A DNA stretch of 63,581 nt from Lachnospiraceae bacterium. GTDB taxonomy: Bacteria; Bacillota; Clostridia; Lachnospirales; Lachnospiraceae. The stretch lies in contig JAFSBX010000025.1 of assembly GCA_017437065.1 (NCBI GenBank), positions 1 through 63,581 on the forward strand. The letters run 5' to 3'. Made by a program: the position numbers and the translations under genes. A model generated the notes under the pieces. That model had not been told where the DNA came from. It made no database searches and saw only the letters and a program-made list of their open reading frames with translations. Below are positions 1 to 63,581 of this stretch, piece by piece (position 1 is the stretch's first letter; every line of letters begins with the position of its first letter).

Positions 1-216
1 CGAAAGACTGTTAAACATCTCTTTTGTCTCTTCTCTGTTCTGTTTTACTTCCTCCGAAAGACTGTTAAACATCTCTTTTGTCTCTTCTTTGTTCTGTTTT
101 ACTTCCTCCGAAAGACTGTTAAACATCTCTTTTGTCTCTTCTTTGTTCTGTTTTACCTCTTCCGAAAGACTGGTAAACATCTCTCTTGTCTCTTCTTTGT
201 TTTGTTTTACTTCCTC
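1..216. repeat. Four tandem 54-bp repeats inside a coding region
   Basis: Units begin at 1, 55, 109 and 163, each starting CGAAAGACTG on the plus strand; a fifth degenerate unit starts at 217. The period is a multiple of three, so the reading frame is kept. Units differ by a few bases only, so copy number could change by slippage or recombination. Confidence 0.93.
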
Positions 217-282
217 CGAAAGACCACAAAATATTACTTTCATTTCTTTAACTAATGCATCAAATAATTCTTTTGTTTCCAT
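1..282 (-). CDS. Coiled-coil tandem-repeat protein, 3' end beyond window
   Basis: Open frame on the minus strand that runs off the left edge; the first 94 codons are visible. The start METKELFDALVKEM at 282 is chosen because AAGGAG lies eight bases upstream; an ATG at 300 has no such site. After about 22 residues the protein becomes an 18-residue repeat of the form LSEEVKQNKEETKEMFNS, encoded by near-identical 54-bp units. It is rich in Glu and Lys with regularly spaced Leu, Val and Met, which predicts an extended helical coiled coil. No signal peptide or membrane segment is visible in the N-terminus. The family is not recognised and the C-terminal part is outside the window. Confidence 0.7.
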   Translation of the reverse strand, partial: METKELFDALVKEMKVIFCGLSEEVKQNKEETREMFTSLSEEVKQNKEETKEMFNSLSEEVKQNKEETKEMFNSLSEEVKQNREETKEMFNSLS

Positions 283-303
283 TTTCGTTTCTCCTTCCAT
301 ATA

Positions 304-328
304 GCAGAAGTCTTCAAAAATCTTCTGC
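304..328 (-). promoter_or_regulatory. Hairpin in the leader of the repeat-protein gene
   Basis: GCAGAAG and CTTCTGC form a 7-bp stem just upstream of the ribosome binding site of the repeat-protein gene. The rest of 329-519 is AT-rich and I see no gene in it. Confidence 0.4.
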
Positions 329-519
329 ATTTTAGTTTCTGTGAATTAAAAGCATAGATTTTCTGAAATGATATAAGATAATCCAAAGAATATTTAGAAA
401 TAACCAATAGAATAAATATGCCTTGAAAAAAGTCTAGCATATTAATTGACACATTTCAATAGTCATATTCAAAATTTGCATATATTACATATATACATAT
501 TACTTCATATTTTATAGTG

Positions 520-540
520 GGAACTGCTTAAAGCAGTTCC
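520..540 (-). terminator. Hairpin after the YitT gene
   Basis: GGAACTGCTT and AAGCAGTTCC form a perfect 10-bp stem eight bases past the YitT stop codon. A clear U-tract is absent, so it is terminator-like rather than a textbook intrinsic terminator. Confidence 0.5.
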
Positions 541-547
541 TTAATCT

Positions 548-1447
548 CTATAACTTTTCACTGAAATAACTTTTATACCCTTCTCCAAATATTTCCGTTG
601 CATTGGAAACAATCATAAATGCATCCGCATCCTCTTCTCTTACAATCTGCTCTGCCCTCGGTGCAAGTGTTTTGCGCATTACGCAGAAAATAACTTTTTT
701 CTCTTTTCCACTATACGCACCTGTTCCTTCGATGTGTGTAACACCAATATTAAGTTCCTCCAAAAGTCTTGCTGTAATATTTTCAGAATGATCACTGATA
801 ATGTAAATCATCTTTGCCTCATCCCTTCCATAAAGCACAAAATCCATGACAACCGATGTTACTACCACCGTAATTGCCGCATAAAGACCTGCATTCAAAT
901 CACGGAATACAAACACGGAAACCGTTACAATGATAGCATCTGTCAACATAAAAAGCGCACCTGTTCTCAAATGAGGAAAACGACGCCTTAGCAACTTTAC
1001 AATAATATCTGTTCCTCCTGTCGTTGCACCACACTTAAATACAAATCCGATAGAAGCCGCAACCAATGCACCACCTGCTATAGCCGAAAGCAGAATATCG
1101 TTTGTAGCCGCCCCATAAGGTGCCAGTAAATTTGTAAAAACAGACGTTGCTATGACACAGTAAAAGGTTGACACCATAAACTTCCAGCCAAATTTCCAAA
1201 ATCCAATTAAAACAATCGGTATATTTAATATAAAAATAAGTGTACCTGTCTCCACACCGGTAAGTCTGCTTACAATAATGGCAATACCTGTTAAACCGCC
1301 CGGTGCAAGATTAGACGGGTCTATAAACAAAGCCACTCCCACCGCATAAACAAAGGAAGCTGCTGTAATGCAGATATACTCAAAAATCTGCCTTCTTATA
1401 CTTTTTTTCTCCACATATTCTTCTCTATTATTTTTCTTCTCAGACAT
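548..1447 (-). CDS. YitT family membrane protein (DUF161/DUF2179)
   Basis: About 299 residues, the usual length for the YitT family. The N-terminal two thirds hold five or six hydrophobic helices with the glycine-rich stretches typical of the family (LAPGGLTGIAIIVSRLTG, CGATTGGTDIIVKLL). The last 85 residues form a soluble DUF2179 domain (IYIISDHSENITARLLEEL; EGTGAYSGKEKKVIFCVMRK). The family is widespread in Firmicutes and its transport or signalling role is not settled. Start: an ATG at 1447 with AAGGAG twelve bases upstream. A TTG at 1456 is also open but only three bases from the same site. The gene stands alone, with a hairpin after its stop. Confidence 0.88.
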   Translation of the reverse strand: MSEKKNNREEYVEKKSIRRQIFEYICITAASFVYAVGVALFIDPSNLAPGGLTGIAIIVSRLTGVETGTLIFILNIPIVLIGFWKFGWKFMVSTFYCVIATSVFTNLLAPYGAATNDILLSAIAGGALVAASIGFVFKCGATTGGTDIIVKLLRRRFPHLRTGALFMLTDAIIVTVSVFVFRDLNAGLYAAITVVVTSVVMDFVLYGRDEAKMIYIISDHSENITARLLEELNIGVTHIEGTGAYSGKEKKVIFCVMRKTLAPRAEQIVREEDADAFMIVSNATEIFGEGYKSYFSEKL

Positions 1448-1644
1448 TTTCCGCAATATCTCCTTATTCTTTTCAATTCCTATCCATCATTCTCTGCCTT
1501 CTTTTCTTCATGTTACCTTTTCTACTAATATTGTAACAACTTTCTCAAAATTATTTCAAATAATATTATGTAAAAAAGTTTTTTTAATAATTTACACATA
1601 GCTGCAAGGATATTTCTACGACACAATTCCTACTATAAAGAAAA

Positions 1645-1667
1645 AAGAACCCCATTCAGGATTCTTT
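1645..1667 (-). terminator. Terminator of the threonine dehydratase gene
   Basis: On the minus strand AGAATCC, a 6-base loop and GGGTTCT form a stem followed by a run of T. It lies about 120 bases past the stop at 1787. The remaining bases up to 1786 and back to 1448 show no gene. Confidence 0.65.
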
Positions 1668-1786
1668 TCTCTATCATACGCCAGCTATTCAGCCGCTCTT
1701 TTATGTAATAGTAAATTGCTCATATGTAGTGAGGCGTCATAGAATCATCGTTACCGAGCGACAATTTTTTGTACATTTTACTCTAA

Positions 1787-3007
1787 TTAAATATTAGTCG
1801 TCACAACTCTCGGTCGGTATCCTTCTTTATGTAATGCTTCAATAATCTGCTCTTTATGCTCTGTTCCAAATGCCTCTAAAGTAATGCGAAGCTCTACTGC
1901 TGCATTTCTGTTAATGGAAACAAACTGATTGTGCTCTAATTTAATAACATTACCATTCTGTTTTGCAATCACATCTGCAACTCTGGACAGTTCACCCGGC
2001 TTGTCAGGAAGCAGTACAGATACTGTGAAAATACGATCTCTGAAAATAAGGCCCTGCTGTACTACGGAAGACATGGTAATAATATCCATGTTACCACCAC
2101 TCAAAATAGAAACCACTTTTTTATTTTTCACATTCAACTGCTTTAATGCTGCCACAGTAAGAAGTCCTGAATTTTCCACTACCATTTTATGATTTTCAAC
2201 CATATCAAGGAAAGAAACAACCAGTTCTTCGTCCGGAACTGCAATAATGTCATCCAGATTTTTCTGTAAATATGGGAATATCAATGAGCCAGGTGTTTTT
2301 ACTGCTGTACCGTCTGCAATTGTATTGACGCCCGGAAGCGTTACAACTTTTCCCTCTTTCAAAGAGGTCTGCATACATGCTGCACCTGCCGGCTCTACAC
2401 CGATTACCTTAATATTGGGATTAAGCAGTTTTGCAAGTGTAGAAACACCTGTTGCAAGTCCGCCTCCTCCAATCGGAACTAAAATGTAGTCTACTAACGG
2501 AAGCTCTTTAAAAATCTCCATAGCAATGGTTCCCTGTCCTGTTGCCACTGTTAAATCATCAAATGGATGAATAAATGTATATCCGTGCTTTTCTGCCAGT
2601 TCATAAGCATGGGCACATGCTTCATCATACACATTTCCGTAAAGTACTACCTCCGCACCATAGCTTTTTGTACGATTTACTTTCATAAGAGGAGTTGTAG
2701 TCGGCATAACAATAGTTGCCTTTACCCCATAACATTTTGCCGCATAAGCCACACCCTGTGCATGGTTGCCTGCCGAAGCGGTAATCAGTCCCTTTTGTCT
2801 GTCTTCCTCCGCCAAAGTACTTATTTTATAATAAGCTCCTCTCAGCTTATAAGCTCCTGTCAACTGCATATTTTCCGGTTTTAAATATACCTTATTTCCG
2901 GTCTGATTACTAAAATAATCACTGTAAACGAGTTTTGTTTCCTGAGTTACTCGATGTACTGTTTCCGAAGCTTCTTCAAACTTTTCCAAAGTCAACATTT
3001 CTTCCAT
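1787..3007 (-). CDS. ilvA: Threonine ammonia-lyase (threonine dehydratase)
   Basis: PLP enzyme that deaminates threonine to 2-oxobutanoate, the entry to isoleucine synthesis or threonine catabolism. The PLP lysine is in AYKLRGAYYK near residue 54, followed by SAGNHAQGVAYAA and the glycine-rich phosphate loop PIGGGGLATG. The C-terminal 80 residues (VSVLLPDKPGELSRVADVIA) are a single ACT-like regulatory domain, giving the roughly 400-residue form shared by TdcB-like and short IlvA proteins rather than the 510-residue E. coli IlvA. The start at 3007 is set by GAGG six bases upstream; a more upstream ATG at 3043 is unsupported. It lies 80 bases after ftsY and may be read through from that operon. 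Confidence 0.93.
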   Translation of the reverse strand: MEEMLTLEKFEEASETVHRVTQETKLVYSDYFSNQTGNKVYLKPENMQLTGAYKLRGAYYKISTLAEEDRQKGLITASAGNHAQGVAYAAKCYGVKATIVMPTTTPLMKVNRTKSYGAEVVLYGNVYDEACAHAYELAEKHGYTFIHPFDDLTVATGQGTIAMEIFKELPLVDYILVPIGGGGLATGVSTLAKLLNPNIKVIGVEPAGAACMQTSLKEGKVVTLPGVNTIADGTAVKTPGSLIFPYLQKNLDDIIAVPDEELVVSFLDMVENHKMVVENSGLLTVAALKQLNVKNKKVVSILSGGNMDIITMSSVVQQGLIFRDRIFTVSVLLPDKPGELSRVADVIAKQNGNVIKLEHNQFVSINRNAAVELRITLEAFGTEHKEQIIEALHKEGYRPRVVTTNI

Positions 3008-3087
3008 GATTTTCCTCATTTCTGCTGCTTTTTGCGGCCGCATTCATTTCTTATTTTCCCTTTCTGAAGGGTTCTGTATTTACTAGT

Positions 3088-4029
3088 CTACTCACTTTTT
3101 TCGTCTGTGTCAAATAGTGCGTTTACAAATTGCTCAGAATCAAACTTCTGCAAATCATCAATACTTTCACCTACACCGATATATTTCACCGGCACCTGAA
3201 GTTCTGACTGAATCGCTACAGCGATACCACCTTTCGCAGTACCATCCATTTTAGTTAAAATAATACCTGTTAACTCCGTAACTTCACCAAACTGTCTTGC
3301 CTGTGCCAGTGCATTCTGTCCGGTTGTTCCATCCAGTACTATCAGATTTTCCCTGTGTGCTCCCGGAAATTCTCTATCGATGATACGATTCATCTTTTTC
3401 AATTCTTCCATCAGATTCTTTTTATTATGAAGTCTTCCTGCAGTATCACACAACAACACATCCACATTTCTTGCCTTCGCTGCCGTTACTGCATCATAAA
3501 TTACGCTGGCAGGATCTGAACCTTCTGCGCCACCGATAATATCCACTCCGGCACGATTTGACCACTCTGTCAGCTGTTCGCCTGCCGCTGCACGGAACGT
3601 ATCTGCCGCAGCTAAAAGTACTTTTTTGTTCTGCGCTTTCAATTTTCCTGCCAGTTTTCCAATGGATGTGGTTTTTCCTACACCATTCACACCAATAACA
3701 AATACAACCGACTGTTTTTGTTCAAACTCGTAAGCTGTTTCCCCAACCTGCATCTGTTCCTTTATGCTGTTAATCAAAAGCTCTTTACAGGCAGCCGGTT
3801 CTTTAATATGTTGCTCCTTTACCTGCTTTTTCAGACGTTCAATAATTTCTGTTGTTGCAGAAACACCAATATCTCCCATAATCAGCGTTTCTTCCAGTTC
3901 TTCGTAAAACTCTTCATCAATCGATGAAAATCCACTAAAAACCGCATCAATTCCGTGCACGATATTATTTCTTGTTTTTGTAAGACCTTCTTTTAACCTA
4001 CTAAAAAAACCTTTCTTTTCTTCGCCCAT
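3088..4029 (-). CDS. ftsY: Signal recognition particle receptor FtsY
   Basis: SRP-dependent GTPase that docks ribosome-nascent chain-SRP complexes at the membrane. About 313 residues: a short charged N-terminal region without a long acidic A domain, then the N and G domains. The G motifs are GVNGVGKTTSIGKLAG, DTFRAAAGEQL, DTAGRLHNKKNL and TKMDGTAKGG, ending in the usual GVGESIDDLQKF. The start at 4029 follows GAGG by six bases; an ATG twelve bases upstream lies in the ribosome-binding region. It follows smc by only 14 bases, the usual Firmicutes arrangement. Confidence 0.97.
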   Translation of the reverse strand: MGEEKKGFFSRLKEGLTKTRNNIVHGIDAVFSGFSSIDEEFYEELEETLIMGDIGVSATTEIIERLKKQVKEQHIKEPAACKELLINSIKEQMQVGETAYEFEQKQSVVFVIGVNGVGKTTSIGKLAGKLKAQNKKVLLAAADTFRAAAGEQLTEWSNRAGVDIIGGAEGSDPASVIYDAVTAAKARNVDVLLCDTAGRLHNKKNLMEELKKMNRIIDREFPGAHRENLIVLDGTTGQNALAQARQFGEVTELTGIILTKMDGTAKGGIAVAIQSELQVPVKYIGVGESIDDLQKFDSEQFVNALFDTDEKSE

Positions 4030-4043
4030 ATCTTTCCTCATTT

Positions 4044-7000
4044 CTAATCAGTTAATTCTTTATCAATCAGATTCACACTTACCAGTGTAGATACACCTTT
4101 CTCCTGCATCGTAATACCGTAAAGACGATCTGCCTTTTCCATTGTACCACGTCTGTGAGTAATAACAATAAACTGCGTATACTTTGTCAGCTTATGTAAA
4201 TATTTTGCAAACCGGGTAACGTTATTATCATCCAGCGCCGCCTCAATCTCGTCCAAAAGACAGAATGGAGATGGTTTTAAATTCTGAATGGCAAACAACA
4301 AAGAAATTGCCGCAAGTGCCTTTTCACCACCGGAAAGCTGCATCATATTCTGCAATTTTTTGCCGGGTGGCTGTGCAATAATACGGATACCTGCTTCCAA
4401 AATATCCTCGTCCTCCATCAGCTCCAGAGTTCCCTTACCTCCACCAAAAAGCTCTTTGAATACTTTATCGAATTCCGCATTGATTTCAGCAAATTTTTCC
4501 CTAAACTGCTTACGCATTGCCATATCAAGCTCGTCAATAATGTTTTCTAACGTTTTCTCTGCTTCCACCAAATCGTCATGCTGTGTTTTAAGGAAAGTGT
4601 AACGTTCCATTAAATTTTTATAATCTTCAATGGCATTTACGTTTACATCACCCAATTTCCTGATTTGCTCTTTCAAAGCAGAAATATCACGTTTCATAGC
4701 CGGCAAATCCGTCATTTCTTCATCTTTTAAAGAAGCAGCATCAGAAAGCGTAATCTCATATTCATCCCACATATAATTTATCTGTGTTTCAATGGACTCC
4801 TCTAATTTTTCTTTCTGTGCATTCAGACGATACACTTCCTTATCAAGCGAAGTCATACGCTCTGACATTTCTTCTCTCGTAGCAAAGAAATTCTTTTGTT
4901 TTGTATTTAATTCTTCTCTTCTTGTTACATTATCCTTTAATTTGATTTCTGTATCCGACTGAGTTTCCTGAGAAGCCGCTATTGTTTTTTCAATTTCTAA
5001 AATAGCATTCTGCTTCGCTTCTATTTCAGTATTATTGTTTTCAATACCCTCTTTAATTTCTTCCAGTTCTTTTGTATATCTTAATATTTCCCCATCGATA
5101 CGCTCTAAATTCTGTTGATGGAATTCCTGTTTCTGAAGCATTTTTTCTACTTCCAAATCCCATTCGGATGTCTTTGCAATCTGTTCAGATTCTTCCTTAC
5201 GTTTTTCATCCAACTCTTTTTGAGATACGCTGATTTGTGCATCAATATTTTTTTCTATTTCCTCCGAATCAGCAAGTTCTTTAATAATCGCAGCTTTTCC
5301 CTCTTGTATTTCCAAAATCTGCTTTTCAATCTCTTTTTGTTCGGTTTTTAACGCTCCAAAACCTGCTTCCGCCTCATTTTTACGTTCTTCTGCCTGCATC
5401 ACATTCAGACGGGCCGTATTCTGCTCAATAAATTTATCCTGCAGGGTAGCTTTTGTTTCTTCCAGCTCCACCCTCATTTTATTGCGTTCATCTTTTGTTT
5501 TCTCAATATCATCCAAAAGGTCATCGATATCTGAAAGCTGTTTTTTCACTTTCTCTTCCAGCTCTTCCATTTCTCTTCGTCTGCCTAAAAGATTACTATT
5601 GTTCTTAAAAGCACCACCGCTGATAGCACCTCCCGGCACAAGCAGTTCACCTTCCAGTGTAACCATTCGGATACCGTAATCAAATTTCCGTGCAATCTTT
5701 ACCGCATTGTCTATGTTGTCAACAACGACAATTCGTCCAAGCATTGCTTTTGCTACATCCCGATACTTCTTTTCAATAGTTACTAATGTATCTGCAATAC
5801 CGATAACACCTTTTTCATCAAGCACTTCCGGCGTTTTAAACTCTTGTGGATTTTTAATACTGGTAAGCGGAAGAAACGTAGCTCTTCCGCCCTTGCTTTT
5901 CTTCAAAAACTGAATCATCTTTTTTGCAGTTTCTTCATCATCCGTTACAATATTCTGAATATTACCGCCCAATGCTGTTTCAATCGCAGTTTCATATTTT
6001 TTATCAACTTTAATAATATCCGCAACTACACCGATAATTCCCGTGGTTTGTTCCTTCTGTTCCATAACCCGCTTAACACTGCCACCGTAACCTTCATATC
6101 TTTCCGTAAGATTGGAAAGCGAATCCAGCTTTGCTTTCTCCTGATGGTAAACCACTTGCATATCTCTGAGTTTCTGGTCTTTTTCAGAAAGTAAAATACG
6201 TATTCCGGAAAGTTGTTCTTCCAGCAAAGTCTGCTTATCATTCAGTTCCCTGATAACTACATTGATGCTTTCAAACAGCTCCTGAAGTTGTCTAATCTGT
6301 TCTATCTGTTCTGCTTCATCAGATTTTGCCCTTACCAGCCTTGAAGTAAGCTCTGCCTTTCTTATATTCACCTGCTCCATCATTGTATCAAAACGACCCA
6401 TTTGGGATTTGATGGTAGCTCTTTGATTTAAAGCATCAATAATCGTATTTTTTCCTGCTTCAATGCTGTTATTCAGTTCTTCAATTTTTTGCTGAACACC
6501 TTCTAATTGAAGCCTTGCCTCATCACGGGCAGCCTGAATTTCAAGAACCTGCTCATCGATTTCTTTTTTCTCAGTCAAAATACCATCTTTATCTACGCTT
6601 TTTAAATCAATTTCACGCTGTACATTTATAAATCTTGTACTTAAATGCTCTTTGTTTCCTTCTGCTGAATGAATCTGCTCTTTTAAGACATTCACTTCAC
6701 CTTCCAGCTTGCCACGCATTAGTCCGGTATCCGACAAATTGTTTCTTGCTGCTTCAATCTTTTCATCCAATTGTTCTATTTCATTTTGGATGCTTTCATA
6801 TTCCTCTTTAATACCTTCATAACGGTTATTCGTTTCCTCTAAATCACCGCTGGCAATACTATACTTTTCTTCAACACTCTGTAATTGTTCTTTCAAACGA
6901 TTATTCTCGAGTAAGAACATATTTACATCCAGAGTCTTTAATTCTTCTTTCTTTTTTAAATAAATTTTAGCTGTTTCAGACTGTTTCTCTAAAGGTACAA

Positions 7001-7604
7001 CCTGTTTTTCAAGTTCTGATAAAATATCCTTTACACGCACCAAATTCTGCTGTTCATCTTCCAGCTTTTTCTGTGCCGTATATTTTCTTCGTTTAAACTT
7101 AACGATTCCTGCAGCCTCATCAAACAGTTCTCGTCTTTCTTCCGGTTTTCCGCTTAAGATTTTATCAATCTGCCCCTGCCCTATGATAGAATACCCTTCC
7201 TTACCGATACCGGTATCATAAAACAGCTCATTGACATCTTTCAAACGACATATCGTTCCGTTAATCATATATTCACTTTCACCGGAACGATAAAGTCTTC
7301 TGGATACCGTAACTTCATTATAATCAATGGCAAGCTGATGGTCTGAGTTGTCCAAGGTAATTGCCACATAAGCATAACCCAACGGCTTGCGCATTTCCGT
7401 CCCCGAAAAAATAACATCCTGCATGGATGCTCCACGAAGTTGCTTAATTCTCTGTTCACCTAAAACCCATCTTACAGCATCAGCAACATTACTCTTTCCA
7501 CTTCCGTTTGGTCCTACAATACCTGTAATACCTGTATGAAACTGAAAATCAATCTTATTCGCAAAAGATTTAAAGCCATGTACCTCAATACTTTTTAAAT
7601 ACAT
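4044..7604 (-). CDS. smc: Chromosome segregation protein SMC
   Basis: Full-length condensin ATPase of 1186 residues that loops and organises the chromosome with ScpA and ScpB. Walker A is GPNGSGKSNVADAVRWVLGEQ-like near residue 32. Two long coiled-coil arms flank a hinge at about residues 505-660 (GYGGSVKRVMEQ, VPGGAISGG). The C-terminal head carries the signature LSGGEKALAAISLLFAIQ and Walker B CLLDEIEAALDD. It has a GAGG site five bases before the ATG, follows rnc by 46 bases and precedes ftsY. Confidence 0.98.
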   Translation of the reverse strand: MYLKSIEVHGFKSFANKIDFQFHTGITGIVGPNGSGKSNVADAVRWVLGEQRIKQLRGASMQDVIFSGTEMRKPLGYAYVAITLDNSDHQLAIDYNEVTVSRRLYRSGESEYMINGTICRLKDVNELFYDTGIGKEGYSIIGQGQIDKILSGKPEERRELFDEAAGIVKFKRRKYTAQKKLEDEQQNLVRVKDILSELEKQVVPLEKQSETAKIYLKKKEELKTLDVNMFLLENNRLKEQLQSVEEKYSIASGDLEETNNRYEGIKEEYESIQNEIEQLDEKIEAARNNLSDTGLMRGKLEGEVNVLKEQIHSAEGNKEHLSTRFINVQREIDLKSVDKDGILTEKKEIDEQVLEIQAARDEARLQLEGVQQKIEELNNSIEAGKNTIIDALNQRATIKSQMGRFDTMMEQVNIRKAELTSRLVRAKSDEAEQIEQIRQLQELFESINVVIRELNDKQTLLEEQLSGIRILLSEKDQKLRDMQVVYHQEKAKLDSLSNLTERYEGYGGSVKRVMEQKEQTTGIIGVVADIIKVDKKYETAIETALGGNIQNIVTDDEETAKKMIQFLKKSKGGRATFLPLTSIKNPQEFKTPEVLDEKGVIGIADTLVTIEKKYRDVAKAMLGRIVVVDNIDNAVKIARKFDYGIRMVTLEGELLVPGGAISGGAFKNNSNLLGRRREMEELEEKVKKQLSDIDDLLDDIEKTKDERNKMRVELEETKATLQDKFIEQNTARLNVMQAEERKNEAEAGFGALKTEQKEIEKQILEIQEGKAAIIKELADSEEIEKNIDAQISVSQKELDEKRKEESEQIAKTSEWDLEVEKMLQKQEFHQQNLERIDGEILRYTKELEEIKEGIENNNTEIEAKQNAILEIEKTIAASQETQSDTEIKLKDNVTRREELNTKQKNFFATREEMSERMTSLDKEVYRLNAQKEKLEESIETQINYMWDEYEITLSDAASLKDEEMTDLPAMKRDISALKEQIRKLGDVNVNAIEDYKNLMERYTFLKTQHDDLVEAEKTLENIIDELDMAMRKQFREKFAEINAEFDKVFKELFGGGKGTLELMEDEDILEAGIRIIAQPPGKKLQNMMQLSGGEKALAAISLLFAIQNLKPSPFCLLDEIEAALDDNNVTRFAKYLHKLTKYTQFIVITHRRGTMEKADRLYGITMQEKGVSTLVSVNLIDKELTD

Positions 7605-7650
7605 TTTATCCTCTTTCTACACACTGCAAGTCCGCTATATATTCTCGTTT

Positions 7651-8355
7651 TTATTTTTCATCTTCCCATCTGTTCTTTAATATACATACAGCCTCATAAG
7701 CAGCACGTTGCTCTGCTGATTTTTTTGAGCGGTCTTTTCCTTCACTGATTTTATTTCCATCAATCCACAATTCCACTTCAAATATCTTATTGTGTTCCGG
7801 TCCCGTTTCCTGTACCAGTTTATAAAAAATTTCTGCGGCTCTTTTCTGTACCATTTCCTGTAATATCGTCTTACTATCCAAAAACAGCTGTTTGTTTTCC
7901 AAATCCGACAAGATAAACTTGTGAATATGTGCTTTTGCCTTTTCCAAACCACCATCTATATAGATAGCTCCTATTAAGGCCTCACATACATCCGCTATAA
8001 TCGAATCTCTTTCCCGTCCGCCTGTCATTTCCTCGCCTTTTCCCAGATACAGAAACTTTCCAAGTTCCAAATCTCTGGCGCAAATGGCAAGCGACTGCTC
8101 ACAAACCATGGATGCTCTCGTTTTAGTTAACTGTCCCTCCGGCATGTCCGGATGTTCGTGAAATAAAAAGTCACTGGACACCATCTCTAAAATAGCATCT
8201 CCCAAAAATTCCAGTCTTTCATAATCTTCACACTTATTAATTCTTCTTTCATTTGCATAAGAACTATGCGTAAGCGCCTGCCTTAACAGTGCTTTATTTC
8301 GAAAGGAATAACCAATTCTCTCTTCCAATAACCCATCAGGATATTTTTCTTTCAC
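7651..8355 (-). CDS. rnc: Ribonuclease III
   Basis: Double-strand-specific endoribonuclease that processes rRNA precursors and other structured RNAs. The catalytic domain holds the family signature YERLEFLGDAILEM near residues 44-57 and the second acidic cluster DVCEALIGAIYIDGG. The double-stranded RNA binding domain occupies about residues 160-230 (ending SAEQRAAYEAVCILK). The start is a GTG at 8355, preceded by TAGGAG five bases upstream. The product, 234 residues, is of standard length. It lies between acpP and smc, as in many Firmicutes. Confidence 0.97.
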   Translation of the reverse strand: MKEKYPDGLLEERIGYSFRNKALLRQALTHSSYANERRINKCEDYERLEFLGDAILEMVSSDFLFHEHPDMPEGQLTKTRASMVCEQSLAICARDLELGKFLYLGKGEEMTGGRERDSIIADVCEALIGAIYIDGGLEKAKAHIHKFILSDLENKQLFLDSKTILQEMVQKRAAEIFYKLVQETGPEHNKIFEVELWIDGNKISEGKDRSKKSAEQRAAYEAVCILKNRWEDEK

Positions 8356-8423
8356 TTTTTCTCCTATCTGCCTGCTTCAACAGACATTTTATTTAAAAAT
8401 AAAATTCTTCCAATCTTTTATTT

Positions 8424-8452
8424 CAAAAAAATTGTCGCCCATCGGCGACAAT
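8424..8452 (-). terminator. Terminator after acpP
   Basis: ATTGTCGCC and GGCGACAAT form a 9-bp stem with a four-base loop, followed on the minus strand by seven T. It sits just past the acpP stop, before rnc, and would limit readthrough so that acpP and plsX can be made in excess over rnc-smc. Confidence 0.8.
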
Positions 8453-8464
8453 TCTAAACTTCAA

Positions 8465-8695
8465 CTAATTTAATGCATTTTTAATTAGTTCAACTGCTTC
8501 TTCAACCGTTGTGATATTTTCAGCCTCTTCTGCTGGAATCTCTATATCAAATTCCTCTTCGATTCCCATAACAATCTGGAAAACATCTAAAGAATCGGCT
8601 CCCAAATCATCCATAAATGTAGACTCCATCGTAATTTCTTCAGGATCCACATTCAAAACCTCTGCAATTACTTTTTTCAGCTTTTCAAATTCCAT
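8465..8695 (-). CDS. acpP: Acyl carrier protein
   Basis: Small acidic carrier of fatty acyl chains, 76 residues. The serine that receives phosphopantetheine is in [15 protein letters not shown] (Ser about position 36). The four-helix pattern and the acidic helix II ([18 protein letters not shown]) match type II fatty acid synthase ACPs. AAAGGG precedes the ATG by eight bases. It lies 15 bases after plsX and shares its transcript. Confidence 0.97.
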
Positions 8696-8710
8696 TTCAA
8701 CAACCCTTTC

Positions 8711-9721
8711 TTAGTCCTCTAAAGTAATTTTTTCTTTTATTTTATCATTAATTTTCTGTTCTTTAAATGCAATACATTGCAGAACAGAATTCTTAACTTC
8801 TATTGCTTTACTGCTTCCATGGGTTTTTACTACAAGACCATTCAAACCAAGAAGCGGTGCTCCACCATAAATATCCATATCAAATGCCTTCAATGTTTCT
8901 TTCAAAGCCGGTTTTACAAGTAAAGCACCTATTTTACTGCGTAAAGACGTCATCATACCTTCTTTTACTTTTTTAATCAGAATGCCACCAACGCCTTCAT
9001 ACATTTTTAAAATAACATTTCCTACAAATGCTTCACATACAATAACATCTGCTTCCCCTGCCGGTATATCTCTTGCTTCAATACTACCAACAAAATTAAT
9101 GTCCGGGCAATTTTTCAAAAGAGGAAAAGTTTCTTTTACAAGTGCATTTCCTTTTTCTTCCTCAGCACCAATATTGACAATTGCAACTTTCGGATTTTTT
9201 ACACCGATAACACTTTCCATATATACGGATCCCATTTTTGCAAACTGTACTAAATGAGAAGGTCTTGCATCAACATTTGCTCCACAGTCTATTAAAAGTG
9301 AAGCTCCTTTGGCTGTAGGTATCATAGGAGCAAGAGGTGGTCTTTCCACACCTTTAATTCGACCTACTATTACCTGCCCTCCTACTAAAACAGCTCCTGT
9401 ACTTCCCGCTGAAACAAAAGCATCACATGTACCGCTTTTTACCATATTCAATGCTTTTACAATGGAAGAATCTTTCTTTTTTCTGATAGCCATAACAGGC
9501 GGCTCTGCTGTTTCTATCACTTCTTGTGCCTGAACAATTTCTACCTGTTTCTCGTCATACTGGTATTTCTTTAATTCTTCTTTAATCAGCTCTTCTTTTC
9601 CTACAAGAAAAACTTTAATCTTATTGCTCTCATTTATCGCCTCAATTGCGCCCTTGACAATCTCTAAAGGTGCATTATCTCCGCCCATTGCATCTACTGC
9701 AACATTTACCAATTCTGACAT
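8711..9721 (-). CDS. plsX: Phosphate acyltransferase PlsX
   Basis: Converts acyl-ACP and phosphate to acyl-phosphate, the acyl donor for PlsY in phospholipid synthesis; peripheral membrane enzyme. 337 residues with the family N-terminus VAVDAMGGDNAPLEIVKGA, then SAGSTGAVLVGG, LIDCGANVDARPSHL and the C-terminal GGAPLLGLNGLVVKTHGSS. The start at 9721 is fixed by AGGAGG seven bases upstream; an ATG at 9745 lies before that site. It is immediately followed by acpP, its substrate carrier. Confidence 0.97.
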   Translation of the reverse strand: MSELVNVAVDAMGGDNAPLEIVKGAIEAINESNKIKVFLVGKEELIKEELKKYQYDEKQVEIVQAQEVIETAEPPVMAIRKKKDSSIVKALNMVKSGTCDAFVSAGSTGAVLVGGQVIVGRIKGVERPPLAPMIPTAKGASLLIDCGANVDARPSHLVQFAKMGSVYMESVIGVKNPKVAIVNIGAEEEKGNALVKETFPLLKNCPDINFVGSIEARDIPAGEADVIVCEAFVGNVILKMYEGVGGILIKKVKEGMMTSLRSKIGALLVKPALKETLKAFDMDIYGGAPLLGLNGLVVKTHGSSKAIEVKNSVLQCIAFKEQKINDKIKEKITLED

Positions 9722-9838
9722 ATCTGTCCTCCTCAACAAAAACAAAGAGTCTAACCCTCTGCCTTACTTTAATATACTAGAGGCGTATATAAAAATCAAG
9801 AATAATTTGGTATAAATTCAGTAGAAATAAATTAATAT

Positions 9839-10618
9839 TTACCCAAGCGCCACATCCAAAATCATCATGATGATAAACCCAATAGCAAATCCAATCGTTC
9901 CCACATTAGAATGTTCACCTTCAGAAGCTTCCGGTATCAACTCTTCCACTACAACATAAAGCATGGCACCTGCCGCAAAGGCAAGTAAATATGGCAGCAT
10001 TGGCTTTGTTAACGAAGTAAGTAATATGGTGACAAGAGCACCTAAAGGTTCTACGATTCCCGAAATCATTCCATACAAAAAAGCTTTCCCTTTTCCCGCT
10101 CCTTCACTTCTGAGTGGCATGGAAATAATTGCTCCTTCCGGAAAATTCTGAATAGCAATACCGGCCGCCAGTGCAAATGCTCCTGCAAGAGTAATGGGGC
10201 TTCCCGCTGCAAGAAGTCCGGCAAATGCAACGCCTACTGCCATTCCCTCCGGAATATTATGCAACGTTACAGCAAGGACAAGCATAGTTGTTTTTTTTAA
10301 ATCTGCTTTCATACCTTCCGGTTTTGTACTTTCCAAATGTAAATGTGGAATAATTTTATCCATCAAAAGTAAAAAAGCCATTCCAATACCAAAGCCGATA
10401 GCCGCCGGAACAAAGGCAAATTTTCCCATTGACTCCGACATATCAATTGCAGGAATAAGCAGAGACCACACACCTGCCGCCACCATTACACCCGACGCAA
10501 ACCCAAGTAATGACTTTTTCAAAAGTGGTTGCATTTCTTTTTTCATAAAGAAAACACAGGACGCACCTAACATTGTTCCTATAAACGGAATCATAATTCC
10601 CATTAACACATAACCCAT
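9839..10618 (-). CDS. ZIP family metal transporter
   Basis: Polytopic membrane protein of 259 residues with about eight hydrophobic helices. The metal-binding motifs of the ZIP family are present: HNIPEGMAVGVAFAG in helix IV and QNFPEGAIISMP in helix V. A short histidine-bearing loop (IIPHLHLES) lies between helices III and IV. It is likely a zinc (or iron/manganese) importer of the ZupT/GufA branch. The gene interrupts the usual rpmF-plsX neighbourhood. A palindrome at 10665-10681 lies upstream and could be a metal-regulator site. Confidence 0.9.
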   Translation of the reverse strand: MGYVLMGIMIPFIGTMLGASCVFFMKKEMQPLLKKSLLGFASGVMVAAGVWSLLIPAIDMSESMGKFAFVPAAIGFGIGMAFLLLMDKIIPHLHLESTKPEGMKADLKKTTMLVLAVTLHNIPEGMAVGVAFAGLLAAGSPITLAGAFALAAGIAIQNFPEGAIISMPLRSEGAGKGKAFLYGMISGIVEPLGALVTILLTSLTKPMLPYLLAFAAGAMLYVVVEELIPEASEGEHSNVGTIGFAIGFIIMMILDVALG

Positions 10619-10664
10619 AAATATTCCTGCCTTTAGTTTTTCTATTTATTATCAACAATCTACG

Positions 10665-10681
10665 ATAATATATGATATTAT
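10665..10681. promoter_or_regulatory. Palindrome upstream of the ZIP transporter gene
   Basis: ATAATAT-N3-ATATTAT is a perfect 7+3+7 dyad about 45 bases before the ZIP start. The setting suggests an operator for a metal-responsive repressor, but AT-rich dyads arise often by chance. The rest of 10682-10854 is AT-rich with no gene seen. Confidence 0.3.
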
Positions 10682-10854
10682 TACTATAATGTTCCGCACT
10701 TTTACCATAGTATTTTATATACCATTATAATCCAACTTTTTTTATTTTCCAATATTTTCACTTTAAACAAAAAAATTTCTCAAAATTTCTAAAAAATCTT
10801 CATCCCATAAATCTTTACTTTATTCTAATTTTAATATGCTTTATCTACAGAAAA

Positions 10855-10888
10855 CGAAAAAAGACTTCTCGGTTTCTCGAAAAGTCTT
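10855..10888 (-). terminator. Terminator after rpmF
   Basis: AAGACTT and AAGTCTT enclose an inner TTCG/CGAG-type pairing; six T follow on the minus strand. It separates yceD-rpmF from the ZIP and plsX genes. Confidence 0.85.
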
Positions 10889-10903
10889 AATTTCACTCAT
10901 TCA

Positions 10904-11083
10904 TTATTCTGCACTTACGATTTCTTTTTTATTGTAAGAACCACAAGCCTTGCATACTCTATGAGGCATCATTAAAGCGCCACATTTGCTACATTTAACC
11001 AATGTAGGAGCACTCATTTTCCAGTTTGCTCTTCTTTTATCTCTTCTACCTTTGGAAGATTTATTCTTTGGACAAATAGACAT
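10904..11083 (-). CDS. rpmF: 50S ribosomal protein L32
   Basis: 59-residue ribosomal protein: MSICPKNKSSKGRRDKRRAN at the start, then a zinc ribbon CSKCGALMMPHRVCKACG with two CxxC pairs, ending SYNKKEIVSAE. AGGAGG lies seven bases before the ATG and overlaps the end of the upstream yceD gene (stop codon at 11086-11088), so the two are translationally close. L32 follows the DUF177 protein in most bacteria. Confidence 0.97.
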   Translation of the reverse strand: MSICPKNKSSKGRRDKRRANWKMSAPTLVKCSKCGALMMPHRVCKACGSYNKKEIVSAE

Positions 11084-11085
11084 CG

Positions 11086-11613
11086 TTACACCTCCTTATT
11101 CGCGTTAAAGATATCTTTTATCACTGCCATTCTGGGATCCGGTACGAATGTATCACATCCGCATTCTCCCTCATTCAGGTCCTTTCCGCATTGTCTGCAA
11201 ATTCCTTTACAGTCTTCTTTGCATAAAACCTTCATTGGCAAGCTTAATAAAATCTCATCATTAATTAAGTCTTCTACGTTCAACTGGTAGCCTTCCATAA
11301 AAGTCTGGTCACCCTTCTCATCTGTACTTTCTGCTATTTCATCCGGTGCAAATACTTCACGGAAAATGTCAAGATTTAAAACCTCGTCCACTTCCTTTAA
11401 ACACCTATCGCAGTTCATTTTCAAAACAATCTTCGCTTTTCCCTCGACTCTTGCTTTTCCTTTACTCATATTGGAAATTTTCAAATCAAGCGGACTCTTT
11501 TCTACAATCATGTACTCTTCCAGTCCATTAGAAAAGGAAGTCATTTCAATAACAACCTGTTGTTCTTCTGTCTTGCCTTCAGATGTTAAAACATCAGTCA
11601 AATTAATCAACAT
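11086..11613 (-). CDS. YceD/DUF177 family protein
   Basis: 175 residues. It has the conserved C-terminal cysteine pairs of DUF177 proteins: MNCDRCLKEV in the middle and CKEDCKGICRQCGKDLNEGEC near the end. Members are almost always encoded just before rpmF and are implicated in 23S rRNA or large-subunit maturation. AGGAG lies six bases before the ATG. A 7-bp hairpin (11627-11644) sits directly upstream of that site. Confidence 0.9.
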   Translation of the reverse strand: MLINLTDVLTSEGKTEEQQVVIEMTSFSNGLEEYMIVEKSPLDLKISNMSKGKARVEGKAKIVLKMNCDRCLKEVDEVLNLDIFREVFAPDEIAESTDEKGDQTFMEGYQLNVEDLINDEILLSLPMKVLCKEDCKGICRQCGKDLNEGECGCDTFVPDPRMAVIKDIFNANKEV

Positions 11614-11698
11614 ATCAGACTCCTGTCAAAAGCTGTAGCTTTTGTTTCACACATTGTTAAATTATACATATCCTTTGTAAGTTTGTCAACATCTTTTT

Positions 11699-13717
11699 CT
11701 ATCGTTTTGTAATAACTTCGCTCCAGTCAGAAATACCGATAATAGATTTTGCGAAAGCCGATACATCTTCTGATGAAGATGTATCAATATGCTTAAACAC
11801 ATTATATATGTATTTATGACTTCCATCCGTACGATTTATTCCCAATGAAAGTCCTTGTGAAATCTCCACCGCCATATCTGCCTGTTTATTCAGAACAAAC
11901 ATATCTATATGCTGATTATTTGCACATATTTTGTAAGCATATGCAAAAGCCGCTGCCTGCAATTCTTCTCCATGGTCAGATCCAAACCCAACCTCTGTCA
12001 ATGCAATAGAACGTACTTCTCCATTCGGATTTAACATTTCCGTACGATTCATATAATCCGTCAAAACATGTATATTTTGTACGGTAATATACGGTGTATC
12101 TACCGAATTACGAACCAGATTCATAGTCCTGTATCTGGACGGCATAGCCCAAAACTTAGGCCATGTCAACGGCACAGGATAGGGATGATGAGCCAGTCCC
12201 CAATCAATATTTCCTTTTAAAGAAATCTCCGCATTAAAAGCATCCAGTACATCTTTCGCATCATATGCATCTGTTGCATTTAAGTTACGATTCCAAAGCT
12301 GGTCTAAAGATATATATACATTCGCACCTGCATTTACACTCTTAATACTATTATAAAAAATACGAAAAGCTTTCGCGTATTCCTGTGAATATGTAGTTAC
12401 ATCCGTATAATTCATATAATTCCATGCTGCCCGGGCGTTAATTTCATTTCCGATAACCCAGTTCGAAACTTTCCCTCGACCACTTCCCGAATAACGGTTT
12501 GCCAAAAAGGTGGCTACCGCTTCCAAATACTCGCATCCTGCTTCATTTGCTGCATTGAACATATGGTAAGGCGCACTGCCGCCACCTGCTTCGGGATGAA
12601 TCAGCTGCGGATACGCACCATTTTTATCATTTAAAAGTACTGCAGTAATAATAACTCCTTTATTACTTAACGTTTTAAATATGTTATCAAATTCCGCGAT
12701 ACGAAGTCCGTTAAATGCATATGATTTACCATTATAATTATAATATACTGTCGGATAAGCAGCATTACTTGTCTGTCCTAAAATATACCCAATCGGAATA
12801 TTATAAGCAGCATGTTTTACACCCAAATCTTCAATTTCACTTCCGGCTATTTTGCCGGGATCTACAATCAACCCTTTTATGGAAGATGCTTTTGGATTTG
12901 CTGCTGTATACTTAGCAATTGCTTCCGGATTTGTAATATAATGTCCTCTGCTAATATCAACAAATTTTCCGTCCACAAGTACTGCCACAACAAATTTCGA
13001 AAACAGTCTGGAAGAAGGACTATTATTATTCAGATTTATATAAAAATGAGAATCTTCCTTCCACTTATTTACTCTTTCAATATATTCGTCTCCATGTTCG
13101 GTTTCGTATGTCGCCAGTTCAAACAAATAATAATAATCATCATCTGTTACGGGAACATACGGTACACTAAATTCCACTTTTACTTTTGATGTATCTTCTA
13201 CACTGATTTCACAACTATCAATAGTCAAAAAACTTGTCCTATCTTCTTCCGGCAAAATTTCCTGCGTAAGAACCATCAGAACTTCTTCCACCGTTTTTCT
13301 CCCGGAAATTTTTCCTTCCGCGATTAACTTATCTGCTTCCTCAGGTGAAAAAACTTCTTCATTATCGAACATTTGTTGAATACCGGCTGATGGCAGAAGT
13401 TCCACTAATTCCGTATTACTGGGTAAGCTTCCGCCTTCCCACAGCCTTTCTACCCCATTTGCCGCCCTGTCAGTCAACATTTTTTCAACCGTTTTCTCTT
13501 TACCTGACTGTTCTTGAATTTTTGCTGTTTCCAACACATTCTTTTCATGAATATTTTTGTATATAAAAGCTCCTGAAATACACAAAACGGCAAGCACAGC
13601 CACAGCAATAATTGCTATTTTCTTTCGCTGTTTCTGCTTTTGCCGTTTTTTTCTCCATTCTCTTTCCGGCTTTCTTTCTTCTGTACCTTGCGTCTTTTCC
13701 GACGTAGACTTACTCAT
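11699..13717 (-). CDS. DUF5722-like membrane-anchored glycosidase-like protein
   Basis: 672 residues. A basic N-terminus rich in Lys and Arg precedes one membrane segment (IAIIAVAVLAVLCISGAFIY, about residues 33-52), so the bulk is exported but anchored. A middle domain (about 130-270) has a beta-rich composition. Residues about 275-670 look like a TIM-barrel glycoside hydrolase: NWVIGNEINARAAWNYMNY resembles the GNE acid/base strand of clan GH-A enzymes, and LTEVGFGSDHGEE could supply the second glutamate. I place it in the DUF5722 family; substrate and activity are unknown. GGAG lies eight bases before the start. It sits between ackA and yceD. Confidence 0.7.
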   Translation of the reverse strand: MSKSTSEKTQGTEERKPEREWRKKRQKQKQRKKIAIIAVAVLAVLCISGAFIYKNIHEKNVLETAKIQEQSGKEKTVEKMLTDRAANGVERLWEGGSLPSNTELVELLPSAGIQQMFDNEEVFSPEEADKLIAEGKISGRKTVEEVLMVLTQEILPEEDRTSFLTIDSCEISVEDTSKVKVEFSVPYVPVTDDDYYYLFELATYETEHGDEYIERVNKWKEDSHFYINLNNNSPSSRLFSKFVVAVLVDGKFVDISRGHYITNPEAIAKYTAANPKASSIKGLIVDPGKIAGSEIEDLGVKHAAYNIPIGYILGQTSNAAYPTVYYNYNGKSYAFNGLRIAEFDNIFKTLSNKGVIITAVLLNDKNGAYPQLIHPEAGGGSAPYHMFNAANEAGCEYLEAVATFLANRYSGSGRGKVSNWVIGNEINARAAWNYMNYTDVTTYSQEYAKAFRIFYNSIKSVNAGANVYISLDQLWNRNLNATDAYDAKDVLDAFNAEISLKGNIDWGLAHHPYPVPLTWPKFWAMPSRYRTMNLVRNSVDTPYITVQNIHVLTDYMNRTEMLNPNGEVRSIALTEVGFGSDHGEELQAAAFAYAYKICANNQHIDMFVLNKQADMAVEISQGLSLGINRTDGSHKYIYNVFKHIDTSSSEDVSAFAKSIIGISDWSEVITKR

Positions 13718-13796
13718 AAACCATACTCCAATCCTTAGCCCGATTAATCGCAGCCATATGAATTACAGTATACTTTATTCTGAACCGGTTCTGCAA

Positions 13797-14996
13797 CTAC
13801 TTTTTCACAAGTGCTTTCGTTTCTCTTGCAATAGCCAATTCTTCATTTGTAGGTATCGCTAAAACTTTTACTTTTGAATCCTCTGTTGAAACAACAATAT
13901 CTTCACCACGTTTACTGTTTGCCTCTTTATCCAGTGTAATTCCCAAATAACCTAAGTATTCACAAATTGCTTCTCTGTTCATACTTCCGTTCTCGCCAAC
14001 ACCTGCTGTAAAGCAAATGGCATCTACCCCATTCATTGCTGCTACATAAGAACCGATATATTTTGCCACACGATAATGAAACGCCTGCATGGCAAGATCT
14101 GCTTTTTCATTTCCGTCATTTTGTGCCTGCTCTACATCTCTGAAATCCGATGAAATATTTCCTGACATACCATACACGCCGGACTTCTTATTCAATACAT
14201 TCAGCACTTCTTCAACACTCATATTTTCTTTATGAACCAAAAATTCTATAACCGCCGGATCAACATCACCTGAACGCGTTCCCATAATAAGCCCTTCTAA
14301 TGGTGTAAGTCCCATGGAGGTATCTATACATTCTCCATTTTTTATAGCCGATACACTGGCGCCATTACCGAGATGACATACAATAATTTTTAAATCTTCG
14401 TATTTTTTTCCTAATACTTCGGCTGCTCTTTTAGATACATAAGAATGACTGGTTCCATGGAAACCGTATTTTCTGATTTTGTATTTTTCATAATACTCAT
14501 AAGGAAGACCATACATATATGCTTTTGCAGGCATAGTCTGATGAAATGCAGTATCAAACACTGCTACCATAGGTGTTCCATCCATTAATTTCTGACATGC
14601 ATGAATACCGATTAAGTTTGCCGGATTATGCAATGGTGCCAAATCATTACAGTCTTCAATAGCCTTCATTACTTCATCATCAATAATCGTTGATGTGGCA
14701 AACTTTTCACCGCCATGCACAATACGGTGTCCTACTGCGCCAATCTCGGAAAGATTTTTTACCACACCTGTTTTTTCATTGGTAAGTGCCTCTAATACCA
14801 AGCGGATAGCTTCTGTGTGATCCGGCATAGGTGTTACCTGTTTTTCCTTTTCTCCACCTGCCGGTGTATAAGTAATCATGCTTCCTTCAATACCAATTCT
14901 TTCACACAATCCCTTTGCAATCCACTTTTCAGTTTCAGAATCAATTAACTGAAATTTCAAAGAAGAACTTCCACAATTAATAACTAATATATTCAT
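13797..14996 (-). CDS. ackA: Acetate kinase
   Basis: Makes acetate and ATP from acetyl phosphate. 399 residues with both family signatures, [19 protein letters not shown] at the N-terminus and [13 protein letters not shown] near residue 85, plus [22 protein letters not shown] and GNGASVSAI. The start at 14996 has GGAGG upstream. The frame stays open for 54 more codons upstream, but this stretch covers the intergenic repeats and lacks a ribosome site. It is paired with pta upstream. Confidence 0.97.
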
Positions 14997-15034
14997 CTTC
15001 TTCCCTCCGTTATATTTTTTAGCATGTAATTTCC

Positions 15035-15150
15035 GCACTTTGCTCATGATTTTCGCTCGTCTAATCCTTAGGTATTCATGTAATCCTTGTGCTTTCGCAC
15101 AAGAATCATTCGCTACGTGCTTTGCACTTTGCTCATGATTTTCGCTCGTC
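15035..15150. repeat. 27-bp direct repeat in the pta-ackA gap
   Basis: Two identical 27-bp copies, starting GCACTTTGCTCATGATTTTC, occupy 15035-15061 and 15124-15150. Between them is a small hairpin, CTTGTGC-TTTC-GCACAAG (15086-15103). Confidence 0.85.
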
Positions 15151-15196
15151 AAGTTCATAAGATTTCATGTAAACATGAAATCTTATGAATTTGACT
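15148..15196. repeat. Long near-perfect hairpin between pta and ackA
   Basis: Arms 15154-15170 and 15173-15189 are a perfect 17-bp inverted repeat (TTCATAAGATTTCATGT) with a two-base loop. After a G-T wobble the pairing continues for five more bases (GTCAA/TTGAC). There is no U-tract, so it is more likely an RNA-stability or processing element, or a mobile palindromic repeat, than a terminator. Confidence 0.8.
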
Positions 15197-15203
15197 CGCT
15201 TGA

Positions 15204-16205
15204 TTACATGTTTTGGGCCTGAACGGCTGTTAAGGCTACTACACCTACGATATCTTGCCATGAACATCCTCTGGATAAATCGTTTACCGGTTTGGCAAGT
15301 CCCTGAAGCATTGGTCCGTACGCATCTGCTTTTGCCAGTCTTTGTACTAATTTATATCCGATATTTCCACAATCAAGATTCGGGAAAATCATAACATTGG
15401 CTTTTCCTCCAACCTCTGACCCCGGTGCTTTAGATTTCGCTACAGCCGGAACAAGTGCTGCATCTGCCTGAAGTTCTCCGTCCAAAGTAAGGTGCGGATA
15501 CTCTTCATGTGCAATTCTGGTTGCCTCCACTACTTTATCAACTAACGGATGCTTTGCACTTCCTTTTGTAGAATGAGAAAGCATGGCAATGACAGGTTTT
15601 GCACCTATCAAACTCTTAAAACTTTTTGCAGATGTATCTGCAATAATCGCCAATTCTTCTGCAGTAGGATCCTGATTCAAACCACAATCCGCAAACAGGA
15701 ATGTTCCATTTTCACCAAACTCACAATTTGGCACATCAAGAATAAAGAAACCGGAAACCATTTTTACCCCCGGTGCTGTTTTCAAAATCTGTAAGGCAGG
15801 TCTGAGTGTATCTGCTGTAGAATGACACGCACCTGCCACCATTCCATCTGCATCATTTGCTTTTACCATAACAATACCAAAAGTCAAATAATCTGTAGTT
15901 AGAATTTCTCTGGCTTTATCCATTGTCATTCCCTTTGATTTTCTTGTTTCATACAAAAGCGTTACATAATCTTCCAACTTGTCCGAAAGAACAGGATTAA
16001 CTACTTTCAGTCCTGTCAAATCAACTTCCAGCCAGCCAGCACCATCGTAAATCTTCTCTTCATTACCAATCATAATAATATTGGCAATTCCTTCCTGAAG
16101 AATTTGCGAAGCCGCAATCAACGTTCTTTTATCTGTAGATTCCGGTAAAACAATTGTTTTCTTATCCTGTCTTGCACGATCCTTAATAGTATCTATATAT
16201 GCCAT
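15204..16205 (-). CDS. pta: Phosphate acetyltransferase
   Basis: Interconverts acetyl-CoA and acetyl phosphate. 333 residues, the short Pta form without the N-terminal DRTGG/BioD-like region of the enterobacterial enzyme. Motifs include VLPESTDKRTLIAASQIL, MVAGACHSTADTLRPALQI, SHSTKGSAKHPLVDKV and NVMIFPNLDCGNIGYK. It heads the pta-ackA unit of acetate fermentation; the next gene is ackA after a 207-base gap holding repeats. Confidence 0.97.
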   Translation of the reverse strand: MAYIDTIKDRARQDKKTIVLPESTDKRTLIAASQILQEGIANIIMIGNEEKIYDGAGWLEVDLTGLKVVNPVLSDKLEDYVTLLYETRKSKGMTMDKAREILTTDYLTFGIVMVKANDADGMVAGACHSTADTLRPALQILKTAPGVKMVSGFFILDVPNCEFGENGTFLFADCGLNQDPTAEELAIIADTSAKSFKSLIGAKPVIAMLSHSTKGSAKHPLVDKVVEATRIAHEEYPHLTLDGELQADAALVPAVAKSKAPGSEVGGKANVMIFPNLDCGNIGYKLVQRLAKADAYGPMLQGLAKPVNDLSRGCSWQDIVGVVALTAVQAQNM

Positions 16206-16364
16206 ACTATCAACTCTCCTTCCCTTTTATTAATAAAATACGTTCTTTCTTAATATTTCCAACGCTATACGTTTCATATCACTTATTCTTATTATATATG
16301 AAAATACATAATAATCCAATATGTAAGCTCTTACAAATTGTGCAAAATTGAATACAATTTAACA

Positions 16365-16393
16365 TTGTATGTAATAAAAAACAATGATACACT
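16365..16393 (+). promoter_or_regulatory. Promoter of tmcAL
   Basis: TTGTAT, a 17-base spacer and TACACT on the plus strand, ending about 60 bases before the tmcAL start. The 16206-16453 gap is the divergent promoter region of pta and tmcAL; no other feature was seen. Confidence 0.5.
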
Positions 16394-16453
16394 AATTTTA
16401 CAGACAATAAAGAGAATTTATTTTTTGGACATTTTGTGTAAGGAGGACTTCTC

Positions 16454-17707
16454 ATGAAAACTGTAGGTGTGATTGCCGAATACAATCCGTTTCACAACGG
16501 CCACAAACATCAATTAGATAAAATTAAAGAAATAACACATTCCGACTACTGCATAGTTATTATGAGTGGTGATTTTGTACAACGCGGTGAACCTGCTTTA
16601 ATTGATAAATACTCTCGTACCAAAATGGCACTCTTAAACGGTGCTGATTTGGTTCTCGAGCTCCCTGTTTATTATGCTACAAGCAGTGCTGAAAACTTTG
16701 CTGCTGGTGCAATTGCCTTATTGGACCGTCTCGGTATCGTCAACAGTATTTGTTTTGGCAGTGAATGCGGTGATCTTTCTGTTCTTAGCACCTTTGCTAA
16801 AGTTTTTGCCGACGAGTCAGACGCATTTTCCGAAGTTCTTCGCCAAAATCTTCGTGACGGCCTCTCCTACCCTGTGGCGCGCAATAATGCTTTAACTTCT
16901 GTTCATAAGGAGCTGACCGAATATACAGATGTCCTTTCATCTCCAAATAATATCCTAGGCATCGAATATATGAAATCTTTGTATCGACGCAATAGCAAAA
17001 TAATCCCTTTTACAAATTTGCGGGTTGGTGGCAGCTATCATGATACCAACTTCGTGAAATCCATGAGCTCTGCCACTGCTATACGACACACATTGGAACA
17101 AATGGACAACTTACTGCTCATTGCAAATCAGGTACCTTCCAGTGTATTTCAGATTTTAGAAAAACATTTTCGCGTAAACTGTCCGATTTATCCACAGGAT
17201 ATATCTTTACCTTTAAAATATAAATTATTACAACATTCTAAAGAGGGATATACAGAATTTGCAGATGTCAGTGCAGACTTGTCCGATAAAATTCAGAAAC
17301 AGTTAGAACTTTTTACAAGTTTTCCAAATTTCTGTGATTCTCTGAAATCCAAGGATATGACCTACACACGCATCAGCCGGTGTCTTCTGCACATTTTACT
17401 GAACATAAAAAGAGATTCCTTACAGACTTTTATTAAAGATGACTTTGTCTATTATGCAAGAATTCTCGGACTAAAACAAAGTTCTACTGAAATTTTAAAT
17501 GCGATTAAGAAAAATGCCACTATTCCGCTTCTTCCAAAACTTGCAGATGCGGAAAATATTTTGAGTAATACTCCATATCCTGAACATGCCTTAGAAATGC
17601 TGAACAGTGATATTTTTGCCGCACATGTCTATGACTCTGTTGCAACAAATAAATTTCACACATATTTTCCGAATGAATATCGTCGGCAGATTGTTAAAAT
17701 CCGTTAA
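16454..17707 (+). CDS. tmcAL: tRNA(Met) cytidine acetate ligase TmcAL
   Basis: Activates acetate with ATP and transfers it to C34 of elongator tRNA-Met, forming N4-acetylcytidine. 417 residues, close to the B. subtilis YlbM/TmcAL protein. The N-terminus MKTVGVIAEYNPFHNGHKHQ has the nucleotidyltransferase HxGH motif, followed by IVIMSGDFVQRGEPALIDKY and GADLVLELPVYYATSSAE. AAGGAGG lies upstream of the ATG. It is divergent from pta-ackA, the pathway that makes its substrate. Confidence 0.92.
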   Translation: MKTVGVIAEYNPFHNGHKHQLDKIKEITHSDYCIVIMSGDFVQRGEPALIDKYSRTKMALLNGADLVLELPVYYATSSAENFAAGAIALLDRLGIVNSICFGSECGDLSVLSTFAKVFADESDAFSEVLRQNLRDGLSYPVARNNALTSVHKELTEYTDVLSSPNNILGIEYMKSLYRRNSKIIPFTNLRVGGSYHDTNFVKSMSSATAIRHTLEQMDNLLLIANQVPSSVFQILEKHFRVNCPIYPQDISLPLKYKLLQHSKEGYTEFADVSADLSDKIQKQLELFTSFPNFCDSLKSKDMTYTRISRCLLHILLNIKRDSLQTFIKDDFVYYARILGLKQSSTEILNAIKKNATIPLLPKLADAENILSNTPYPEHALEMLNSDIFAAHVYDSVATNKFHTYFPNEYRRQIVKIR

Positions 17708-17720
17708 AATGATGTGGATT

Positions 17721-17745
17721 CTCGCCGCCTAGAGCGGCGAGTTTT
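17721..17745 (+). terminator. Terminator of tmcAL
   Basis: CTCGCCGC and GCGGCGAG form a perfect 8-bp GC-rich stem with a five-base loop and TTTT. It lies 14 bases past the tmcAL stop and touches the end of the convergent gene. Confidence 0.92.
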
Positions 17746-18514
17746 ACATTTCTTTTGTTTCTTTTTCAATCCATTGATAAATGTGTTCAAATTTTATTTC
17801 TAATTTTCCATCATATATTCCAACAGGAACCGGTTTATCCAACCCATGTATCGCAGGACAAAATTCACTTTCAAAAAAATATACCAGCAGTTTCATTTGA
17901 TATGAATCCAAAATCCAGTACTCCCGTACTCCTGCATTCATATACTTGGATAACTTTTTCGTATAATCCTTTCTCTTGGTTGACGGCGAAATAACTTCCA
18001 ACACAAAATCAGGTGCACCATACACTCCCCATTTTCTGACTTTATCTTCTCCACACAAAATAGCCACATCCGGTTGCACCATCGTTTTTTCATCACAATC
18101 CAACTGAATATCTACAGGTGCCACAAGAGGTTGACAGTTTCCTTCATTATCCATAATGAAATTCGCAATCTGACGATGTATTTCCCCTGCTATCTTTTGA
18201 TGTAAAAAAGTTGGTGATGACATATCATAAAAATATCCATCAATCAATTCCACCCGACGTTCATCCGGTAAAGCATAATAATCTTCAAGTGTATAGTTTC
18301 CTTGAGTATGTGCATTATAAACCGCTGCTTCCTTTACCATTGAAACATCGGAAAATAGCTGCTCTAATGCCCGCAGTGTATCATAGCGCGGACTTACTGT
18401 TTCTCCTGAAAAAATTTTTTGAATTGTTCCTAACGGTACTCCGGATAACTCTGCCATCTGTGCATAGGTGTATCCTTTTTCCTGCTTTTTCTTTTTCATT
18501 TCTTCAACAGTCAT
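17744..18514 (-). CDS. XRE-type HTH fused to Uma2-family nuclease domain
   Basis: 256 residues. The first 60 form a Cro/XRE helix-turn-helix (YTYAQMAELSGVPLGTIQKI, then DTLRALEQLF). The rest is a Uma2/DUF820 PD-(D/E)xK-fold domain: RVELIDGYFYDMSSPTFLHQ, VQPDVAILCGED, FVLEVISPSTKRKDYTKKLS, YMNAGVREYWILD. The acidic residue pair and the E-x-S/K pattern of the putative active site are retained. The start at 18514 has GGGGAGG seven bases upstream; a longer open frame to 18598 has no such site. Uma2 proteins are abundant and of unknown role; the HTH suggests DNA targeting or self-regulation. Confidence 0.85.
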   Translation of the reverse strand: MTVEEMKKKKQEKGYTYAQMAELSGVPLGTIQKIFSGETVSPRYDTLRALEQLFSDVSMVKEAAVYNAHTQGNYTLEDYYALPDERRVELIDGYFYDMSSPTFLHQKIAGEIHRQIANFIMDNEGNCQPLVAPVDIQLDCDEKTMVQPDVAILCGEDKVRKWGVYGAPDFVLEVISPSTKRKDYTKKLSKYMNAGVREYWILDSYQMKLLVYFFESEFCPAIHGLDKPVPVGIYDGKLEIKFEHIYQWIEKETKEM

Positions 18515-18699
18515 CAAAATGCCTCCCCTCATTATGTACAGATATATTTTCATAAAGATTTTTATCTTGTTAATTAAGTATATTCCTGTATTATCCATTC
18601 GTCAACCGAAATTTTTCTTTTTTTTAACCGTTTATTTGTCCTTATTTCCATTTTTTTACCGTTTCATTTTTTTGTTGCAAGAGATTTAGTGGTTCTGTG

Positions 18700-18839
18700 G
18701 ATGGTTTTCTTTGTGGCGACGGCAGTGCACGCTCGCTGCTACGCCGCTCGCTTGACGGGCATTCGCCCTATAAATACAAAGAAAAACAGTCCTTTTCCTG
18801 CTAGCAGGAACGAACTGTTCTTCTTTGTATTTGCACTGC
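18700..18839. repeat. GC-rich palindromic stretch downstream of leuS
   Basis: The segment contains clustered GCTCGCTGC / GCCGCTCGC words and GGGC-GAAT-GCCC, much richer in G+C than its surroundings, followed by AAATACAAAGAA/TTCTTTGTATTT arms enclosing the leuS terminator. It resembles an intergenic palindromic repeat. Bases 18515-18700 are T-rich and hold no gene. Confidence 0.5.
18783..18821 (-). terminator. Terminator of leuS
   Basis: ACAGT and ACTGT arms with an inner perfect TTCCTGC/GCAGGAA stem, followed by TTTTTC on the minus strand, 20-55 bases past the leuS stop. Confidence 0.8.
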
Positions 18840-21251
18840 CTATTTGACAACAATATTTACAATTCTGCCCGGAACATAAATCTCTTTTACGATGTTTCCG
18901 GTGAGTTTATCGCCTAATGCTTCTTTTCCGGCGGCGATGGCGGCGTCTTTATCCATATCTTTTGGAATCTGGATGGTTGCACGCATTTTTCCGTTGACCT
19001 GTACTGCGATTTCTACCGTAGATTCTACAGTTTTCGCTTCGTCATATTCCGGCCATACAGCCTGATATACTCTTCCTTCAAATCCGCTTCTGCTCCACAA
19101 TTCTTCGGTAACATGTGGTGCAACCGGATTTAATAATGCAAGAAGTGTATTGAACTCTGCTTTATTAATTGCATTCTTCTTATAGAAGTCATTTACAAGC
19201 GCCATCATAGCTGCAATAGCTGTATTGTATTTCAGATTTTCAAAATCGTTGCTTACTTTCTTGATTGTCTGATGCATTTTTGTTTCCATATCGCTTGAGT
19301 ATGCATCTCCATCCACAAGAATATCCTGTAATTTCCAAACTCTTTCTAAGAATCTGCGGCATCCTTTTACGCCGTCTTCTGACCAGGACGCACTTAAATC
19401 AAATGCTCCGATAAACATTTCGTAAGTACGAAGTGTATCTGCACCATAATCCATAACGATATCGTCTGGATTTACTACGTTTCCTCTGGATTTGGACATT
19501 TTTTCACCGTTAGAACCCAAAATCATACCATGAGAAGTTCTCTTCTGATATGGTTCTGCACAAGGTACTACTTTCTGGTCATATAAGAATTTATGCCAGA
19601 AACGGGAGTATAACAAGTGAAGTGTTGTATGCTCCATACCTCCATTGTACCAGTCAACCGGCAACCAATATTCCAATGCTTCTTTACTTGCAAGTGCATT
19701 TTCATTTGTTGGGTCTGTATATCTTAAGAAATACCAGGAAGAACCCGCCCACTGAGGCATAGTGTCTGTTTCTCTCTGTGCTGCACCACCACAACAAGGA
19801 CAAGTAGTATTTACCCAGTCTGTCATGGCTGCAAGCGGTGACTCACCGTTATCTGTCGGCATATAGCTGTCAACATCCGGAAGTTCTAATGGAAGCTCGC
19901 TCTCATCAATCGGAACAAATCCGCATTTTTCACAATTTACAATCGGAATCGGCTCACCCCAGTAACGCTGTCTGGAAAATACCCAGTCTCTTAATTTAAA
20001 GTTTGTCTTCTTTGTTCCGATGCCTTTTTCTTCTAAGAATTCAATAATTTTCTTCTTTGCATCCGCAACAGATAAACCATTTAAGAATTCGGAATTAACA
20101 AGTGTTCCTGTTGCCACATCTGTAAATACTGCTTCTTCTACACTTACCGGACTTCCTGCTACTACTTCTATAATCGGAAGACCAAATTTTTTCGCAAATT
20201 CCCAGTCTCTGTCATCATGTGCAGGTACTGCCATGATTGCACCTGTTCCGTATGTCATTAATACATAATCGGAAATCCAGATTGGAATTTCTTTTCCGTT
20301 TACCGGATTGATTGCGCGTAATCCATCAATTTCTACACCTGTCTTATCTTTTGCAAGCTCTGTACGTTCAAAATCAGATTTTTTGCTTGCCATTTCACGA
20401 TACTCTGCAATGGCATTCCAATTTCCAATCTCATCTTTATACTTATCAATGATTGGATGTTCCGGAGAAACTACCATATATGTTGCACCAAATAAAGTAT
20501 CCGGTCTTGTTGTATAAATACGAAGCTTATCTTCTTTTCCGCTAATACAGAAGTCTACTTCTGCACCTTCTGATTTACCAATCCAGTTTTTCTGGGATAC
20601 TTTTACTCTTTCGATATAATCAACGGTATCTAAATCCTGAATTAATTTATCAGCGTACTCTGTAATTTTCAGCATCCACTGGCTCTTAACCTTACGAACA
20701 ACTTCTGCACCACAACGTTCACAAACACCATTTACAACTTCCTCGTTTGCAAGACCTACTTTACAGGAAGTACACCAGTTAATTGGCATCTCACTCTTGT
20801 ATGCCAGACCTTCTTTAAACAATTTTAAGAAAATCCACTGTGTCCATTTGTAGTAATTCGGATCTGTCGTATTGATTTCTCTTTCCCAGTCAAAAGAATA
20901 TCCCAAAGAATGAAGCTGGTTCTTGAAACGTTCCACGTTGTTTTTTGTTACAATCTTCGGATGAATATGATTTTTGATTGCATAGTTTTCTGTAGGAAGA
21001 CCGAATGCGTCCCATCCCATCGGATAAAGTACGTTGTAACCCTGCATTCTTCTCTTTCTTGCTACAATATCAAGTGCTGTGTAAGGTCTTGGATGTCCTA
21101 CATGAAGTCCCTGTCCTGACGGATATGGGAATTCTACCAATGCATAATATTTTGGTTTGGAATAATCATCGGATACAGCAAATGCCTTCTCATCATCCCA
21201 CACTGCCTGCCATTTTTGTTCTACTTCTCTGTGATTGTATGGTTGTGCCAT
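18840..21251 (-). CDS. leuS: Leucine-tRNA ligase
   Basis: Class I aminoacyl-tRNA synthetase of 803 residues. The HIGH-type motif is in [18 protein letters not shown] near residue 45 and KMSKS in [16 protein letters not shown] near 575. The CP1 editing domain is present, with [15 protein letters not shown] and [19 protein letters not shown], and zinc-type cysteines occur in [14 protein letters not shown] lies eight bases before the ATG. It is the only gene behind a T-box leader, so its expression should follow the charging state of tRNA-Leu. Confidence 0.98.
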
Positions 21252-21274
21252 AATCTAATCTCCTCTCAACTTAT

Positions 21275-21585
21275 CAAAAAAGCCCTCTCATCTCATAAAC
21301 TTAGAGACGAAAGGGCTTGTATTCCGTGGTACCACTCTAATTCACATATTACTGTGCACTCATTGATTCTGTAACGGGAACTCCCGCCTTAAACTACTCA
21401 CTAAACGGCAACCTTTATCTTACTGCTTAAACATAACCAAGCAGTCACTATCTACCATATTAGCTTTCCCTCAAGGAACTCCGAGGCGAGTTGGAAGCTT
21501 ACTTTACTGCCTCACACCTGCCGGCAGCTCTCTGAAAAAGATTGACTTTTAATACTCCTCATCTATGTCTTTTCTGTATAAACAA
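21275..21585 (-). promoter_or_regulatory. T-box leader of leuS
   Basis: On the minus strand the leader has a GAGGAGTA-type stem I base, a distal GCCGGCAGGTGTGAGGCAG region and the T-box core AGTGGTACCACGG (21325-21337). An intrinsic terminator follows, with arms AGCCCT/AGGGCT (21281-21317) and TTTTTT. A CTC triplet at 21488-21490 is in a plausible specifier position for leucine. Uncharged tRNA-Leu would stabilise the antiterminator. Confidence 0.93.
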
Positions 21586-21701
21586 CTGAAAATAATTTTA
21601 CCCACATTATTTTCTCTTGTCAAGACATATCAATCAAATGAAATAGAAATGCTCTAATTTTCTTTTCGATTATTTCCATTAGCGAATAGCACCTCGATGA
21701 A

Positions 21702-21742
21702 AATAGCCTTCCCTGTACTTTGACCGGTGCGGGAAGGCTATT
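21702..21742 (-). terminator. Terminator of the acyltransferase gene
   Basis: AATAGCCTTCCC and GGGAAGGCTATT form a perfect 12-bp stem with a 17-base loop, directly after the stop at 21746. It is followed by TTTTC on the minus strand. Confidence 0.8.
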
Positions 21743-21745
21743 GCT

Positions 21746-22735
21746 TTATCCATGCATTTTCTGCAAACAACGCTGCCCCAGTTTCTCCATCGGACGTTCT
21801 ATCAGATGATGTACTACAAAACAACCTGCAATCGTGCATCCAATACCAATTAGCAAAATCGTGACCTGCGAAATCGGATATCGGTTTCTTATCATTTCAA
21901 TTCCATCCATAACTACTGCATGAGTCAGATAAATTGTATACGAATAGGAATCAAAAATATTAATCACCTTTTGCAATCTCTGATTTTCCACCTTAATTTC
22001 CTTTGCCATAATTATAACAATCAAAAAAAGCATAGAACATGCGGTATGCGTTAAGGTATGATTCACTACTACACTACCAAGCACAAATGTCACACATCCA
22101 ATAATTAATTCCTTTATCCTGCCTTCTTTCTCCGCATAATAGAACACAATTCCCATTACAAAATAATGCAGGTAGAAAAACGGCATCCCGTAAGCAACCC
22201 GATTCAGGCATACCAAGGATAACAAATATAACGCACCCCAAAGCAATACTGCTCCCTTAAAGGAATTTACCCACCGTTTCATAAGTGGTACAAAAAGATA
22301 AAATAAAACAAAAATGCTAATGGTCCATGTAGAGCATAAATTTACCCAGAAATTCCTATCCGCCGGAATAAAAGTAGACAACAGAAAAAAATATCTTGGC
22401 CAGCCAATTCCACTGGAATCCGGTGGAATATTTCTTAAAATCAACTCATACAATACAAAATTATAAATAACCAGCGCATAATATAGAGGAAGTATTTTAA
22501 ATGCCCGTTTTATCCAATAACGCACACATCCTGTTATTTTATTTTCATTCTCCAGTTCTCTTGACTGAAATCCGAAAAATCCGCTCAGGATAAAAAATAA
22601 ATATACTCCTCTCGCACCAAAATCCATAAACTTCTCTATCGTGCCCTCAACTTCCATTTGTGCTCCCAAATGGCATAAAAAGACACCGACACAGGCTATC
22701 ACTCGTAAAATCTGTAATCCTGCTACTCTAGTCAT
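21746..22735 (-). CDS. Acyltransferase 3 (OafA/WecH-type) membrane protein
   Basis: About 329 residues with ten hydrophobic helices. It carries the acyltransferase-3 signatures GLQILRVIACVGVFLCHLGA at the N-terminus, with the catalytic-type His after the first helix, and GVYLFFILSGFFGF near residue 55. The C-terminus TIYLTHAVVMDGIE and FVVHHLIERPMEK is also typical. Such proteins move acetyl groups from the cytoplasm across the membrane to polysaccharides. This one lacks the extracytoplasmic SGNH domain often fused to the family, and the gene just upstream encodes an SGNH lipoprotein. Start uncertain: 22735 fits the family N-terminus; an ATG at 22777 extends the frame by 14 residues. Confidence 0.85.
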   Translation of the reverse strand: MTRVAGLQILRVIACVGVFLCHLGAQMEVEGTIEKFMDFGARGVYLFFILSGFFGFQSRELENENKITGCVRYWIKRAFKILPLYYALVIYNFVLYELILRNIPPDSSGIGWPRYFFLLSTFIPADRNFWVNLCSTWTISIFVLFYLFVPLMKRWVNSFKGAVLLWGALYLLSLVCLNRVAYGMPFFYLHYFVMGIVFYYAEKEGRIKELIIGCVTFVLGSVVVNHTLTHTACSMLFLIVIIMAKEIKVENQRLQKVINIFDSYSYTIYLTHAVVMDGIEMIRNRYPISQVTILLIGIGCTIAGCFVVHHLIERPMEKLGQRCLQKMHG

Positions 22736-22836
22736 ACTCTGCAGCATTTCCTCCCTTTCTGCCGTCAGCAAAATCATACGGAAATGCAGAAATTCAACTT
22801 ACGTCCCTGCCGTCTTCTGACAGGAAATGACACTTT

Positions 22837-23898
22837 CTAATTGATACAACTCATATAATAGGAGTAAATCCCGGCATAAGTCGGAGTATCATAATGGAAA
22901 CCATCACCCTCTCTTGTAGCGAATCCATTGTTTACCATATAGCTATACAAATCAATCCAGTGAACTCCCGAAACTCCATTTTGCAACGCTGCGTTAAAAT
23001 TTACCGCTTCGTCATTCGTGTGGTACGGATTTTCATGACATGGACCTACGGTTGCATAATAAACCGTAGCACCTCTACCGGTCCAGTTCGCAGCCACTTC
23101 ACTAATTGTATAAATATAAGTATCAATTTTTTCCGGGTCATTCGCCCCAAGATTAATAATTACTTTTGTCCCTTGTGTAATGTAAGGGTCGGCAGTGGGA
23201 ACTGCATCACTCACAAACCATTTGATGCCTTTTGAATGCTCTGCAATCCACACGCAGGAATTCTCACCCACGCAATTTTTCATCTCCGCCGTTCTGGAAT
23301 CACCAATTAAAACAACATTCGTTGCCACTGGAACTCCAGCATTATTTGAAGAAGCTGCTTCCGGCTGCTGAACAGGTACTGGTACCGGTATCGGTTCAGA
23401 CTGTAAATATTTATTACTTACATAAGCCTTTTCTTCCCCGTATGCAATCTCATACCACCCGGTAGACGCTTCTCCAGTCACTTTCACCTCTTGTCCGGCT
23501 TTCAGTGCTCCTACCCTTTCGAAATCGGTAGACGGTCCTTGGCGTACATTTACCGAGCTTGCAGCATACATGCTTACTTCTTCGACCTGCGTTACAGTAT
23601 ACTCTATTTTTTCTTTTTCTTCAACTGTCATTTCTTCCGTTTCTGTCTCAGTTTCTACTTCCACGGACTCAGATTCCTGCTCTGTCTGCAACTCTGTTTC
23701 TACTATTTCTTCGGTCTCTTTCTCTTCTGTTTCCGGTTCTGTTTCTGACTCAGTTTCTACTTGTTCCGGTTCCGTTTCTGTCTCCAAAACCACTGTATTT
23801 TCCTTAGTTTCCACTGTTTCTTCCTGCTTACCGCAACCGGTGAATATTAACATAAATACCATCAAAATAAGCAATTTTTTTCCTTTGATTTTTCTCAT
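22837..23898 (-). CDS. Lipoprotein with SH3b and SGNH-hydrolase domains
   Basis: 353 residues. A lipoprotein signal peptide with lipobox LIFTGC (Cys about 22) is followed by a Glu/Thr-rich low-complexity linker (about 25-95). An SH3b domain follows (SSVNVRQGPSTDFERVGALK, GWYEIAYGEEKAYV; about 112-165), then a proline-rich spacer and an SGNH hydrolase domain (about 193-353). In the last, VVLIGDSRTAEM supplies the nucleophile Ser, NLGANDP the Asn block, and GDGFHYD the Asp/His pair. Expected to act on cell-wall or polysaccharide O-acyl groups outside the cell. It is the upstream neighbour of the acyltransferase and lies 60 bases from it on the same strand. Confidence 0.85.
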   Translation of the reverse strand: MRKIKGKKLLILMVFMLIFTGCGKQEETVETKENTVVLETETEPEQVETESETEPETEEKETEEIVETELQTEQESESVEVETETETEEMTVEEKEKIEYTVTQVEEVSMYAASSVNVRQGPSTDFERVGALKAGQEVKVTGEASTGWYEIAYGEEKAYVSNKYLQSEPIPVPVPVQQPEAASSNNAGVPVATNVVLIGDSRTAEMKNCVGENSCVWIAEHSKGIKWFVSDAVPTADPYITQGTKVIINLGANDPEKIDTYIYTISEVAANWTGRGATVYYATVGPCHENPYHTNDEAVNFNAALQNGVSGVHWIDLYSYMVNNGFATREGDGFHYDTPTYAGIYSYYMSCIN

Positions 23899-24000
23899 TG
23901 TTCTCTCCCGTAATTTTATCCCTCAAACGTAGTTTTTCTACTTTCTTAATTTTTCCTTAAGCTACAATAGGAAGTCTCGTCCGATACAAATGATATCACC

Positions 24001-25653
24001 TTACTCAATCACTCTTACCGTATTCAACCCATATCCTTCCACATATCTAAGTGTAATCATATCTCCTTCATTGTATCTTACAATCTCAATTAAAGTCTCT
24101 TCTGACATATCAATATCAAAAATATCCTCATTATTTTCCAGACAAATATAATAATGCGTATTTCCTTCCAGTACAATCGGTGATATAGATACAATCTTTC
24201 CGCTCACTGAAAGCAAACTGTCTGCGGATTCACTTACGATTCCATTCGTATTTAATAATTCCTTGTAATTCTTCTCACAATCACGAATTGTATCGCCGAT
24301 AGCCACCCACTGATATTTCTGCACGTTTACCATGGCATATTTCTTTACCAGACCCGCTCCGTCTTTCAGTGCCATAAAATAAGTCGGCTCATTTGCAATA
24401 TTAATCAACAACGGGAAGGTTGCCTGATATCCAAGGTTTTGTACCTGTCCTTCCGCAGAAGACATTGCAGAATCTTCAATCGCACCTTCTATTTTATAGT
24501 AACGCGTTTCCATGGTACGCTGATTCATCAGTACAAATCCAACATTTGACTGGTCTCCACTGACAGAAGTAACTCCTGTATAAACCCACACATCATCATT
24601 CAAAGCAATATAATTGTAACCGTTCGTTGACTGTAAACAATCCTTCTGTCCTAATATACTGTTAAAATAACCATGCTTTAATGTTCCAGAATAATCATAC
24701 AACTGCATTAAGAGTTCCGCAGAATAAACTTTATCTATCCATTGCGGCACTTTGTCAATTTCATAATCCGTACATTCACCGGTTATGGCATTACACAAAA
24801 CAACATTTCCGATAGTCTGTCCTCCGAAAAGACCAATATTAAACTTTTTAACAGGACATACCCAGAACGGAGTTCCTTCTTCATCAATTTCAAAGAAAAT
24901 CTGTTCGTCAAAAATGTACGTCGGATAGTTAAAACGAAGATGTCTGTATAAATTTCTGTTAAAATGTTCTGATTTTGAATATTTAATGCCTGCAGCCAGT
25001 TTCACGCATTCCGTATTCTGTGTTGTCATATCAATCATAATATAAGCCGGAATACCCTTGCTCTGGTTTGTAAGCCATTTAATCTCACTTGCATAACGAA
25101 GTGGAGTAACTCTAGTCGGTTTCCCCTGATAATTAATCTGTGTATAGTCATCTGCCACTTCAAACTGGGAAACCATTTCCACCATACTTCCCATCTTTCT
25201 GTCACCAAGTAACATAGCGGACTCTTTATCCAAACTTGGAATAGTTGTATAATCCACTTCTTTAATATCAGCCACAAACTCTCTCTCCTGTACATTTAAA
25301 AGCTGCTGATATTTTTTTGCATTGACAATTGGAGAAGAAAGTAAAGATCCAATCAGATAAATTAAAAACACAAGTACAAGTAAAATGCCCATGCCTTTTA
25401 AAACATTATCAAACAGACCTTTTTCAAATTTAATGTCAATATTCGTTGGTCCTTTTTTCATAAAAACCACCCCATTTTCCTTGATGGTTTTTCTCAGCCC
25501 ATATAAAAACATCAAAATAACAATCACTGACATTACAAAAAACCAGCATCCAGCCGAATGAATATTTAATGCCGGCAAATACAAATAGTAATAAATACCT
25601 GCTACAAGTAATAAACTTACAGCAATAATAAGATTTCTGAGTCCTTTTTTCAT
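24001..25653 (-). CDS. Unrecognised membrane protein with large extracytoplasmic domain
   Basis: 550 residues. Three hydrophobic helices occur near the N-terminus (about 5-22, 30-50 and 85-110), the third starting after KFEKGLFDNVLKGMG. A soluble domain of about 440 residues follows, rich in aromatic and beta-type segments, ending in a possible OB-like strand pattern (SVSGKIVSISPIVLEGNTHY; EGDMITLRYVEG). I do not recognise the family. Start: ATG at 25653 with AAGGGAG five bases upstream; a further 25 codons upstream are open but unsupported. It lies between the EF-G paralogue and the SGNH lipoprotein. Confidence 0.75.
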   Translation of the reverse strand: MKKGLRNLIIAVSLLLVAGIYYYLYLPALNIHSAGCWFFVMSVIVILMFLYGLRKTIKENGVVFMKKGPTNIDIKFEKGLFDNVLKGMGILLVLVFLIYLIGSLLSSPIVNAKKYQQLLNVQEREFVADIKEVDYTTIPSLDKESAMLLGDRKMGSMVEMVSQFEVADDYTQINYQGKPTRVTPLRYASEIKWLTNQSKGIPAYIMIDMTTQNTECVKLAAGIKYSKSEHFNRNLYRHLRFNYPTYIFDEQIFFEIDEEGTPFWVCPVKKFNIGLFGGQTIGNVVLCNAITGECTDYEIDKVPQWIDKVYSAELLMQLYDYSGTLKHGYFNSILGQKDCLQSTNGYNYIALNDDVWVYTGVTSVSGDQSNVGFVLMNQRTMETRYYKIEGAIEDSAMSSAEGQVQNLGYQATFPLLINIANEPTYFMALKDGAGLVKKYAMVNVQKYQWVAIGDTIRDCEKNYKELLNTNGIVSESADSLLSVSGKIVSISPIVLEGNTHYYICLENNEDIFDIDMSEETLIEIVRYNEGDMITLRYVEGYGLNTVRVIE

Positions 25654-25793
25654 ATTTTCTCCCTTTTCTTTTATAATTAATTTTTCTGACAGCCCAAAAA
25701 GGATTTCACATAAATCCGACCGTCTCAAAATATCCTTTCAGCCTATTATACTGCACATTTTCAAAAATACCTACTAAAATTTTCATAATCTCA

Positions 25794-25828
25794 TAAAAAG
25801 CAAGAGCAAAACCCAAAAAGAGTTCTGC
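25794..25828 (-). terminator. Terminator of the EF-G-like gene
   Basis: GCAGAACTC and GGGTTTTGC pair (with two G-T wobbles) around a TTTTT loop, and a T-rich tail follows on the minus strand. It is 57 bases past the stop at 25885. Confidence 0.5.
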
Positions 25829-25884
25829 CCCCCGTTATTATATATTTCACCCCGAATTGCACACAGTATCATACAATCCCCTCA

Positions 25885-27978
25885 TCAGTCTTCGTTGCTA
25901 TTCTCAGCAACTTTCGCCGCTCTTGCTGCCACCTCTTTTTCCTGAATATCGGAAGGTGCCTGCTCATATCTTGAGAATTCATAGGAATAATCTCCACTGC
26001 CACCTGTCATGGAACGAAGAACCGTACAATATCCAAACAGCTCCATCATAGGGATATCCGCTTCAATTACCTGTTTTCCTCCGGATAACGGATTCATACC
26101 AAGCACTCTTCCACGGCGTTTATTTAAATCTCCCATAATATCGCCGGTATATTCTTCAGGTGCTGTAATTTTTAATGAAGCAATCGGCTCTAACAATACC
26201 GGATGTGCCTCCATAAAGCCTTTTTTGAATGCCTGAATGGTGGCCATTTTAAATGCCATTTCCGAGGAATCAACAGAATGATATGAACCGTCATATAACA
26301 CTGCCTTTACCCCTACTACAGGATATGCCGCAAGAGGTCCTTTTATAACCGACTCCTGCAAACCTTTCTCTACCGCCGGGAAGAAGTTTTTCGGAACTGC
26401 ACCGCCTACTACCTCCTGCTCAAATTCAAACGGTGTCTCATTGTCACCGGAAGGTGAGAAGCGCATTTTCACATGACCATACTGTCCGTGTCCGCCGGAC
26501 TGTTTCTTATATTTATATTCCACATCAGAATTTTTCTTAATGGTTTCTTTAAATGCTACTTTCGGTTTTACCAGTTCAATCTCTACTTTATATTCATTCA
26601 TAAGTCTGCTGGCTACGATTTCTAAATGTAAATCGCCCATACCATAAAGAAGTGACTGTCTGTTTTCTGCATCATTTACTACCTTTAATGTTAAATCTTC
26701 ATGCGTCATTTTCTGCAAAGACTGTGAAATCTTATCTACGTCATTTTTATTCTTAGGTTTATAACGCATATAAGTATAAGGTACCGGAATGTCCGCTTTG
26801 CCATATTTAATCGTAGTTGCCTTTGTTGAAAGTGTATTTCCTGTTCTTGCAGCAGTCAGCTTCGCAATTGCTCCAATATCTCCTGCATGAAGCTCCGGTA
26901 CTTCAATCGGTTTACTTCCCTGCAATACATAAAGTTTATTAATTTTCTCTTCCACATCTTTATCATTGTTGTAAATTACATCATCCGCTTTAAATACGCC
27001 GGAACAAACTTTAATCAAAGAATATTTTCCGATGAACGGGTCAACAATTGTTTTAAAGATATACGCAGATTTTGCTTTTGAGAAATCGTAATCTGCCTGG
27101 AAAATTTCATTTGTTTTTAAATTAATACCTGCACATTCCCTGTTTTCCGGACTTGGTAAATATTTTACAATATCATCCAGCAATGTATAAATACCCTGAC
27201 ACAAAAGACTGGAACCCATGGACATCGGAACCACAGAACCATCCAGTACATTAATTCTTAATGCAGAACGGATTTCTGCCTCTGAGAATGTTTCTCCACC
27301 AAAATAGCGTTCCATCATTTCTTCGCTTGTTTCAGCAACTGTCTCCATTAATGTATCTCTGTATAACTGTAAATTCGGCTTATTATATTCCGGTATTTCA
27401 CATTCTACTACTTCTTTTCCCTGCCATCTTTGTGCTGTTTCGGAAATCACATTTACATAGCCTACAAATTTTTCATTTTCACGAATCGGTAAATGGAACG
27501 GAGCCATCTTTTTACCATACATATCCGTCATGGATTCTACCACTTGTTTAAAGGACGCATTATCTAAATCCATATCCGTTACGAACACAAATCTCGGCAA
27601 TTTATATTTATCACATAATTCCCATGCTTTCTTTGTTCCGGCTTCAATACCGGCTTTACCGGATACAACAATAATTGCTGCGTCTGCTGCACTTGCTGCT
27701 TCCTCCACTTCCCCCGCAAAATCAAAGAATCCGGGAGTATCCAAAAGATTAATCTTTACTCCTTCCCACTCTATCGGAATAACGGATGTACTAATCGAAA
27801 TCTGTCTTTTCTGTTCTTCCTTTCCATAATCGCTCAGCGTATTACCATCTGAAACTTTTCCCATTCTGGAGGTCAGTCCTCCCAAATATGCCATCGCTTC
27901 TGCCAAACTGGTTTTTCCACAACCACCATGTCCAAGCAGTACCACATTACGTATTTTGTCAGTTGTGTAAACGTTCAT
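25885..27978 (-). CDS. Elongation factor G-like translational GTPase
   Basis: 697 residues with the full EF-G domain order. The P-loop is GHGGCGKTSL and G3 is DTPGFFDF. Domain II carries DPFIGKYSLIKVCSG, domain IV the GGHGQYGHV core and domain V EEYTGDIMGDLNKRRGRVLG. The G4 position reads VTDMDLD instead of the usual NKMD, so the base-recognition Asn and Lys are replaced. The main FusA is normally next to ribosomal genes, so this is a paralogue of the FusA2 kind whose role is unclear. The start at 27978 has GGAGG eight bases upstream; the open frame to 28059 is unsupported. Confidence 0.88.
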   Translation of the reverse strand: MNVYTTDKIRNVVLLGHGGCGKTSLAEAMAYLGGLTSRMGKVSDGNTLSDYGKEEQKRQISISTSVIPIEWEGVKINLLDTPGFFDFAGEVEEAASAADAAIIVVSGKAGIEAGTKKAWELCDKYKLPRFVFVTDMDLDNASFKQVVESMTDMYGKKMAPFHLPIRENEKFVGYVNVISETAQRWQGKEVVECEIPEYNKPNLQLYRDTLMETVAETSEEMMERYFGGETFSEAEIRSALRINVLDGSVVPMSMGSSLLCQGIYTLLDDIVKYLPSPENRECAGINLKTNEIFQADYDFSKAKSAYIFKTIVDPFIGKYSLIKVCSGVFKADDVIYNNDKDVEEKINKLYVLQGSKPIEVPELHAGDIGAIAKLTAARTGNTLSTKATTIKYGKADIPVPYTYMRYKPKNKNDVDKISQSLQKMTHEDLTLKVVNDAENRQSLLYGMGDLHLEIVASRLMNEYKVEIELVKPKVAFKETIKKNSDVEYKYKKQSGGHGQYGHVKMRFSPSGDNETPFEFEQEVVGGAVPKNFFPAVEKGLQESVIKGPLAAYPVVGVKAVLYDGSYHSVDSSEMAFKMATIQAFKKGFMEAHPVLLEPIASLKITAPEEYTGDIMGDLNKRRGRVLGMNPLSGGKQVIEADIPMMELFGYCTVLRSMTGGSGDYSYEFSRYEQAPSDIQEKEVAARAAKVAENSNED

Positions 27979-28267
27979 AAAATATTCCTCCAATTTTGAT
28001 GTATTTGGGTATTTTGCTAAGACAGAATTGGAAATATGCCTTACTTGTTTGTTCCCCATAGGTGTATTTTACTAAATATTCTTTCTTTTTACAAGTATTT
28101 GTGTGTATTTTTCATACATTTTAATAAATATTGTTATTAATTTCTGTTTTTATCATTATATCAGGCAAATCATTACATTTCTTTATACGCTTTCTTTTCC
28201 GTGGCTTCGCTGTTGACTTTCACACGTTGAAGTGCTATATTATTAAACAGTCAGTTATAAATATAAA

Positions 28268-28318
28268 ATGATAAGGGACTAAAACACTGTTCCGCACTAG
28301 CGTTCACTCCCTTATTTT
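28268..28318 (+). promoter_or_regulatory. Hairpin in the tyrA leader
   Basis: TAAGGGA and TCCCTTA enclose about 30 bases and are followed by TTTTAT on the plus strand, directly before the tyrA ribosome binding site. It could be an attenuator-type terminator or a chance structure. No other feature was seen in 28060-28337. Confidence 0.35.
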
Positions 28319-28337
28319 ATAAAAATGGAGGTTATGT

Positions 28338-29435
28338 ATGTCCGCTCTTACTTGTGGATTTATTGGACTTGGATTAATCGGTGGTTCCATTGCAAAAGCA
28401 ATTCGTCTGAACCTTCCTGATACCAGAATAATAGCTTATGATATTAGCAGTGATACTCTTTCTCTTGCCAAAGAAGAAGGTATTGCCAATGTTATTTTAG
28501 AAAAAATTGATGCTACTTTTTCCGAATGTGACTATTTGTTCCTTTGTGCACCGGTTTCAAAAAACGATGAGAATTTAAAAACACTTGCAGGATTTATCAA
28601 TCCTGACTGTACAATTACAGATGTAGGCAGTGTTAAAACTGATATTCACTCTCATATTGAATCGTTAGGACTGTCTTCCCAATTTATAGGCGGACATCCT
28701 ATGGCTGGCAGTGAACGAATCGGTTTTGTTAACTCTAAAGCTCTGCTTTTAGAAAATGCCTACTATATTTTGACACCAACAGAGAATGTTCCCGAAGAAA
28801 AAATATCTTCTTACAAAAAACTGGTACAGACCATCGGTGCCATTCCTCTTGTTCTCAGCTTTAAAGAACATGATTACGTTACCGCAGCTATCAGCCACCT
28901 TCCTCATGTAATCGCTGCCAGCCTTGTAAATTTAGTACATGACTCTGATTCTGAGGAAGGAACCATGAAACTGATCGCAGCAGGAGGTTTTAAAGATATT
29001 ACACGCATTGCCTCATCTTCGCCTGTTATGTGGCAGCAGATTTGTTTAACAAATACAGAAAACATTATTTCTCTTTTAGATGACTATATAAAAGCCCTTA
29101 ACATAATACGGGAACAGTTAGCAGACAAAGATGCTGATGCACTTTTCAATTTTTTCAAAGAGGCAAGAAATTACCGCGAATCTTTTATTGATACATCCAG
29201 TGGACCGATTAAAAAATCCTATTCCATCACGGTTGATATTTTGGACGAGACCGGTGCTCTCGCTGCCATTGCCACTATTTTGGCACTCAACAATATCAAT
29301 ATCAAAAATATTGGTATTACACATAATCGGGAATTTGCAGAAGGTACACTTCGCATTGAATTTTACGAAGAAGCCGCTATTGAACAGTCCGCTTCTATAT
29401 TATCCGGAAAAGGATATATCGTTCATATGCAATAA
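28338..29435 (+). CDS. tyrA: Prephenate dehydrogenase
   Basis: NAD-dependent oxidative decarboxylation of prephenate to 4-hydroxyphenylpyruvate in tyrosine synthesis. 365 residues. The N-terminal Rossmann motif is GFIGLGLIGGSIAKAIR, followed by FLCAPVS and GGHPMAGSERIG with the catalytic-type His. SHLPHVIAASLVN lies in the helical dimer domain. The last 75 residues (SITVDILDETGALAAIATIL) form an ACT domain, suggesting feedback control by tyrosine. GGAGG lies six bases before the ATG. It is a single gene flanked by a convergent terminator. Confidence 0.94.
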   Translation: MSALTCGFIGLGLIGGSIAKAIRLNLPDTRIIAYDISSDTLSLAKEEGIANVILEKIDATFSECDYLFLCAPVSKNDENLKTLAGFINPDCTITDVGSVKTDIHSHIESLGLSSQFIGGHPMAGSERIGFVNSKALLLENAYYILTPTENVPEEKISSYKKLVQTIGAIPLVLSFKEHDYVTAAISHLPHVIAASLVNLVHDSDSEEGTMKLIAAGGFKDITRIASSSPVMWQQICLTNTENIISLLDDYIKALNIIREQLADKDADALFNFFKEARNYRESFIDTSSGPIKKSYSITVDILDETGALAAIATILALNNINIKNIGITHNREFAEGTLRIEFYEEAAIEQSASILSGKGYIVHMQ

Positions 29436-29444
29436 TAACACAAA

Positions 29445-29490
29445 ACGCCGGAATGTTTGTTCGTGACAGAAAATCACTCCATTCCGGCGT
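29445..29490 (+). terminator. Convergent terminator between tyrA and the PilZ gene
   Basis: ACGCCGGAATG and CATTCCGGCGT form a perfect 11-bp stem around a 24-base loop. It lies ten bases past the tyrA stop and 16 bases from the end of the convergent gene, so it can serve both. Confidence 0.8.
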
Positions 29491-29505
29491 CTTTGATTTA
29501 AATTA

Positions 29506-29856
29506 TTAATAAAGTCGAAACTCTTCCGTTTGCAAAACATTACGGTATGCCTCAATTCTTCCGGCATCCACCTCTGACATTCCAATGAAAATTCCACCAT
29601 AAGCCAAACGCTTATCCGGTTTTAATTCTACCCTGACCACTTCAAAAAAGCCATGAATCACTTCCTTGGTCCAAAGTGTTAAGTACATTTCATAAACTGC
29701 ACCAATTACAAGTTGTTCTTCACAGTAAAAACCGATTCCTGTTTTTGAAACATCATAAATTTCAATGGTAACCGGACTTTTTTTGTTTAAATCCAACCGT
29801 TTTGTTACAATTTTACCTTCCAGATAGAGTCTCTCATTTCTTCTTCTTTCCGTCAT
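29506..29856 (-). CDS. PilZ domain protein
   Basis: 116 residues, a stand-alone PilZ domain. The N-terminal arginine motif is in TERRRNERLYL and the D/N-x-S-x-x-G motif in DVSKTGIGFYCEE; together these bind cyclic di-GMP in characterised members. The start at 29856 has GAGGGG seven bases upstream. It follows queA by 25 bases and is likely in its operon. The EAL-domain tail at the right edge shows that the genome also encodes a protein of cyclic di-GMP turnover type. Confidence 0.88.
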   Translation of the reverse strand: MTERRRNERLYLEGKIVTKRLDLNKKSPVTIEIYDVSKTGIGFYCEEQLVIGAVYEMYLTLWTKEVIHGFFEVVRVELKPDKRLAYGGIFIGMSEVDAGRIEAYRNVLQTEEFRLY

Positions 29857-29881
29857 ACAACTTCCCCTCTTACATACATTT

Positions 29882-30916
29882 TTAATGAATAAACATCGCA
29901 TCTCCAAAGCTGAAGAAACGATAGCTTTCTTCTATTGCTTTTTCATAGGCATGAATTACATTTTCCCTTCCCGCTAATGCAGAAACCAGCATCACAAGAG
30001 TAGATTCCGGTAAGTGAAAATTGGTAATTAAGGCATCCAAAATTTTAAACTGATACCCAGGATAAATAAAAATTTCAGTATTGTCGCATCCTGCTTTTAC
30101 AAATCCATCCTTCTGTGCCGCACTCTCTACAGTTCTACAACTCGTTGTTCCAACACATATAACTCTGCCGCCATTTTTCTTAGTTTCATTAATCAATTGA
30201 GCTGCTTCTTCTGAAACCTGATAATACTCTGAATGCATATGATGCTCTAAAATATTATCCACCTTTACCGGACGAAAAGTTCCCAAACCTACATGAAGTG
30301 TTACATAAGCTACTTTTACACCTTTTTTACTTATTTGATCAAGCAGTTCATTTGTAAAATGTAAACCTGCCGTAGGTGCTGCCGCAGAACCTTCATACTT
30401 GGCATAAACCGTCTGATAACGGTTCTTATCCTGCAATTTATGTGTAATATATGGTGGAAGCGGCATTTCTCCCAGCTTGTCCAAAACCTCTTCGAAAATC
30501 CCCTCATAAGAAAATTGAATAAGACGATTACCTTCTTCTACTGTTTCCAGCACTTCTGCCTTTAACAGTCCGTCTCCAAATACCAGCTTCGTTCCCGGTT
30601 TTGCTTTTTTTCCCGGTTTTACAAGCGTCTCCCACACATCATTTTCTTTTCTTTTTAACAAGAGTACTTCTACCGCCGCTCCGGTATCTTCCTTACATCC
30701 TAAAAGCCTTGCCGGAATTACCTTTGTATTATTTAAAACCAGACAATCGCCTTCTTTTAAATAATCAATAATTTCTTTAAAAATATGATGTTCTACTTCT
30801 CCTGTCTCCTTATCAAGAACCAAAAGTCTCGAACTTGCTCTGTCCTCCAAAGGATCCTGGGCAATCAACTCCTCCGGTAAGTCAAAATAAAAATCTGATT
30901 TCTTTAATTCTGACAT
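29882..30916 (-). CDS. queA: tRNA preQ1(34) S-adenosylmethionine ribosyltransferase-isomerase
   Basis: Transfers and rearranges the ribosyl group of SAM onto preQ1 in tRNA, forming epoxyqueuosine. About 344 residues with the family N-terminus [20 protein letters not shown] and [11 protein letters not shown]. Further motifs are [40 protein letters not shown] and [15 protein letters not shown]. The start [11 protein letters not shown] at 30916 fits the family; an ATG four codons upstream is equally open and closer to an AAAGG site. Confidence 0.96.
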
Positions 30917-30947
30917 AATATTATCCATGCCTTTCTATAATCCATAA

Positions 30948-30990
30948 ACAGTCCGTTTTAAAAGAATGTTTCTTATAAAAACGGACTGTT
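30948..30990 (-). terminator. Hairpin after the M18 aminopeptidase gene
   Basis: AACAGTCCGTTTT and AAAACGGACTGTT form a perfect 13-bp stem between the aminopeptidase stop and queA. The downstream T-run is weak, so termination efficiency is uncertain. Confidence 0.6.
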
Positions 30991-31011
30991 AAACTTTATT
31001 ATTTCAAAAAA

Positions 31012-32430
31012 CTACAGACTTGCTTTTTTCAAGAAAGCCTTATAACCTCTCTTTGTTTCGTAAACGTCTGCTTTACTTGTTGCTTCCCACGGTGCATGCA
31101 TATTAAGAACAGCCACACCGCTGTCAATCACATTCATTCCATAAAGTGCAAGAATATACGCAATCGTTCCGCCTCCGCCTACATCTACTTTTCCAAGCTC
31201 TGCTGTCTGGAAGTTAATGTTATCTTCCTCAAAGATAGCACGAATATGTGCCATATACTCCGCATTCGCATCATTTGAACCGGATTTTCCTCTGGCACCC
31301 GTAAATTTATTGAATACCATACCATTTCCTAAAAATGCCGCATTTTTCTTTTCAAAGCTTGCTGCATAAGAAGGATCAAAACCGGCACTTACATCAGAAG
31401 AAAGCATACAGGAAGCCGCCAAACATCTGCGCACATTTAATTCGCTGTATTCTCCTGCCAGATTCATCACTTCTGCCAATGTGTTTTCAAAAAATCTGGA
31501 CTGCATTCCGGTAGCACCCACGCTTCCGATTTCTTCTTTATCAACCAAAATACAGCATGCGGTTCTGTCTGTCTTTTTGGTTTCCAACATTGCTTTTACA
31601 GAGGTAAAGGCACAAACTCTATCATCCTGACCATACGCCAAAATCATGCTTCTGTCAAGACCGGCCTCTCTTGCTTTGCCTGCCGGAACTACTTCTAGTT
31701 CTGCAGAAATGAAATCTTCCTCTTCCACATCATACATTTCTTTTAAGATGGCAAGAATCCCTTTCTTAACTGCTTCTTTTCCGCTTTCCTTCTTTTTCTT
31801 CTTATCATCATCCTTCTTTATTACAAGTGGCTTATTTCCGACAATCAAATCCAACGCTTCACCTTCAATTACCTTAGCAGCCTTCTTATCCAACTGCTCC
31901 CCGGCCAAATGAATTAACAAATCAGAAATGAAAAATACAGGATCGTCCTCTTCCTCACCGATATTAATCTCTACACAAGTACCATCCTTTTTAATCATCA
32001 CACCGTGCAGAGCAAGCGGAATCGTCACCCACTGATACTTCTTCACACCACCATAATAATGCGTATCCAGATAAGCAAATCCACCTTCTTCAAACAAAGG
32101 ATTCTGTTTCACATCCAGACGCGGAGAATCAATGTGTGCACCCAAAATATTCATACCTTCCGCAAAGGACTTACTTCCAATCTGAAACATAGCCACAGCC
32201 TTATTCATCCAGACCGCATACACCTTATCTCCCTGTTTCAGCTTCGTCCCTTCCTTTACCAAAGCCTCCAGCTCTCTATAGCCTTCCTCTTCAATCATAT
32301 TTACAATCGTGTCAACACATTCCCTCTCCGTCTTCCCATTATCCAGAAAGTTCATATACTCCTTAGAAAGCACTTCCACTTCCTTCAACTGCTTCTCATC
32401 AAGTAATTCCCAAGTATTCTTATTCTCCAT
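31012..32430 (-). CDS. M18 family aminopeptidase
   Basis: Dinuclear zinc aminopeptidase of the aspartyl aminopeptidase family, 472 residues. The metal ligands are visible in order: GAHIDSPRLD, AYGQDDRVCAF, LVDKEEIGSVG (general base Glu and ligand Glu), LSSDVSAGFDPSY and NMHAPWEATSK near the C-terminus. A lysine-rich insertion (DDDKKKKKESGKEAVKK) sits before residue 230. It is cytosolic, with no signal peptide, and acts in peptide turnover. Confidence 0.93.
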   Translation of the reverse strand: MENKNTWELLDEKQLKEVEVLSKEYMNFLDNGKTERECVDTIVNMIEEEGYRELEALVKEGTKLKQGDKVYAVWMNKAVAMFQIGSKSFAEGMNILGAHIDSPRLDVKQNPLFEEGGFAYLDTHYYGGVKKYQWVTIPLALHGVMIKKDGTCVEINIGEEEDDPVFFISDLLIHLAGEQLDKKAAKVIEGEALDLIVGNKPLVIKKDDDKKKKKESGKEAVKKGILAILKEMYDVEEEDFISAELEVVPAGKAREAGLDRSMILAYGQDDRVCAFTSVKAMLETKKTDRTACCILVDKEEIGSVGATGMQSRFFENTLAEVMNLAGEYSELNVRRCLAASCMLSSDVSAGFDPSYAASFEKKNAAFLGNGMVFNKFTGARGKSGSNDANAEYMAHIRAIFEEDNINFQTAELGKVDVGGGGTIAYILALYGMNVIDSGVAVLNMHAPWEATSKADVYETKRGYKAFLKKASL

Positions 32431-32505
32431 ATTGTCCTACCTTCTTTTCAAATTACTCAAACTCTCACCAGCTTAACTTTTTCACGACATAAGTCAGGGC
32501 TGCAA

Positions 32506-34926
32506 TTAAGCTCTCAACTCAATTCCCATACTTTCCAGCCCATTAAGTATTTTCTTCATCGCCGCAGTCACATCCGCTTCCTCTAAAGTTCTATCCTTTG
32601 CTCTGAAAGAAATAGAATACGCCACAGACTTAAATCCTTCCTTAATCTGTGCACCTTCATAAACATCAAACAAAGCATAAGATTCCAAAATCTTTCCACC
32701 GCGCTGTTCAATCATATTTTCAATCTGACCAACCAAAATCTCTTTCGGTACAACCATACTGATATCACGAGTTACCGCAGGGAATTTTGCAATACCTTCG
32801 TATTTACGGTCAAAAGAAGCCATCTTCACAATTTCAGGCATATCCAGAACTGCAACATAAGCTTTTGTGCCAATATTGTAATTATCCAAAACTTCCGGAT
32901 GTACTTCACCAAGATAGCCTACCACTACACCATCATAAGCAATAGTTGCCTGACGTCCCGGATGCAAATATGTCTTTCCTGCATTCGGATCATATACAGC
33001 TTTCTTTCTCATTCCAAGGCTGTCAAAGAACTCTTCTACTACACCTTTCATTGTAAAGAAATCACCTTCACCGTACATACCAAGTGTAAACTGCATTCTT
33101 TCCTCCGGAAGCTCTGTTACCGGCACCTGTTTTGGCAGATATACATTTCCTAATTCGTAAAGACGTACATCTTTATTTCTTCTGTTGTAATTTGTTGCAA
33201 GGCTTGTCAACATACCATTTAAAGATACTGTTCTCATAATAGAGAAATCTTCTCCTAAAGGATTGGAAATTTTCACAGCCTTTCTGTATTCACTATCTTC
33301 AGGAAGCATTAACTTGTCAAAAACCTTTGGACTTTCAAAGGAATAGGTCATTCCCTGAGAGAACCCGCAGAATTCCGCAATTTCTCTAGCCTTTGCTTCG
33401 ATACGAAGTTTAAAGGAAAGCTTACCTGTAGTTGCCTCACCGCTTGGAAGAGAAACCGGAATCTTATCATAACCGTAAAATCTTGCCACTTCCTCTGCTA
33501 CATCTGCAAAGCAGTTTACATCCTGACGGAAAGATGGTGCTGTAATTTCATTTGTCGCTTCGTTATAGTCTAACTCAAGCATACTGAAAATATTAAGCAT
33601 TTCTTCTTTAGAAATATCTGTGCCAAGAAATTTATTGATTTTTTCCGGTTCAAATTTAATTGCCGGATTTTTCTTTATCGGTTCGCATACATCTACGGTA
33701 CCGCCTACTACTTCACCACAGCCTAATTCCTGAATCAACTGACAAGCTCTGTCAATGGCAGCTTTTGCATTGTTCGGGTCAAGTCCTTTTTCGAATTTAC
33801 CGGAAGCATCTGTACGAAGTCCAAGTCTTTTTGCAGATTTACGGATATTCGGACCATTGAAAGTAGCCGCTTCAAAAAGAACCGTTTTTACATTATCTGT
33901 AATTTTGGAGTTTTCACCACCCATAATACCTGCGATACCAATTTCTTTTTCCGCATCACAAATCATTAAAATATCAGAATCCAATTTTCTCATCTGTCCG
34001 TCTAATGTCTGGAATTCTTCTCCGTCTTTTGCACGACGAACAATAATTTTATTTCCTGCAATCGTATCCAAATCAAACGCATGCATCGGCTGTCCGTATT
34101 CTTCCATAACATAGTTCGTAATATCAACCAAATTGTTAATCGGACGAATTCCGCTTGCAGCCAGTCTTCTCTGCATCCATTTCGGTGAAGGACCAATTTT
34201 GATATTTTTACATACTCTTGCACAATATCTTGTACAAAGCTCTTTATCTTCTACTTCAACAGAAATATAGTCATTTACATCTTCTCCGTTTTCCTTTACT
34301 TCCACTACCGGAGGTACGAAAGGTTTTCTGAATGTAGCTGCTGCTTCTCTTGCAATACCTAAAACACTGTAACAGTCTACACGATTTGATGTAATTTCAT
34401 ATTCAAAAACAGTATCACGAAGTCCCAATGCTTCAATTGCATCACTTCCTACTTCCACATCATCACCGAAAATGTAAATACCTTCTTCCGGTGCTTCAGG
34501 ATACATTTCTCTGCTGGAACCTAATTCTTCTACGGAACACATCATTCCGTTTGATGGTACACCACGTAATTTTCCTGCTTTGATTTTAATTCCGTTTTCA
34601 GGAAGCGGTCCGCCGTCATGTCCACCTGCAACCTTACCGCCATCTAATACAACCGGCACTTTGTCACCCTCTTTAACATTAGATGCTCCGGTTACAATCT
34701 GAATGGTTTCGCTGCCTACATTTACCTGACACACAATCAGCTTATCCGCATCCGGGTGTCCTTCGATTTTTTCGATCTGTCCTACAACGATTTTTTCCAG
34801 ATTTTTGTCTAATCTTTCATACCCTTCTACCTTTGTTCCGCTAAGGGTCATTTTATCAAAATATTCCTGATCTTCGCATTCTAATTCAGGTACATATGCT
34901 TTAATCCATGATAATGCTGTATTCAT
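32506..34926 (-). CDS. pheT: Phenylalanine-tRNA ligase beta subunit
   Basis: 806 residues. The N-terminal tRNA-binding OB domain (VVGQIEKIEGHPDADKLIVC, about 44-150) is followed by B3/B4 with the editing site and B5. The B8 domain resembles the catalytic fold, and a C-terminal anticodon-binding domain ends SISFRAKDRTLEEADVTAAM. It partners PheS in the alpha2-beta2 enzyme. An AAGGAG site lies shortly before the ATG. It is separated from pheS by a 180-base gap with degenerate repeats. Confidence 0.97.
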   Translation of the reverse strand: MNTALSWIKAYVPELECEDQEYFDKMTLSGTKVEGYERLDKNLEKIVVGQIEKIEGHPDADKLIVCQVNVGSETIQIVTGASNVKEGDKVPVVLDGGKVAGGHDGGPLPENGIKIKAGKLRGVPSNGMMCSVEELGSSREMYPEAPEEGIYIFGDDVEVGSDAIEALGLRDTVFEYEITSNRVDCYSVLGIAREAAATFRKPFVPPVVEVKENGEDVNDYISVEVEDKELCTRYCARVCKNIKIGPSPKWMQRRLAASGIRPINNLVDITNYVMEEYGQPMHAFDLDTIAGNKIIVRRAKDGEEFQTLDGQMRKLDSDILMICDAEKEIGIAGIMGGENSKITDNVKTVLFEAATFNGPNIRKSAKRLGLRTDASGKFEKGLDPNNAKAAIDRACQLIQELGCGEVVGGTVDVCEPIKKNPAIKFEPEKINKFLGTDISKEEMLNIFSMLELDYNEATNEITAPSFRQDVNCFADVAEEVARFYGYDKIPVSLPSGEATTGKLSFKLRIEAKAREIAEFCGFSQGMTYSFESPKVFDKLMLPEDSEYRKAVKISNPLGEDFSIMRTVSLNGMLTSLATNYNRRNKDVRLYELGNVYLPKQVPVTELPEERMQFTLGMYGEGDFFTMKGVVEEFFDSLGMRKKAVYDPNAGKTYLHPGRQATIAYDGVVVGYLGEVHPEVLDNYNIGTKAYVAVLDMPEIVKMASFDRKYEGIAKFPAVTRDISMVVPKEILVGQIENMIEQRGGKILESYALFDVYEGAQIKEGFKSVAYSISFRAKDRTLEEADVTAAMKKILNGLESMGIELRA

Positions 34927-34980
34927 CTTCTTTATTTGCTCCTTCCAAATCCTGACTATTCGTAGTTGCTACTTTTTTAA

Positions 34981-35110
34981 TAATCAATTTCTTAATTTTC
35001 TACAATTGTTCTTCCTGTAATTGTTCTTCTATGAATAATCAGTTGCTTAGTTTTCCTATAATTGTTGCTTCTAAGATTCATCAGTTTCTTGCATTTCCTG
35101 CAATTCTTAG
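34981..35110. repeat. Degenerate direct repeats between pheS and pheT
   Basis: Three imperfect copies of a roughly 36-base unit (near AATCAGTTTCTTAGTTTTCC, then ACAATTGTTCTTCT) occupy about 34981-35014, 35035-35072 and 35075-35110; a partial unit lies between the first two. The last copy reaches the pheS stop codon. No gene is evident here. Confidence 0.55.
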
Positions 35111-36126
35111 AACTGTTTTAAGAAACGGCTGTCATTTTCGTATAACAGTCTCATATCATCAATTTCATATTTCAAAAGAGCAATACGCTCCAATCCTACA
35201 CCAAAAGCAAATCCTGAATACTCTTCCGGATCAATGCCACTCATTTTTAATACATTCGGATGAACCATACCGCAACCTAAAATTTCAATCCATCCGCTTC
35301 CTTTACAGAAACGACATCCACTTCCGCCACATTTAAAACATGTTACGTCTACTTCGGCACTCGGCTCCGTGAACGGGAAATGATGCGGTCTGAATTTTAC
35401 TTTTGTATCTTCTCCAAACAACTCTTTTGCAAACTCAGCAAGTGTTCCTTTTAAATCTGCAAATGTGATATTCTTGTCAATAACAAGTCCTTCAATCTGA
35501 TGGAAGGAAGGAGAATGTGTTGCATCTACTTCATCAGAACGGAATACTCTTCCCGGTGCAATCATACGGATAGGAAGTTTTCCTTTTTCCATTTCACGAA
35601 CCTGTACCGGAGATGTTTGTGTACGAAGGACAATATCCTCTGTAATATAAAATGTATCCTGTTCGTCCCTTGCCGGATGATCCTTCGGAATATTTAATGC
35701 TTCAAAGTTGTAATAATCTTTTTCTACTTCCGGACCTTCCACTACTTCATAGCCCATACCGATAAAGATACGTTCTACTTCTTCCAAAGCAATGGTATTT
35801 GGATGACGATGACCTACATTGTTTTTCTTTGCAGGAAGCGTAACGTCGATTACTTCTTCTTTCATTTTTGCTTCACGAAGAGCTTTTTCCATCCGGGAAA
35901 TAGATTTTTCCAAAGCGCCTTCGATTTCTTCTCTTACTTCATTTACCATCTGACCAACTTTCGGACGGTCTTCCGGTGCTACATCTTTCATACTTTTTAA
36001 AACTGCTGTAAGCTCACCCTTTTTTCCAAGATAGTTTACACGGACTTCATTCAGGTTTTCCAGTGAAGTACTGTTCTCAATTTTATTAAGTGCTTCTGTC
36101 TTAATCTGATCTAACTTTTCTTTCAT
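35107..36126 (-). CDS. pheS: Phenylalanine-tRNA ligase alpha subunit
   Basis: Catalytic subunit, 339 residues. An N-terminal coiled coil (about 1-90) is followed by the class II core. This includes [10 protein letters not shown], motif 2 [19 protein letters not shown], the cysteine-rich insert [18 protein letters not shown] and motif 3 [15 protein letters not shown]. It heads the pheST operon behind a T-box. Confidence 0.97.
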
Positions 36127-36253
36127 TTTCTATTTCTTTCCTCTCTGTAATTTATTTCTAAGGTAAGTTGCGGAGGTGCTATTTGCACATTTTCAGCTGT
36201 TCATGCAGGCATGACATCTGAAAATATGTCCTCCTGACTCTGCTTATTCGCGC

Positions 36254-36500
36254 AAAAAAGTCCCTTGCACAAAATGCAAGGGACGAAATATTCCGCGGTA
36301 CCACCCAAATTCCTGATAGAATTCTATCAGACTCTTATCAGCGTAACGTGCTGTAAACGTCTTAAACTACTGGCGCATTTAACTCTGGCGTTCATATAAG
36401 AAGCTCCGGTGGGAAATTCGATTATCATCTGAACTTAAGGAAACTTACAGCCGGTGATTTCCTCTCTCTGAAAGAAAATGACTCTCTACTGACACCTTCA
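36254..36500 (-). promoter_or_regulatory. T-box leader of pheST
   Basis: On the minus strand the core GGGTGGTACCGCGGAA (36291-36306) precedes an intrinsic terminator with perfect 10-bp arms GTCCCTTGCA/TGCAAGGGAC and six T (36254-36284). Upstream are CAGAGAGAGG and ACCGGCTG stem-I elements. A TTC triplet at 36413-36415 is a plausible phenylalanine specifier. Bases 36127-36253 and 36501-36592 hold no gene. Confidence 0.93.
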
Positions 36501-36592
36501 TTGCCTTTTTCTTTACTGATTACTAATTTTAGTGAAAAAGCAGGCTTTTGTCAAGACTTCTGCACCAAATCCTTCCAAAATGCCTTCTAAAG

Positions 36593-37444
36593 TCATGTTT
36601 TATTTTCTTTTATTTCTTCCCAATGCCGCTTCACTCCGCCCTTTTTCTTCAAATAACTGTTTATATAGGCTCCAATCAATATAATATACATACAAAAATA
36701 CAAATAAAGCATTATGATTACAATGGTTGCCAGACTACCATAAGTGCCGAATCCCTCATAGCAATCTACATACATAGAAAAGCACCATGAAAAAACACTC
36801 CAGACCACTGCCGCAAACATGCCACCTGTCAACTGTTCACGAAACCGCATTTTTCTGTTTGGTACAAACGTATAAATCATCGTAAATACAAGTGTTAACA
36901 CCATCCATGAAAAAACAAACCGAAAATGCATTAACATTTCAAATAGGGGCAATACCTGCGGAAAATCTCTTAAAAACAAATTTATCAGTATATTTCCGAA
37001 AACCATCAGAAAAAGCGATAAAATAATCACTATAATCATAATCAGCGTATAAAACGAAGCCACTGCCCTTAATACAAAATAATTTCTATCTTCCTCTACA
37101 CCATTGATAACATTCAATCCTCTTATCAGAGCAAGCATGCCTTTCCCGGCTGACCAGAGTGTACCTACAATTGCAATAGATAAAATTCCGGCAGACCTTG
37201 AATAAACGTCCTCAACAATCACTCTTACCATTGGATTTACCGTATCAAGCACATAACCATCTATCACAAAAAGAAGATTCTTTGCGGTTAAAGGGGTGTA
37301 TGGTAAAACCGCACAAATTACCGCCAACATAGGAATTAAGGATAAAAACAAGAAAAACGCCGTACTTGCCGAAAAAGCACTTATATTTTTTCTTGATATG
37401 CTTGCTGTAAACTCACGTAAACTCCTAATAATTTTTTTAAACAT
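36593..37444 (-). CDS. YihY/BrkB family membrane protein
   Basis: 283 residues with six hydrophobic helices. It matches the YihY/virulence factor BrkB family: SAFSASTAFFLFLSLIPMLA at the first helix, SAGKGMLALIRGLNVINGVEE after the second and the C-terminal YGSLATIVIIMLYLYFCMYIILIGAYINS. Function is not established; an older assignment as ribonuclease BN is not supported. The start at 37444 has GGGAG six bases upstream. Confidence 0.88.
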   Translation of the reverse strand: MFKKIIRSLREFTASISRKNISAFSASTAFFLFLSLIPMLAVICAVLPYTPLTAKNLLFVIDGYVLDTVNPMVRVIVEDVYSRSAGILSIAIVGTLWSAGKGMLALIRGLNVINGVEEDRNYFVLRAVASFYTLIMIIVIILSLFLMVFGNILINLFLRDFPQVLPLFEMLMHFRFVFSWMVLTLVFTMIYTFVPNRKMRFREQLTGGMFAAVVWSVFSWCFSMYVDCYEGFGTYGSLATIVIIMLYLYFCMYIILIGAYINSYLKKKGGVKRHWEEIKENKT

Positions 37445-37547
37445 CTTTTTCTCCCAAAGTTGCACTTTTAATTGCTTTTTTAACTTGCTCTTTATGTCGC
37501 TTTTCAAGTTATTTTTCCCTTCGCCTTTTTAATGTATTTTGCCACTC

Positions 37548-39872
37548 TTACATTGGCTTAAGGCTGCTTCCCTCGAAAAAGAAAGACAAAATATCCTGAT
37601 AATTCCAGCCCTGCTTTGCCATAGATTTTGCTCCGTTCTGGGACATTCCGACACCATGACCGTAACCGCCTCCATTCACAGTATATCCGGTTATTTCTTC
37701 ATCTTCCTTTTTAACATGAATCACACAAAAAGCACTTGGCAACAGACTCGTCGAAGCAACTTCACTGCCATCCTGTCTTTGCACCTTCGCTTCGCCGTTA
37801 TTCAAAACATAGCGGATATTATACTCAGATATTACTTTTATCTGTGCATTTTCTGCCACGATAATCAGTTCATCTGCTACACCACCCGGATTTCTTTTCT
37901 CTACATAAATATCGTCTATCTGTCCGATATTTTTAATTTCCTTACTTTCGTATTCCCCATCTTTATTTAAAGTCAAAATCAGCTGCCCGTTTACACCGTG
38001 CCTGGACTTTAGTCTTTCCTCTATTTTCTCAGAAGCTATTTCTTCTACGGTATAAGACCACCGATACCAACCTTCTTCTTTTTCAAAATCATTTTCTTCC
38101 TTTTCTAATATAAATTTTTCAAAGTTTTCCTCATCCGTCAGATTTTCTGCCGTATATCCTCCCTGCCCGTTTCCGATATCCTTTGCCTGCAAATACGGAA
38201 TGTCCCCATTTCCGCCCTTCCATACATCAGCCGTTGTACCAAAGCCACAGGAAGTAGAATAATAATAAGCCCCTACCAGCTCCTCTTCATGAGCAAGAAG
38301 CACTCCCGCCGTTTCCTTTACCGCCTTTGTTGCCTCTGCCTTCTCCGCAATATTGTTATACACCTGATAAGCCGTGCTGTCATCTACATGAGCACCATAC
38401 CATGCAAGCGGTGAATGTAACATTTTTGCATAGGCATAGGTTCTGGCACATACTGCCTGTGCTTTTAATGCTTCCGAAGGATAAGAAGCCGGCATTTCAC
38501 TCGGAACTACAGAATATAAGTATTCTTCCAAAAGTACTTCATTTATAACGTAAATATTATCGTCTTCAAGCATCAATTCTATGCTTCCCCTATATTCCGG
38601 TACTCCCTGGCTGCGATTCATATGAAGCAGTTTTACTTTTCCAGACAAAGCCGACGGTTTAATAATAACACGCTGTCCTTTAAAGTAATCACTGTCTCTT
38701 TTTATAACAACTGTTTCCCCGGCTTTAAAATTATCTGTTTTTATATCTTCTGCCTTTCCATAAGTTATCGAAAAATCCGTATCACAACTCAGCTTTACTT
38801 CTTCGTGTTCAAGCCCTGCAAATCCATTATTTTTAATCAGAACCCTTATGTTCTGCATTTTTTCTTCTTTTATCACAAGTCCGGCACAAATTTTTCCATC
38901 CTCTATAACAAAATCCGTAAAATCATATCCCACAATCAAGTCCTCTTTGTTTATCTGTTCCAAAGTTCCGTACAGTCTGTATGCCTTGAAATTATCCGCC
39001 AGCTCAAAATCACCTTTTCCTTCCAATGTAACACTGTTTTCTTTTATATTCAGAATTTTTCCGTTCAACTTATCTGTTTTGGATACACCTTTTTTCAAAA
39101 CTCCCTTTTCAAAACGCAAATCTGCAATCTGCTCTCTTTCAATTTTTTTCTGTACGTCTCCTTCCATCTCCTCCGATAACAGCGTAACTTCATACCCATC
39201 AAAAAACACCCGAATTCCATCTTTCTCGTCGGACTCCATTACCCATATGTTTCTCATCTCATATTTATCGTCTGTAATTTCTTTGACTGTTATCAAATTA
39301 TTTTCATAAAAATAGAATTCCGCTGTCTGAAAACGACATTTTAAAACTGCCTTATCTGCAAACGGATAAATTCCCTCTTTTGTCAATACTTCCCCCTCTT
39401 GCAGCTTTGCACCGTCATAAAGTGCAACATTTTCCTTTCCTCCAAGTACAGTAACAGATTTCGCCTGCATTTTTCCTTCCATATCAAACGCCTGTAAAAA
39501 CACTGCATACATGGCTTCAAAATCTTCTTTTGTTACATAAAATTCTTCTTTATATTCTTTTTCATATAACGGATATACCATCCCTTCTTTCTCTGCCGCA
39601 GTACAAAGTACCACATATTGTCCGTAGGTCAGATATTCGGATGCTTCTGCTTTCTGACTTTCTGATTTTAACGCTGCAAAGTCTGCATTTTTCTTTAATG
39701 AAGGTTCTACCGTTTCCATCAAAAGTATCGCCCGATAAAGTGGTATGTACTCCCCTTTCTTCTGACTGATCTTTCCCAGCTCATTTATATTTACTACCGT
39801 AAGAACAGCAAGAAAAATTATCCCAACAAAAATTAGAATAAGCTTTATTCGTATTCTTTGATTTCGATTCAT
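37548..39872 (-). CDS. SpoIID/LytB domain protein
   Basis: About 774 residues with an N-terminal membrane segment (KLILIFVGIIFLAVLTVVNI) and a long extracytoplasmic region. The SpoIID domain lies in the C-terminal part. It is marked by RGSIELMLEDDNIYVINEVLLEEYLYSVVPSEMP-like sequence, then EALKAQAVCARTYAYAKM with the catalytic Glu region, YSTSCGFGTTADVW and finally GYGHGVGMSQNGAKSMAKQG. SpoIID is a lytic transglycosylase acting on denuded glycan strands during engulfment. This protein is about twice as long and may act in wall remodelling rather than being the sporulation SpoIID itself. Start uncertain (39872 or 39884). Confidence 0.85.
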   Translation of the reverse strand: MNRNQRIRIKLILIFVGIIFLAVLTVVNINELGKISQKKGEYIPLYRAILLMETVEPSLKKNADFAALKSESQKAEASEYLTYGQYVVLCTAAEKEGMVYPLYEKEYKEEFYVTKEDFEAMYAVFLQAFDMEGKMQAKSVTVLGGKENVALYDGAKLQEGEVLTKEGIYPFADKAVLKCRFQTAEFYFYENNLITVKEITDDKYEMRNIWVMESDEKDGIRVFFDGYEVTLLSEEMEGDVQKKIEREQIADLRFEKGVLKKGVSKTDKLNGKILNIKENSVTLEGKGDFELADNFKAYRLYGTLEQINKEDLIVGYDFTDFVIEDGKICAGLVIKEEKMQNIRVLIKNNGFAGLEHEEVKLSCDTDFSITYGKAEDIKTDNFKAGETVVIKRDSDYFKGQRVIIKPSALSGKVKLLHMNRSQGVPEYRGSIELMLEDDNIYVINEVLLEEYLYSVVPSEMPASYPSEALKAQAVCARTYAYAKMLHSPLAWYGAHVDDSTAYQVYNNIAEKAEATKAVKETAGVLLAHEEELVGAYYYSTSCGFGTTADVWKGGNGDIPYLQAKDIGNGQGGYTAENLTDEENFEKFILEKEENDFEKEEGWYRWSYTVEEIASEKIEERLKSRHGVNGQLILTLNKDGEYESKEIKNIGQIDDIYVEKRNPGGVADELIIVAENAQIKVISEYNIRYVLNNGEAKVQRQDGSEVASTSLLPSAFCVIHVKKEDEEITGYTVNGGGYGHGVGMSQNGAKSMAKQGWNYQDILSFFFEGSSLKPM

Positions 39873-40003
39873 AATAGTAACCATACCTTTCGCACGTCCT
39901 GTACATATCACGGACATAAATTTAGCAATATATCTTGTACATCTAATATATTAATATTTTTCCATAAAAATTCTTGTTATAGACACTCCTGTCTGTTTAG
40001 CTG

Positions 40004-40030
40004 AAAAAAGCAGCCTCAAAGGGCTGCTTT
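40004..40030 (-). terminator. Terminator of 6S RNA
   Basis: GCAGCC and GGCTGC with flanking AAAA/TTTT pairs and a TTTTTT tail on the minus strand, directly downstream of the 6S RNA. Confidence 0.88.
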
Positions 40031-40035
40031 TCATT

Positions 40036-40224
40036 TCTTTCGTATATCTCCCAAAATGCCGGTTCTTGTCTTTTGACTCCTAGCTGATGCTAGGTGGGTA
40101 ACCGCAACCATCCTTCTGCCTTCCCCTGCGTAATGGAGGCCTGACATCCACATGGCAATGTAGGAATCCCGTTTAAAGTAACTGTAGGTTCAAAACAACA
40201 AGAGTTATCGAACATTTCAGGTTA
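40036..40224 (-). ncRNA. ssrS: 6S RNA
   Basis: No protein frame covers this stretch, but it folds as a long hairpin. The 5' part CCTGAAATGTTCG pairs with the 3' part CGGCATTTTGGGAG, matching the terminal stem of E. coli 6S RNA (GAGATGTTCG / CGGCATCTCGG). CTTGTTGTTTTGA pairs with TCAAAAGACAAG further in, and CCTAGC-ATCA-GCTAGG is an internal hairpin. It has its own promoter and terminator. 6S RNA binds sigma-A RNA polymerase by mimicking an open promoter and dampens transcription in stationary phase. Confidence 0.85.
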
Positions 40225-40229
40225 CTTAT

Positions 40230-40258
40230 ATTATATCTAATATGCCTATAATTTACAA
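40230..40258 (-). promoter_or_regulatory. Promoter of 6S RNA
   Basis: On the minus strand: TTGTAA (40253-40258), exactly 17 bases, and TATAAT (40230-40235). The expected start is near 40224, at the 5' end of the closing stem. Confidence 0.8.
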
Positions 40259-40311
40259 GTCCAATTTTTACCTTTCTGCAATATTTTTTATACTTTTTAT
40301 AACAGTTTTCC

Positions 40312-40950
40312 TTAAAGATTACTTATTTCGTTCTGCATCTTTTTACTCAATCCACTTAATACTAATTTATATGATTTCTCGATTAAATCCTTTATTAATT
40401 CTTCCGTTACTTCCTTCCCATCCAGATAAACAGTATTCCAGTGCTGTTTATTCATATAATACCCGGGAATAATATCTTTATATTGTTTTCTTAAAAATTC
40501 ACCTTCCAAGACATCTAATTTTATTGTCACAGCATCACTTAGTCTGCTCCCCTCTTTATCCAGTTTCAATAGTGCCGCAAACATCTTCTCCCCGACCATA
40601 TACCTTATCCAGCCCCATTCCTCTTTATAATCTCTTGTTACTCCCTTAAAGCTTTGCAGAAAATCATCCAGCCAGTGCAGTTTACAATCCGTTTCAACCT
40701 TCCAGCACCGACATTGCTCAATTCTTTTTCCGTCATCCCCTTCTTTCTCGTCATAAGCAAATTGTCTCAACAATTCACAAGGAAATTCGTCACACTGACC
40801 GCAATGCTCTAACTTTTTCTCTTCACAACAAAATTTAACCGGACAGCTTTCGCCCCAAAAAGGCTTACTTATATGTATGCACCCTTTACAATTCATTTGT
40901 TCTTTATACTCACATGTACCACATCTGATTCCACATCTTGATTCTATCAT
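40312..40950 (-). CDS. DUF3795 and MmcQ/YjbR two-domain protein
   Basis: About 212 residues. The first 80 are cysteine-rich in a DUF3795 pattern (RCGIRCGTCEYKEQMNCKGC, then SCPVKFCCEEKKLEHCGQC) and probably bind zinc or a cluster. The remainder (about 95-210) resembles MmcQ/YjbR proteins with a CyaY-like fold: MFAALLKLDKEGSRLSDAVT, KDIIPGYYMNKQHWNTVYLD. Function is unknown. The start at 40950 is chosen for the ATG; a GTG four codons upstream is also open and neither has a strong ribosome site. Confidence 0.75.
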   Translation of the reverse strand: MIESRCGIRCGTCEYKEQMNCKGCIHISKPFWGESCPVKFCCEEKKLEHCGQCDEFPCELLRQFAYDEKEGDDGKRIEQCRCWKVETDCKLHWLDDFLQSFKGVTRDYKEEWGWIRYMVGEKMFAALLKLDKEGSRLSDAVTIKLDVLEGEFLRKQYKDIIPGYYMNKQHWNTVYLDGKEVTEELIKDLIEKSYKLVLSGLSKKMQNEISNL

Positions 40951-40983
40951 GACAATCCACACTCTTTTCGATTAATATTCAAA

Positions 40984-41024
40984 GGCAGGTAAAACAAAAT
41001 CCGAAAATTTTTGTATTACCTGCC
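40984..41024 (-). terminator. Terminator of the beta-eliminating lyase gene
   Basis: GGCAGGTAA/TTACCTGCC arms extended by ACAAAA/TTTTGT make a stem of about 16 pairs, 69-109 bases past the stop. The tail is only TTTG. Confidence 0.6.
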
Positions 41025-41092
41025 TCTATTATATTACTACATACCCCATATGTCCAAAACTTCTCTTAAAACACAACTTTCAAACTCTTAAC

Positions 41093-42541
41093 TTACTGGT
41101 CTTCACCAAAATCTGCAATATACGCTTCAATCAGTTTCTCCGGCCAGTCTGAAACAGGCTCCAGTCTTCCGGTAAAGAAACGTAATGTCTTTGGCTCATG
41201 TACAAACTTAAGGCCGCCAATCAATTCTCTATGGTCATATAACCACTTCACTCTGTCAATCACGTATTCTGTCTGAGATAATGTAAACACTCTTCTTGGA
41301 AATGCAAGACGAACCATTTCCACGGATGCAATATGTTCTGTACCATCCGCATTACGTTCCTCTGACAAAGTTCCTCTCTCCATTCCTCTGATGCCACCGC
41401 AAAGATATAATGCAGCAACTAAAGAACCAGCCGGATATTCCTCTGACGGAATGTGACTAACCACTTCCCTCGCATCAATATGTGCACCAAGACCACCACC
41501 CGGTGTAATCATCGGTATACCACACTTATCCAACTCTTTCACACAGTGATTAATGAACTGCGGTCCCTGAGAAATCACATCTAAGTCCATGGTTTCATCA
41601 AAACCAATAATCAAAGATTCCATTTCCTTCACAGACATACCGCCATAAGTTAAGAAACCTTCAAACATGGTAATATAGTCTTCCATTTCATGGAACATTT
41701 TTTCATCACGAACTAAAATTCCGCCACCACGGCCAAATCCGAATTTACGGGCAGAAAAATAAATGATATCAAATAAATCTGCAATCATTCTTGTAATTTC
41801 ACGAATGGATTTATCTTTCATGGACTCTTCCCGTGTTTTAATGAAATACAGATTGTCCTGAAGTAAAGACGCATCCAAAATCGTTAAAATACCGTTTGCT
41901 TTTGCTAATTCGGTTGCTTCTTTCATATTTTCATAGGAAATAGGCTGTCCGCCAATCAGGTTTGTTCCTGCCTCAAGTCTCATATATGCAATATTATCTG
42001 CACCTTCTTTTTCAATGCAGGCTTTTACCTTATCAAGATCAATATTTCCTTTAAAAGGTAAAGTACTCTTAGAAACAAGTCCTTCATCCTTTACCAGCTC
42101 TTCCACACGACCACCCAAACGGGTTACATGTGCTTTGGATGTTGTAAAATGATAGTTCATAATGACACAGTTATCCGGTTTTACAAAATGCTGTGCAATA
42201 ATATGTTCGCAGGCACGTCCCTGATGTGTCGGAAGTAAATATTTGATTCCAAAAATTTCTTCCAGCTTGTCTCTCATCCGATAAAATGTTTCGCTTCCGG
42301 CATATGCATCATCTGCACGAAGCATCGCTGACTGCATATTATCACTCATGGCGTTTACACCGGAATCTGTTAACATATCCATAAAAATATCGCCATTATG
42401 TAACAGGAACGTATTAAATCCTGCTTCCTTCATTTTTGCCAATCTTTCTCTTGCCGGTAATAAATTCAGTTTCTGCACAATTTTTACTTTGTGCATCTCC
42501 ATTGGTACCGGTTCCCTATTATAAAACTTTATCTCTGGCAT
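41093..42541 (-). CDS. Tyrosine phenol-lyase/tryptophanase-family PLP lyase
   Basis: 482 residues, alignable end to end with tyrosine phenol-lyase (TPL) and tryptophanase. Shared are LLTDSGVNAMSD, DDAYAGSETFY, PTHQGRACEH, TNLIGGQPIS, the PLP lysine in FSARKFGFGRGGG, EGFLTYGG, GMERGTLS and FPRRVFT. The MERG segment resembles TPL (Met379/Arg381) rather than tryptophanase. Two usual active-site residues differ: DATR of TPL is DASL here (Arg217 position), and GGHAVF is GGLGAH (His343 position). The reaction is probably beta-elimination or a related PLP reaction, but the substrate is open. GGAGG lies eight bases before the start. A LysR gene is divergent, 114 bases away. Confidence 0.85.
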   Translation of the reverse strand: MPEIKFYNREPVPMEMHKVKIVQKLNLLPARERLAKMKEAGFNTFLLHNGDIFMDMLTDSGVNAMSDNMQSAMLRADDAYAGSETFYRMRDKLEEIFGIKYLLPTHQGRACEHIIAQHFVKPDNCVIMNYHFTTSKAHVTRLGGRVEELVKDEGLVSKSTLPFKGNIDLDKVKACIEKEGADNIAYMRLEAGTNLIGGQPISYENMKEATELAKANGILTILDASLLQDNLYFIKTREESMKDKSIREITRMIADLFDIIYFSARKFGFGRGGGILVRDEKMFHEMEDYITMFEGFLTYGGMSVKEMESLIIGFDETMDLDVISQGPQFINHCVKELDKCGIPMITPGGGLGAHIDAREVVSHIPSEEYPAGSLVAALYLCGGIRGMERGTLSEERNADGTEHIASVEMVRLAFPRRVFTLSQTEYVIDRVKWLYDHRELIGGLKFVHEPKTLRFFTGRLEPVSDWPEKLIEAYIADFGEDQ

Positions 42542-42570
42542 TACATAACCCTCCAAAAAATTTGTCAATT

Positions 42571-42591
42571 TATTATATTTAGTATATAATA
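42571..42591. promoter_or_regulatory. Dyad in the divergent lyase-LysR promoter region
   Basis: TATTATAT-N5-ATATAATA, an inverted repeat between the two divergent genes, with -10-like sequences in both arms. It could be a LysR site, a pair of -10 boxes, or both. Confidence 0.35.
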
Positions 42592-42655
42592 TTCTTTACA
42601 ATTAAGAAAATTGATGATTTAGATAGAGGTAATCGAAAATTTCAATGGAGGAACT

Positions 42656-43546
42656 ATGGAAATCAGAAATCTAATTACATTTGTTCATGTTGCAGAATTA
42701 AACAGCTTTACAAAAGCAGCACAATCACTCGGATATTCTCAATCAACAGTTTCTTTTCAAATTAAACAATTGGAAACAGAACTGGATTGTATGCTTTTTG
42801 AACGGATTAACCACACAATCAGTTTAACTGAAAAAGGACGCGAAGTGCTTGCTTATGCACAGAAAATCAGGCATCTTACCGATGAATTTAAGCAAAACCT
42901 GAATAACTCCCTTGAAATTTCCGGGCATATTCATATTGTTACACCGGACTCCATTTGTGAAATGATGATGACCCAGAATTATAGTGATTTTTATAAGCAC
43001 TACCCTAAGATTTCCTTAAAATTTTCTACTGCCGATACGGATGATATGTTTCGGATATTGAACCACAATGAAGCGGATGTTATATTTACTCTGGACAGTC
43101 ATGTATATCATCAGGACTATATTATTGCAAAGGAAGAACGTATTTCCACACACTTTGTCACCAGCTCCCTCTCTCCTCTTGCAAAGAAAAAAAATCTTTC
43201 TATTAGGGACATTCTTGAATATCCTTTTATTCTGACAGAAAAAAAGATGGGCTACCGGCGCATTTTTGATGAAACACTTGCCAAAATGTCTCTGAATATT
43301 CAACCTGTATTGGAAATTGGCAGAACGGACCTTATCACAACCTCATTGGAAAAAGGTGTGGGTATTTCCTTTTTGCCTGATTTTGTAACAGAAAAGAAAG
43401 TTGCCGAAGGAACTCTTATCTATTTGGACATTGTAGATTTTGAAATTGATATTTGGAAGCAACTTATATATCATAGAAATAAATGGATATCGAAACATTT
43501 TCATGCATTCTTGCAGTACGTTATGGAAAAAGAATTTAGTAAATAG
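42656..43546 (+). CDS. LysR family transcriptional regulator
   Basis: 296 residues. An N-terminal winged HTH (LITFVHVAELNSFTKAAQSL, YSQSTVSFQIKQLETELDCM) is followed by a periplasmic-binding-protein-like effector domain (about 90-290; GHIHIVTPDSICEMMMTQN, EKGVGISFLPDFV). It is transcribed away from the PLP lyase, so it is the likely regulator of that gene and of itself. Twelve bases separate it from the downstream methyltransferase gene. Confidence 0.92.
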   Translation: MEIRNLITFVHVAELNSFTKAAQSLGYSQSTVSFQIKQLETELDCMLFERINHTISLTEKGREVLAYAQKIRHLTDEFKQNLNNSLEISGHIHIVTPDSICEMMMTQNYSDFYKHYPKISLKFSTADTDDMFRILNHNEADVIFTLDSHVYHQDYIIAKEERISTHFVTSSLSPLAKKKNLSIRDILEYPFILTEKKMGYRRIFDETLAKMSLNIQPVLEIGRTDLITTSLEKGVGISFLPDFVTEKKVAEGTLIYLDIVDFEIDIWKQLIYHRNKWISKHFHAFLQYVMEKEFSK

Positions 43547-43558
43547 AGGAGAAAAACC

Positions 43559-44386
43559 ATGTCAAACATTATCGAAATAACTGATTTTGAGGCACCTGAA
43601 CTAGATATATATGCCCGACTTACAGAAGTACAATTGCTCCGTCTCTACGAGCCGGACTTAGGACTTTTCATTGCCGAAAGTCCTAAGGTAATTGAACGGG
43701 CCCTTGATGCCGGATATGTACCTGTTTCCATTTTAGTAGAACGAAAACACATCGAAACTCAGGCACGGGACATTATTAACCGTTGCGGTGAAATCCCTGT
43801 TTACACTGCCGATTTCGATGTACTAACAAAACTGACCGGCTTTCAATTAACCCGTGGAATGCTCTGTGCCATGCGCCGCCTGCAATTACCAAGCATTGAA
43901 GATGTATGTGCCGGTGCAAGACGAATTGCCATACTGGAAAATGTTGTCAATCCTACCAATGTAGGCGCTATTTTCCGCTCTGCTGCCGCACTGAACATGG
44001 ATGCCGTGCTGCTTACTCCTGCATGCAGCAATCCTTTATACCGCCGTTCCCTCAGAGTCAGCATGGGGACTGTCTTTCAAGTCCCTTGGACGTACTTTGG
44101 CACTGACTCTGCAGAATGGCCTCAACCGGGAATGAAATTACTTCAAACAATGGGATTTAAAACCGCCGCTATGGCATTAAGTGACAACTCTATCAGTATT
44201 GATGACCCGAAACTTATATCTGAGGAAAAACTTGCCATCGTACTTGGTACAGAAGGTGACGGACTGGCATCCTGTACGATTTCCGATTGCGATTACACCG
44301 TGCGCATTCCTATGTCTCATGGCGTAGATTCATTGAACGTTGCAGCGGCAAGTGCTGTAGCTTTTTGGCAGCTTGGATGTCGATAA
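43559..44386 (+). CDS. TrmH/SpoU family RNA methyltransferase
   Basis: 275 residues. An N-terminal substrate-binding region (LFIAESPKVIERALDAGYVP, about 35-110) precedes a SPOUT methyltransferase domain with the three family motifs: ENVVNPTNVGAIFRSAAAL, LAIVLGTEGDGLA and CDYTVRIPMSHGVDSLNVAAA. It is predicted to 2'-O-methylate rRNA or tRNA with SAM; the target is not known. GAGGAG lies seven bases before the ATG. Probably cotranscribed with the LysR gene. Confidence 0.92.
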   Translation: MSNIIEITDFEAPELDIYARLTEVQLLRLYEPDLGLFIAESPKVIERALDAGYVPVSILVERKHIETQARDIINRCGEIPVYTADFDVLTKLTGFQLTRGMLCAMRRLQLPSIEDVCAGARRIAILENVVNPTNVGAIFRSAAALNMDAVLLTPACSNPLYRRSLRVSMGTVFQVPWTYFGTDSAEWPQPGMKLLQTMGFKTAAMALSDNSISIDDPKLISEEKLAIVLGTEGDGLASCTISDCDYTVRIPMSHGVDSLNVAAASAVAFWQLGCR

Positions 44387-44451
44387 TAAGGTAATTTTTT
44401 TCAAAAAACAGCAGACATATAATACAAACACATAATGAACAACGGTAGAAA

Positions 44452-44500
44452 AAAAGAGATAAGCGAACCCTTTGTCAAAAATCTGCTTATCTCTCTTTTT
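44452..44500. terminator. Bidirectional terminator, methyltransferase / putP
   Basis: AGAGATAAGC and GCTTATCTCT form a 10-bp stem flanked by A-run and T-run, between two convergent genes. Confidence 0.8.
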
Positions 44501-44514
44501 CTATCGTTTTCCCT

Positions 44515-46041
44515 TTATTTTGCTTCTTCAAATTCTTTTTCTATGCTTTCATCCGGTGTCTTTGTAAGTAAACTTACCACTATAATAAAGAATAAAGATA
44601 CCAAGAATGCCGGAAGCAACTCATATATATTCCAGATTCCACCGATAGGACGAACAACATACTTCCAGACAAATACCATGATTCCGCCACTTACCATACC
44701 TGCCAATGCACCCCAACGGTTACTTCTCTTCCAGAATAAAGCACATAAAGTTACCGCACCAAATGCACCGCCAAAACCAGCCCAGGCAAAGGATACAATA
44801 CCAAATACACTGGAATTAGGATCACGCGCAAGAATAATTCCAATCAAGCTAATTGCAACAATGGTAATACGTGCAACCACCAGACTTTTCTTCTCGGATA
44901 ATTTTATATGTAAGAAATCCTGCACAATATTTTGTGACACACTGGAAGCCGCTGCCAACATCTGACTATCTGCTGTTGACATGGTTGCTGCTAAGATTCC
45001 TGCCAAAATAATGCCTGCTACAATTGCAGGGAAAATACCATGTGAACTAATCAATCCTGCAATTTTAACAATAATTGTTTCACTGCTGCTGCCTTCTAAG
45101 AACTCTAAAGCACCTGCTTTTGTCATTCCCAGACCTACAACACCAATAAAAATCGCTACTGCCATTGCAATAAATACCCAGACTGTTGCAATACGACGGG
45201 ATAAGACTAATTTTTTTTCATCTTCCACAGCCATAAATCGAAGCAGGATATGTGGCATTCCAAAGTATCCCAGCCCCCACGCAAGCGTAGATACAACTGT
45301 GATTGCTCCATATGTTCCCGAAGTACCACTTACAGGATCATAAGAAGCATTCATGCTAAGATATCCCGGCAACGCTTTTGCATTTTCAATAACTGCATCC
45401 ACACCGCCTGCTGTGGAAATACCAAAGCAAACTACTACTACAAGTGCCATTGTCATAACAATACTTTGAATCAAATCCGTTGTTGACACAGCACGGAATC
45501 CACCCATAATCGTATATCCTACAATTACTAATGCGGAAATTATCATTGCTGTCATATAATCCACGCCAAATAAACTGTTGAATAACTTACCGCATGCAGC
45601 AAAACCGGATGCCGTATACGGAATAAAAAATACAATAATTACAACCGCTGCAATTACATTTAAAATATTTGCTTTATCATGATATCTTTTTGAGAAAAAC
45701 TCCGGAACCGTAATTGCATTGATATTTGCAGAATAACGACGAAGTCTTCTGGCTACGATTAACCAGTTGACCCATGTTCCAATCCCTAACCCGATTGCTG
45801 TCCATGCCGGATCACAAATTCCTGACAAATACGCTAATCCCGGAAGTCCCATCAGCAACCAGCTAGACATATCACTTGCTTCTGCACTCATGGCAGTTAC
45901 AATCGGTCCCATTTTACGACCGCCAAGATAAAAGTCCTCACTATTACTGTTTTTCTTGCTGAATACGAATCCGATTGCAAGCATCACCATCAAATAAATG
46001 ACAATCGTTGCTATCAGACAAAACTTAATTGTTGCTATCAT
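44515..46041 (-). CDS. putP: Sodium/proline symporter
   Basis: 508-residue sodium:solute symporter with about thirteen membrane helices. Motifs of the PutP branch are visible: YLGGRKMGPIVTAMSAEASDMSSWLLMGLPG near the second helix (Na+ site), INAITVPEFFSKRYH, VGYTIMGGFRAVSTTDLIQS and AATMSTADSQMLAAASSVSQ. Imports proline with sodium. An AGAGG site precedes the ATG, and the promoter lies in the end of the neighbouring permease gene. Confidence 0.93.
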   Translation of the reverse strand: MIATIKFCLIATIVIYLMVMLAIGFVFSKKNSNSEDFYLGGRKMGPIVTAMSAEASDMSSWLLMGLPGLAYLSGICDPAWTAIGLGIGTWVNWLIVARRLRRYSANINAITVPEFFSKRYHDKANILNVIAAVVIIVFFIPYTASGFAACGKLFNSLFGVDYMTAMIISALVIVGYTIMGGFRAVSTTDLIQSIVMTMALVVVVCFGISTAGGVDAVIENAKALPGYLSMNASYDPVSGTSGTYGAITVVSTLAWGLGYFGMPHILLRFMAVEDEKKLVLSRRIATVWVFIAMAVAIFIGVVGLGMTKAGALEFLEGSSSETIIVKIAGLISSHGIFPAIVAGIILAGILAATMSTADSQMLAAASSVSQNIVQDFLHIKLSEKKSLVVARITIVAISLIGIILARDPNSSVFGIVSFAWAGFGGAFGAVTLCALFWKRSNRWGALAGMVSGGIMVFVWKYVVRPIGGIWNIYELLPAFLVSLFFIIVVSLLTKTPDESIEKEFEEAK

Positions 46042-46087
46042 TTTTATCTTTCCTCTCTTTTATGACTTTTTTGTCACAATTATTCGT

Positions 46088-46116
46088 ATTATAGCAAAAA
46101 TAAGATTATCAGGCAA
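46088..46116 (-). promoter_or_regulatory. Promoter of putP
   Basis: TTGCCT (46111-46116), a 17-base spacer and TATAAT (46088-46093) on the minus strand. The -35 box overlaps the last codons and stop of the upstream ABC permease gene. Confidence 0.7.
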
Positions 46117-46927
46117 TAAAATATTCCAACACCCAGCGAATCGGACTTACTACACTAAAAAACTGTATCATCTTCGGCATTTCTTCAACAGCTACAAACG
46201 TTCCTCCTAAAATGGATAACACAACTGCCAACGACGATGCCAAAATATTAGCTGTCATCTCTCTTTTACAAAGAAATGCATGCACAACTCCATAAGCCGT
46301 GGTAATACTGCTTATCATCAAAATTACCGCCAACATTTTTAAGCAATCCACTTTCTTTTCTAACATACAAAAACCAAGAACAGCTATACTTACCTGAAAA
46401 CTTACCATAACTGAAGTAGATAATACATAGCCTCCTAAGTACTCTGCTGACTTTTTCCCCGACATACTAAATCTTTCTATCATTCCCTGCTCCCTGTCTG
46501 CAATAAATTTTGTGGCATATAAGGTGGCAATCACAAAATATGCTGTCATAAGCATCGCTATCTGTCTTTCAAATGTTGATATGGTCTTCTTTTCATTTTT
46601 GCTTTTTTCCTGTAATATTTCCTGAAACTGCCCTACTTCACTTTCATTTTTCAAATCAACTATGTAATCATAGTTTCCCATAATGAAATCTGTCTGCACT
46701 ACTTCTCCTTCTATAATTTGGTATTGTACATTTTCGAATTTTTTCCATTTATCTAATATACTTTCCTCCTGATTTATAATCCCAACACAAATGTTATTTA
46801 ACGAAATTTGAGTGCCTGCCATTCCTCCCACTACGATCATCACAGGCATAATAAACATAAGCAGATACGTCATTTTATTGGCAAATAATCTTTTTAAATT
46901 ATTTTTCATAACCAGATAAATTCCCAT
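46109..46927 (-). CDS. ABC-2 type permease, C-terminally short
   Basis: 272 residues, second permease of a PadR-controlled exporter. A first helix (MTYLLMFIMPVMIVVGGMAG) is followed by a large external segment and four further helices. It ends eight residues after SPIRW, whereas the partner permease continues for about 48 residues past its SPLRW with one more membrane helix. The last helix is therefore missing. The start at 46927 has GGGAG nine bases upstream and overlaps the end of the preceding gene by 29 bases; an ATG at 46909 is an alternative. Confidence 0.82.
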   Translation of the reverse strand: MGIYLVMKNNLKRLFANKMTYLLMFIMPVMIVVGGMAGTQISLNNICVGIINQEESILDKWKKFENVQYQIIEGEVVQTDFIMGNYDYIVDLKNESEVGQFQEILQEKSKNEKKTISTFERQIAMLMTAYFVIATLYATKFIADREQGMIERFSMSGKKSAEYLGGYVLSTSVMVSFQVSIAVLGFCMLEKKVDCLKMLAVILMISSITTAYGVVHAFLCKREMTANILASSLAVVLSILGGTFVAVEEMPKMIQFFSVVSPIRWVLEYFIA

Positions 46928-47663
46928 ACATATATTCTCCCTTCTTAAATGTATATATTGCAATCATAGTAAACACCAGCCCCAAAGCAAATAGTACAAT
47001 GCTCACCTCTATTAATAAAGTGACATTCCCATCAAATAAAAGCAAAAATAAGCACCTGTTAATCCATCTGAGGGGTGATAAATTCAAAAGTATGTTTTCC
47101 GTTTGTTGTGTCGAACCTATTCGAAAAAATGTACCACCCATAATCGCAAATAAAATAATCGGAATATTCATTATATTTTTTATCCTAAGAAAATTTTTCA
47201 TTCCTAATCCAATCACAGTTCCTAATGCCGTTATTGCAAATGATAATGTTAAAAATAACATAATTACATAAAAGGTATTGTCTGTCTCAATTCCTGTAAC
47301 TAAAGCTGCACCAAAATATACCGGTATACTGCATAAAAAGATTGCCATACTGCATGATAAAACTTTTGCTATCACAATTGCTTTCGAAGATACAGGTGTC
47401 AACAGAATCCTCTCTGCCGTCTTTGCATAAGCATCATCTTTGCCTGCATAGCTGGCTGTAATCATTGCCATCACAATGCTAAACGGAATCATCACCACTG
47501 TATAGTATTGATAGCTTGTAATGCCACCATAGAAGTTGTTCCTACATAGTCCTCCAAGCAATACAATCATAATTATCGGAAAAATCATATTATATCCAAC
47601 CACAAATCCGTCACACAATCTGCGTCTGATATTCATTTTTAATAAAGCTGTAAATGCTGCCAT
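46899..47663 (-). CDS. ABC-2 type permease
   Basis: 254 residues with six predicted membrane helices, in the layout of ABC-2 permeases: an N-terminal helix after a short cytoplasmic start (NMIFPIIMIVLLGGL), an external loop, then GKDDAYAKTAERILLTPVSS and a C-terminal SPLRWINRCLFLLLFDGNV. It forms an exporter with the ATPase ending four bases upstream and the second permease. The exported substrate is unknown; such PadR-controlled systems often export drugs or peptides. Confidence 0.87.
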   Translation of the reverse strand: MAAFTALLKMNIRRRLCDGFVVGYNMIFPIIMIVLLGGLCRNNFYGGITSYQYYTVVMIPFSIVMAMITASYAGKDDAYAKTAERILLTPVSSKAIVIAKVLSCSMAIFLCSIPVYFGAALVTGIETDNTFYVIMLFLTLSFAITALGTVIGLGMKNFLRIKNIMNIPIILFAIMGGTFFRIGSTQQTENILLNLSPLRWINRCLFLLLFDGNVTLLIEVSIVLFALGLVFTMIAIYTFKKGEYMYGNLSGYEK

Positions 47664-47666
47664 CCT

Positions 47667-48419
47667 TTAAACCACCTCATCCCTTAATTCTTTTCCTGTA
47701 ATATGCAGAAAAATTTCTTCCAACGTATTAAATCCCTTAGATTGATATTTTTCCTTCAACTTATCCTTGCTACAGTTTTCCAAAATCGTACCGTGGTCCA
47801 TTAAAATAATTCTATTGCACAACTGTTCAATTTCTTCCATATAATGTGAAACATATATAATTGTTGTACCTCGTCTGTTAAGCTCTTTCATACTTTCCAT
47901 AATATGATTTCTCGACTGTGGATCAATACCAACTGTTGGCTCATCCATAATGAGAAGTTTTGGTGTATGGGCAATGGAGCAGGCAATATTTAATCTGCGT
48001 TTCATTCCCCCGGAAAACTGCCCCGGCTTTTCTTTTCTATGTTCCCACAATCCAACAAATTTAAGTGCTTCCTCTACTCTCCGTCTTAATTCTTTTTTAC
48101 GATGTCCGTAAAGTGAACAAAAGAATGCAACATTATCATAAGCACTCATATCCAAATACAATGCAATATCCTGCGGAACTACACCGATTTGTTGCTGATA
48201 ATTTTTATAATTTTTCACGATATCTTTTCCTTCATAAAAAATCGTTCCTTCCTTCATTTCCTCTATTCCTGTTATCATTCGAATACTTGTACTTTTCCCT
48301 GCACCATTCGCTCCAAGAAGCCCAATTACTTCTCCCGAATGAACCGAAAATGTAATCCCATTCACTACTGTTTTGTTACCATATACCTTCCTTATTTTTT
48401 CTACTTTTAATTGTTCCAT
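47667..48419 (-). CDS. ABC transporter ATP-binding protein
   Basis: 250 residues. Walker A GLLGANGAGKSTSIRMI, Q-loop VPQDIALYLDMSAYDN, signature FSGGMKRRLNIACS, Walker B LLIMDEPTVGIDPQ and the switch His in IYVSHYMEEIEQLC are all intact. It belongs to the DrrA/CcmA-type exporters. Four bases separate it from the first permease gene. A PadR-type operator lies just before its ribosome site. Confidence 0.95.
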   Translation of the reverse strand: MEQLKVEKIRKVYGNKTVVNGITFSVHSGEVIGLLGANGAGKSTSIRMITGIEEMKEGTIFYEGKDIVKNYKNYQQQIGVVPQDIALYLDMSAYDNVAFFCSLYGHRKKELRRRVEEALKFVGLWEHRKEKPGQFSGGMKRRLNIACSIAHTPKLLIMDEPTVGIDPQSRNHIMESMKELNRRGTTIIYVSHYMEEIEQLCNRIILMDHGTILENCSKDKLKEKYQSKGFNTLEEIFLHITGKELRDEVV

Positions 48420-48446
48420 AATATATACTCCTTACCCTATATTTAT

Positions 48447-48462
48447 TATCCAATCTTGGATA
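48447..48462. promoter_or_regulatory. PadR-type operator before the ABC exporter genes
   Basis: TATCCAATCTTGGATA, a perfect dyad of ATCCAA-N2-TTGGAT, about 30 bases upstream of the ATPase start. Two related sites lie in front of the padR gene. Confidence 0.7.
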
Positions 48463-48531
48463 TTTATTTTTTATTTAAGGAATCGTTACAGATTCCTTTT
48501 TTTCAATATGAAATTACTCAAAGACACTCCC

Positions 48532-49248
48532 CTAATTATTTTTCAATTGTTCTATCATTGCATTAATATGCTCTAATGCTGTTTCCGGATTTTTCTCTAA
48601 AGTATCCTTTAATTGTTCCAGAATATCTATTTTTGATTTTTGACTATTACTTTGTACCATATCCTTACTTTTTTCAAAATCAAACGTCACTATCATATTG
48701 GTCATTGTCTGTGCTTCTTCTATATAGTAGTCTAAATGCTCCAAAAGCTCGTTATGCCATACAATCTGTTGTTCAATCGAAGCAATTGACATCTGAAAAC
48801 TAAGTCTGGTAAGTCCATATTTATCACTCTGGGATTTCAACTTTTCCCATTTTTCCCAATATGCTTTTGTTTTCTGCAATTCTTTAATATGAGAGGCAAT
48901 AATACTTTCTACTTCCTGTTTTGGAAGGGACGATAAAATAGGCGAAACAATAAATTTGGCTGAACCAATATTAAATAATGGTGTTGCCAGTTCCTGTCTC
49001 ATCTCTGTTAACAACGTTTCTCTTCCCTGCTGTGTAATTTCGTATATTTTTCGCACTCGTGAACCTGTACGTTCCTCCCGTAACACAGATATATTTTTTT
49101 CTTTCTCCAACTTTGTCAACGCATAATATATGGAACCGGATTGGATTTTCGTCCACTGGTCCATCCCTGACAGGCTTATAAATTGTTGTATTTCATAGCC
49201 ATGTGTTGGTTTAATATTCAGGTAATATAAAATAATTCCTCTAATCAT
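48532..49248 (-). CDS. PadR family transcriptional regulator
   Basis: 238 residues. An N-terminal PadR winged HTH (MIRGIILYYLNIKPTHGYEI, SGSIYYALTKLEKEKNI, RKIYEITQQGRETLLTEM) is followed by a long helical C-terminal domain of the Vir_act_alpha_C kind (about 95-220). The next genes on the strand are the ABC exporter, 112 bases downstream. Matching operators in both promoter regions suggest repression of itself and of the exporter, relieved by the transported compound. Confidence 0.92.
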   Translation of the reverse strand: MIRGIILYYLNIKPTHGYEIQQFISLSGMDQWTKIQSGSIYYALTKLEKEKNISVLREERTGSRVRKIYEITQQGRETLLTEMRQELATPLFNIGSAKFIVSPILSSLPKQEVESIIASHIKELQKTKAYWEKWEKLKSQSDKYGLTRLSFQMSIASIEQQIVWHNELLEHLDYYIEEAQTMTNMIVTFDFEKSKDMVQSNSQKSKIDILEQLKDTLEKNPETALEHINAMIEQLKNN

Positions 49249-49340
49249 ATCATTCTCTTTTCAAAATTTTTAGCATTAAATATCGCTTGCTATACTGATG
49301 CAAAAATATTACTTTTACTATTTATCATTACATGCAAATC

Positions 49341-49377
49341 ATCCAATGTTGGTTATATTTTATATCCAACATTGGGT
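49341..49377. promoter_or_regulatory. Two PadR-type operators in the padR promoter
   Basis: ATCCAATGTTGGTT (49341-49354) and ATCCAACATTGGGT (49364-49377), centres 23 bases apart. On the minus strand TTGACA-17-TAAAAT surrounds the second site exactly within its spacer, so bound regulator would block RNA polymerase. Confidence 0.75.
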
Positions 49378-49424
49378 GATGTCAATACCTATTTATTCTT
49401 TAATAATATATCAGCGCAATTCTA

Positions 49425-50204
49425 CTATTTATCCGTTTTCCTTAAATACCAATTATAGCCTGCAAAAACAAGTTTTTCTTTCTGGTTCTCTTTAAAAAAT
49501 GGAGTAAGTGTTGTTTCAAACCAGTTTCTTACCTCATCAAGACTGCGTCCTTTTTCTTCCACCTGAGCGGTCACATTAGATTGAAGCAACATAAAACGGA
49601 TAAATTGTTCTTTATCCATGGGATAACTTGTCTTATAATTTTCCTGTAAAAATATTTTGAAATGCGGTCTTACATCTTCGTCCGTCCAGATATTTTCTTT
49701 TCTTGGTGGCTTTGGAAAAGACGTCAGATATTGTTTCTGATACCATTCAGTAAACCCGTCTTTTCCCTCCATCTCATCCGTTATCCAAAAATCATAAATA
49801 AGAAGAATACCATTTCTTTTCATAATGCTACCCATTAATGGCAAAAACTTGCTTTCGTCTAACCAGTTAATGACACCGGCGGCTGTTACGATATCAAATG
49901 TATCCGGTGCAGCTTCTATTTCTTCGGCTTTGCTTTGTCTGAAATTATAACCTTCTTCTGTATAAAGGGCTGCCGCTGCCTGTACCATTTCAGCTGAAAT
50001 GTCAGTTCCTGTTACCTTATCACAAATCATCCGCAGAGCTTTTGTGGATAAACCGGCACCGCATCCTACATCCAGTCCGTTTTCAAAATTTTCAGTAATG
50101 TGAAGTTTTTCTTTTAATAACTCCATTACATGACCGTGTAAAAAAGGACGGTCTTTTGCATAACCTTCAGCAATACGTTTATAATTAAAAGATTGGTTGT
50201 TCAT
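49425..50204 (-). CDS. Class I SAM-dependent methyltransferase
   Basis: 259 residues. Motif I is LDVGCGAGLSTKAL near residue 42, followed by VTGTDISAEMVQAA and FDIVTAAGVINWLDE. The N-terminus NYKRIAEGYAKDRPFLHGHV is typical of small-molecule (Methyltransf_11) enzymes. Substrate unknown. GGAG lies nine bases before the ATG. The start codon and its ribosome site lie inside a decayed ATPase fragment of another frame, so the gene was probably joined to this site by rearrangement. Confidence 0.88.
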   Translation of the reverse strand: MNNQSFNYKRIAEGYAKDRPFLHGHVMELLKEKLHITENFENGLDVGCGAGLSTKALRMICDKVTGTDISAEMVQAAAALYTEEGYNFRQSKAEEIEAAPDTFDIVTAAGVINWLDESKFLPLMGSIMKRNGILLIYDFWITDEMEGKDGFTEWYQKQYLTSFPKPPRKENIWTDEDVRPHFKIFLQENYKTSYPMDKEQFIRFMLLQSNVTAQVEEKGRSLDEVRNWFETTLTPFFKENQKEKLVFAGYNWYLRKTDK

Positions 50205-50350
50205 AAATTGTTACTCCATTTTTCTGCTTTATTTTAATCTGCATTACCTCAGAAGTCATATCATAGGCTAATTGAATATAATACCTTTGACTACCCTGAT
50301 TTACTACAAAGCCAACCTCCAGCTGCTTACGAGTCGTTTTTCCTTCACTA
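50185..50350 (-). pseudogene. C-terminal fragment of a DUF4143 AAA ATPase
   Basis: Between the flavodoxin stop and the methyltransferase the minus strand encodes, in one frame, SEGKTTRKQLEVGFVVNQGS, then QRYYIQLAYDMTSEV and so on to a stop at 50185. This matches the conserved C-terminal part of DUF4143 ATPases (RKQLEVDFVV, then YYIQ). There is no start codon, an in-frame stop lies just upstream, and the Asp of LEVDF is Gly here. It is a remnant, not an active gene. Confidence 0.75.
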
Positions 50351-50354
50351 TTCT

Positions 50355-50879
50355 TTAATTATTATTTAAACATTCTAAAATTGGCTCGATATATTTTTTA
50401 TCCGAAATGTCATACGATGAAGCAATCATTTTTATCATAATTTCTTCCTCTTCTGTCTTATCCTTTTTTGCTTTTAAGGTTTTAAGAAACATCTTCATCA
50501 TAAGCTTGGAAGGTGCTGACATTTTCTCGTAATTAAAGCCTCCCGGACAATAAAATACATTTACTTTTTCCCATTCTTCCTCGTTAAAATTTTTCCTAAG
50601 AGCCGACTCTATCTCCGGATTTTCTAAAGGACTTCCTCCGACACAAAATGCAATTAATTTTTTATCATTCCATTTATGTATATTTCCTTTAAACCAGCTA
50701 AGCTTACTTATCCCTCCTGCACATGCCCAGCCTCCAAAAACGATAGCATCATAATTATCCATACGTTTCTTCTTAGCCTCGCTCAATTCAAAACAATCCG
50801 CACCGCTTTCTTCTGCTATCCACTCTGCATAACGCTTGGTAAAACCTGTCTGAGAATTATAAATTACAACTACTTTCAT
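50355..50879 (-). CDS. Flavodoxin domain protein
   Basis: 174 residues. The N-terminal FMN phosphate loop is VVIYNSQTGFTKRYAEWIAE, followed by YDAIVFGGWACAGGISKL at the second FMN loop. The C-terminal 60 residues are helical and lysine-rich. It may be a flavodoxin-like oxidoreductase of the protoporphyrinogen oxidase HemG type, but the exact role is open. Its start overlaps the marR stop by four bases (ATGA), so the two are translationally coupled. Confidence 0.88.
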   Translation of the reverse strand: MKVVVIYNSQTGFTKRYAEWIAEESGADCFELSEAKKKRMDNYDAIVFGGWACAGGISKLSWFKGNIHKWNDKKLIAFCVGGSPLENPEIESALRKNFNEEEWEKVNVFYCPGGFNYEKMSAPSKLMMKMFLKTLKAKKDKTEEEEIMIKMIASSYDISDKKYIEPILECLNNN

Positions 50880-51346
50880 TCCTTTAAATTTCCTCCCATT
50901 CTTTTTAAATTTTCTTCAATTTTAGAAATAATACTGTATGCACTGTCTATTTCTTCCTCTGAAATCCCTTCATACAGGTATTTCAGAAACTTCGTTTCCT
51001 TTTCCTGATACTTATTTGCCATGCGTAGTGCATTCTCTGTCAAATATACACGTCTTTTCCTTTTATCTTCCTTATCAACTTCTAAACGAATCAGCTTTTT
51101 CTTTTCTAAACTGTTCAAAATTTCTTTCACATTCTGTCTGGAACATCCCATTGTCTTAGCAAGTTCATTTGCAGTAGGTGCCTCTTCCTGATAAAGGTTC
51201 ATACATGCCAACAGAAAAAATTGTTTGCAGGTAATTTCCTCATAAAAAGAGTCTCCTACTGTCTGCAGTCTGTTGTGAAATGCAAAAAACAATCCAAACA
51301 AAGCGTATTTGTGATCCATCAACTGTAATACATCAGAAGCATTCAT
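50876..51346 (-). CDS. MarR family transcriptional regulator
   Basis: 156 residues with the MarR winged HTH: PTANELAKTMGCSRQNVKEI, then LEKKKLIRLEVDKEDKRKRR with the wing DKEDKR, flanked by dimerisation helices. AGGAGG precedes the ATG. A 20-bp palindrome overlaps the region between the promoter and ribosome site. It controls itself and the coupled flavodoxin-domain gene; the signal could be redox or a phenolic compound. Confidence 0.92.
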   Translation of the reverse strand: MNASDVLQLMDHKYALFGLFFAFHNRLQTVGDSFYEEITCKQFFLLACMNLYQEEAPTANELAKTMGCSRQNVKEILNSLEKKKLIRLEVDKEDKRKRRVYLTENALRMANKYQEKETKFLKYLYEGISEEEIDSAYSIISKIEENLKRMGGNLKE

Positions 51347-51358
51347 TATTCCCCTCCT

Positions 51359-51411
51359 TTATGCAATATATTGCATAATTTGATATTACAGCTTTTCTTT
51401 CTGAAAGTCAA
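51359..51411 (-). promoter_or_regulatory. marR promoter with 20-bp palindromic operator
   Basis: On the minus strand TTGACT (51406-51411), 17 bases and TAATAT (51383-51388). Just downstream is the perfect palindrome TTATGCAATATATTGCATAA (51359-51378), ending next to AGGAGG. Confidence 0.8.
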
Positions 51412-51461
51412 CCTATATTATTTCCATAAGGATACATACATTTATTTGCCGTAAGACAAAC

Positions 51462-51486
51462 TTAAAGCCGGGAATTTCTCCCCGGC
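51462..51486 (-). terminator. Terminator of the lipoprotein gene
   Basis: GCCGGG and CCCGGC around an eight-base loop followed by TTTAAGTTTG on the minus strand, 70 bases past the stop. Confidence 0.6.
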
Positions 51487-51556
51487 CACAAATTAAAATA
51501 ATTCCGTATCCTTTTCTCATTCATCTTTATAAAATGATTATATCTCAACGTTCATT

Positions 51557-52576
51557 CTACTGCATAATAAAAGTTCCAAAATGCTCCGACCACTTATCCG
51601 CGCCGGAAAATTTCATATCTCCAACCTCATAATTGGTTATTTCAAAATTATAACAAACAGATTCATCCAGATAAATCGTAAAGCCACCTATTGGATTTTT
51701 CTTAATACTTCCGTGTTCTGCTTCTCCACCAAAAAGCTTCCATTCAACATAACCTAATTCCTGCGTATATGGTTCTATTGCCGACTCTAAGTGAATAATA
51801 ACTTCGTCTCCGGCATCATTTACATATTTTCCATCCAACTTACGCAGCTCTGTATAATCTTCATATATATAACCGGAAAATGCCGTTTCCTCGTTCACAT
51901 TATATATACCAAAACAATTCAAATAATCCGGTCCCATATCAGTCCCCTGCATCCATGAAAGAAATCCTTCCGGAAGTTCTGCACGCGGTGTTCCATATAA
52001 ATAAAACCTGATTTCACCTGCATTGTCCAACCCATAAGGACCACTTACAATATATCTGAATCCATCTTCGATATACTCTTCTCCTTCTCTTTCAATATTC
52101 ATATACTCAATTGTTGCAGAATATGTATACTCACTAATCTGGCGAGGTTCAGTAAATTTCCCTACAAAATTACAAACATATCGTGTCCCATTAGGATACC
52201 CCTCACCAATGGATCCCATGTCCGAATCATGATGCTGCCCATAAAAGGTTCCATCATCCTCCAGAAACAACTCTGTTCCCCAGCCGCCTGCTCCACTGGA
52301 AAAATAAAATTCATCCGGTAACATGGCAAACAACTCTGTTTCAGCCTCAACTACTTTTGTCTCTTCTTCCACAACATCCATTTCCTCCGAAATGTTTATT
52401 TCTTCTGAAATAGCTGTTTCTTCTGCATTTTCTGTGTCATTTTCACTATCAATAATATTTTTATACATACCATTTGTTTCATTATTCATGTTCTTATTAT
52501 CAATCGTTGTATTTTTTGCTCCACAACCACTAATTAATAATATACTAAACAAAAACAATACTATTATTTTTTTCAT
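51557..52576 (-). CDS. Unrecognised lipoprotein
   Basis: 339 residues. The signal peptide MKKIIVLFLFSILLISGCGA has a lipobox LISGC, and a Glu/Asn/Thr-rich linker (about 25-75) follows. The globular domain is rich in Gly, Tyr and acidic residues (DEFYFSSGAGGWGTELFLED, DDGTFYGQHHDSDMGSIGEG) and suggests an all-beta fold. No known family is recognised. The ATG at 52576 is preferred; a TTG three codons upstream lies closer to AGGAG. It follows the macro-domain gene by 62 bases on the same strand. Confidence 0.78.
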   Translation of the reverse strand: MKKIIVLFLFSILLISGCGAKNTTIDNKNMNNETNGMYKNIIDSENDTENAEETAISEEINISEEMDVVEEETKVVEAETELFAMLPDEFYFSSGAGGWGTELFLEDDGTFYGQHHDSDMGSIGEGYPNGTRYVCNFVGKFTEPRQISEYTYSATIEYMNIEREGEEYIEDGFRYIVSGPYGLDNAGEIRFYLYGTPRAELPEGFLSWMQGTDMGPDYLNCFGIYNVNEETAFSGYIYEDYTELRKLDGKYVNDAGDEVIIHLESAIEPYTQELGYVEWKLFGGEAEHGSIKKNPIGGFTIYLDESVCYNFEITNYEVGDMKFSGADKWSEHFGTFIMQ

Positions 52577-52638
52577 ATGTTTCAATTCTCCTAATTATCT
52601 GGTCTTTTCATAAATTTAACAACTCCATCACTGTATGT

Positions 52639-53178
52639 CTAATTCTCACTCAGAATATTCCCATACAACTTGTCTACTTCTCTTTCATAAACCGTCTCCG
52701 TATTTTCATCAAACAATACCCATTCTACCAAATCAAATTTATTCTCATGATCACTCAAGAATCCGGCAACTGTACTTACTGCAATCTTTGCAGCCAGTTC
52801 TACCGGAAAATGATAAATTCCCGTCGATATGGAAGGAAATGCTATGGTTCTTATACCGTTATCCATTGCAACCTGCATAGAATTATAGTAACAATCGGTA
52901 AGCAATTTTTCTTCGTTTTTTTTACCTCCATTCCATACCGGTCCCACAGTATGAATCACATAATCACAAGGCAGATTGTAAGCCTTAGTAATCTTTGCCT
53001 GCCCTGTCTTACATCCTCCAAGCAAACGACATTCAAATAATAGTTCCGGTCCGGCAGTTCTATGAATCGCTCCATCCACGCCACCACCGCCAAGTAATGA
53101 ACTATTAGCAGCGTTAACTATCGCCTGAACTCCTAACGGTTTTGTAATATCTCCTCTAACTGTTTTTATCAAATGCAT
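52639..53178 (-). CDS. Macro domain protein (ADP-ribose hydrolase type)
   Basis: 179 residues, a single macro domain of the YmdB/MacroD class. The ligand loops are visible: [40 protein letters not shown] and [34 protein letters not shown] is also characteristic. It should bind ADP-ribose and remove it from O-acetyl-ADP-ribose or from ADP-ribosylated proteins. The ribosome site is weak (GACGAG). A decayed copy of the fic control region lies about 105-220 bases upstream. Confidence 0.93.
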
Positions 53179-53213
53179 CTCGTCTTTACCATCCTAACTT
53201 ATATCTAATACAT

Positions 53214-53285
53214 GACTTAACAGTTTCTTGGTTCAACACCAAATTGGTCTGTTAAACTGTCTACATATATTCCTGACAAATTCGT
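53214..53285 (-). pseudogene. Remnant of a fic gene start
   Basis: Downstream of the decayed operator copy the minus strand reads NLSGIYVDSLTDQFG in one frame. The intact Fic protein begins MNRAGLYVDNLT, and the DNA agrees at most positions over about 38 bases. The start codon is ACG (53283-53285) instead of ATG. The frame ends at a stop within about 70 bases. Confidence 0.6.
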
Positions 53286-53299
53286 ATACTTTTCACCTT

Positions 53300-53396
53300 A
53301 TTTTAAAATAATTACACTCATTACACCTCTTCTATTTCAAAATATCACTGGGTTGTTGAAATACACATCTTCTAATACTACGTCTTATTTCAAAAG
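53300..53396 (-). promoter_or_regulatory. Decayed copy A of the fic operator
   Basis: Four degenerate ten-base sites at 53300-53309, 53334-53343, 53353-53362 and 53387-53396, alternating in orientation. Centre spacings are 34, 19 and 34 bases, the same as at fic (34, 19, 33). The -10 box of the fic copy (TATAAT) reads TGTAAT here. Confidence 0.65.
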
Positions 53397-53481
53397 AGAT
53401 TAAGAGATCCTTTACATTACCGACAAATACAATATCAAAATCCCGACTCATGTAATCGGTATTGTCATGTAAGATTATCAT
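53332..53481 (-). CDS. Possible small protein or gene fragment
   Basis: 49 codons beginning MIILHDNTDYMSRDFDIVFV with GAGGG nine bases upstream. It runs through the operator copy. One T fewer than in the intact fic copy moves the frame past what would otherwise be a TGA, so the original protein probably ended NVKDLLISF. It looks like the 3' end of an unknown gene. Weak evidence. Confidence 0.3.
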   Translation of the reverse strand: MIILHDNTDYMSRDFDIVFVGNVKDLLISFEIRRSIRRCVFQQPSDILK

Positions 53482-53498
53482 CCATCTAATCCCTCAAT

Positions 53499-53663
53499 TC
53501 ACAGAGCCACCATTATTCCGTCTTCATCATATATTTTTTCGGTTTCATCTATATATTCCTTTTCAAGCAGCGTCCAACCGCTTAATAACAAATCTGCTTC
53601 ATGACGTATTACCTGTAATTCATCATAAGTACATTTTTCAAATGTAAACATCACTACCACCAT
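53499..53663 (-). CDS. Small hypothetical protein after the ATPase gene
   Basis: 54 codons: MVVVMFTFEKCTYDELQVIR, then a helical acidic stretch ending IYDEDGIMVAL. It begins 47 bases past the ATPase stop. The same frame is open further back into the ATPase gene, but that part is only the shadow of the ATPase frame. There is no strong ribosome site and no recognised family. It may be a remnant or a small partner of the ATPase. Confidence 0.35.
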   Translation of the reverse strand: MVVVMFTFEKCTYDELQVIRHEADLLLSGWTLLEKEYIDETEKIYDEDGIMVAL

Positions 53664-53709
53664 TTCTTCTATTTCCCATTTTTGTCTATTATATAATTTC
53701 GGGAAATAA

Positions 53710-54903
53710 TCATTCTTCTGCAAGCCAGTCTGCAATATCAATAATCCGAATTCCCTCATACTGATATTCTTCGCTTCTGGTTCGTGCAATTACCATCTTC
53801 GGGTATGCATCCTTAATCTGAAGTAGCGGTTCTACTTCACGTTTAAAAGTTTTTTCATCACTGATGTTATCGGATACCTGAATATATATCTTCTCACTCC
53901 GTTTCAAAGAAACAAAATCAATTTCCTTCTTATAAAGGACTCCAACATATACTTCATAACCTCGCCTGAGAAGTTCAATAGCAACAATATTTTCAAGAAC
54001 ACGACCAACATCCAAATTCTTTATTCCCAATTTTGCATAGCGGAAAGTATGGTCACTCAAATACAACTTATCATTTGAGGCTAGATATCTCTTCCCCTGT
54101 ATGTCATATCTGCGGAACTTGTAGAATGCAAAAGCATTACACAGATATTCCAGATAACTACCTACAGTCTTATGATTAATCTTATCTTTGTTGTTAGTAA
54201 GTGCATCTGCGATATTTCTTGCAGATGTCAGATTCGAAATGTTGTCCATCAAAAAATCAACAATACGATCCATCAGAATTCGATTACGAATTTTATATTT
54301 CTGTCGTATATCACGCACTATCAATGTATCAAACACATCTGCAATATAATCATATTTTGCTTCCTGCTCCTTATAAAGGTAAGAACCTGCCATACCTCCT
54401 TCTTTCAGATATCTGTCAAAAGCAGTGTAATTATCATTCAAGCTATAGTATTGAAGAAATTCATTAAACGAAAAAGGATATACTTTCACTTCAAAGGTTC
54501 TTCCGGTAAACAAGGTTGCCAAGTCAGAACTTAATAGAAATGCATTAGACCCGGTTATATAAATATCGAATTTTTCCATTGCATGCAGACTATTTATCGT
54601 TAATTCAAAATTTGTACACATCTGTACTTCATCAATTAAGACAAAGTTCTCTTTTCCCTTAACATATGATTGTTCAATATAATCATGTAACAGATGATAA
54701 TCCTTGTATGCCTCATATTTTGTTAAGTTAAAATTGATATGAATGATATTTGCATCTACATATGTTTCTTGCACATATTCCTTAAAGGCTTCCAATAATT
54801 TAGATTTTCCACTACGCCTAACACCAGTTATTACTTTTATATCTGGCGTTCCTATAACATTTATTAACTTTTGCAAATATCCTGTTCTATCTATCAGTTT
54901 CAT
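53710..54903 (-). CDS. AAA ATPase with DUF4143 domain
   Basis: 397 residues. Walker A is GVRRSGKSKLLEAF near residue 25, Walker B NFVLIDEVQM near 92, and sensor-type YITGSNAFLLSSDL and FTGRTFEVKVYPFSFNEFL follow, typical of this family. A winged-helix middle part (about 215-260) precedes the C-terminal DUF4143 nuclease-like fold with EIDFV and IYIQVS. The family is common in anaerobes and archaea, and its role is unknown. GAGG lies nine bases before the ATG. It has its own promoter and lies between two decayed fic-type control regions. Confidence 0.92.
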   Translation of the reverse strand: MKLIDRTGYLQKLINVIGTPDIKVITGVRRSGKSKLLEAFKEYVQETYVDANIIHINFNLTKYEAYKDYHLLHDYIEQSYVKGKENFVLIDEVQMCTNFELTINSLHAMEKFDIYITGSNAFLLSSDLATLFTGRTFEVKVYPFSFNEFLQYYSLNDNYTAFDRYLKEGGMAGSYLYKEQEAKYDYIADVFDTLIVRDIRQKYKIRNRILMDRIVDFLMDNISNLTSARNIADALTNNKDKINHKTVGSYLEYLCNAFAFYKFRRYDIQGKRYLASNDKLYLSDHTFRYAKLGIKNLDVGRVLENIVAIELLRRGYEVYVGVLYKKEIDFVSLKRSEKIYIQVSDNISDEKTFKREVEPLLQIKDAYPKMVIARTRSEEYQYEGIRIIDIADWLAEE

Positions 54904-54924
54904 AATTTTATCACCTCATTTTCA

Positions 54925-54976
54925 ATTATAGATTATCTATTTCCCAAAATCAATAAAATTTAAAAACTGGGAAATA
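54925..54976 (-). promoter_or_regulatory. Promoter and inverted repeat of the DUF4143 ATPase gene
   Basis: TTGATT (54948-54953), 17 bases and TATAAT (54925-54930) on the minus strand. Arms TATTTCCCA (54938-54946) and TGGGAAATA (54968-54976) form an inverted repeat with centres 30 bases apart that overlaps the spacer and flanks the -35 box. This fits a repressor site. Confidence 0.65.
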
Positions 54977-55002
54977 TCCTTGCAAAAGTATAATTTTTCA
55001 TT

Positions 55003-55065
55003 ATTTCAAAAAGTCACTACGTTTTTGAAATAAACCTCTTCTATCATTATGTCTTATTTCAAAAA
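55003..55065 (-). promoter_or_regulatory. Partial copy B of the fic operator
   Basis: Three well-preserved ten-base sites: ATTTCAAAAA (55003-55012), TTTTTGAAAT (55022-55031) and ATTTCAAAAA (55056-55065). Centre spacings of 19 and 34 match three of the four sites at fic. The fourth site and the -10 box are lost. Confidence 0.7.
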
Positions 55066-55371
55066 ATTTTTTTACTAATGTTTATAATTGTTTTTCTTCT
55101 CAAATACTCCTTATAACTCATTACATACAATTCATCATAACCATTTCTAATAATAGGAAACGGCATATCAATGCTTTCACATATTCTAACAATCTCTGCC
55201 GGATTTTTTAGTTTTTGAATCGTGATTGCCTCTAATTCATAATTCTGATTTTTTATTCCAAAATATTCCTTCTCAATATCTATTTCTCCGTTCGGTTTTC
55301 TAATCCGAAAATATTCATTGAAAATATCCTTTGTCATAATAACTAACTTAAGTTCTCCATTTCTGTTTACC
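55059..55371 (-). pseudogene. Truncated copy of the Phd-like antitoxin gene
   Basis: Encodes VNRNGELKLVIMTKDIFNEY and continues to the C-terminus almost identically to residues about 30-131 of the intact antitoxin at 62477-62872. The first 29 residues are missing and replaced by unrelated sequence with in-frame stops. That junction sequence (55375-55446) itself encodes a short stretch, MTLEDAELFIQKQWYDIDNQ, possibly part of another broken gene. Confidence 0.85.
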
Positions 55372-55467
55372 AATCCATATTAGACTGATTATCTATATCA
55401 TACCATTGCTTCTGAATAAATAACTCGGCATCCTCCAATGTCATTTAGTTAAGGTTTCACGAAAGTA

Positions 55468-55506
55468 CACCCGTCCACTTAATCAAAAGTGAACGGGTGC
55501 TTTTTG
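55468..55506 (+). terminator. Strong hairpin with T-tract
   Basis: CACCCGTCCACTT and AAGTGAACGGGTG pair with one mismatch around a six-base loop, followed by CTTTTT on the plus strand. No plus-strand gene lies upstream, so it may be a relic or may serve the minus strand only as a hairpin. Confidence 0.55.
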
Positions 55507-55579
55507 GAAACAACAACTCGAAAAATGGTAATCTGTCACTCCAACAAACTGGAATTTTTCGAGCGCCTGGATAAACTAT

Positions 55580-55967
55580 TTATCTTACTATTATTTCATA
55601 GTTAATTCGCATTCCTACATATTCTGCAATGTTAGGTTCTTCACATTTATTTACAAACTTAAAGCCTGCACTTTCATAAGTATGTTGTGCCGGAAAAAGA
55701 ATTTCATTTGTAGTTACAATAATTTTTTCTGCACCTTGTGCGATGATACGTTTTACTGCTTCCTGCATTTGTCGTAAACCATATCCATTTCTTTTATACT
55801 TGTCAGAAATGCAATTATGCCCGATTTCTACTGATATAGGTAAATTGGTTGGATTCCACGATACAAACCACCAATTGTTGTTTCTTCTTCGGTTACCCAA
55901 CCTACAGCAAGGAATAATTGATACAACTCTTTACAAGGTAAATCTTTCTGTGTTCTATATTCATCAT
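55580..55967 (-). pseudogene. Broken GNAT acetyltransferase gene
   Basis: The main frame (55580-55900) encodes SWNPTNLPISVEIGHNCISD, then KYKRNGYGLRQMQEAV with the acetyl-CoA loop pattern, and ILFPAQHTYESAGFKF. The N-terminal part EYRTQKDLPCKELYQLFLAV lies upstream in another frame, directly behind a good GAGGAG-ATGATG start; loss of one G after ATGATG explains the first shift. A second shift near 55870-55900 joins the two parts. The gene cannot make a full acetyltransferase. Confidence 0.7.
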
Positions 55968-56010
55968 ATTGCTCCTCTCTACAAAATTCGAAGCCTAAAA
56001 CCTCTTAATT

Positions 56011-58350
56011 CTATTCTACAATCAAAATGCTTGGATTTGTCTTTGTAATTCTTCGTGAAATTAAGTATGAGAAACCAAAGAACATAAGTACAACAAAGGC
56101 TACCGTCCGAATCATTTCTGGCACAATTACTGGAGAACTAAAATTACTTACTCCCACAAAGATGAAAATCTTTCCAGCAATAAAATCTGTTGCAACGATA
56201 CTTAACACCACACCAATTGCTGCTCCTAATACCGAAACGATTAAAAATCGTAGGGAAAAAGAAATTCTAAGATATCGTGAATGAAATCCTAAAGCTTTAT
56301 AAATTCCTAAATCCTGTTGCTCTTTATAAAGAATTTTTCCTCCTGTCATAGCAACAACAATCAAAACGAAAATTGCGCAAATAACATTCATCAATTTTCC
56401 AAGGGCACCTGAAGCATTTAATATACCATCAATTCCTGACCATGTGTTATCGTCAATGTTAATTTTTCCATCATACTCTTTATAAAGTTTCTCAAGAATA
56501 CCATCTTTCTTGCTTTTGTCCTCCAAAATATAGTTCTGGTAGTACTGGCTTTCTCCTTTAATAATATTCTCATAGGCTACAATACCCATAGAAATGTTCT
56601 CACCCATATCATTGGCACACTGGTTGATTCCAGATACAATCATTTCTTTGGAATGGTTCTCGATTCCCACTTTTACCTTATCTCCGATTTTGATATGATG
56701 TTCATTTGCCACAACCTGAGTTACAACAATTTCATTATCATACTTACAGGTTCTACCATCGACAATGTGCAAATACTCCGGATTAGAAATGATATTTGCA
56801 AGTAAATCAAGTCCAAAAACTTCTGCAGTCATTGTTTTCGCTTGATATTTCTTGATAATAGGTGTTGTTTCACTAATCTTTTGCTCTACTTCGTTCTGAA
56901 GACTCTCATCGTCATAATAAATACCAAAATCATAGGTTCTTCCGTCCACTGAAGCAGTTCCCATGGCATTCATTAATCCAGATCCATCTTCACCAAGCCA
57001 TCCAATTAATCGATTACAGAAGGCTAATGTAAACACAAGAAGTGCTGTAATAATTGCTGCTCCAAGGTATTGCTTCTTTCCAGTTACCAGCTGACGCAGT
57101 GCAAGGAAAAACTGCAATCCTCTGCCATGAATTTTCGTATGAATGCGACTATCAAAGTATACCTCTGCTTTTCCACCCCGAATAGCTGTCATTGGTGTTA
57201 CCTTTCCGATTTTTCTAACCTGAAGCAAAATGAAACCGGTAAAGATAAGCATGATTACAAAGAAACATAGTCCAATTAATGTCACTGGCACTGTGGATGG
57301 TATTTTAATTCCGGTAGTAGGAAGAATCATTATATTTATCAGTTTCACTAAGAAGGTCGATGCTAACACTCCGACGATTAATGAAACCAGAAGAGTTACA
57401 AGATACTGCGTGCTTAATACTACGCATAACTGTTTCTTAGTAAATCCAATCGCTTTTAAAATTCCAAGATCCACATAGCTTTGTTCAATACTTGTACTAA
57501 TGCTATGACCAATTACAATAATCGTAATAATCAATAAGATTGCTACGAATCCAATTAGAATACCTACGAAAATATTCTGCAAAATCAACATAAAAGTAGC
57601 AATGGAACTTGCAGAGTAAGCATTAAGACTGTACTCTTTAAAACTTACCTTTTCGCTTATATCTCGCTGAAGTTCAGAAGTTGATAATTTTGAATGAGAG
57701 TCCTTAAACACATGTAAAGTACATCCATAAACCATATCCTTCCACTGTTTCTCATGAAAGAGTTTTAAATCTGCATCGCTGATTAATACGTTTTTCATTC
57801 CCATCATAATGCTTCCGCCTGCTGGGTCTTCAAAAAATCCCTTGACGGTAAAAGCTTTCTCATATCCTTTAAAGAAAATCTCATCTCCGATTTTTATATC
57901 ATACAATGCTTTATAGGAAATAGGAACATAGACTTCACCTTGCTCTAGTACCTTTGGCGATTCTTTATATTCAATCGTATCTCCATCAAAAACATGGTAA
58001 GAAGCATGATCTTCGGAATATCTATAAGCAAAAACACTGCTTCCCACTTCTTCTCCATCAATTACTATTTTAATAATGGCATTGTCTTCTTTTACAACCT
58101 TAGCAACACCATCAACTGCTTCCATGGACTCAACAATCTTGTCAATTTTCTTACCATTGTTGTTCATCCAGTAAATAAGATCGCCATACTGTATACGTTC
58201 CATCTCATCTGATACATAGCTTCCCGAATTATTCCAGATGCTAAGTACTGAGCTTAAGCTCACTGTAATAATAAACATTAACAGAAAGATTCCAATAAAA
58301 CTTCCTTTATGTTTTTTCATGTTTTCCCGAACCAAAGTTACATATTTCAT
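56011..58350 (-). CDS. FtsX-family ABC transporter permease
   Basis: About 779 residues with two FtsX/MacB permease repeats. The N-terminal helix (GSFIGIFLLMFIITVSLSSV) is followed by an external domain of about 200 residues and then three helices with the FtsX pattern (YVDLGILKAIGFTKKQLCVV). The second half repeats this, with a helix near 430, an external domain and three helices (QQDLGIYKALGFHSRYLRIS). The start at 58350 has GGAGG eight bases upstream. It partners the ATPase twelve bases before it and follows a two-component system, the arrangement of antimicrobial-peptide sensing and export modules. Confidence 0.92.
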   Translation of the reverse strand: MKYVTLVRENMKKHKGSFIGIFLLMFIITVSLSSVLSIWNNSGSYVSDEMERIQYGDLIYWMNNNGKKIDKIVESMEAVDGVAKVVKEDNAIIKIVIDGEEVGSSVFAYRYSEDHASYHVFDGDTIEYKESPKVLEQGEVYVPISYKALYDIKIGDEIFFKGYEKAFTVKGFFEDPAGGSIMMGMKNVLISDADLKLFHEKQWKDMVYGCTLHVFKDSHSKLSTSELQRDISEKVSFKEYSLNAYSASSIATFMLILQNIFVGILIGFVAILLIITIIVIGHSISTSIEQSYVDLGILKAIGFTKKQLCVVLSTQYLVTLLVSLIVGVLASTFLVKLINIMILPTTGIKIPSTVPVTLIGLCFFVIMLIFTGFILLQVRKIGKVTPMTAIRGGKAEVYFDSRIHTKIHGRGLQFFLALRQLVTGKKQYLGAAIITALLVFTLAFCNRLIGWLGEDGSGLMNAMGTASVDGRTYDFGIYYDDESLQNEVEQKISETTPIIKKYQAKTMTAEVFGLDLLANIISNPEYLHIVDGRTCKYDNEIVVTQVVANEHHIKIGDKVKVGIENHSKEMIVSGINQCANDMGENISMGIVAYENIIKGESQYYQNYILEDKSKKDGILEKLYKEYDGKINIDDNTWSGIDGILNASGALGKLMNVICAIFVLIVVAMTGGKILYKEQQDLGIYKALGFHSRYLRISFSLRFLIVSVLGAAIGVVLSIVATDFIAGKIFIFVGVSNFSSPVIVPEMIRTVAFVVLMFFGFSYLISRRITKTNPSILIVE

Positions 58351-58362
58351 ATCTGCCACCTC

Positions 58363-59124
58363 CTACCATTGCATGGAAGATAACCAGGCGTTAACCTGGG
58401 TCTCACGATTCTTCATCTGAGTTTCATCGTATGGAGGCATTTCCATTTCTCCAATCACTTTTCCATCTTCAATATAAAGAAGTCGTGTCGCCCGAATGGC
58501 AGCTCTTGAATCATGAGTAACCATTACAATACTCTGTCCATTCTGATTTAATTCCGTAAGAATATCAAGAATCTGCGTTGTGTTTCGCTTATTTAATGCA
58601 CCAGTCGGTTCATCTGCAAAAACAATTCCCGGTTCGTTAATCATAGCTCTGGCAATTGCAGCCCTTTGAGCTTCTCCACCAGACACCTGGGATGGATAAC
58701 GATCCTTTGCGTCCAGAACATCCATCTGTTTTAGCAACTCCTCCGAACGATGATTTACTTCTGCTGATGTCTTATCTTTATTTAGATATCCTGCAACCGC
58801 AACGTTTTCAACCAATGTTAAGTTGCTAACCAAATGTGTCTGCTGGAAAACAAATCCAAATTCTTTGGCACGAATTGGAGCCATTTTACTTTCATTCATT
58901 CCACTGATTAACTTATCCTTATAGTAAACAGCTCCACCGGTTAAGCCATCCATGCAGCTTAATGCATAAAGTAATGTGGACTTACCTGCTCCGGAAGCTC
59001 CCATGATAATTGTAAAATCTCCTTCATAAATCTCTACATCGACTTTATCCAATACGTGATTCTGTACGCCTTTGCTTGCAAAACTCTTGCATACCTTTTC
59101 TGCTTTCATAAGTACTTTTTTCAT
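58363..59124 (-). CDS. ABC transporter ATP-binding protein (MacB/LolD type)
   Basis: 253 residues. Walker A IMGASGAGKSTLLYAL, Q-loop FGFVFQQTHLVSNLTLVENV, signature QVSGGEAQRAAIARAM, Walker B IVFADEPTGALNKRN and switch MVTHDSRAA are all present, in the typical form of ATPases that pair with FtsX permeases. A short tail of 25 residues follows the core. Its promoter region carries direct repeats that fit the upstream response regulator. Confidence 0.95.
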   Translation of the reverse strand: MKKVLMKAEKVCKSFASKGVQNHVLDKVDVEIYEGDFTIIMGASGAGKSTLLYALSCMDGLTGGAVYYKDKLISGMNESKMAPIRAKEFGFVFQQTHLVSNLTLVENVAVAGYLNKDKTSAEVNHRSEELLKQMDVLDAKDRYPSQVSGGEAQRAAIARAMINEPGIVFADEPTGALNKRNTTQILDILTELNQNGQSIVMVTHDSRAAIRATRLLYIEDGKVIGEMEMPPYDETQMKNRETQVNAWLSSMQW

Positions 59125-59180
59125 GTTATCTCTCCTCTTTTTTGGGTGCGTTCTCTCTTTGTTAGTCGTACTATACCAAA

Positions 59181-59213
59181 GAAAAGTTTAAGAAGTCTTT
59201 AAGAACATTAAAA
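59181..59213 (-). promoter_or_regulatory. 11-bp direct repeats before the ABC exporter genes
   Basis: Three units of 11 bases on the plus strand: GAAAAGTTTAA, GAAGTCTTTAA and GAACATTAAAA, one helical turn apart. On the minus strand this reads TTCTTAAA-N3-TTCTTAAA, about 15-20 bases upstream of a TATAGT -10 box (59171-59176). OmpR-family regulators bind such repeats. Confidence 0.7.
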
Positions 59214-59230
59214 ACTTAATTATACGCATC

Positions 59231-60385
59231 CTACTTGGAGTTATCCTTCACAATCTTAAACTTCACGATTGCATCTAACCCTTGTTCCGAATTGTTAAGC
59301 TGCACTTCTCCGCCCATTTCCTCAACAAGGTAGGACACAATATAAAGTCCCAATCCACTTCCCGGCATATCGAAAACATTCTTTCCACGATAGAACTTTT
59401 GCATAATAAAAGGCATATCCTCCGGCAAAATACCCTTTCCATGATCTCTAACATGTAAAAGATACAATCCTTCCTCTACTTCTGTGAATATCTCCACCCT
59501 GGCATTAGGCGCATACTTTCTTGCATTATTCAAAAGATTTTCCAAGATCTGAGCAATACGCTTCCTGTCTCCCCATATATTGGCTATAACAAGAGGCTCC
59601 TTTAATTCTAACTTTTCAAACTCCAAATCCCGAATCGTATTTCGAATCACCTCAACTGCAGATATTTCTTCGCATTTTATTTCCAGCTTTTCCAGTTCCG
59701 ACAAGGAATGCAACACCAGATCATTCACAAGAGCTGTAACCTCATCACATTTGCGAATAATGGTTTCACTATACTGCTGCCTCTTTTCAAAGCTTGCGCC
59801 CAGGTTGGCCTCTAACGCCTCCGAATAAGCTCGAATGGAAGCAATTGGGGTCTTAATATCGTGGGATAAAGAAGCCACAATGGTCTTATTGGCTTCAATT
59901 GCCTCGTGTTCTTTTTTTCTGGCTGCAAGAATTTCTTTTCTCATATGGTCAAAAGCCCAGGTAAATGCACCAAAATAGTTCCTTCTCTCATAATCCAAGG
60001 TAATATCAAGATTTCCTCCTGCCACCTCCTGTGCATAGTTCTCCAATTTCTGAAATGGACGAAGGATGCTATGCCAGATGTAAAATAAAAGCATCACCAT
60101 ATAGAGAAGTCCCATTATTAAAAATCCCATTGCAACCTTTAGTCTTACATTCTGATTCTCACTAACGCTACCTTTACGAATACTATCTTCAAGCTCCACC
60201 AGCGCATCTTCCGAAGGGCTGGTACCATCAGTGCTTTTGCTAAGCTGTCGAACTTCATTGATGATAACCATCTGTTTACCAATATCATCCGGGCTACGAA
60301 GATTTCCTGTCCATATATAAATTCCAGTAGTCAAAAGTATCAGCACCACCAAAAATCCAGCCACTATTCTCCAAATCTTTTCCAT
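59231..60385 (-). CDS. Sensor histidine kinase
   Basis: About 384 residues. Two membrane helices (about 7-26 and 88-108) flank an external segment of some 60 residues, followed by a HAMP-like linker. DHp motif ASLSHDIKTPIASIRAYSEA contains the phosphorylated His, N-box ILENLLNNARKYA, G1 VRDHGKGILPED and G2 GSGLGLYIVSYLVEEMGG. It pairs with the response regulator 59 bases upstream. The start at 60385 is an ATG; a GTG at 60400 is also open. Confidence 0.93.
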   Translation of the reverse strand: MEKIWRIVAGFLVVLILLTTGIYIWTGNLRSPDDIGKQMVIINEVRQLSKSTDGTSPSEDALVELEDSIRKGSVSENQNVRLKVAMGFLIMGLLYMVMLLFYIWHSILRPFQKLENYAQEVAGGNLDITLDYERRNYFGAFTWAFDHMRKEILAARKKEHEAIEANKTIVASLSHDIKTPIASIRAYSEALEANLGASFEKRQQYSETIIRKCDEVTALVNDLVLHSLSELEKLEIKCEEISAVEVIRNTIRDLEFEKLELKEPLVIANIWGDRKRIAQILENLLNNARKYAPNARVEIFTEVEEGLYLLHVRDHGKGILPEDMPFIMQKFYRGKNVFDMPGSGLGLYIVSYLVEEMGGEVQLNNSEQGLDAIVKFKIVKDNSK

Positions 60386-60443
60386 ACACGCGGTTCTCAC
60401 TTTCTTCCATTGTTATACTACTTTATATTAATTCCATGGTCTA

Positions 60444-61127
60444 CTATTCGCTTTTTCCACAGAGCATGTACCCGACTCCCCATACGGTCTTCAAATAATC
60501 TGGTTTTGACGGATTTTCTTCTAGTTTTTCTCTAAGCCAGCGCAAATGAACCGCTACAGTAGAAAGCTCGGCCTCTGAAAACACTCCCCACACCTCATGA
60601 AGTATAGTTTCTTTAGCAATCGCTTTATCCATATTTTTACACAGATAGGCTAAGACATCGAATTCCTTTAGGGCCATTTTCACTTCTGTTCCATTTTTCG
60701 TAACCATTCGCTTTGATACGTCTACGCGCACCTTTCCAAATTCATAAACCTCATTTTCCTCATCTCCATAAGTTCTTCGAATGAGCGCATTTATTCTTGC
60801 AAGCAATTCCTTTAGCGAATATGGTTTTTCTAAATAATCGTCTCCCCCTAAATCCAATCCTTTGATTTTATCGTCTTCGCTAGTTCTCGCACTTGCGAAG
60901 ATTACCGGAACCTTAGACATTTTTCGTAGTTCCTTACATACTTCAAAACCAGTTCCGTCTGGCAAATTAATATCAAGAAGAATGAGATCAAAGCGTTCTT
61001 TCATTAATACCTCATAGGTATCTTCAATACCAGAAAGGCTCTTCACCTCATATCCATAGCTTTCTAATGTATCTGATGTAATCAATGCTAAATCCTTATC
61101 ATCATCAACAATTAATATCTTTCTCAT
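60444..61127 (-). CDS. OmpR-family response regulator
   Basis: 227 residues. The receiver domain has the acidic pair VDDDKD, the phosphorylated Asp in LILLDINLPDGTGF (about 53), the Ser/Thr switch FASARTSED and Lys in YLEKPYSLKELLARI. The C-terminal winged HTH (KMALKEFDVLAYLCKNMDKA, STVAVHLRWLREKLEE, TVWGVGYM) is of the OmpR/PhoB type. It controls the following ABC/FtsX exporter by inference from gene order and the direct repeats. Confidence 0.95.
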   Translation of the reverse strand: MRKILIVDDDKDLALITSDTLESYGYEVKSLSGIEDTYEVLMKERFDLILLDINLPDGTGFEVCKELRKMSKVPVIFASARTSEDDKIKGLDLGGDDYLEKPYSLKELLARINALIRRTYGDEENEVYEFGKVRVDVSKRMVTKNGTEVKMALKEFDVLAYLCKNMDKAIAKETILHEVWGVFSEAELSTVAVHLRWLREKLEENPSKPDYLKTVWGVGYMLCGKSE

Positions 61128-61181
61128 AAAACGTTCTCTCCATTCTTTCCGATTATCTCTGGTATCATTATCTTTTCCTTC

Positions 61182-62321
61182 TTACGTATCCTTCCTCAAT
61201 ATCTCCAAATACTCCTCATACGCAAACACTCTATTTCTCGCCGCATTGGTTGTTTCCTGCAAAATACCAAGTTCCACAAGCTTCTTCACAGCCGTAGCTA
61301 CTGTATTATAACTAATATCTAATTCCTTAGCAGTTCTCTTAATATCAATAATTGGATACTGTTCAATATAATCAAAAACTGCTCGTAAATTATCTTTGCT
61401 TCGAGTTGTCTTTGGAAGTTTTTCTATATTTGTATCATGCAGTGCAGAAAGCTGACGGATTGCTTCCAAAGAATCCGATGCCGCTTTACTCACCGCCTCC
61501 AAAAAGAATTTTATCCATTGTTCAAAGTTTCCACTTCTTCTAACTTCACTAATTCGATCATAATATTCTATCTGGTTCTTTTTCAAAAAATAGGATATAT
61601 AAATGACCGGTTTAGCAAGCAATCCCAGCTCCATCAGATAAAGGAGTATCAAAAGTCTTCCGATTCTTCCGTTGCCGTCCAAAAACGGATGTATTGTTTC
61701 AAACTGATAATGAATCAATGCGGCTCTAATCAATGGATCATAATCCACATTTTCATTGATAAATTTCTCCAAATCAGACATTGCGTTTTGCATATCCTCT
61801 ACATTGGGCGGAATATATCTAGCATCTTTTAATGAGCAGTTTGCAGGTCCAATCCAGTTTTGAGAATGTCTAAACTCTCCCGGGGTCTTATCCTGTCCAC
61901 GAACATTTTCCATTAATACTTCATGTATTTCTCTTATTAATCTGCAACACAAAGGGAATCTTTCCAGACGCTTCAATGCATACTGTGTTGCTTTCACATA
62001 ATTAATAACATCTGAAACGTCAAGATTTGCATTTGCTTCTACCTCTGGATCTAATACATCATCAAGAGTACACTGTGTGCCTTCTATTTGGGAGGAAATT
62101 AATGCTTCTTTTCTTACATACATTGATATAAACAAATCTGCATTGGAAATTAACTGTGATGCAGTATCAAGTTTTACAAGTTGTTTATTGGCATCTACTA
62201 AAAGTTTTACAATTTCCTCATCCATTTCAATTTCAGGCATAGGTGGTAATGGATTTGGTTTAAAAGATTGATAAGTAGCCTCTCCTGTTAAATTGTCAAC
62301 ATATAGTCCTGCTCGATTCAT
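61182..62321 (-). CDS. fic: Fic family protein with N-terminal inhibitory motif and C-terminal HTH
   Basis: 379 residues. An N-terminal Fic_N domain carries SSQIEGTQ near residue 77, the (S/T)xxxE(G/N) inhibitory helix of class II Fic proteins. The catalytic motif HPFLDGNGRIGRLL lies near 210, so transfer of AMP (or another nucleotide) to a target protein is expected and held in check by the inhibitory Glu. The last 75 residues form a winged HTH (IKRTAKELDISYNTVATAVK). AAGGAG precedes the ATG. The operator of four repeated sites upstream, plus the HTH, suggests autoregulation. Confidence 0.93.
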   Translation of the reverse strand: MNRAGLYVDNLTGEATYQSFKPNPLPPMPEIEMDEEIVKLLVDANKQLVKLDTASQLISNADLFISMYVRKEALISSQIEGTQCTLDDVLDPEVEANANLDVSDVINYVKATQYALKRLERFPLCCRLIREIHEVLMENVRGQDKTPGEFRHSQNWIGPANCSLKDARYIPPNVEDMQNAMSDLEKFINENVDYDPLIRAALIHYQFETIHPFLDGNGRIGRLLILLYLMELGLLAKPVIYISYFLKKNQIEYYDRISEVRRSGNFEQWIKFFLEAVSKAASDSLEAIRQLSALHDTNIEKLPKTTRSKDNLRAVFDYIEQYPIIDIKRTAKELDISYNTVATAVKKLVELGILQETTNAARNRVFAYEEYLEILRKDT

Positions 62322-62334
62322 ATAATTCTCCTTG

Positions 62335-62372
62335 TTTTGCGAAGCAAAATGCCTGCCTGATTATACAGGCAG
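62335..62372 (-). promoter_or_regulatory. Two hairpins in the fic leader
   Basis: CTGCCTG-N6-CAGGCAG (62353-62372, loop reads TATAAT on the minus strand) and TTTTGC-TTC-GCAAAA (62335-62349), the second ending beside the AAGGAG ribosome site. Could affect translation or mRNA stability. Confidence 0.5.
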
Positions 62373-62387
62373 AGAATTTTTTACCTC

Positions 62388-62483
62388 TTTTTGAAATAAC
62401 CACACTCATTATACCCTTTTTATTTCAAAAAGTCATTAGTTTTTTGAAATAAAGACGCTGGTTTCTGTATTTTGTTTCAAAAA
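62388..62483 (-). promoter_or_regulatory. Four-site operator and promoter of fic
   Basis: Sites TTTTTGAAAT (62388-62397), ATTTCAAAAA (62422-62431), TTTTTGAAAT (62441-62450) and GTTTCAAAAA (62474-62483) alternate in orientation with centre spacings of 34, 19 and 33 bases. A TATAAT -10 box (62408-62413, minus strand) lies between the first two sites. The fourth site covers the stop codon of the antitoxin gene. Two more copies exist in this window. Confidence 0.8.
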
Positions 62484-62872
62484 GTCTTTTTCACTAACCT
62501 TATAATTGCTTTTCTTCTCAAATACTCCTTATAACTCATTACATATAATTCATCATAACTATTTCTTATTGTAGGAAACGGCATATCAATGCTCTCACAT
62601 ATTCTGACAATCTCTGCAGGATTTTTTAGTTTTTGAATTGTAATTACCTCTAATTCAGAATTCTGATTGTTTATTCCAAAATACTCCTTCTCAATATCTA
62701 ATTCTCCGTTTGGTTTTCTAATCCGAAAATATTCATTGAAAATATCCTTTGTCATAATAACTAATTTAAGTTCTCCATTTCTGTTTACCACTACAGGCTC
62801 GCCTGCCTTATTACATAATTCAACAATTCCTGTTGTATCTTTTAAACTTGATAATGGTATAAATTTATTCAT
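62477..62872 (-). CDS. Phd/YefM-like antitoxin-type protein
   Basis: 131 residues. The first 45 match the Phd/YefM fold: MNKFIPLSSLKDTTGIVELC, then AGEPVVVNRNGELKLVIMTK. The C-terminal 85 residues (ITIQKLKNPAEIVRICESID, ELYVMSYKEYLRRKAI) are longer than in a typical Phd and unrecognised. GGAGGAG lies four bases before the ATG. It precedes fic by 155 bases, and no ParE/Doc toxin gene is adjacent. A truncated copy lies at 55059-55371. Confidence 0.82.
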   Translation of the reverse strand: MNKFIPLSSLKDTTGIVELCNKAGEPVVVNRNGELKLVIMTKDIFNEYFRIRKPNGELDIEKEYFGINNQNSELEVITIQKLKNPAEIVRICESIDMPFPTIRNSYDELYVMSYKEYLRRKAIIRLVKKTF

Positions 62873-62939
62873 TTTTCTCCTCCATAAAATGGGCGAATTT
62901 TTGTTGCTCCCAACATAACTCGTTCCTATTTTTTAATAT

Positions 62940-63053
62940 TTCCGTCCAAGCCACTTCGAAAAAGCTTCGCTTTTCCTCAGTGTTTGGCTTTCGCCAAATT
63001 GTCCACTCGTAAAAAAGAGGCTCATACAAGCAAGCTTGTATCGCCTCTTTTTA
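62940..63053. repeat. Cluster of small hairpins and a strong terminator
   Basis: AAAAGC-TTC-GCTTTT, TTTGGC-TTTC-GCCAAA, and at 63011-63053 a long stem AAAAAGAGGC/GCCTCTTTTT with inner ATACAAGC/GCTTGTAT. The last can terminate in both directions and probably closes the unit ending with the EAL gene. No gene is seen in 62873-63010. Confidence 0.6.
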
Positions 63054-63090
63054 CTCCTGTCCAGCTTGGACTCAATGCTCCAACATATTT

Positions 63091-63330
63091 TCAATAAATA
63101 TTTGAATGTGTCAAGTAAGGGACAAAATAATAATAGCCATTACAAAGAACCCACACTTCATAATGGCTAATTGCATGTTTCATATTAAATTAACACTTCG
63201 TAAACCTGAAAGTTTACTTCTACTTTGAGAATAACTTTTTATATGGATTATCTGCACCAATTGTTCCAATTGAAACTTGTACTGTTGCTTTAGGTGTATA
63301 TGCAATTCACAAACCTTATCTATTTTTCAA
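63091..63330. other. Gap between the EAL gene and the hairpin cluster
   Basis: Contains a perfect 9-bp inverted repeat TAGCCATTA/TAATGGCTA (about 63134-63170). Short open stretches occur on both strands (on the minus strand TPKATVQVSIGTIGADNPYK to a stop), with no start codon. The latter could be a gene remnant; I cannot name it. Confidence 0.3.
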
Positions 63331-63367
63331 CGTTGATAAATCATAGCTCTCCACAAACAGAATACTT

Positions 63368-63581
63368 CTATACGCAATATTTCTCAATTACATCCTCCTT
63401 TGCAATAGGTTTTGAGTAATAATACCCCTGGAAGCTATGTATTCCGTATTCCCTAAGTATGTCACGCATTCCGGAGGTTTCAATACCTTCCACACACACC
63501 TTTGCCCCAAAAATGCTGGCGGCATCAGCTAAATTATTTACCAGTTTTCTTTCTTTGTCGTCTTCTTCTATTTTTTGAACA
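63368..63581 (-). CDS. EAL domain protein, C-terminal end only
   Basis: The last 70 codons of a gene that continues past the right edge. VCVEGIETSGMRDILREYGI and SFQGYYYSKPIAKED are the closing EGIET and QGYYFSKP motifs of EAL cyclic di-GMP phosphodiesterases, followed by a stop at 63368. The active-site EAL motif itself and any sensory domain are outside the window, so catalytic activity cannot be judged. Confidence 0.88.
   Translation of the reverse strand, partial: VQKIEEDDKERKLVNNLADAASIFGAKVCVEGIETSGMRDILREYGIHSFQGYYYSKPIAKEDVIEKYCV

Follow-up and report, generated by a model that had tools for sequence, protein, structure and literature searches.

Between a gene for a Phd/YefM-like protein and fic lies a short stretch of DNA in which one ten-base word recurs in alternating orientation, and the question that this locus raises is whether the array is an operator and, if so, which protein reads it. 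The window, meaning the whole stretch of Lachnospiraceae contig JAFSBX010000025.1 that was analysed (63,581 nucleotides), holds the following features at this locus.

The array and the fic promoter

61182..62321, minus strand: fic, 379 amino acids, SoFic-type class II, with Fic_N and Fic domains and a predicted C-terminal winged helix-turn-helix (HTH)
61194..61391, minus strand: the predicted C-terminal winged HTH of Fic, residues 311-376
61278..61313, minus strand: the predicted recognition-helix segment, residues 337-348, SYNTVATAVKKL
62388..62397: site D, ATTTCAAAAA on the fic strand, exact, at about the expected transcription start
62408..62413, minus strand: -10 box TATAAT, in the C-D gap, at a spacing of 17 bp from the -35 box
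62422..62431: site C, TTTTTGAAAT on the fic strand, exact, within the -35/-10 spacer
62431..62436, minus strand: -35 box ATGACT, in the B-C gap
62441..62450: site B, ATTTCAAAAA on the fic strand, exact, directly 5' of the -35 box
62474..62483: site A, GTTTCAAAAA on the plus strand, reading TTTTTGAAAC on the fic strand, one mismatch, the fic-distal site, which overlaps the 3' end of the Phd-like coding region (last codons and stop)
62477..62872, minus strand: Phd/YefM-like gene, upstream of the array; its PF02604 match (E 7e-5) does not reach the cut-off

The sequence-only reading had described four alternating copies at spacings of 34-19-33, and the positions, orientation and spacing all stood, but the fourth copy is inexact, with one mismatch (TTTTTGAAAC). 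In plus-strand coordinates the TTTTTGAAAT orientation falls at 62388-62397 (+), 62422-62431 (-), 62441-62450 (+) and 62474-62483 (-), with start-to-start spacings of 34, 19 and 33 bp, so that the order along fic transcription is A (62483-62474), B (62450-62441), C (62431-62422) and D (62397-62388). The TATAAT box that had been placed within the array is indeed there: it occupies 62408-62413 of the minus strand, which is the fic strand, and separates C from D, the two sites nearest to fic. The single word is common in this DNA (55 matches with at most one mismatch in the window, against 33.8 +/- 6.2 in shuffles). The alternating quadruple within 100 bp occurs once in the window and in none of 200 dinucleotide shuffles, and alternating triples number four against a mean of 0.01 and a maximum of 1 in the same number of such shuffles. 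The four-site array is confirmed as real. The triples include two more three-site copies that had escaped the earlier reading, an exact one at 55003-55065 and a degenerate one at 53334-53396.

As in the CccR system considered below, separated inverted half-sites lie at the -35 and -10 boxes of fic's own promoter. This arrangement recurs. Of 62 fic loci whose array scores 22 or more, 45 have the -35 box of their best promoter pair between B and C and the -10 box between C and D. In a further 9 the pair is found 42-43 bp farther along, which would fit a misassignment of A-B-C as B-C-D by the scan. A site of type A (7 or more matches out of 10) was found in 43 of these 62 loci. Site D lies 20-44 bp from the start codon in 30 of 42 non-redundant loci and 76 bp from it in the window, where 62322-62387 holds about 53 additional bases with a CTGCCTG...CAGGCAG repeat; a distance of 76-77 bp is also seen in L067 and L084, and one of 23-24 bp in several close orthologues.

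The position of the promoter bears on the reading of the array as a mobile or structural repeat, either a palindromic element or a transcript hairpin, with no regulatory function. As inverted repeats, the sites would be able to pair in RNA. Since the -10 box lies between C and D, however, only D would be transcribed from this promoter, and an RNA hairpin was rejected because the promoter sits inside the array.

Distribution of the array

The array was sought before 39 fic genes taken from a protein search alone (at least 50% identity, with the match reaching the N-terminus). This set includes one plasmid record and excludes the window's own two copies; L094, L135 and L157 were dropped for want of the Fic N-terminus. 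A free scan for three mutually similar 10-mers in alternating orientation, given neither word nor spacing, scored at least 26/30 in the upstream regions of 25 of the 39, compared with 1/38 downstream, 0/39 coding and 1/37 far upstream controls at the same loci. The distance between the like-oriented sites B and D is 50-52 bp in 22 of those 25. The sequence-only reading had staked its proposal on the presence of the array upstream of fic orthologues, and as a rule it is present, with 14 of the 39 scoring below 26. Over the 42 non-redundant loci, B and C are mostly 18 bp apart (35 loci; 17 bp in five and 19 bp in two), and C and D are 33 bp (23 loci), 34 bp (16 loci) or 32 bp (three loci) apart.

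Further relatives were scanned as well. With fixed spacing, one of seven protein-found Fics at 42-45% identity beat all 60 shuffles, as did two of nine scorable Fics at 27-35%; for the rest of these nine, the score was equalled by 1/60 shuffles in one case, by 4/60 in another and by at least 13/60 in five. Five plasmid-borne relatives, from the 25 matches listed of 146, were put through a free-spacing scan, and each was compared with 30 mononucleotide shuffles. L158 (Picosynechococcus) scored 28 against a shuffle maximum of 24, with a B-D distance of 51, and the others scored 24 against 23 (L159, sum 41), 20 against 26 (L160), 23 against 22 (L161, sum 55) and 24 against 24 (L162, sum 55). On these scores one of the five relatives has the architecture and four do not clearly have it.

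An exact-core pattern run over 84,980 genomes gave 74 matching stretches, and a scripted check placed a fic start 12-88 bp beyond the array in 25 of them. In 33 of the 74 an identical pair of flanking bases accompanies all three half-sites, and 24 of these 33 are fic-linked, against 1 of the 41 others (L026), leaving nine same-flank stretches in which the array stands without fic. Many of the non-fic stretches look like chance or shared sequence; several SAR86 records, and likewise several Flavobacterium/Bacteroidetes records, carry one near-identical stretch each. Fic-linked arrays are found in Lachnospiraceae, some other Bacillota and Spirochaetota, including Treponema and other Spirochaetales, Falseniella and a Tissierellia MAG, and two of them, in L030 (a Rickettsiales MAG) and L074, stand beside a Fic of only 35-38% identity. 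The reading of the array as a multi-site operator is thus supported both by its presence at fic in diverse taxa and by the same architecture before many orthologues chosen independently of the motif. At three loci (L053 5658-6494, L061 6272-7108 and L079 1338-2174) a second, distant Fic homologue of 24-25% identity lies divergently across the array from the main fic. For a phage origin there was no support, with no Fic match at E 1e-60 in 50,697 phage records and none at E 1e-3 in the three viral contigs that matched the pattern.

Four of 299 genomes from this family, the window's own among them, contain a three-site pattern with no more than three mismatches, at seven places in all; a reversed control pattern occurs in none. 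A fic gene stands at two of the places (62388 and contig C24), a fic remnant at one (53334) and no fic at four (55003, G031, G064 and G096); in none of the three array-bearing genomes besides the window's own is fic beside the array. Other arrays without fic are found at L059, L066 and L078. These three and the array of G031 look like operators that have outlived fic, although they may have another user. The array of G031 (L004, 1501-1563 and its flank), from the same genus as the window, has by eye a fourth site and a TATAAT-like stretch, and we label it a putative orphan operator.

The same places bear on the proposal that some other trans-acting regulator, encoded elsewhere and distinct from Fic, reads the array. 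In its favour, four of the seven are without fic and one more has only the remnant, the fic-less arrays of G064 and G096 match all 30 bases, the 99% complete genome G031 has no Fic match at E 1e-10 and G096 has distant Fic matches only. Such a regulator, however, would need to co-vary with the HTH of Fic (see below), and it must be set against the architecture lying before fic in the 25 of 39 orthologues picked without the motif. We consider this proposal improbable.

The two additional copies in the window are as follows.

55001..55372, minus strand: second copy, a three-site array (55003-55065) with a truncated Phd-like gene
53249..53396, minus strand: third copy, degenerate, a remnant of the fic N-terminus with a decayed array

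The second copy is 89.6% identical to 62420-62790 and lies upstream of a DUF4143 ATPase gene (53710-54903, minus strand), not of fic. It belongs to a block, 53502-55372, in which the truncated Phd-like gene and the array are followed by the ATPase gene instead of fic, and which has a 97.6% identical counterpart next to spoIVB in another Lachnospiraceae MAG (L057). The third copy has 3 mismatches in 30, and a 115-bp part of it matches the L032 fic start and array at 80% identity. The gene spoIVB (Peptidase_S55) adjoins the array in L004, L006, L008, L057, L059 and L078. Furthermore, 62990-63102 of the window, next to the Phd-like gene, is 94.7% identical to the spoIVB-side flank of the contig C24 copy, a repeat that reaches into the 3' end of the C24 spoIVB. 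This match suggests that the cassette was moved together with the end of a spoIVB gene.

Three array copies in one window, and a block common to another genome, are what a mobile repeat would give. Against this, the half-sites drift in concert within each locus while their spacing is kept, and since the extra copies carry phd or fic remnants they seem to have moved with the genes, for which reason a mobile repeat alone was rejected. A repeat with no regulatory function, mobile or structural, is in our estimation extremely improbable.

Three other features of the window were observed around these copies and at the contig end. A stand-alone macro-domain gene (52639-53178, PF01661 E 1.7e-46) lies just past the decayed fic remnant; an inverted repeat with 8-bp arms 19 nt apart (ATTTCCCA / TGGGAAAT, by eye) lies at 54941-54975, just 5' of the DUF4143 ATPase gene, so that this ATPase may have its own operator; and 63368-63580 encodes the C-terminal piece of an EAL-domain protein (PF00563 E 6.1e-13).

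The winged HTH of Fic and the half-sites

The Fic_N and Fic domains of the window protein are matched in Pfam at E 4.9e-26 and 2e-21, and the PADLOC SoFic model at E 9.1e-124. The HPFxDGNGR motif is present, with H211, P212, D215, G216, N217 and G218 invariant in the alignment. The N-terminal inhibitory motif, which in class II Fic proteins takes the form (S/T)xxxE(G/N), is also present, with S76 and E80 invariant and G81 nearly so. The NCBIfam model ProtAdlyltaseSoFic gives 201.8 bits, below its 550-bit equivalog cut-off; judged by these matches, Fic is of SoFic architecture but is not the SoFic equivalog itself. That it carries its own C-terminal winged HTH, as the sequence-only reading had it, is supported by an AlphaFold2 model (mean pLDDT 88.6) and by near full-length matches to the SoFic structures 3zcn and 3eqx, which are among its closest matches in the PDB. 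The model has helices at 311-321, 327-334 and 338-350 and strands at 355-358 and 364-367, and helix 338-350 is, in this model, the third helix of the winged HTH; the HTH_24 match in this region (E 0.00097) is below its cut-off. The structure 7xux, which we take to be that of CccR, is a distant match (E 5.6e-16, TM 0.57).

The half-sites differ between lineages while their spacing is kept, and the differences go with the recognition helix. ATTTCAAAAA is found with the SYNT helices of the window's nearer relatives. Helices with (A/S)FST go with ATTTTGA (core TTTTGA) in seven of eight loci and with ATTTCGA (core TTTCGA) in the eighth, FKT helices with ATTTTA.TTT in 4/4, helices with KY(I/V) with AAC(T/G)CA in 3/3, and YPT or FPT helices with ATTAAA in the three such loci that score at least 22; L143, whose helix TGYI is related to the KY(I/V) loci, has no clear array. 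For the main co-variation run, loci scoring below 22 were excluded, leaving 58, or 42 after removal of near-identical rows, and the half-site registers were aligned with a template that started from ATTTCAAAAA.

Over these 42 loci, operator distance correlates with recognition-helix distance at rho 0.60, compared with 0.32 for the catalytic part alone. The partial rho given residues 1-295 is 0.54, with a permutation P of 0.0005 that does not fully allow for relatedness; other parts of the winged HTH also correlate (partial 0.14 for helix 2, 0.31 for the wing). The co-variation holds when low-score loci are added (n=51), and the partial value is 0.57 when motif-found loci are excluded (n=34). 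N339 and Y338 rank first and second among 280 variable columns in the main run; in protein-found loci only, column 327, in helix 2 of the same winged HTH, outranks 339. N339 is concordant with a C at position 5 of the half-site in 60 of 61 loci. Since residue 339 changes only about three times on a tree of residues 1-295, there are two to three independent pairs, all concordant, which is too few for a sign test. Taken together, the half-site drift appears to follow the recognition helix of the Fic winged HTH.

The sequence-only reading had left the choice of repressor between the HTH of Fic and the Phd-like protein. The case for the latter, that a Phd-like repressor encoded just upstream acts as Phd does for phd-doc, has the adjacency of the gene, whose stop overlaps site A, the weak PF02604 match of its product, and three arrays without an adjacent fic that retain the Phd-like gene (L057, L059 and L078). 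A Phd-like match (tblastn on the fetched DNA), however, is found near only 4 of 25 fic-linked arrays, so that the gene is not needed for the array, and on this ground a Phd-like repressor was rejected. The array also lies downstream of the gene: from the Phd-like gene to the window end there is no further array copy, and past site A the sole word match is one 1-mismatch copy at 62630, inside the Phd-like coding region. A Phd-like repressor would, moreover, leave unexplained why the half-sites follow the recognition helix of Fic. We therefore regard it as very improbable, and the Phd/YefM-like gene is probably a passenger. As far as sequence can decide, the choice falls to Fic, because 21 of the 25 fic-linked arrays have no Phd-like match nearby and the half-site tracks the Fic helix.

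We propose, at a probability of roughly 0.83, that the array is a fic autorepression operator bound by the C-terminal winged HTH of Fic itself. The four half-sites A-B-C-D are interleaved with the fic promoter, with D at about +1, and Fic, presumably as dimers, would bind them via this domain. Fic bound at C, in the -35/-10 spacer, and at D, near +1, would block RNA polymerase, so that fic would limit its own expression. The dimers may pair as A-B and C-D, with gaps of 23-24 bp that are close to the 26 bp of CccR, or as B-C, the spacing of which is the least variable. In this scheme we infer the binding, the repressive sign of the control, the dimer pairing, the cooperativity and the derepression signal.

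A broader idea is offered tentatively, as a possibility that we do not favour: the anti-phage Fics of SoFic type might as a group be one-protein switches, toxin, sensor and repressor in one. Their dimers would occupy neighbouring places on a periodic promoter array, with like sites recurring every 51-52 bp or so, an infection-induced change in the state of the enzyme would free the array and sharply raise fic expression, and residue 339 would provide a simple, portable half-site code. A conserved self-binding operator, if true, would place a layer of transcriptional control inside the same protein as a SoFic-type toxin, and natural helix/operator pairs make such a layer directly testable. Half-sites spaced by 18 and 33-34 bp about the -35 and -10 boxes also provide a genomic signature that could serve for searches upstream of other Fic-HTH genes.

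Comparison with known systems

The sequence-only reading knew of no operator of this form having been described for class II Fics. This is only half right: an operator of this kind is published for CccR (PMC9755527), while no four-site form was found in the open-licence literature, preprints excluded. According to the available excerpts of this source, CccR of Yersinia pseudotuberculosis (YPK_0951) is a self-repressing class II Fic with a C-terminal HTH that binds two 10-bp inverted repeats, 26 bp apart, near its own -35 and -10 boxes, the evidence being EMSA, ITC, a footprint and a lacZ fusion (PMC9755527). On the basis of these excerpts, the window Fic is like CccR in class, in its C-terminal HTH and in inverted half-sites at the promoter, with a spacer of 24 bp (C-D) against 26. 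Unlike CccR, the locus has an array of three to four sites in place of one pair, with a different half-site, and CccR, unlike the window Fic, is a secreted T6SS effector.

SoFic of Shewanella (SO_4266, PDB 3eqx/3zcn) and the anti-phage Sofic of E. coli H397 share the domain order and class of the window Fic. No operator is described for either in the available portions of PMC10628234 and PMC12249575; the first of these (2023) states, in the part available, that DNA binding by SoFic was not yet shown. The excerpts of the second place a 47-residue antitoxin, AS1, downstream of E. coli Sofic and, for the silencing of single-gene SoFic-type toxins, point to the inhibitory helix and a small antitoxin (PMC12249575). 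A possible control of fic expression by Fic-fused HTH domains was suggested, in the portion available, by Kinch et al. (2009; PMC2686095). In the open-licence literature, preprints excluded, our search found neither a multi-site operator nor a recognition code for SoFic-type proteins.

The locus also resembles the phd-doc type II toxin-antitoxin system, in that a Phd/YefM-like gene adjoins a gene of the Fic fold and autoregulation via an operator is proposed. Phd acts from an operator upstream of phd. In the window, by contrast, the Phd-like gene precedes the array and fic follows it, and the Fic has an inhibitory motif and an HTH of its own. Self-repression is the published mechanism of CccR, and beside it the multi-site form, its breadth and the predicted recognition code would be new.
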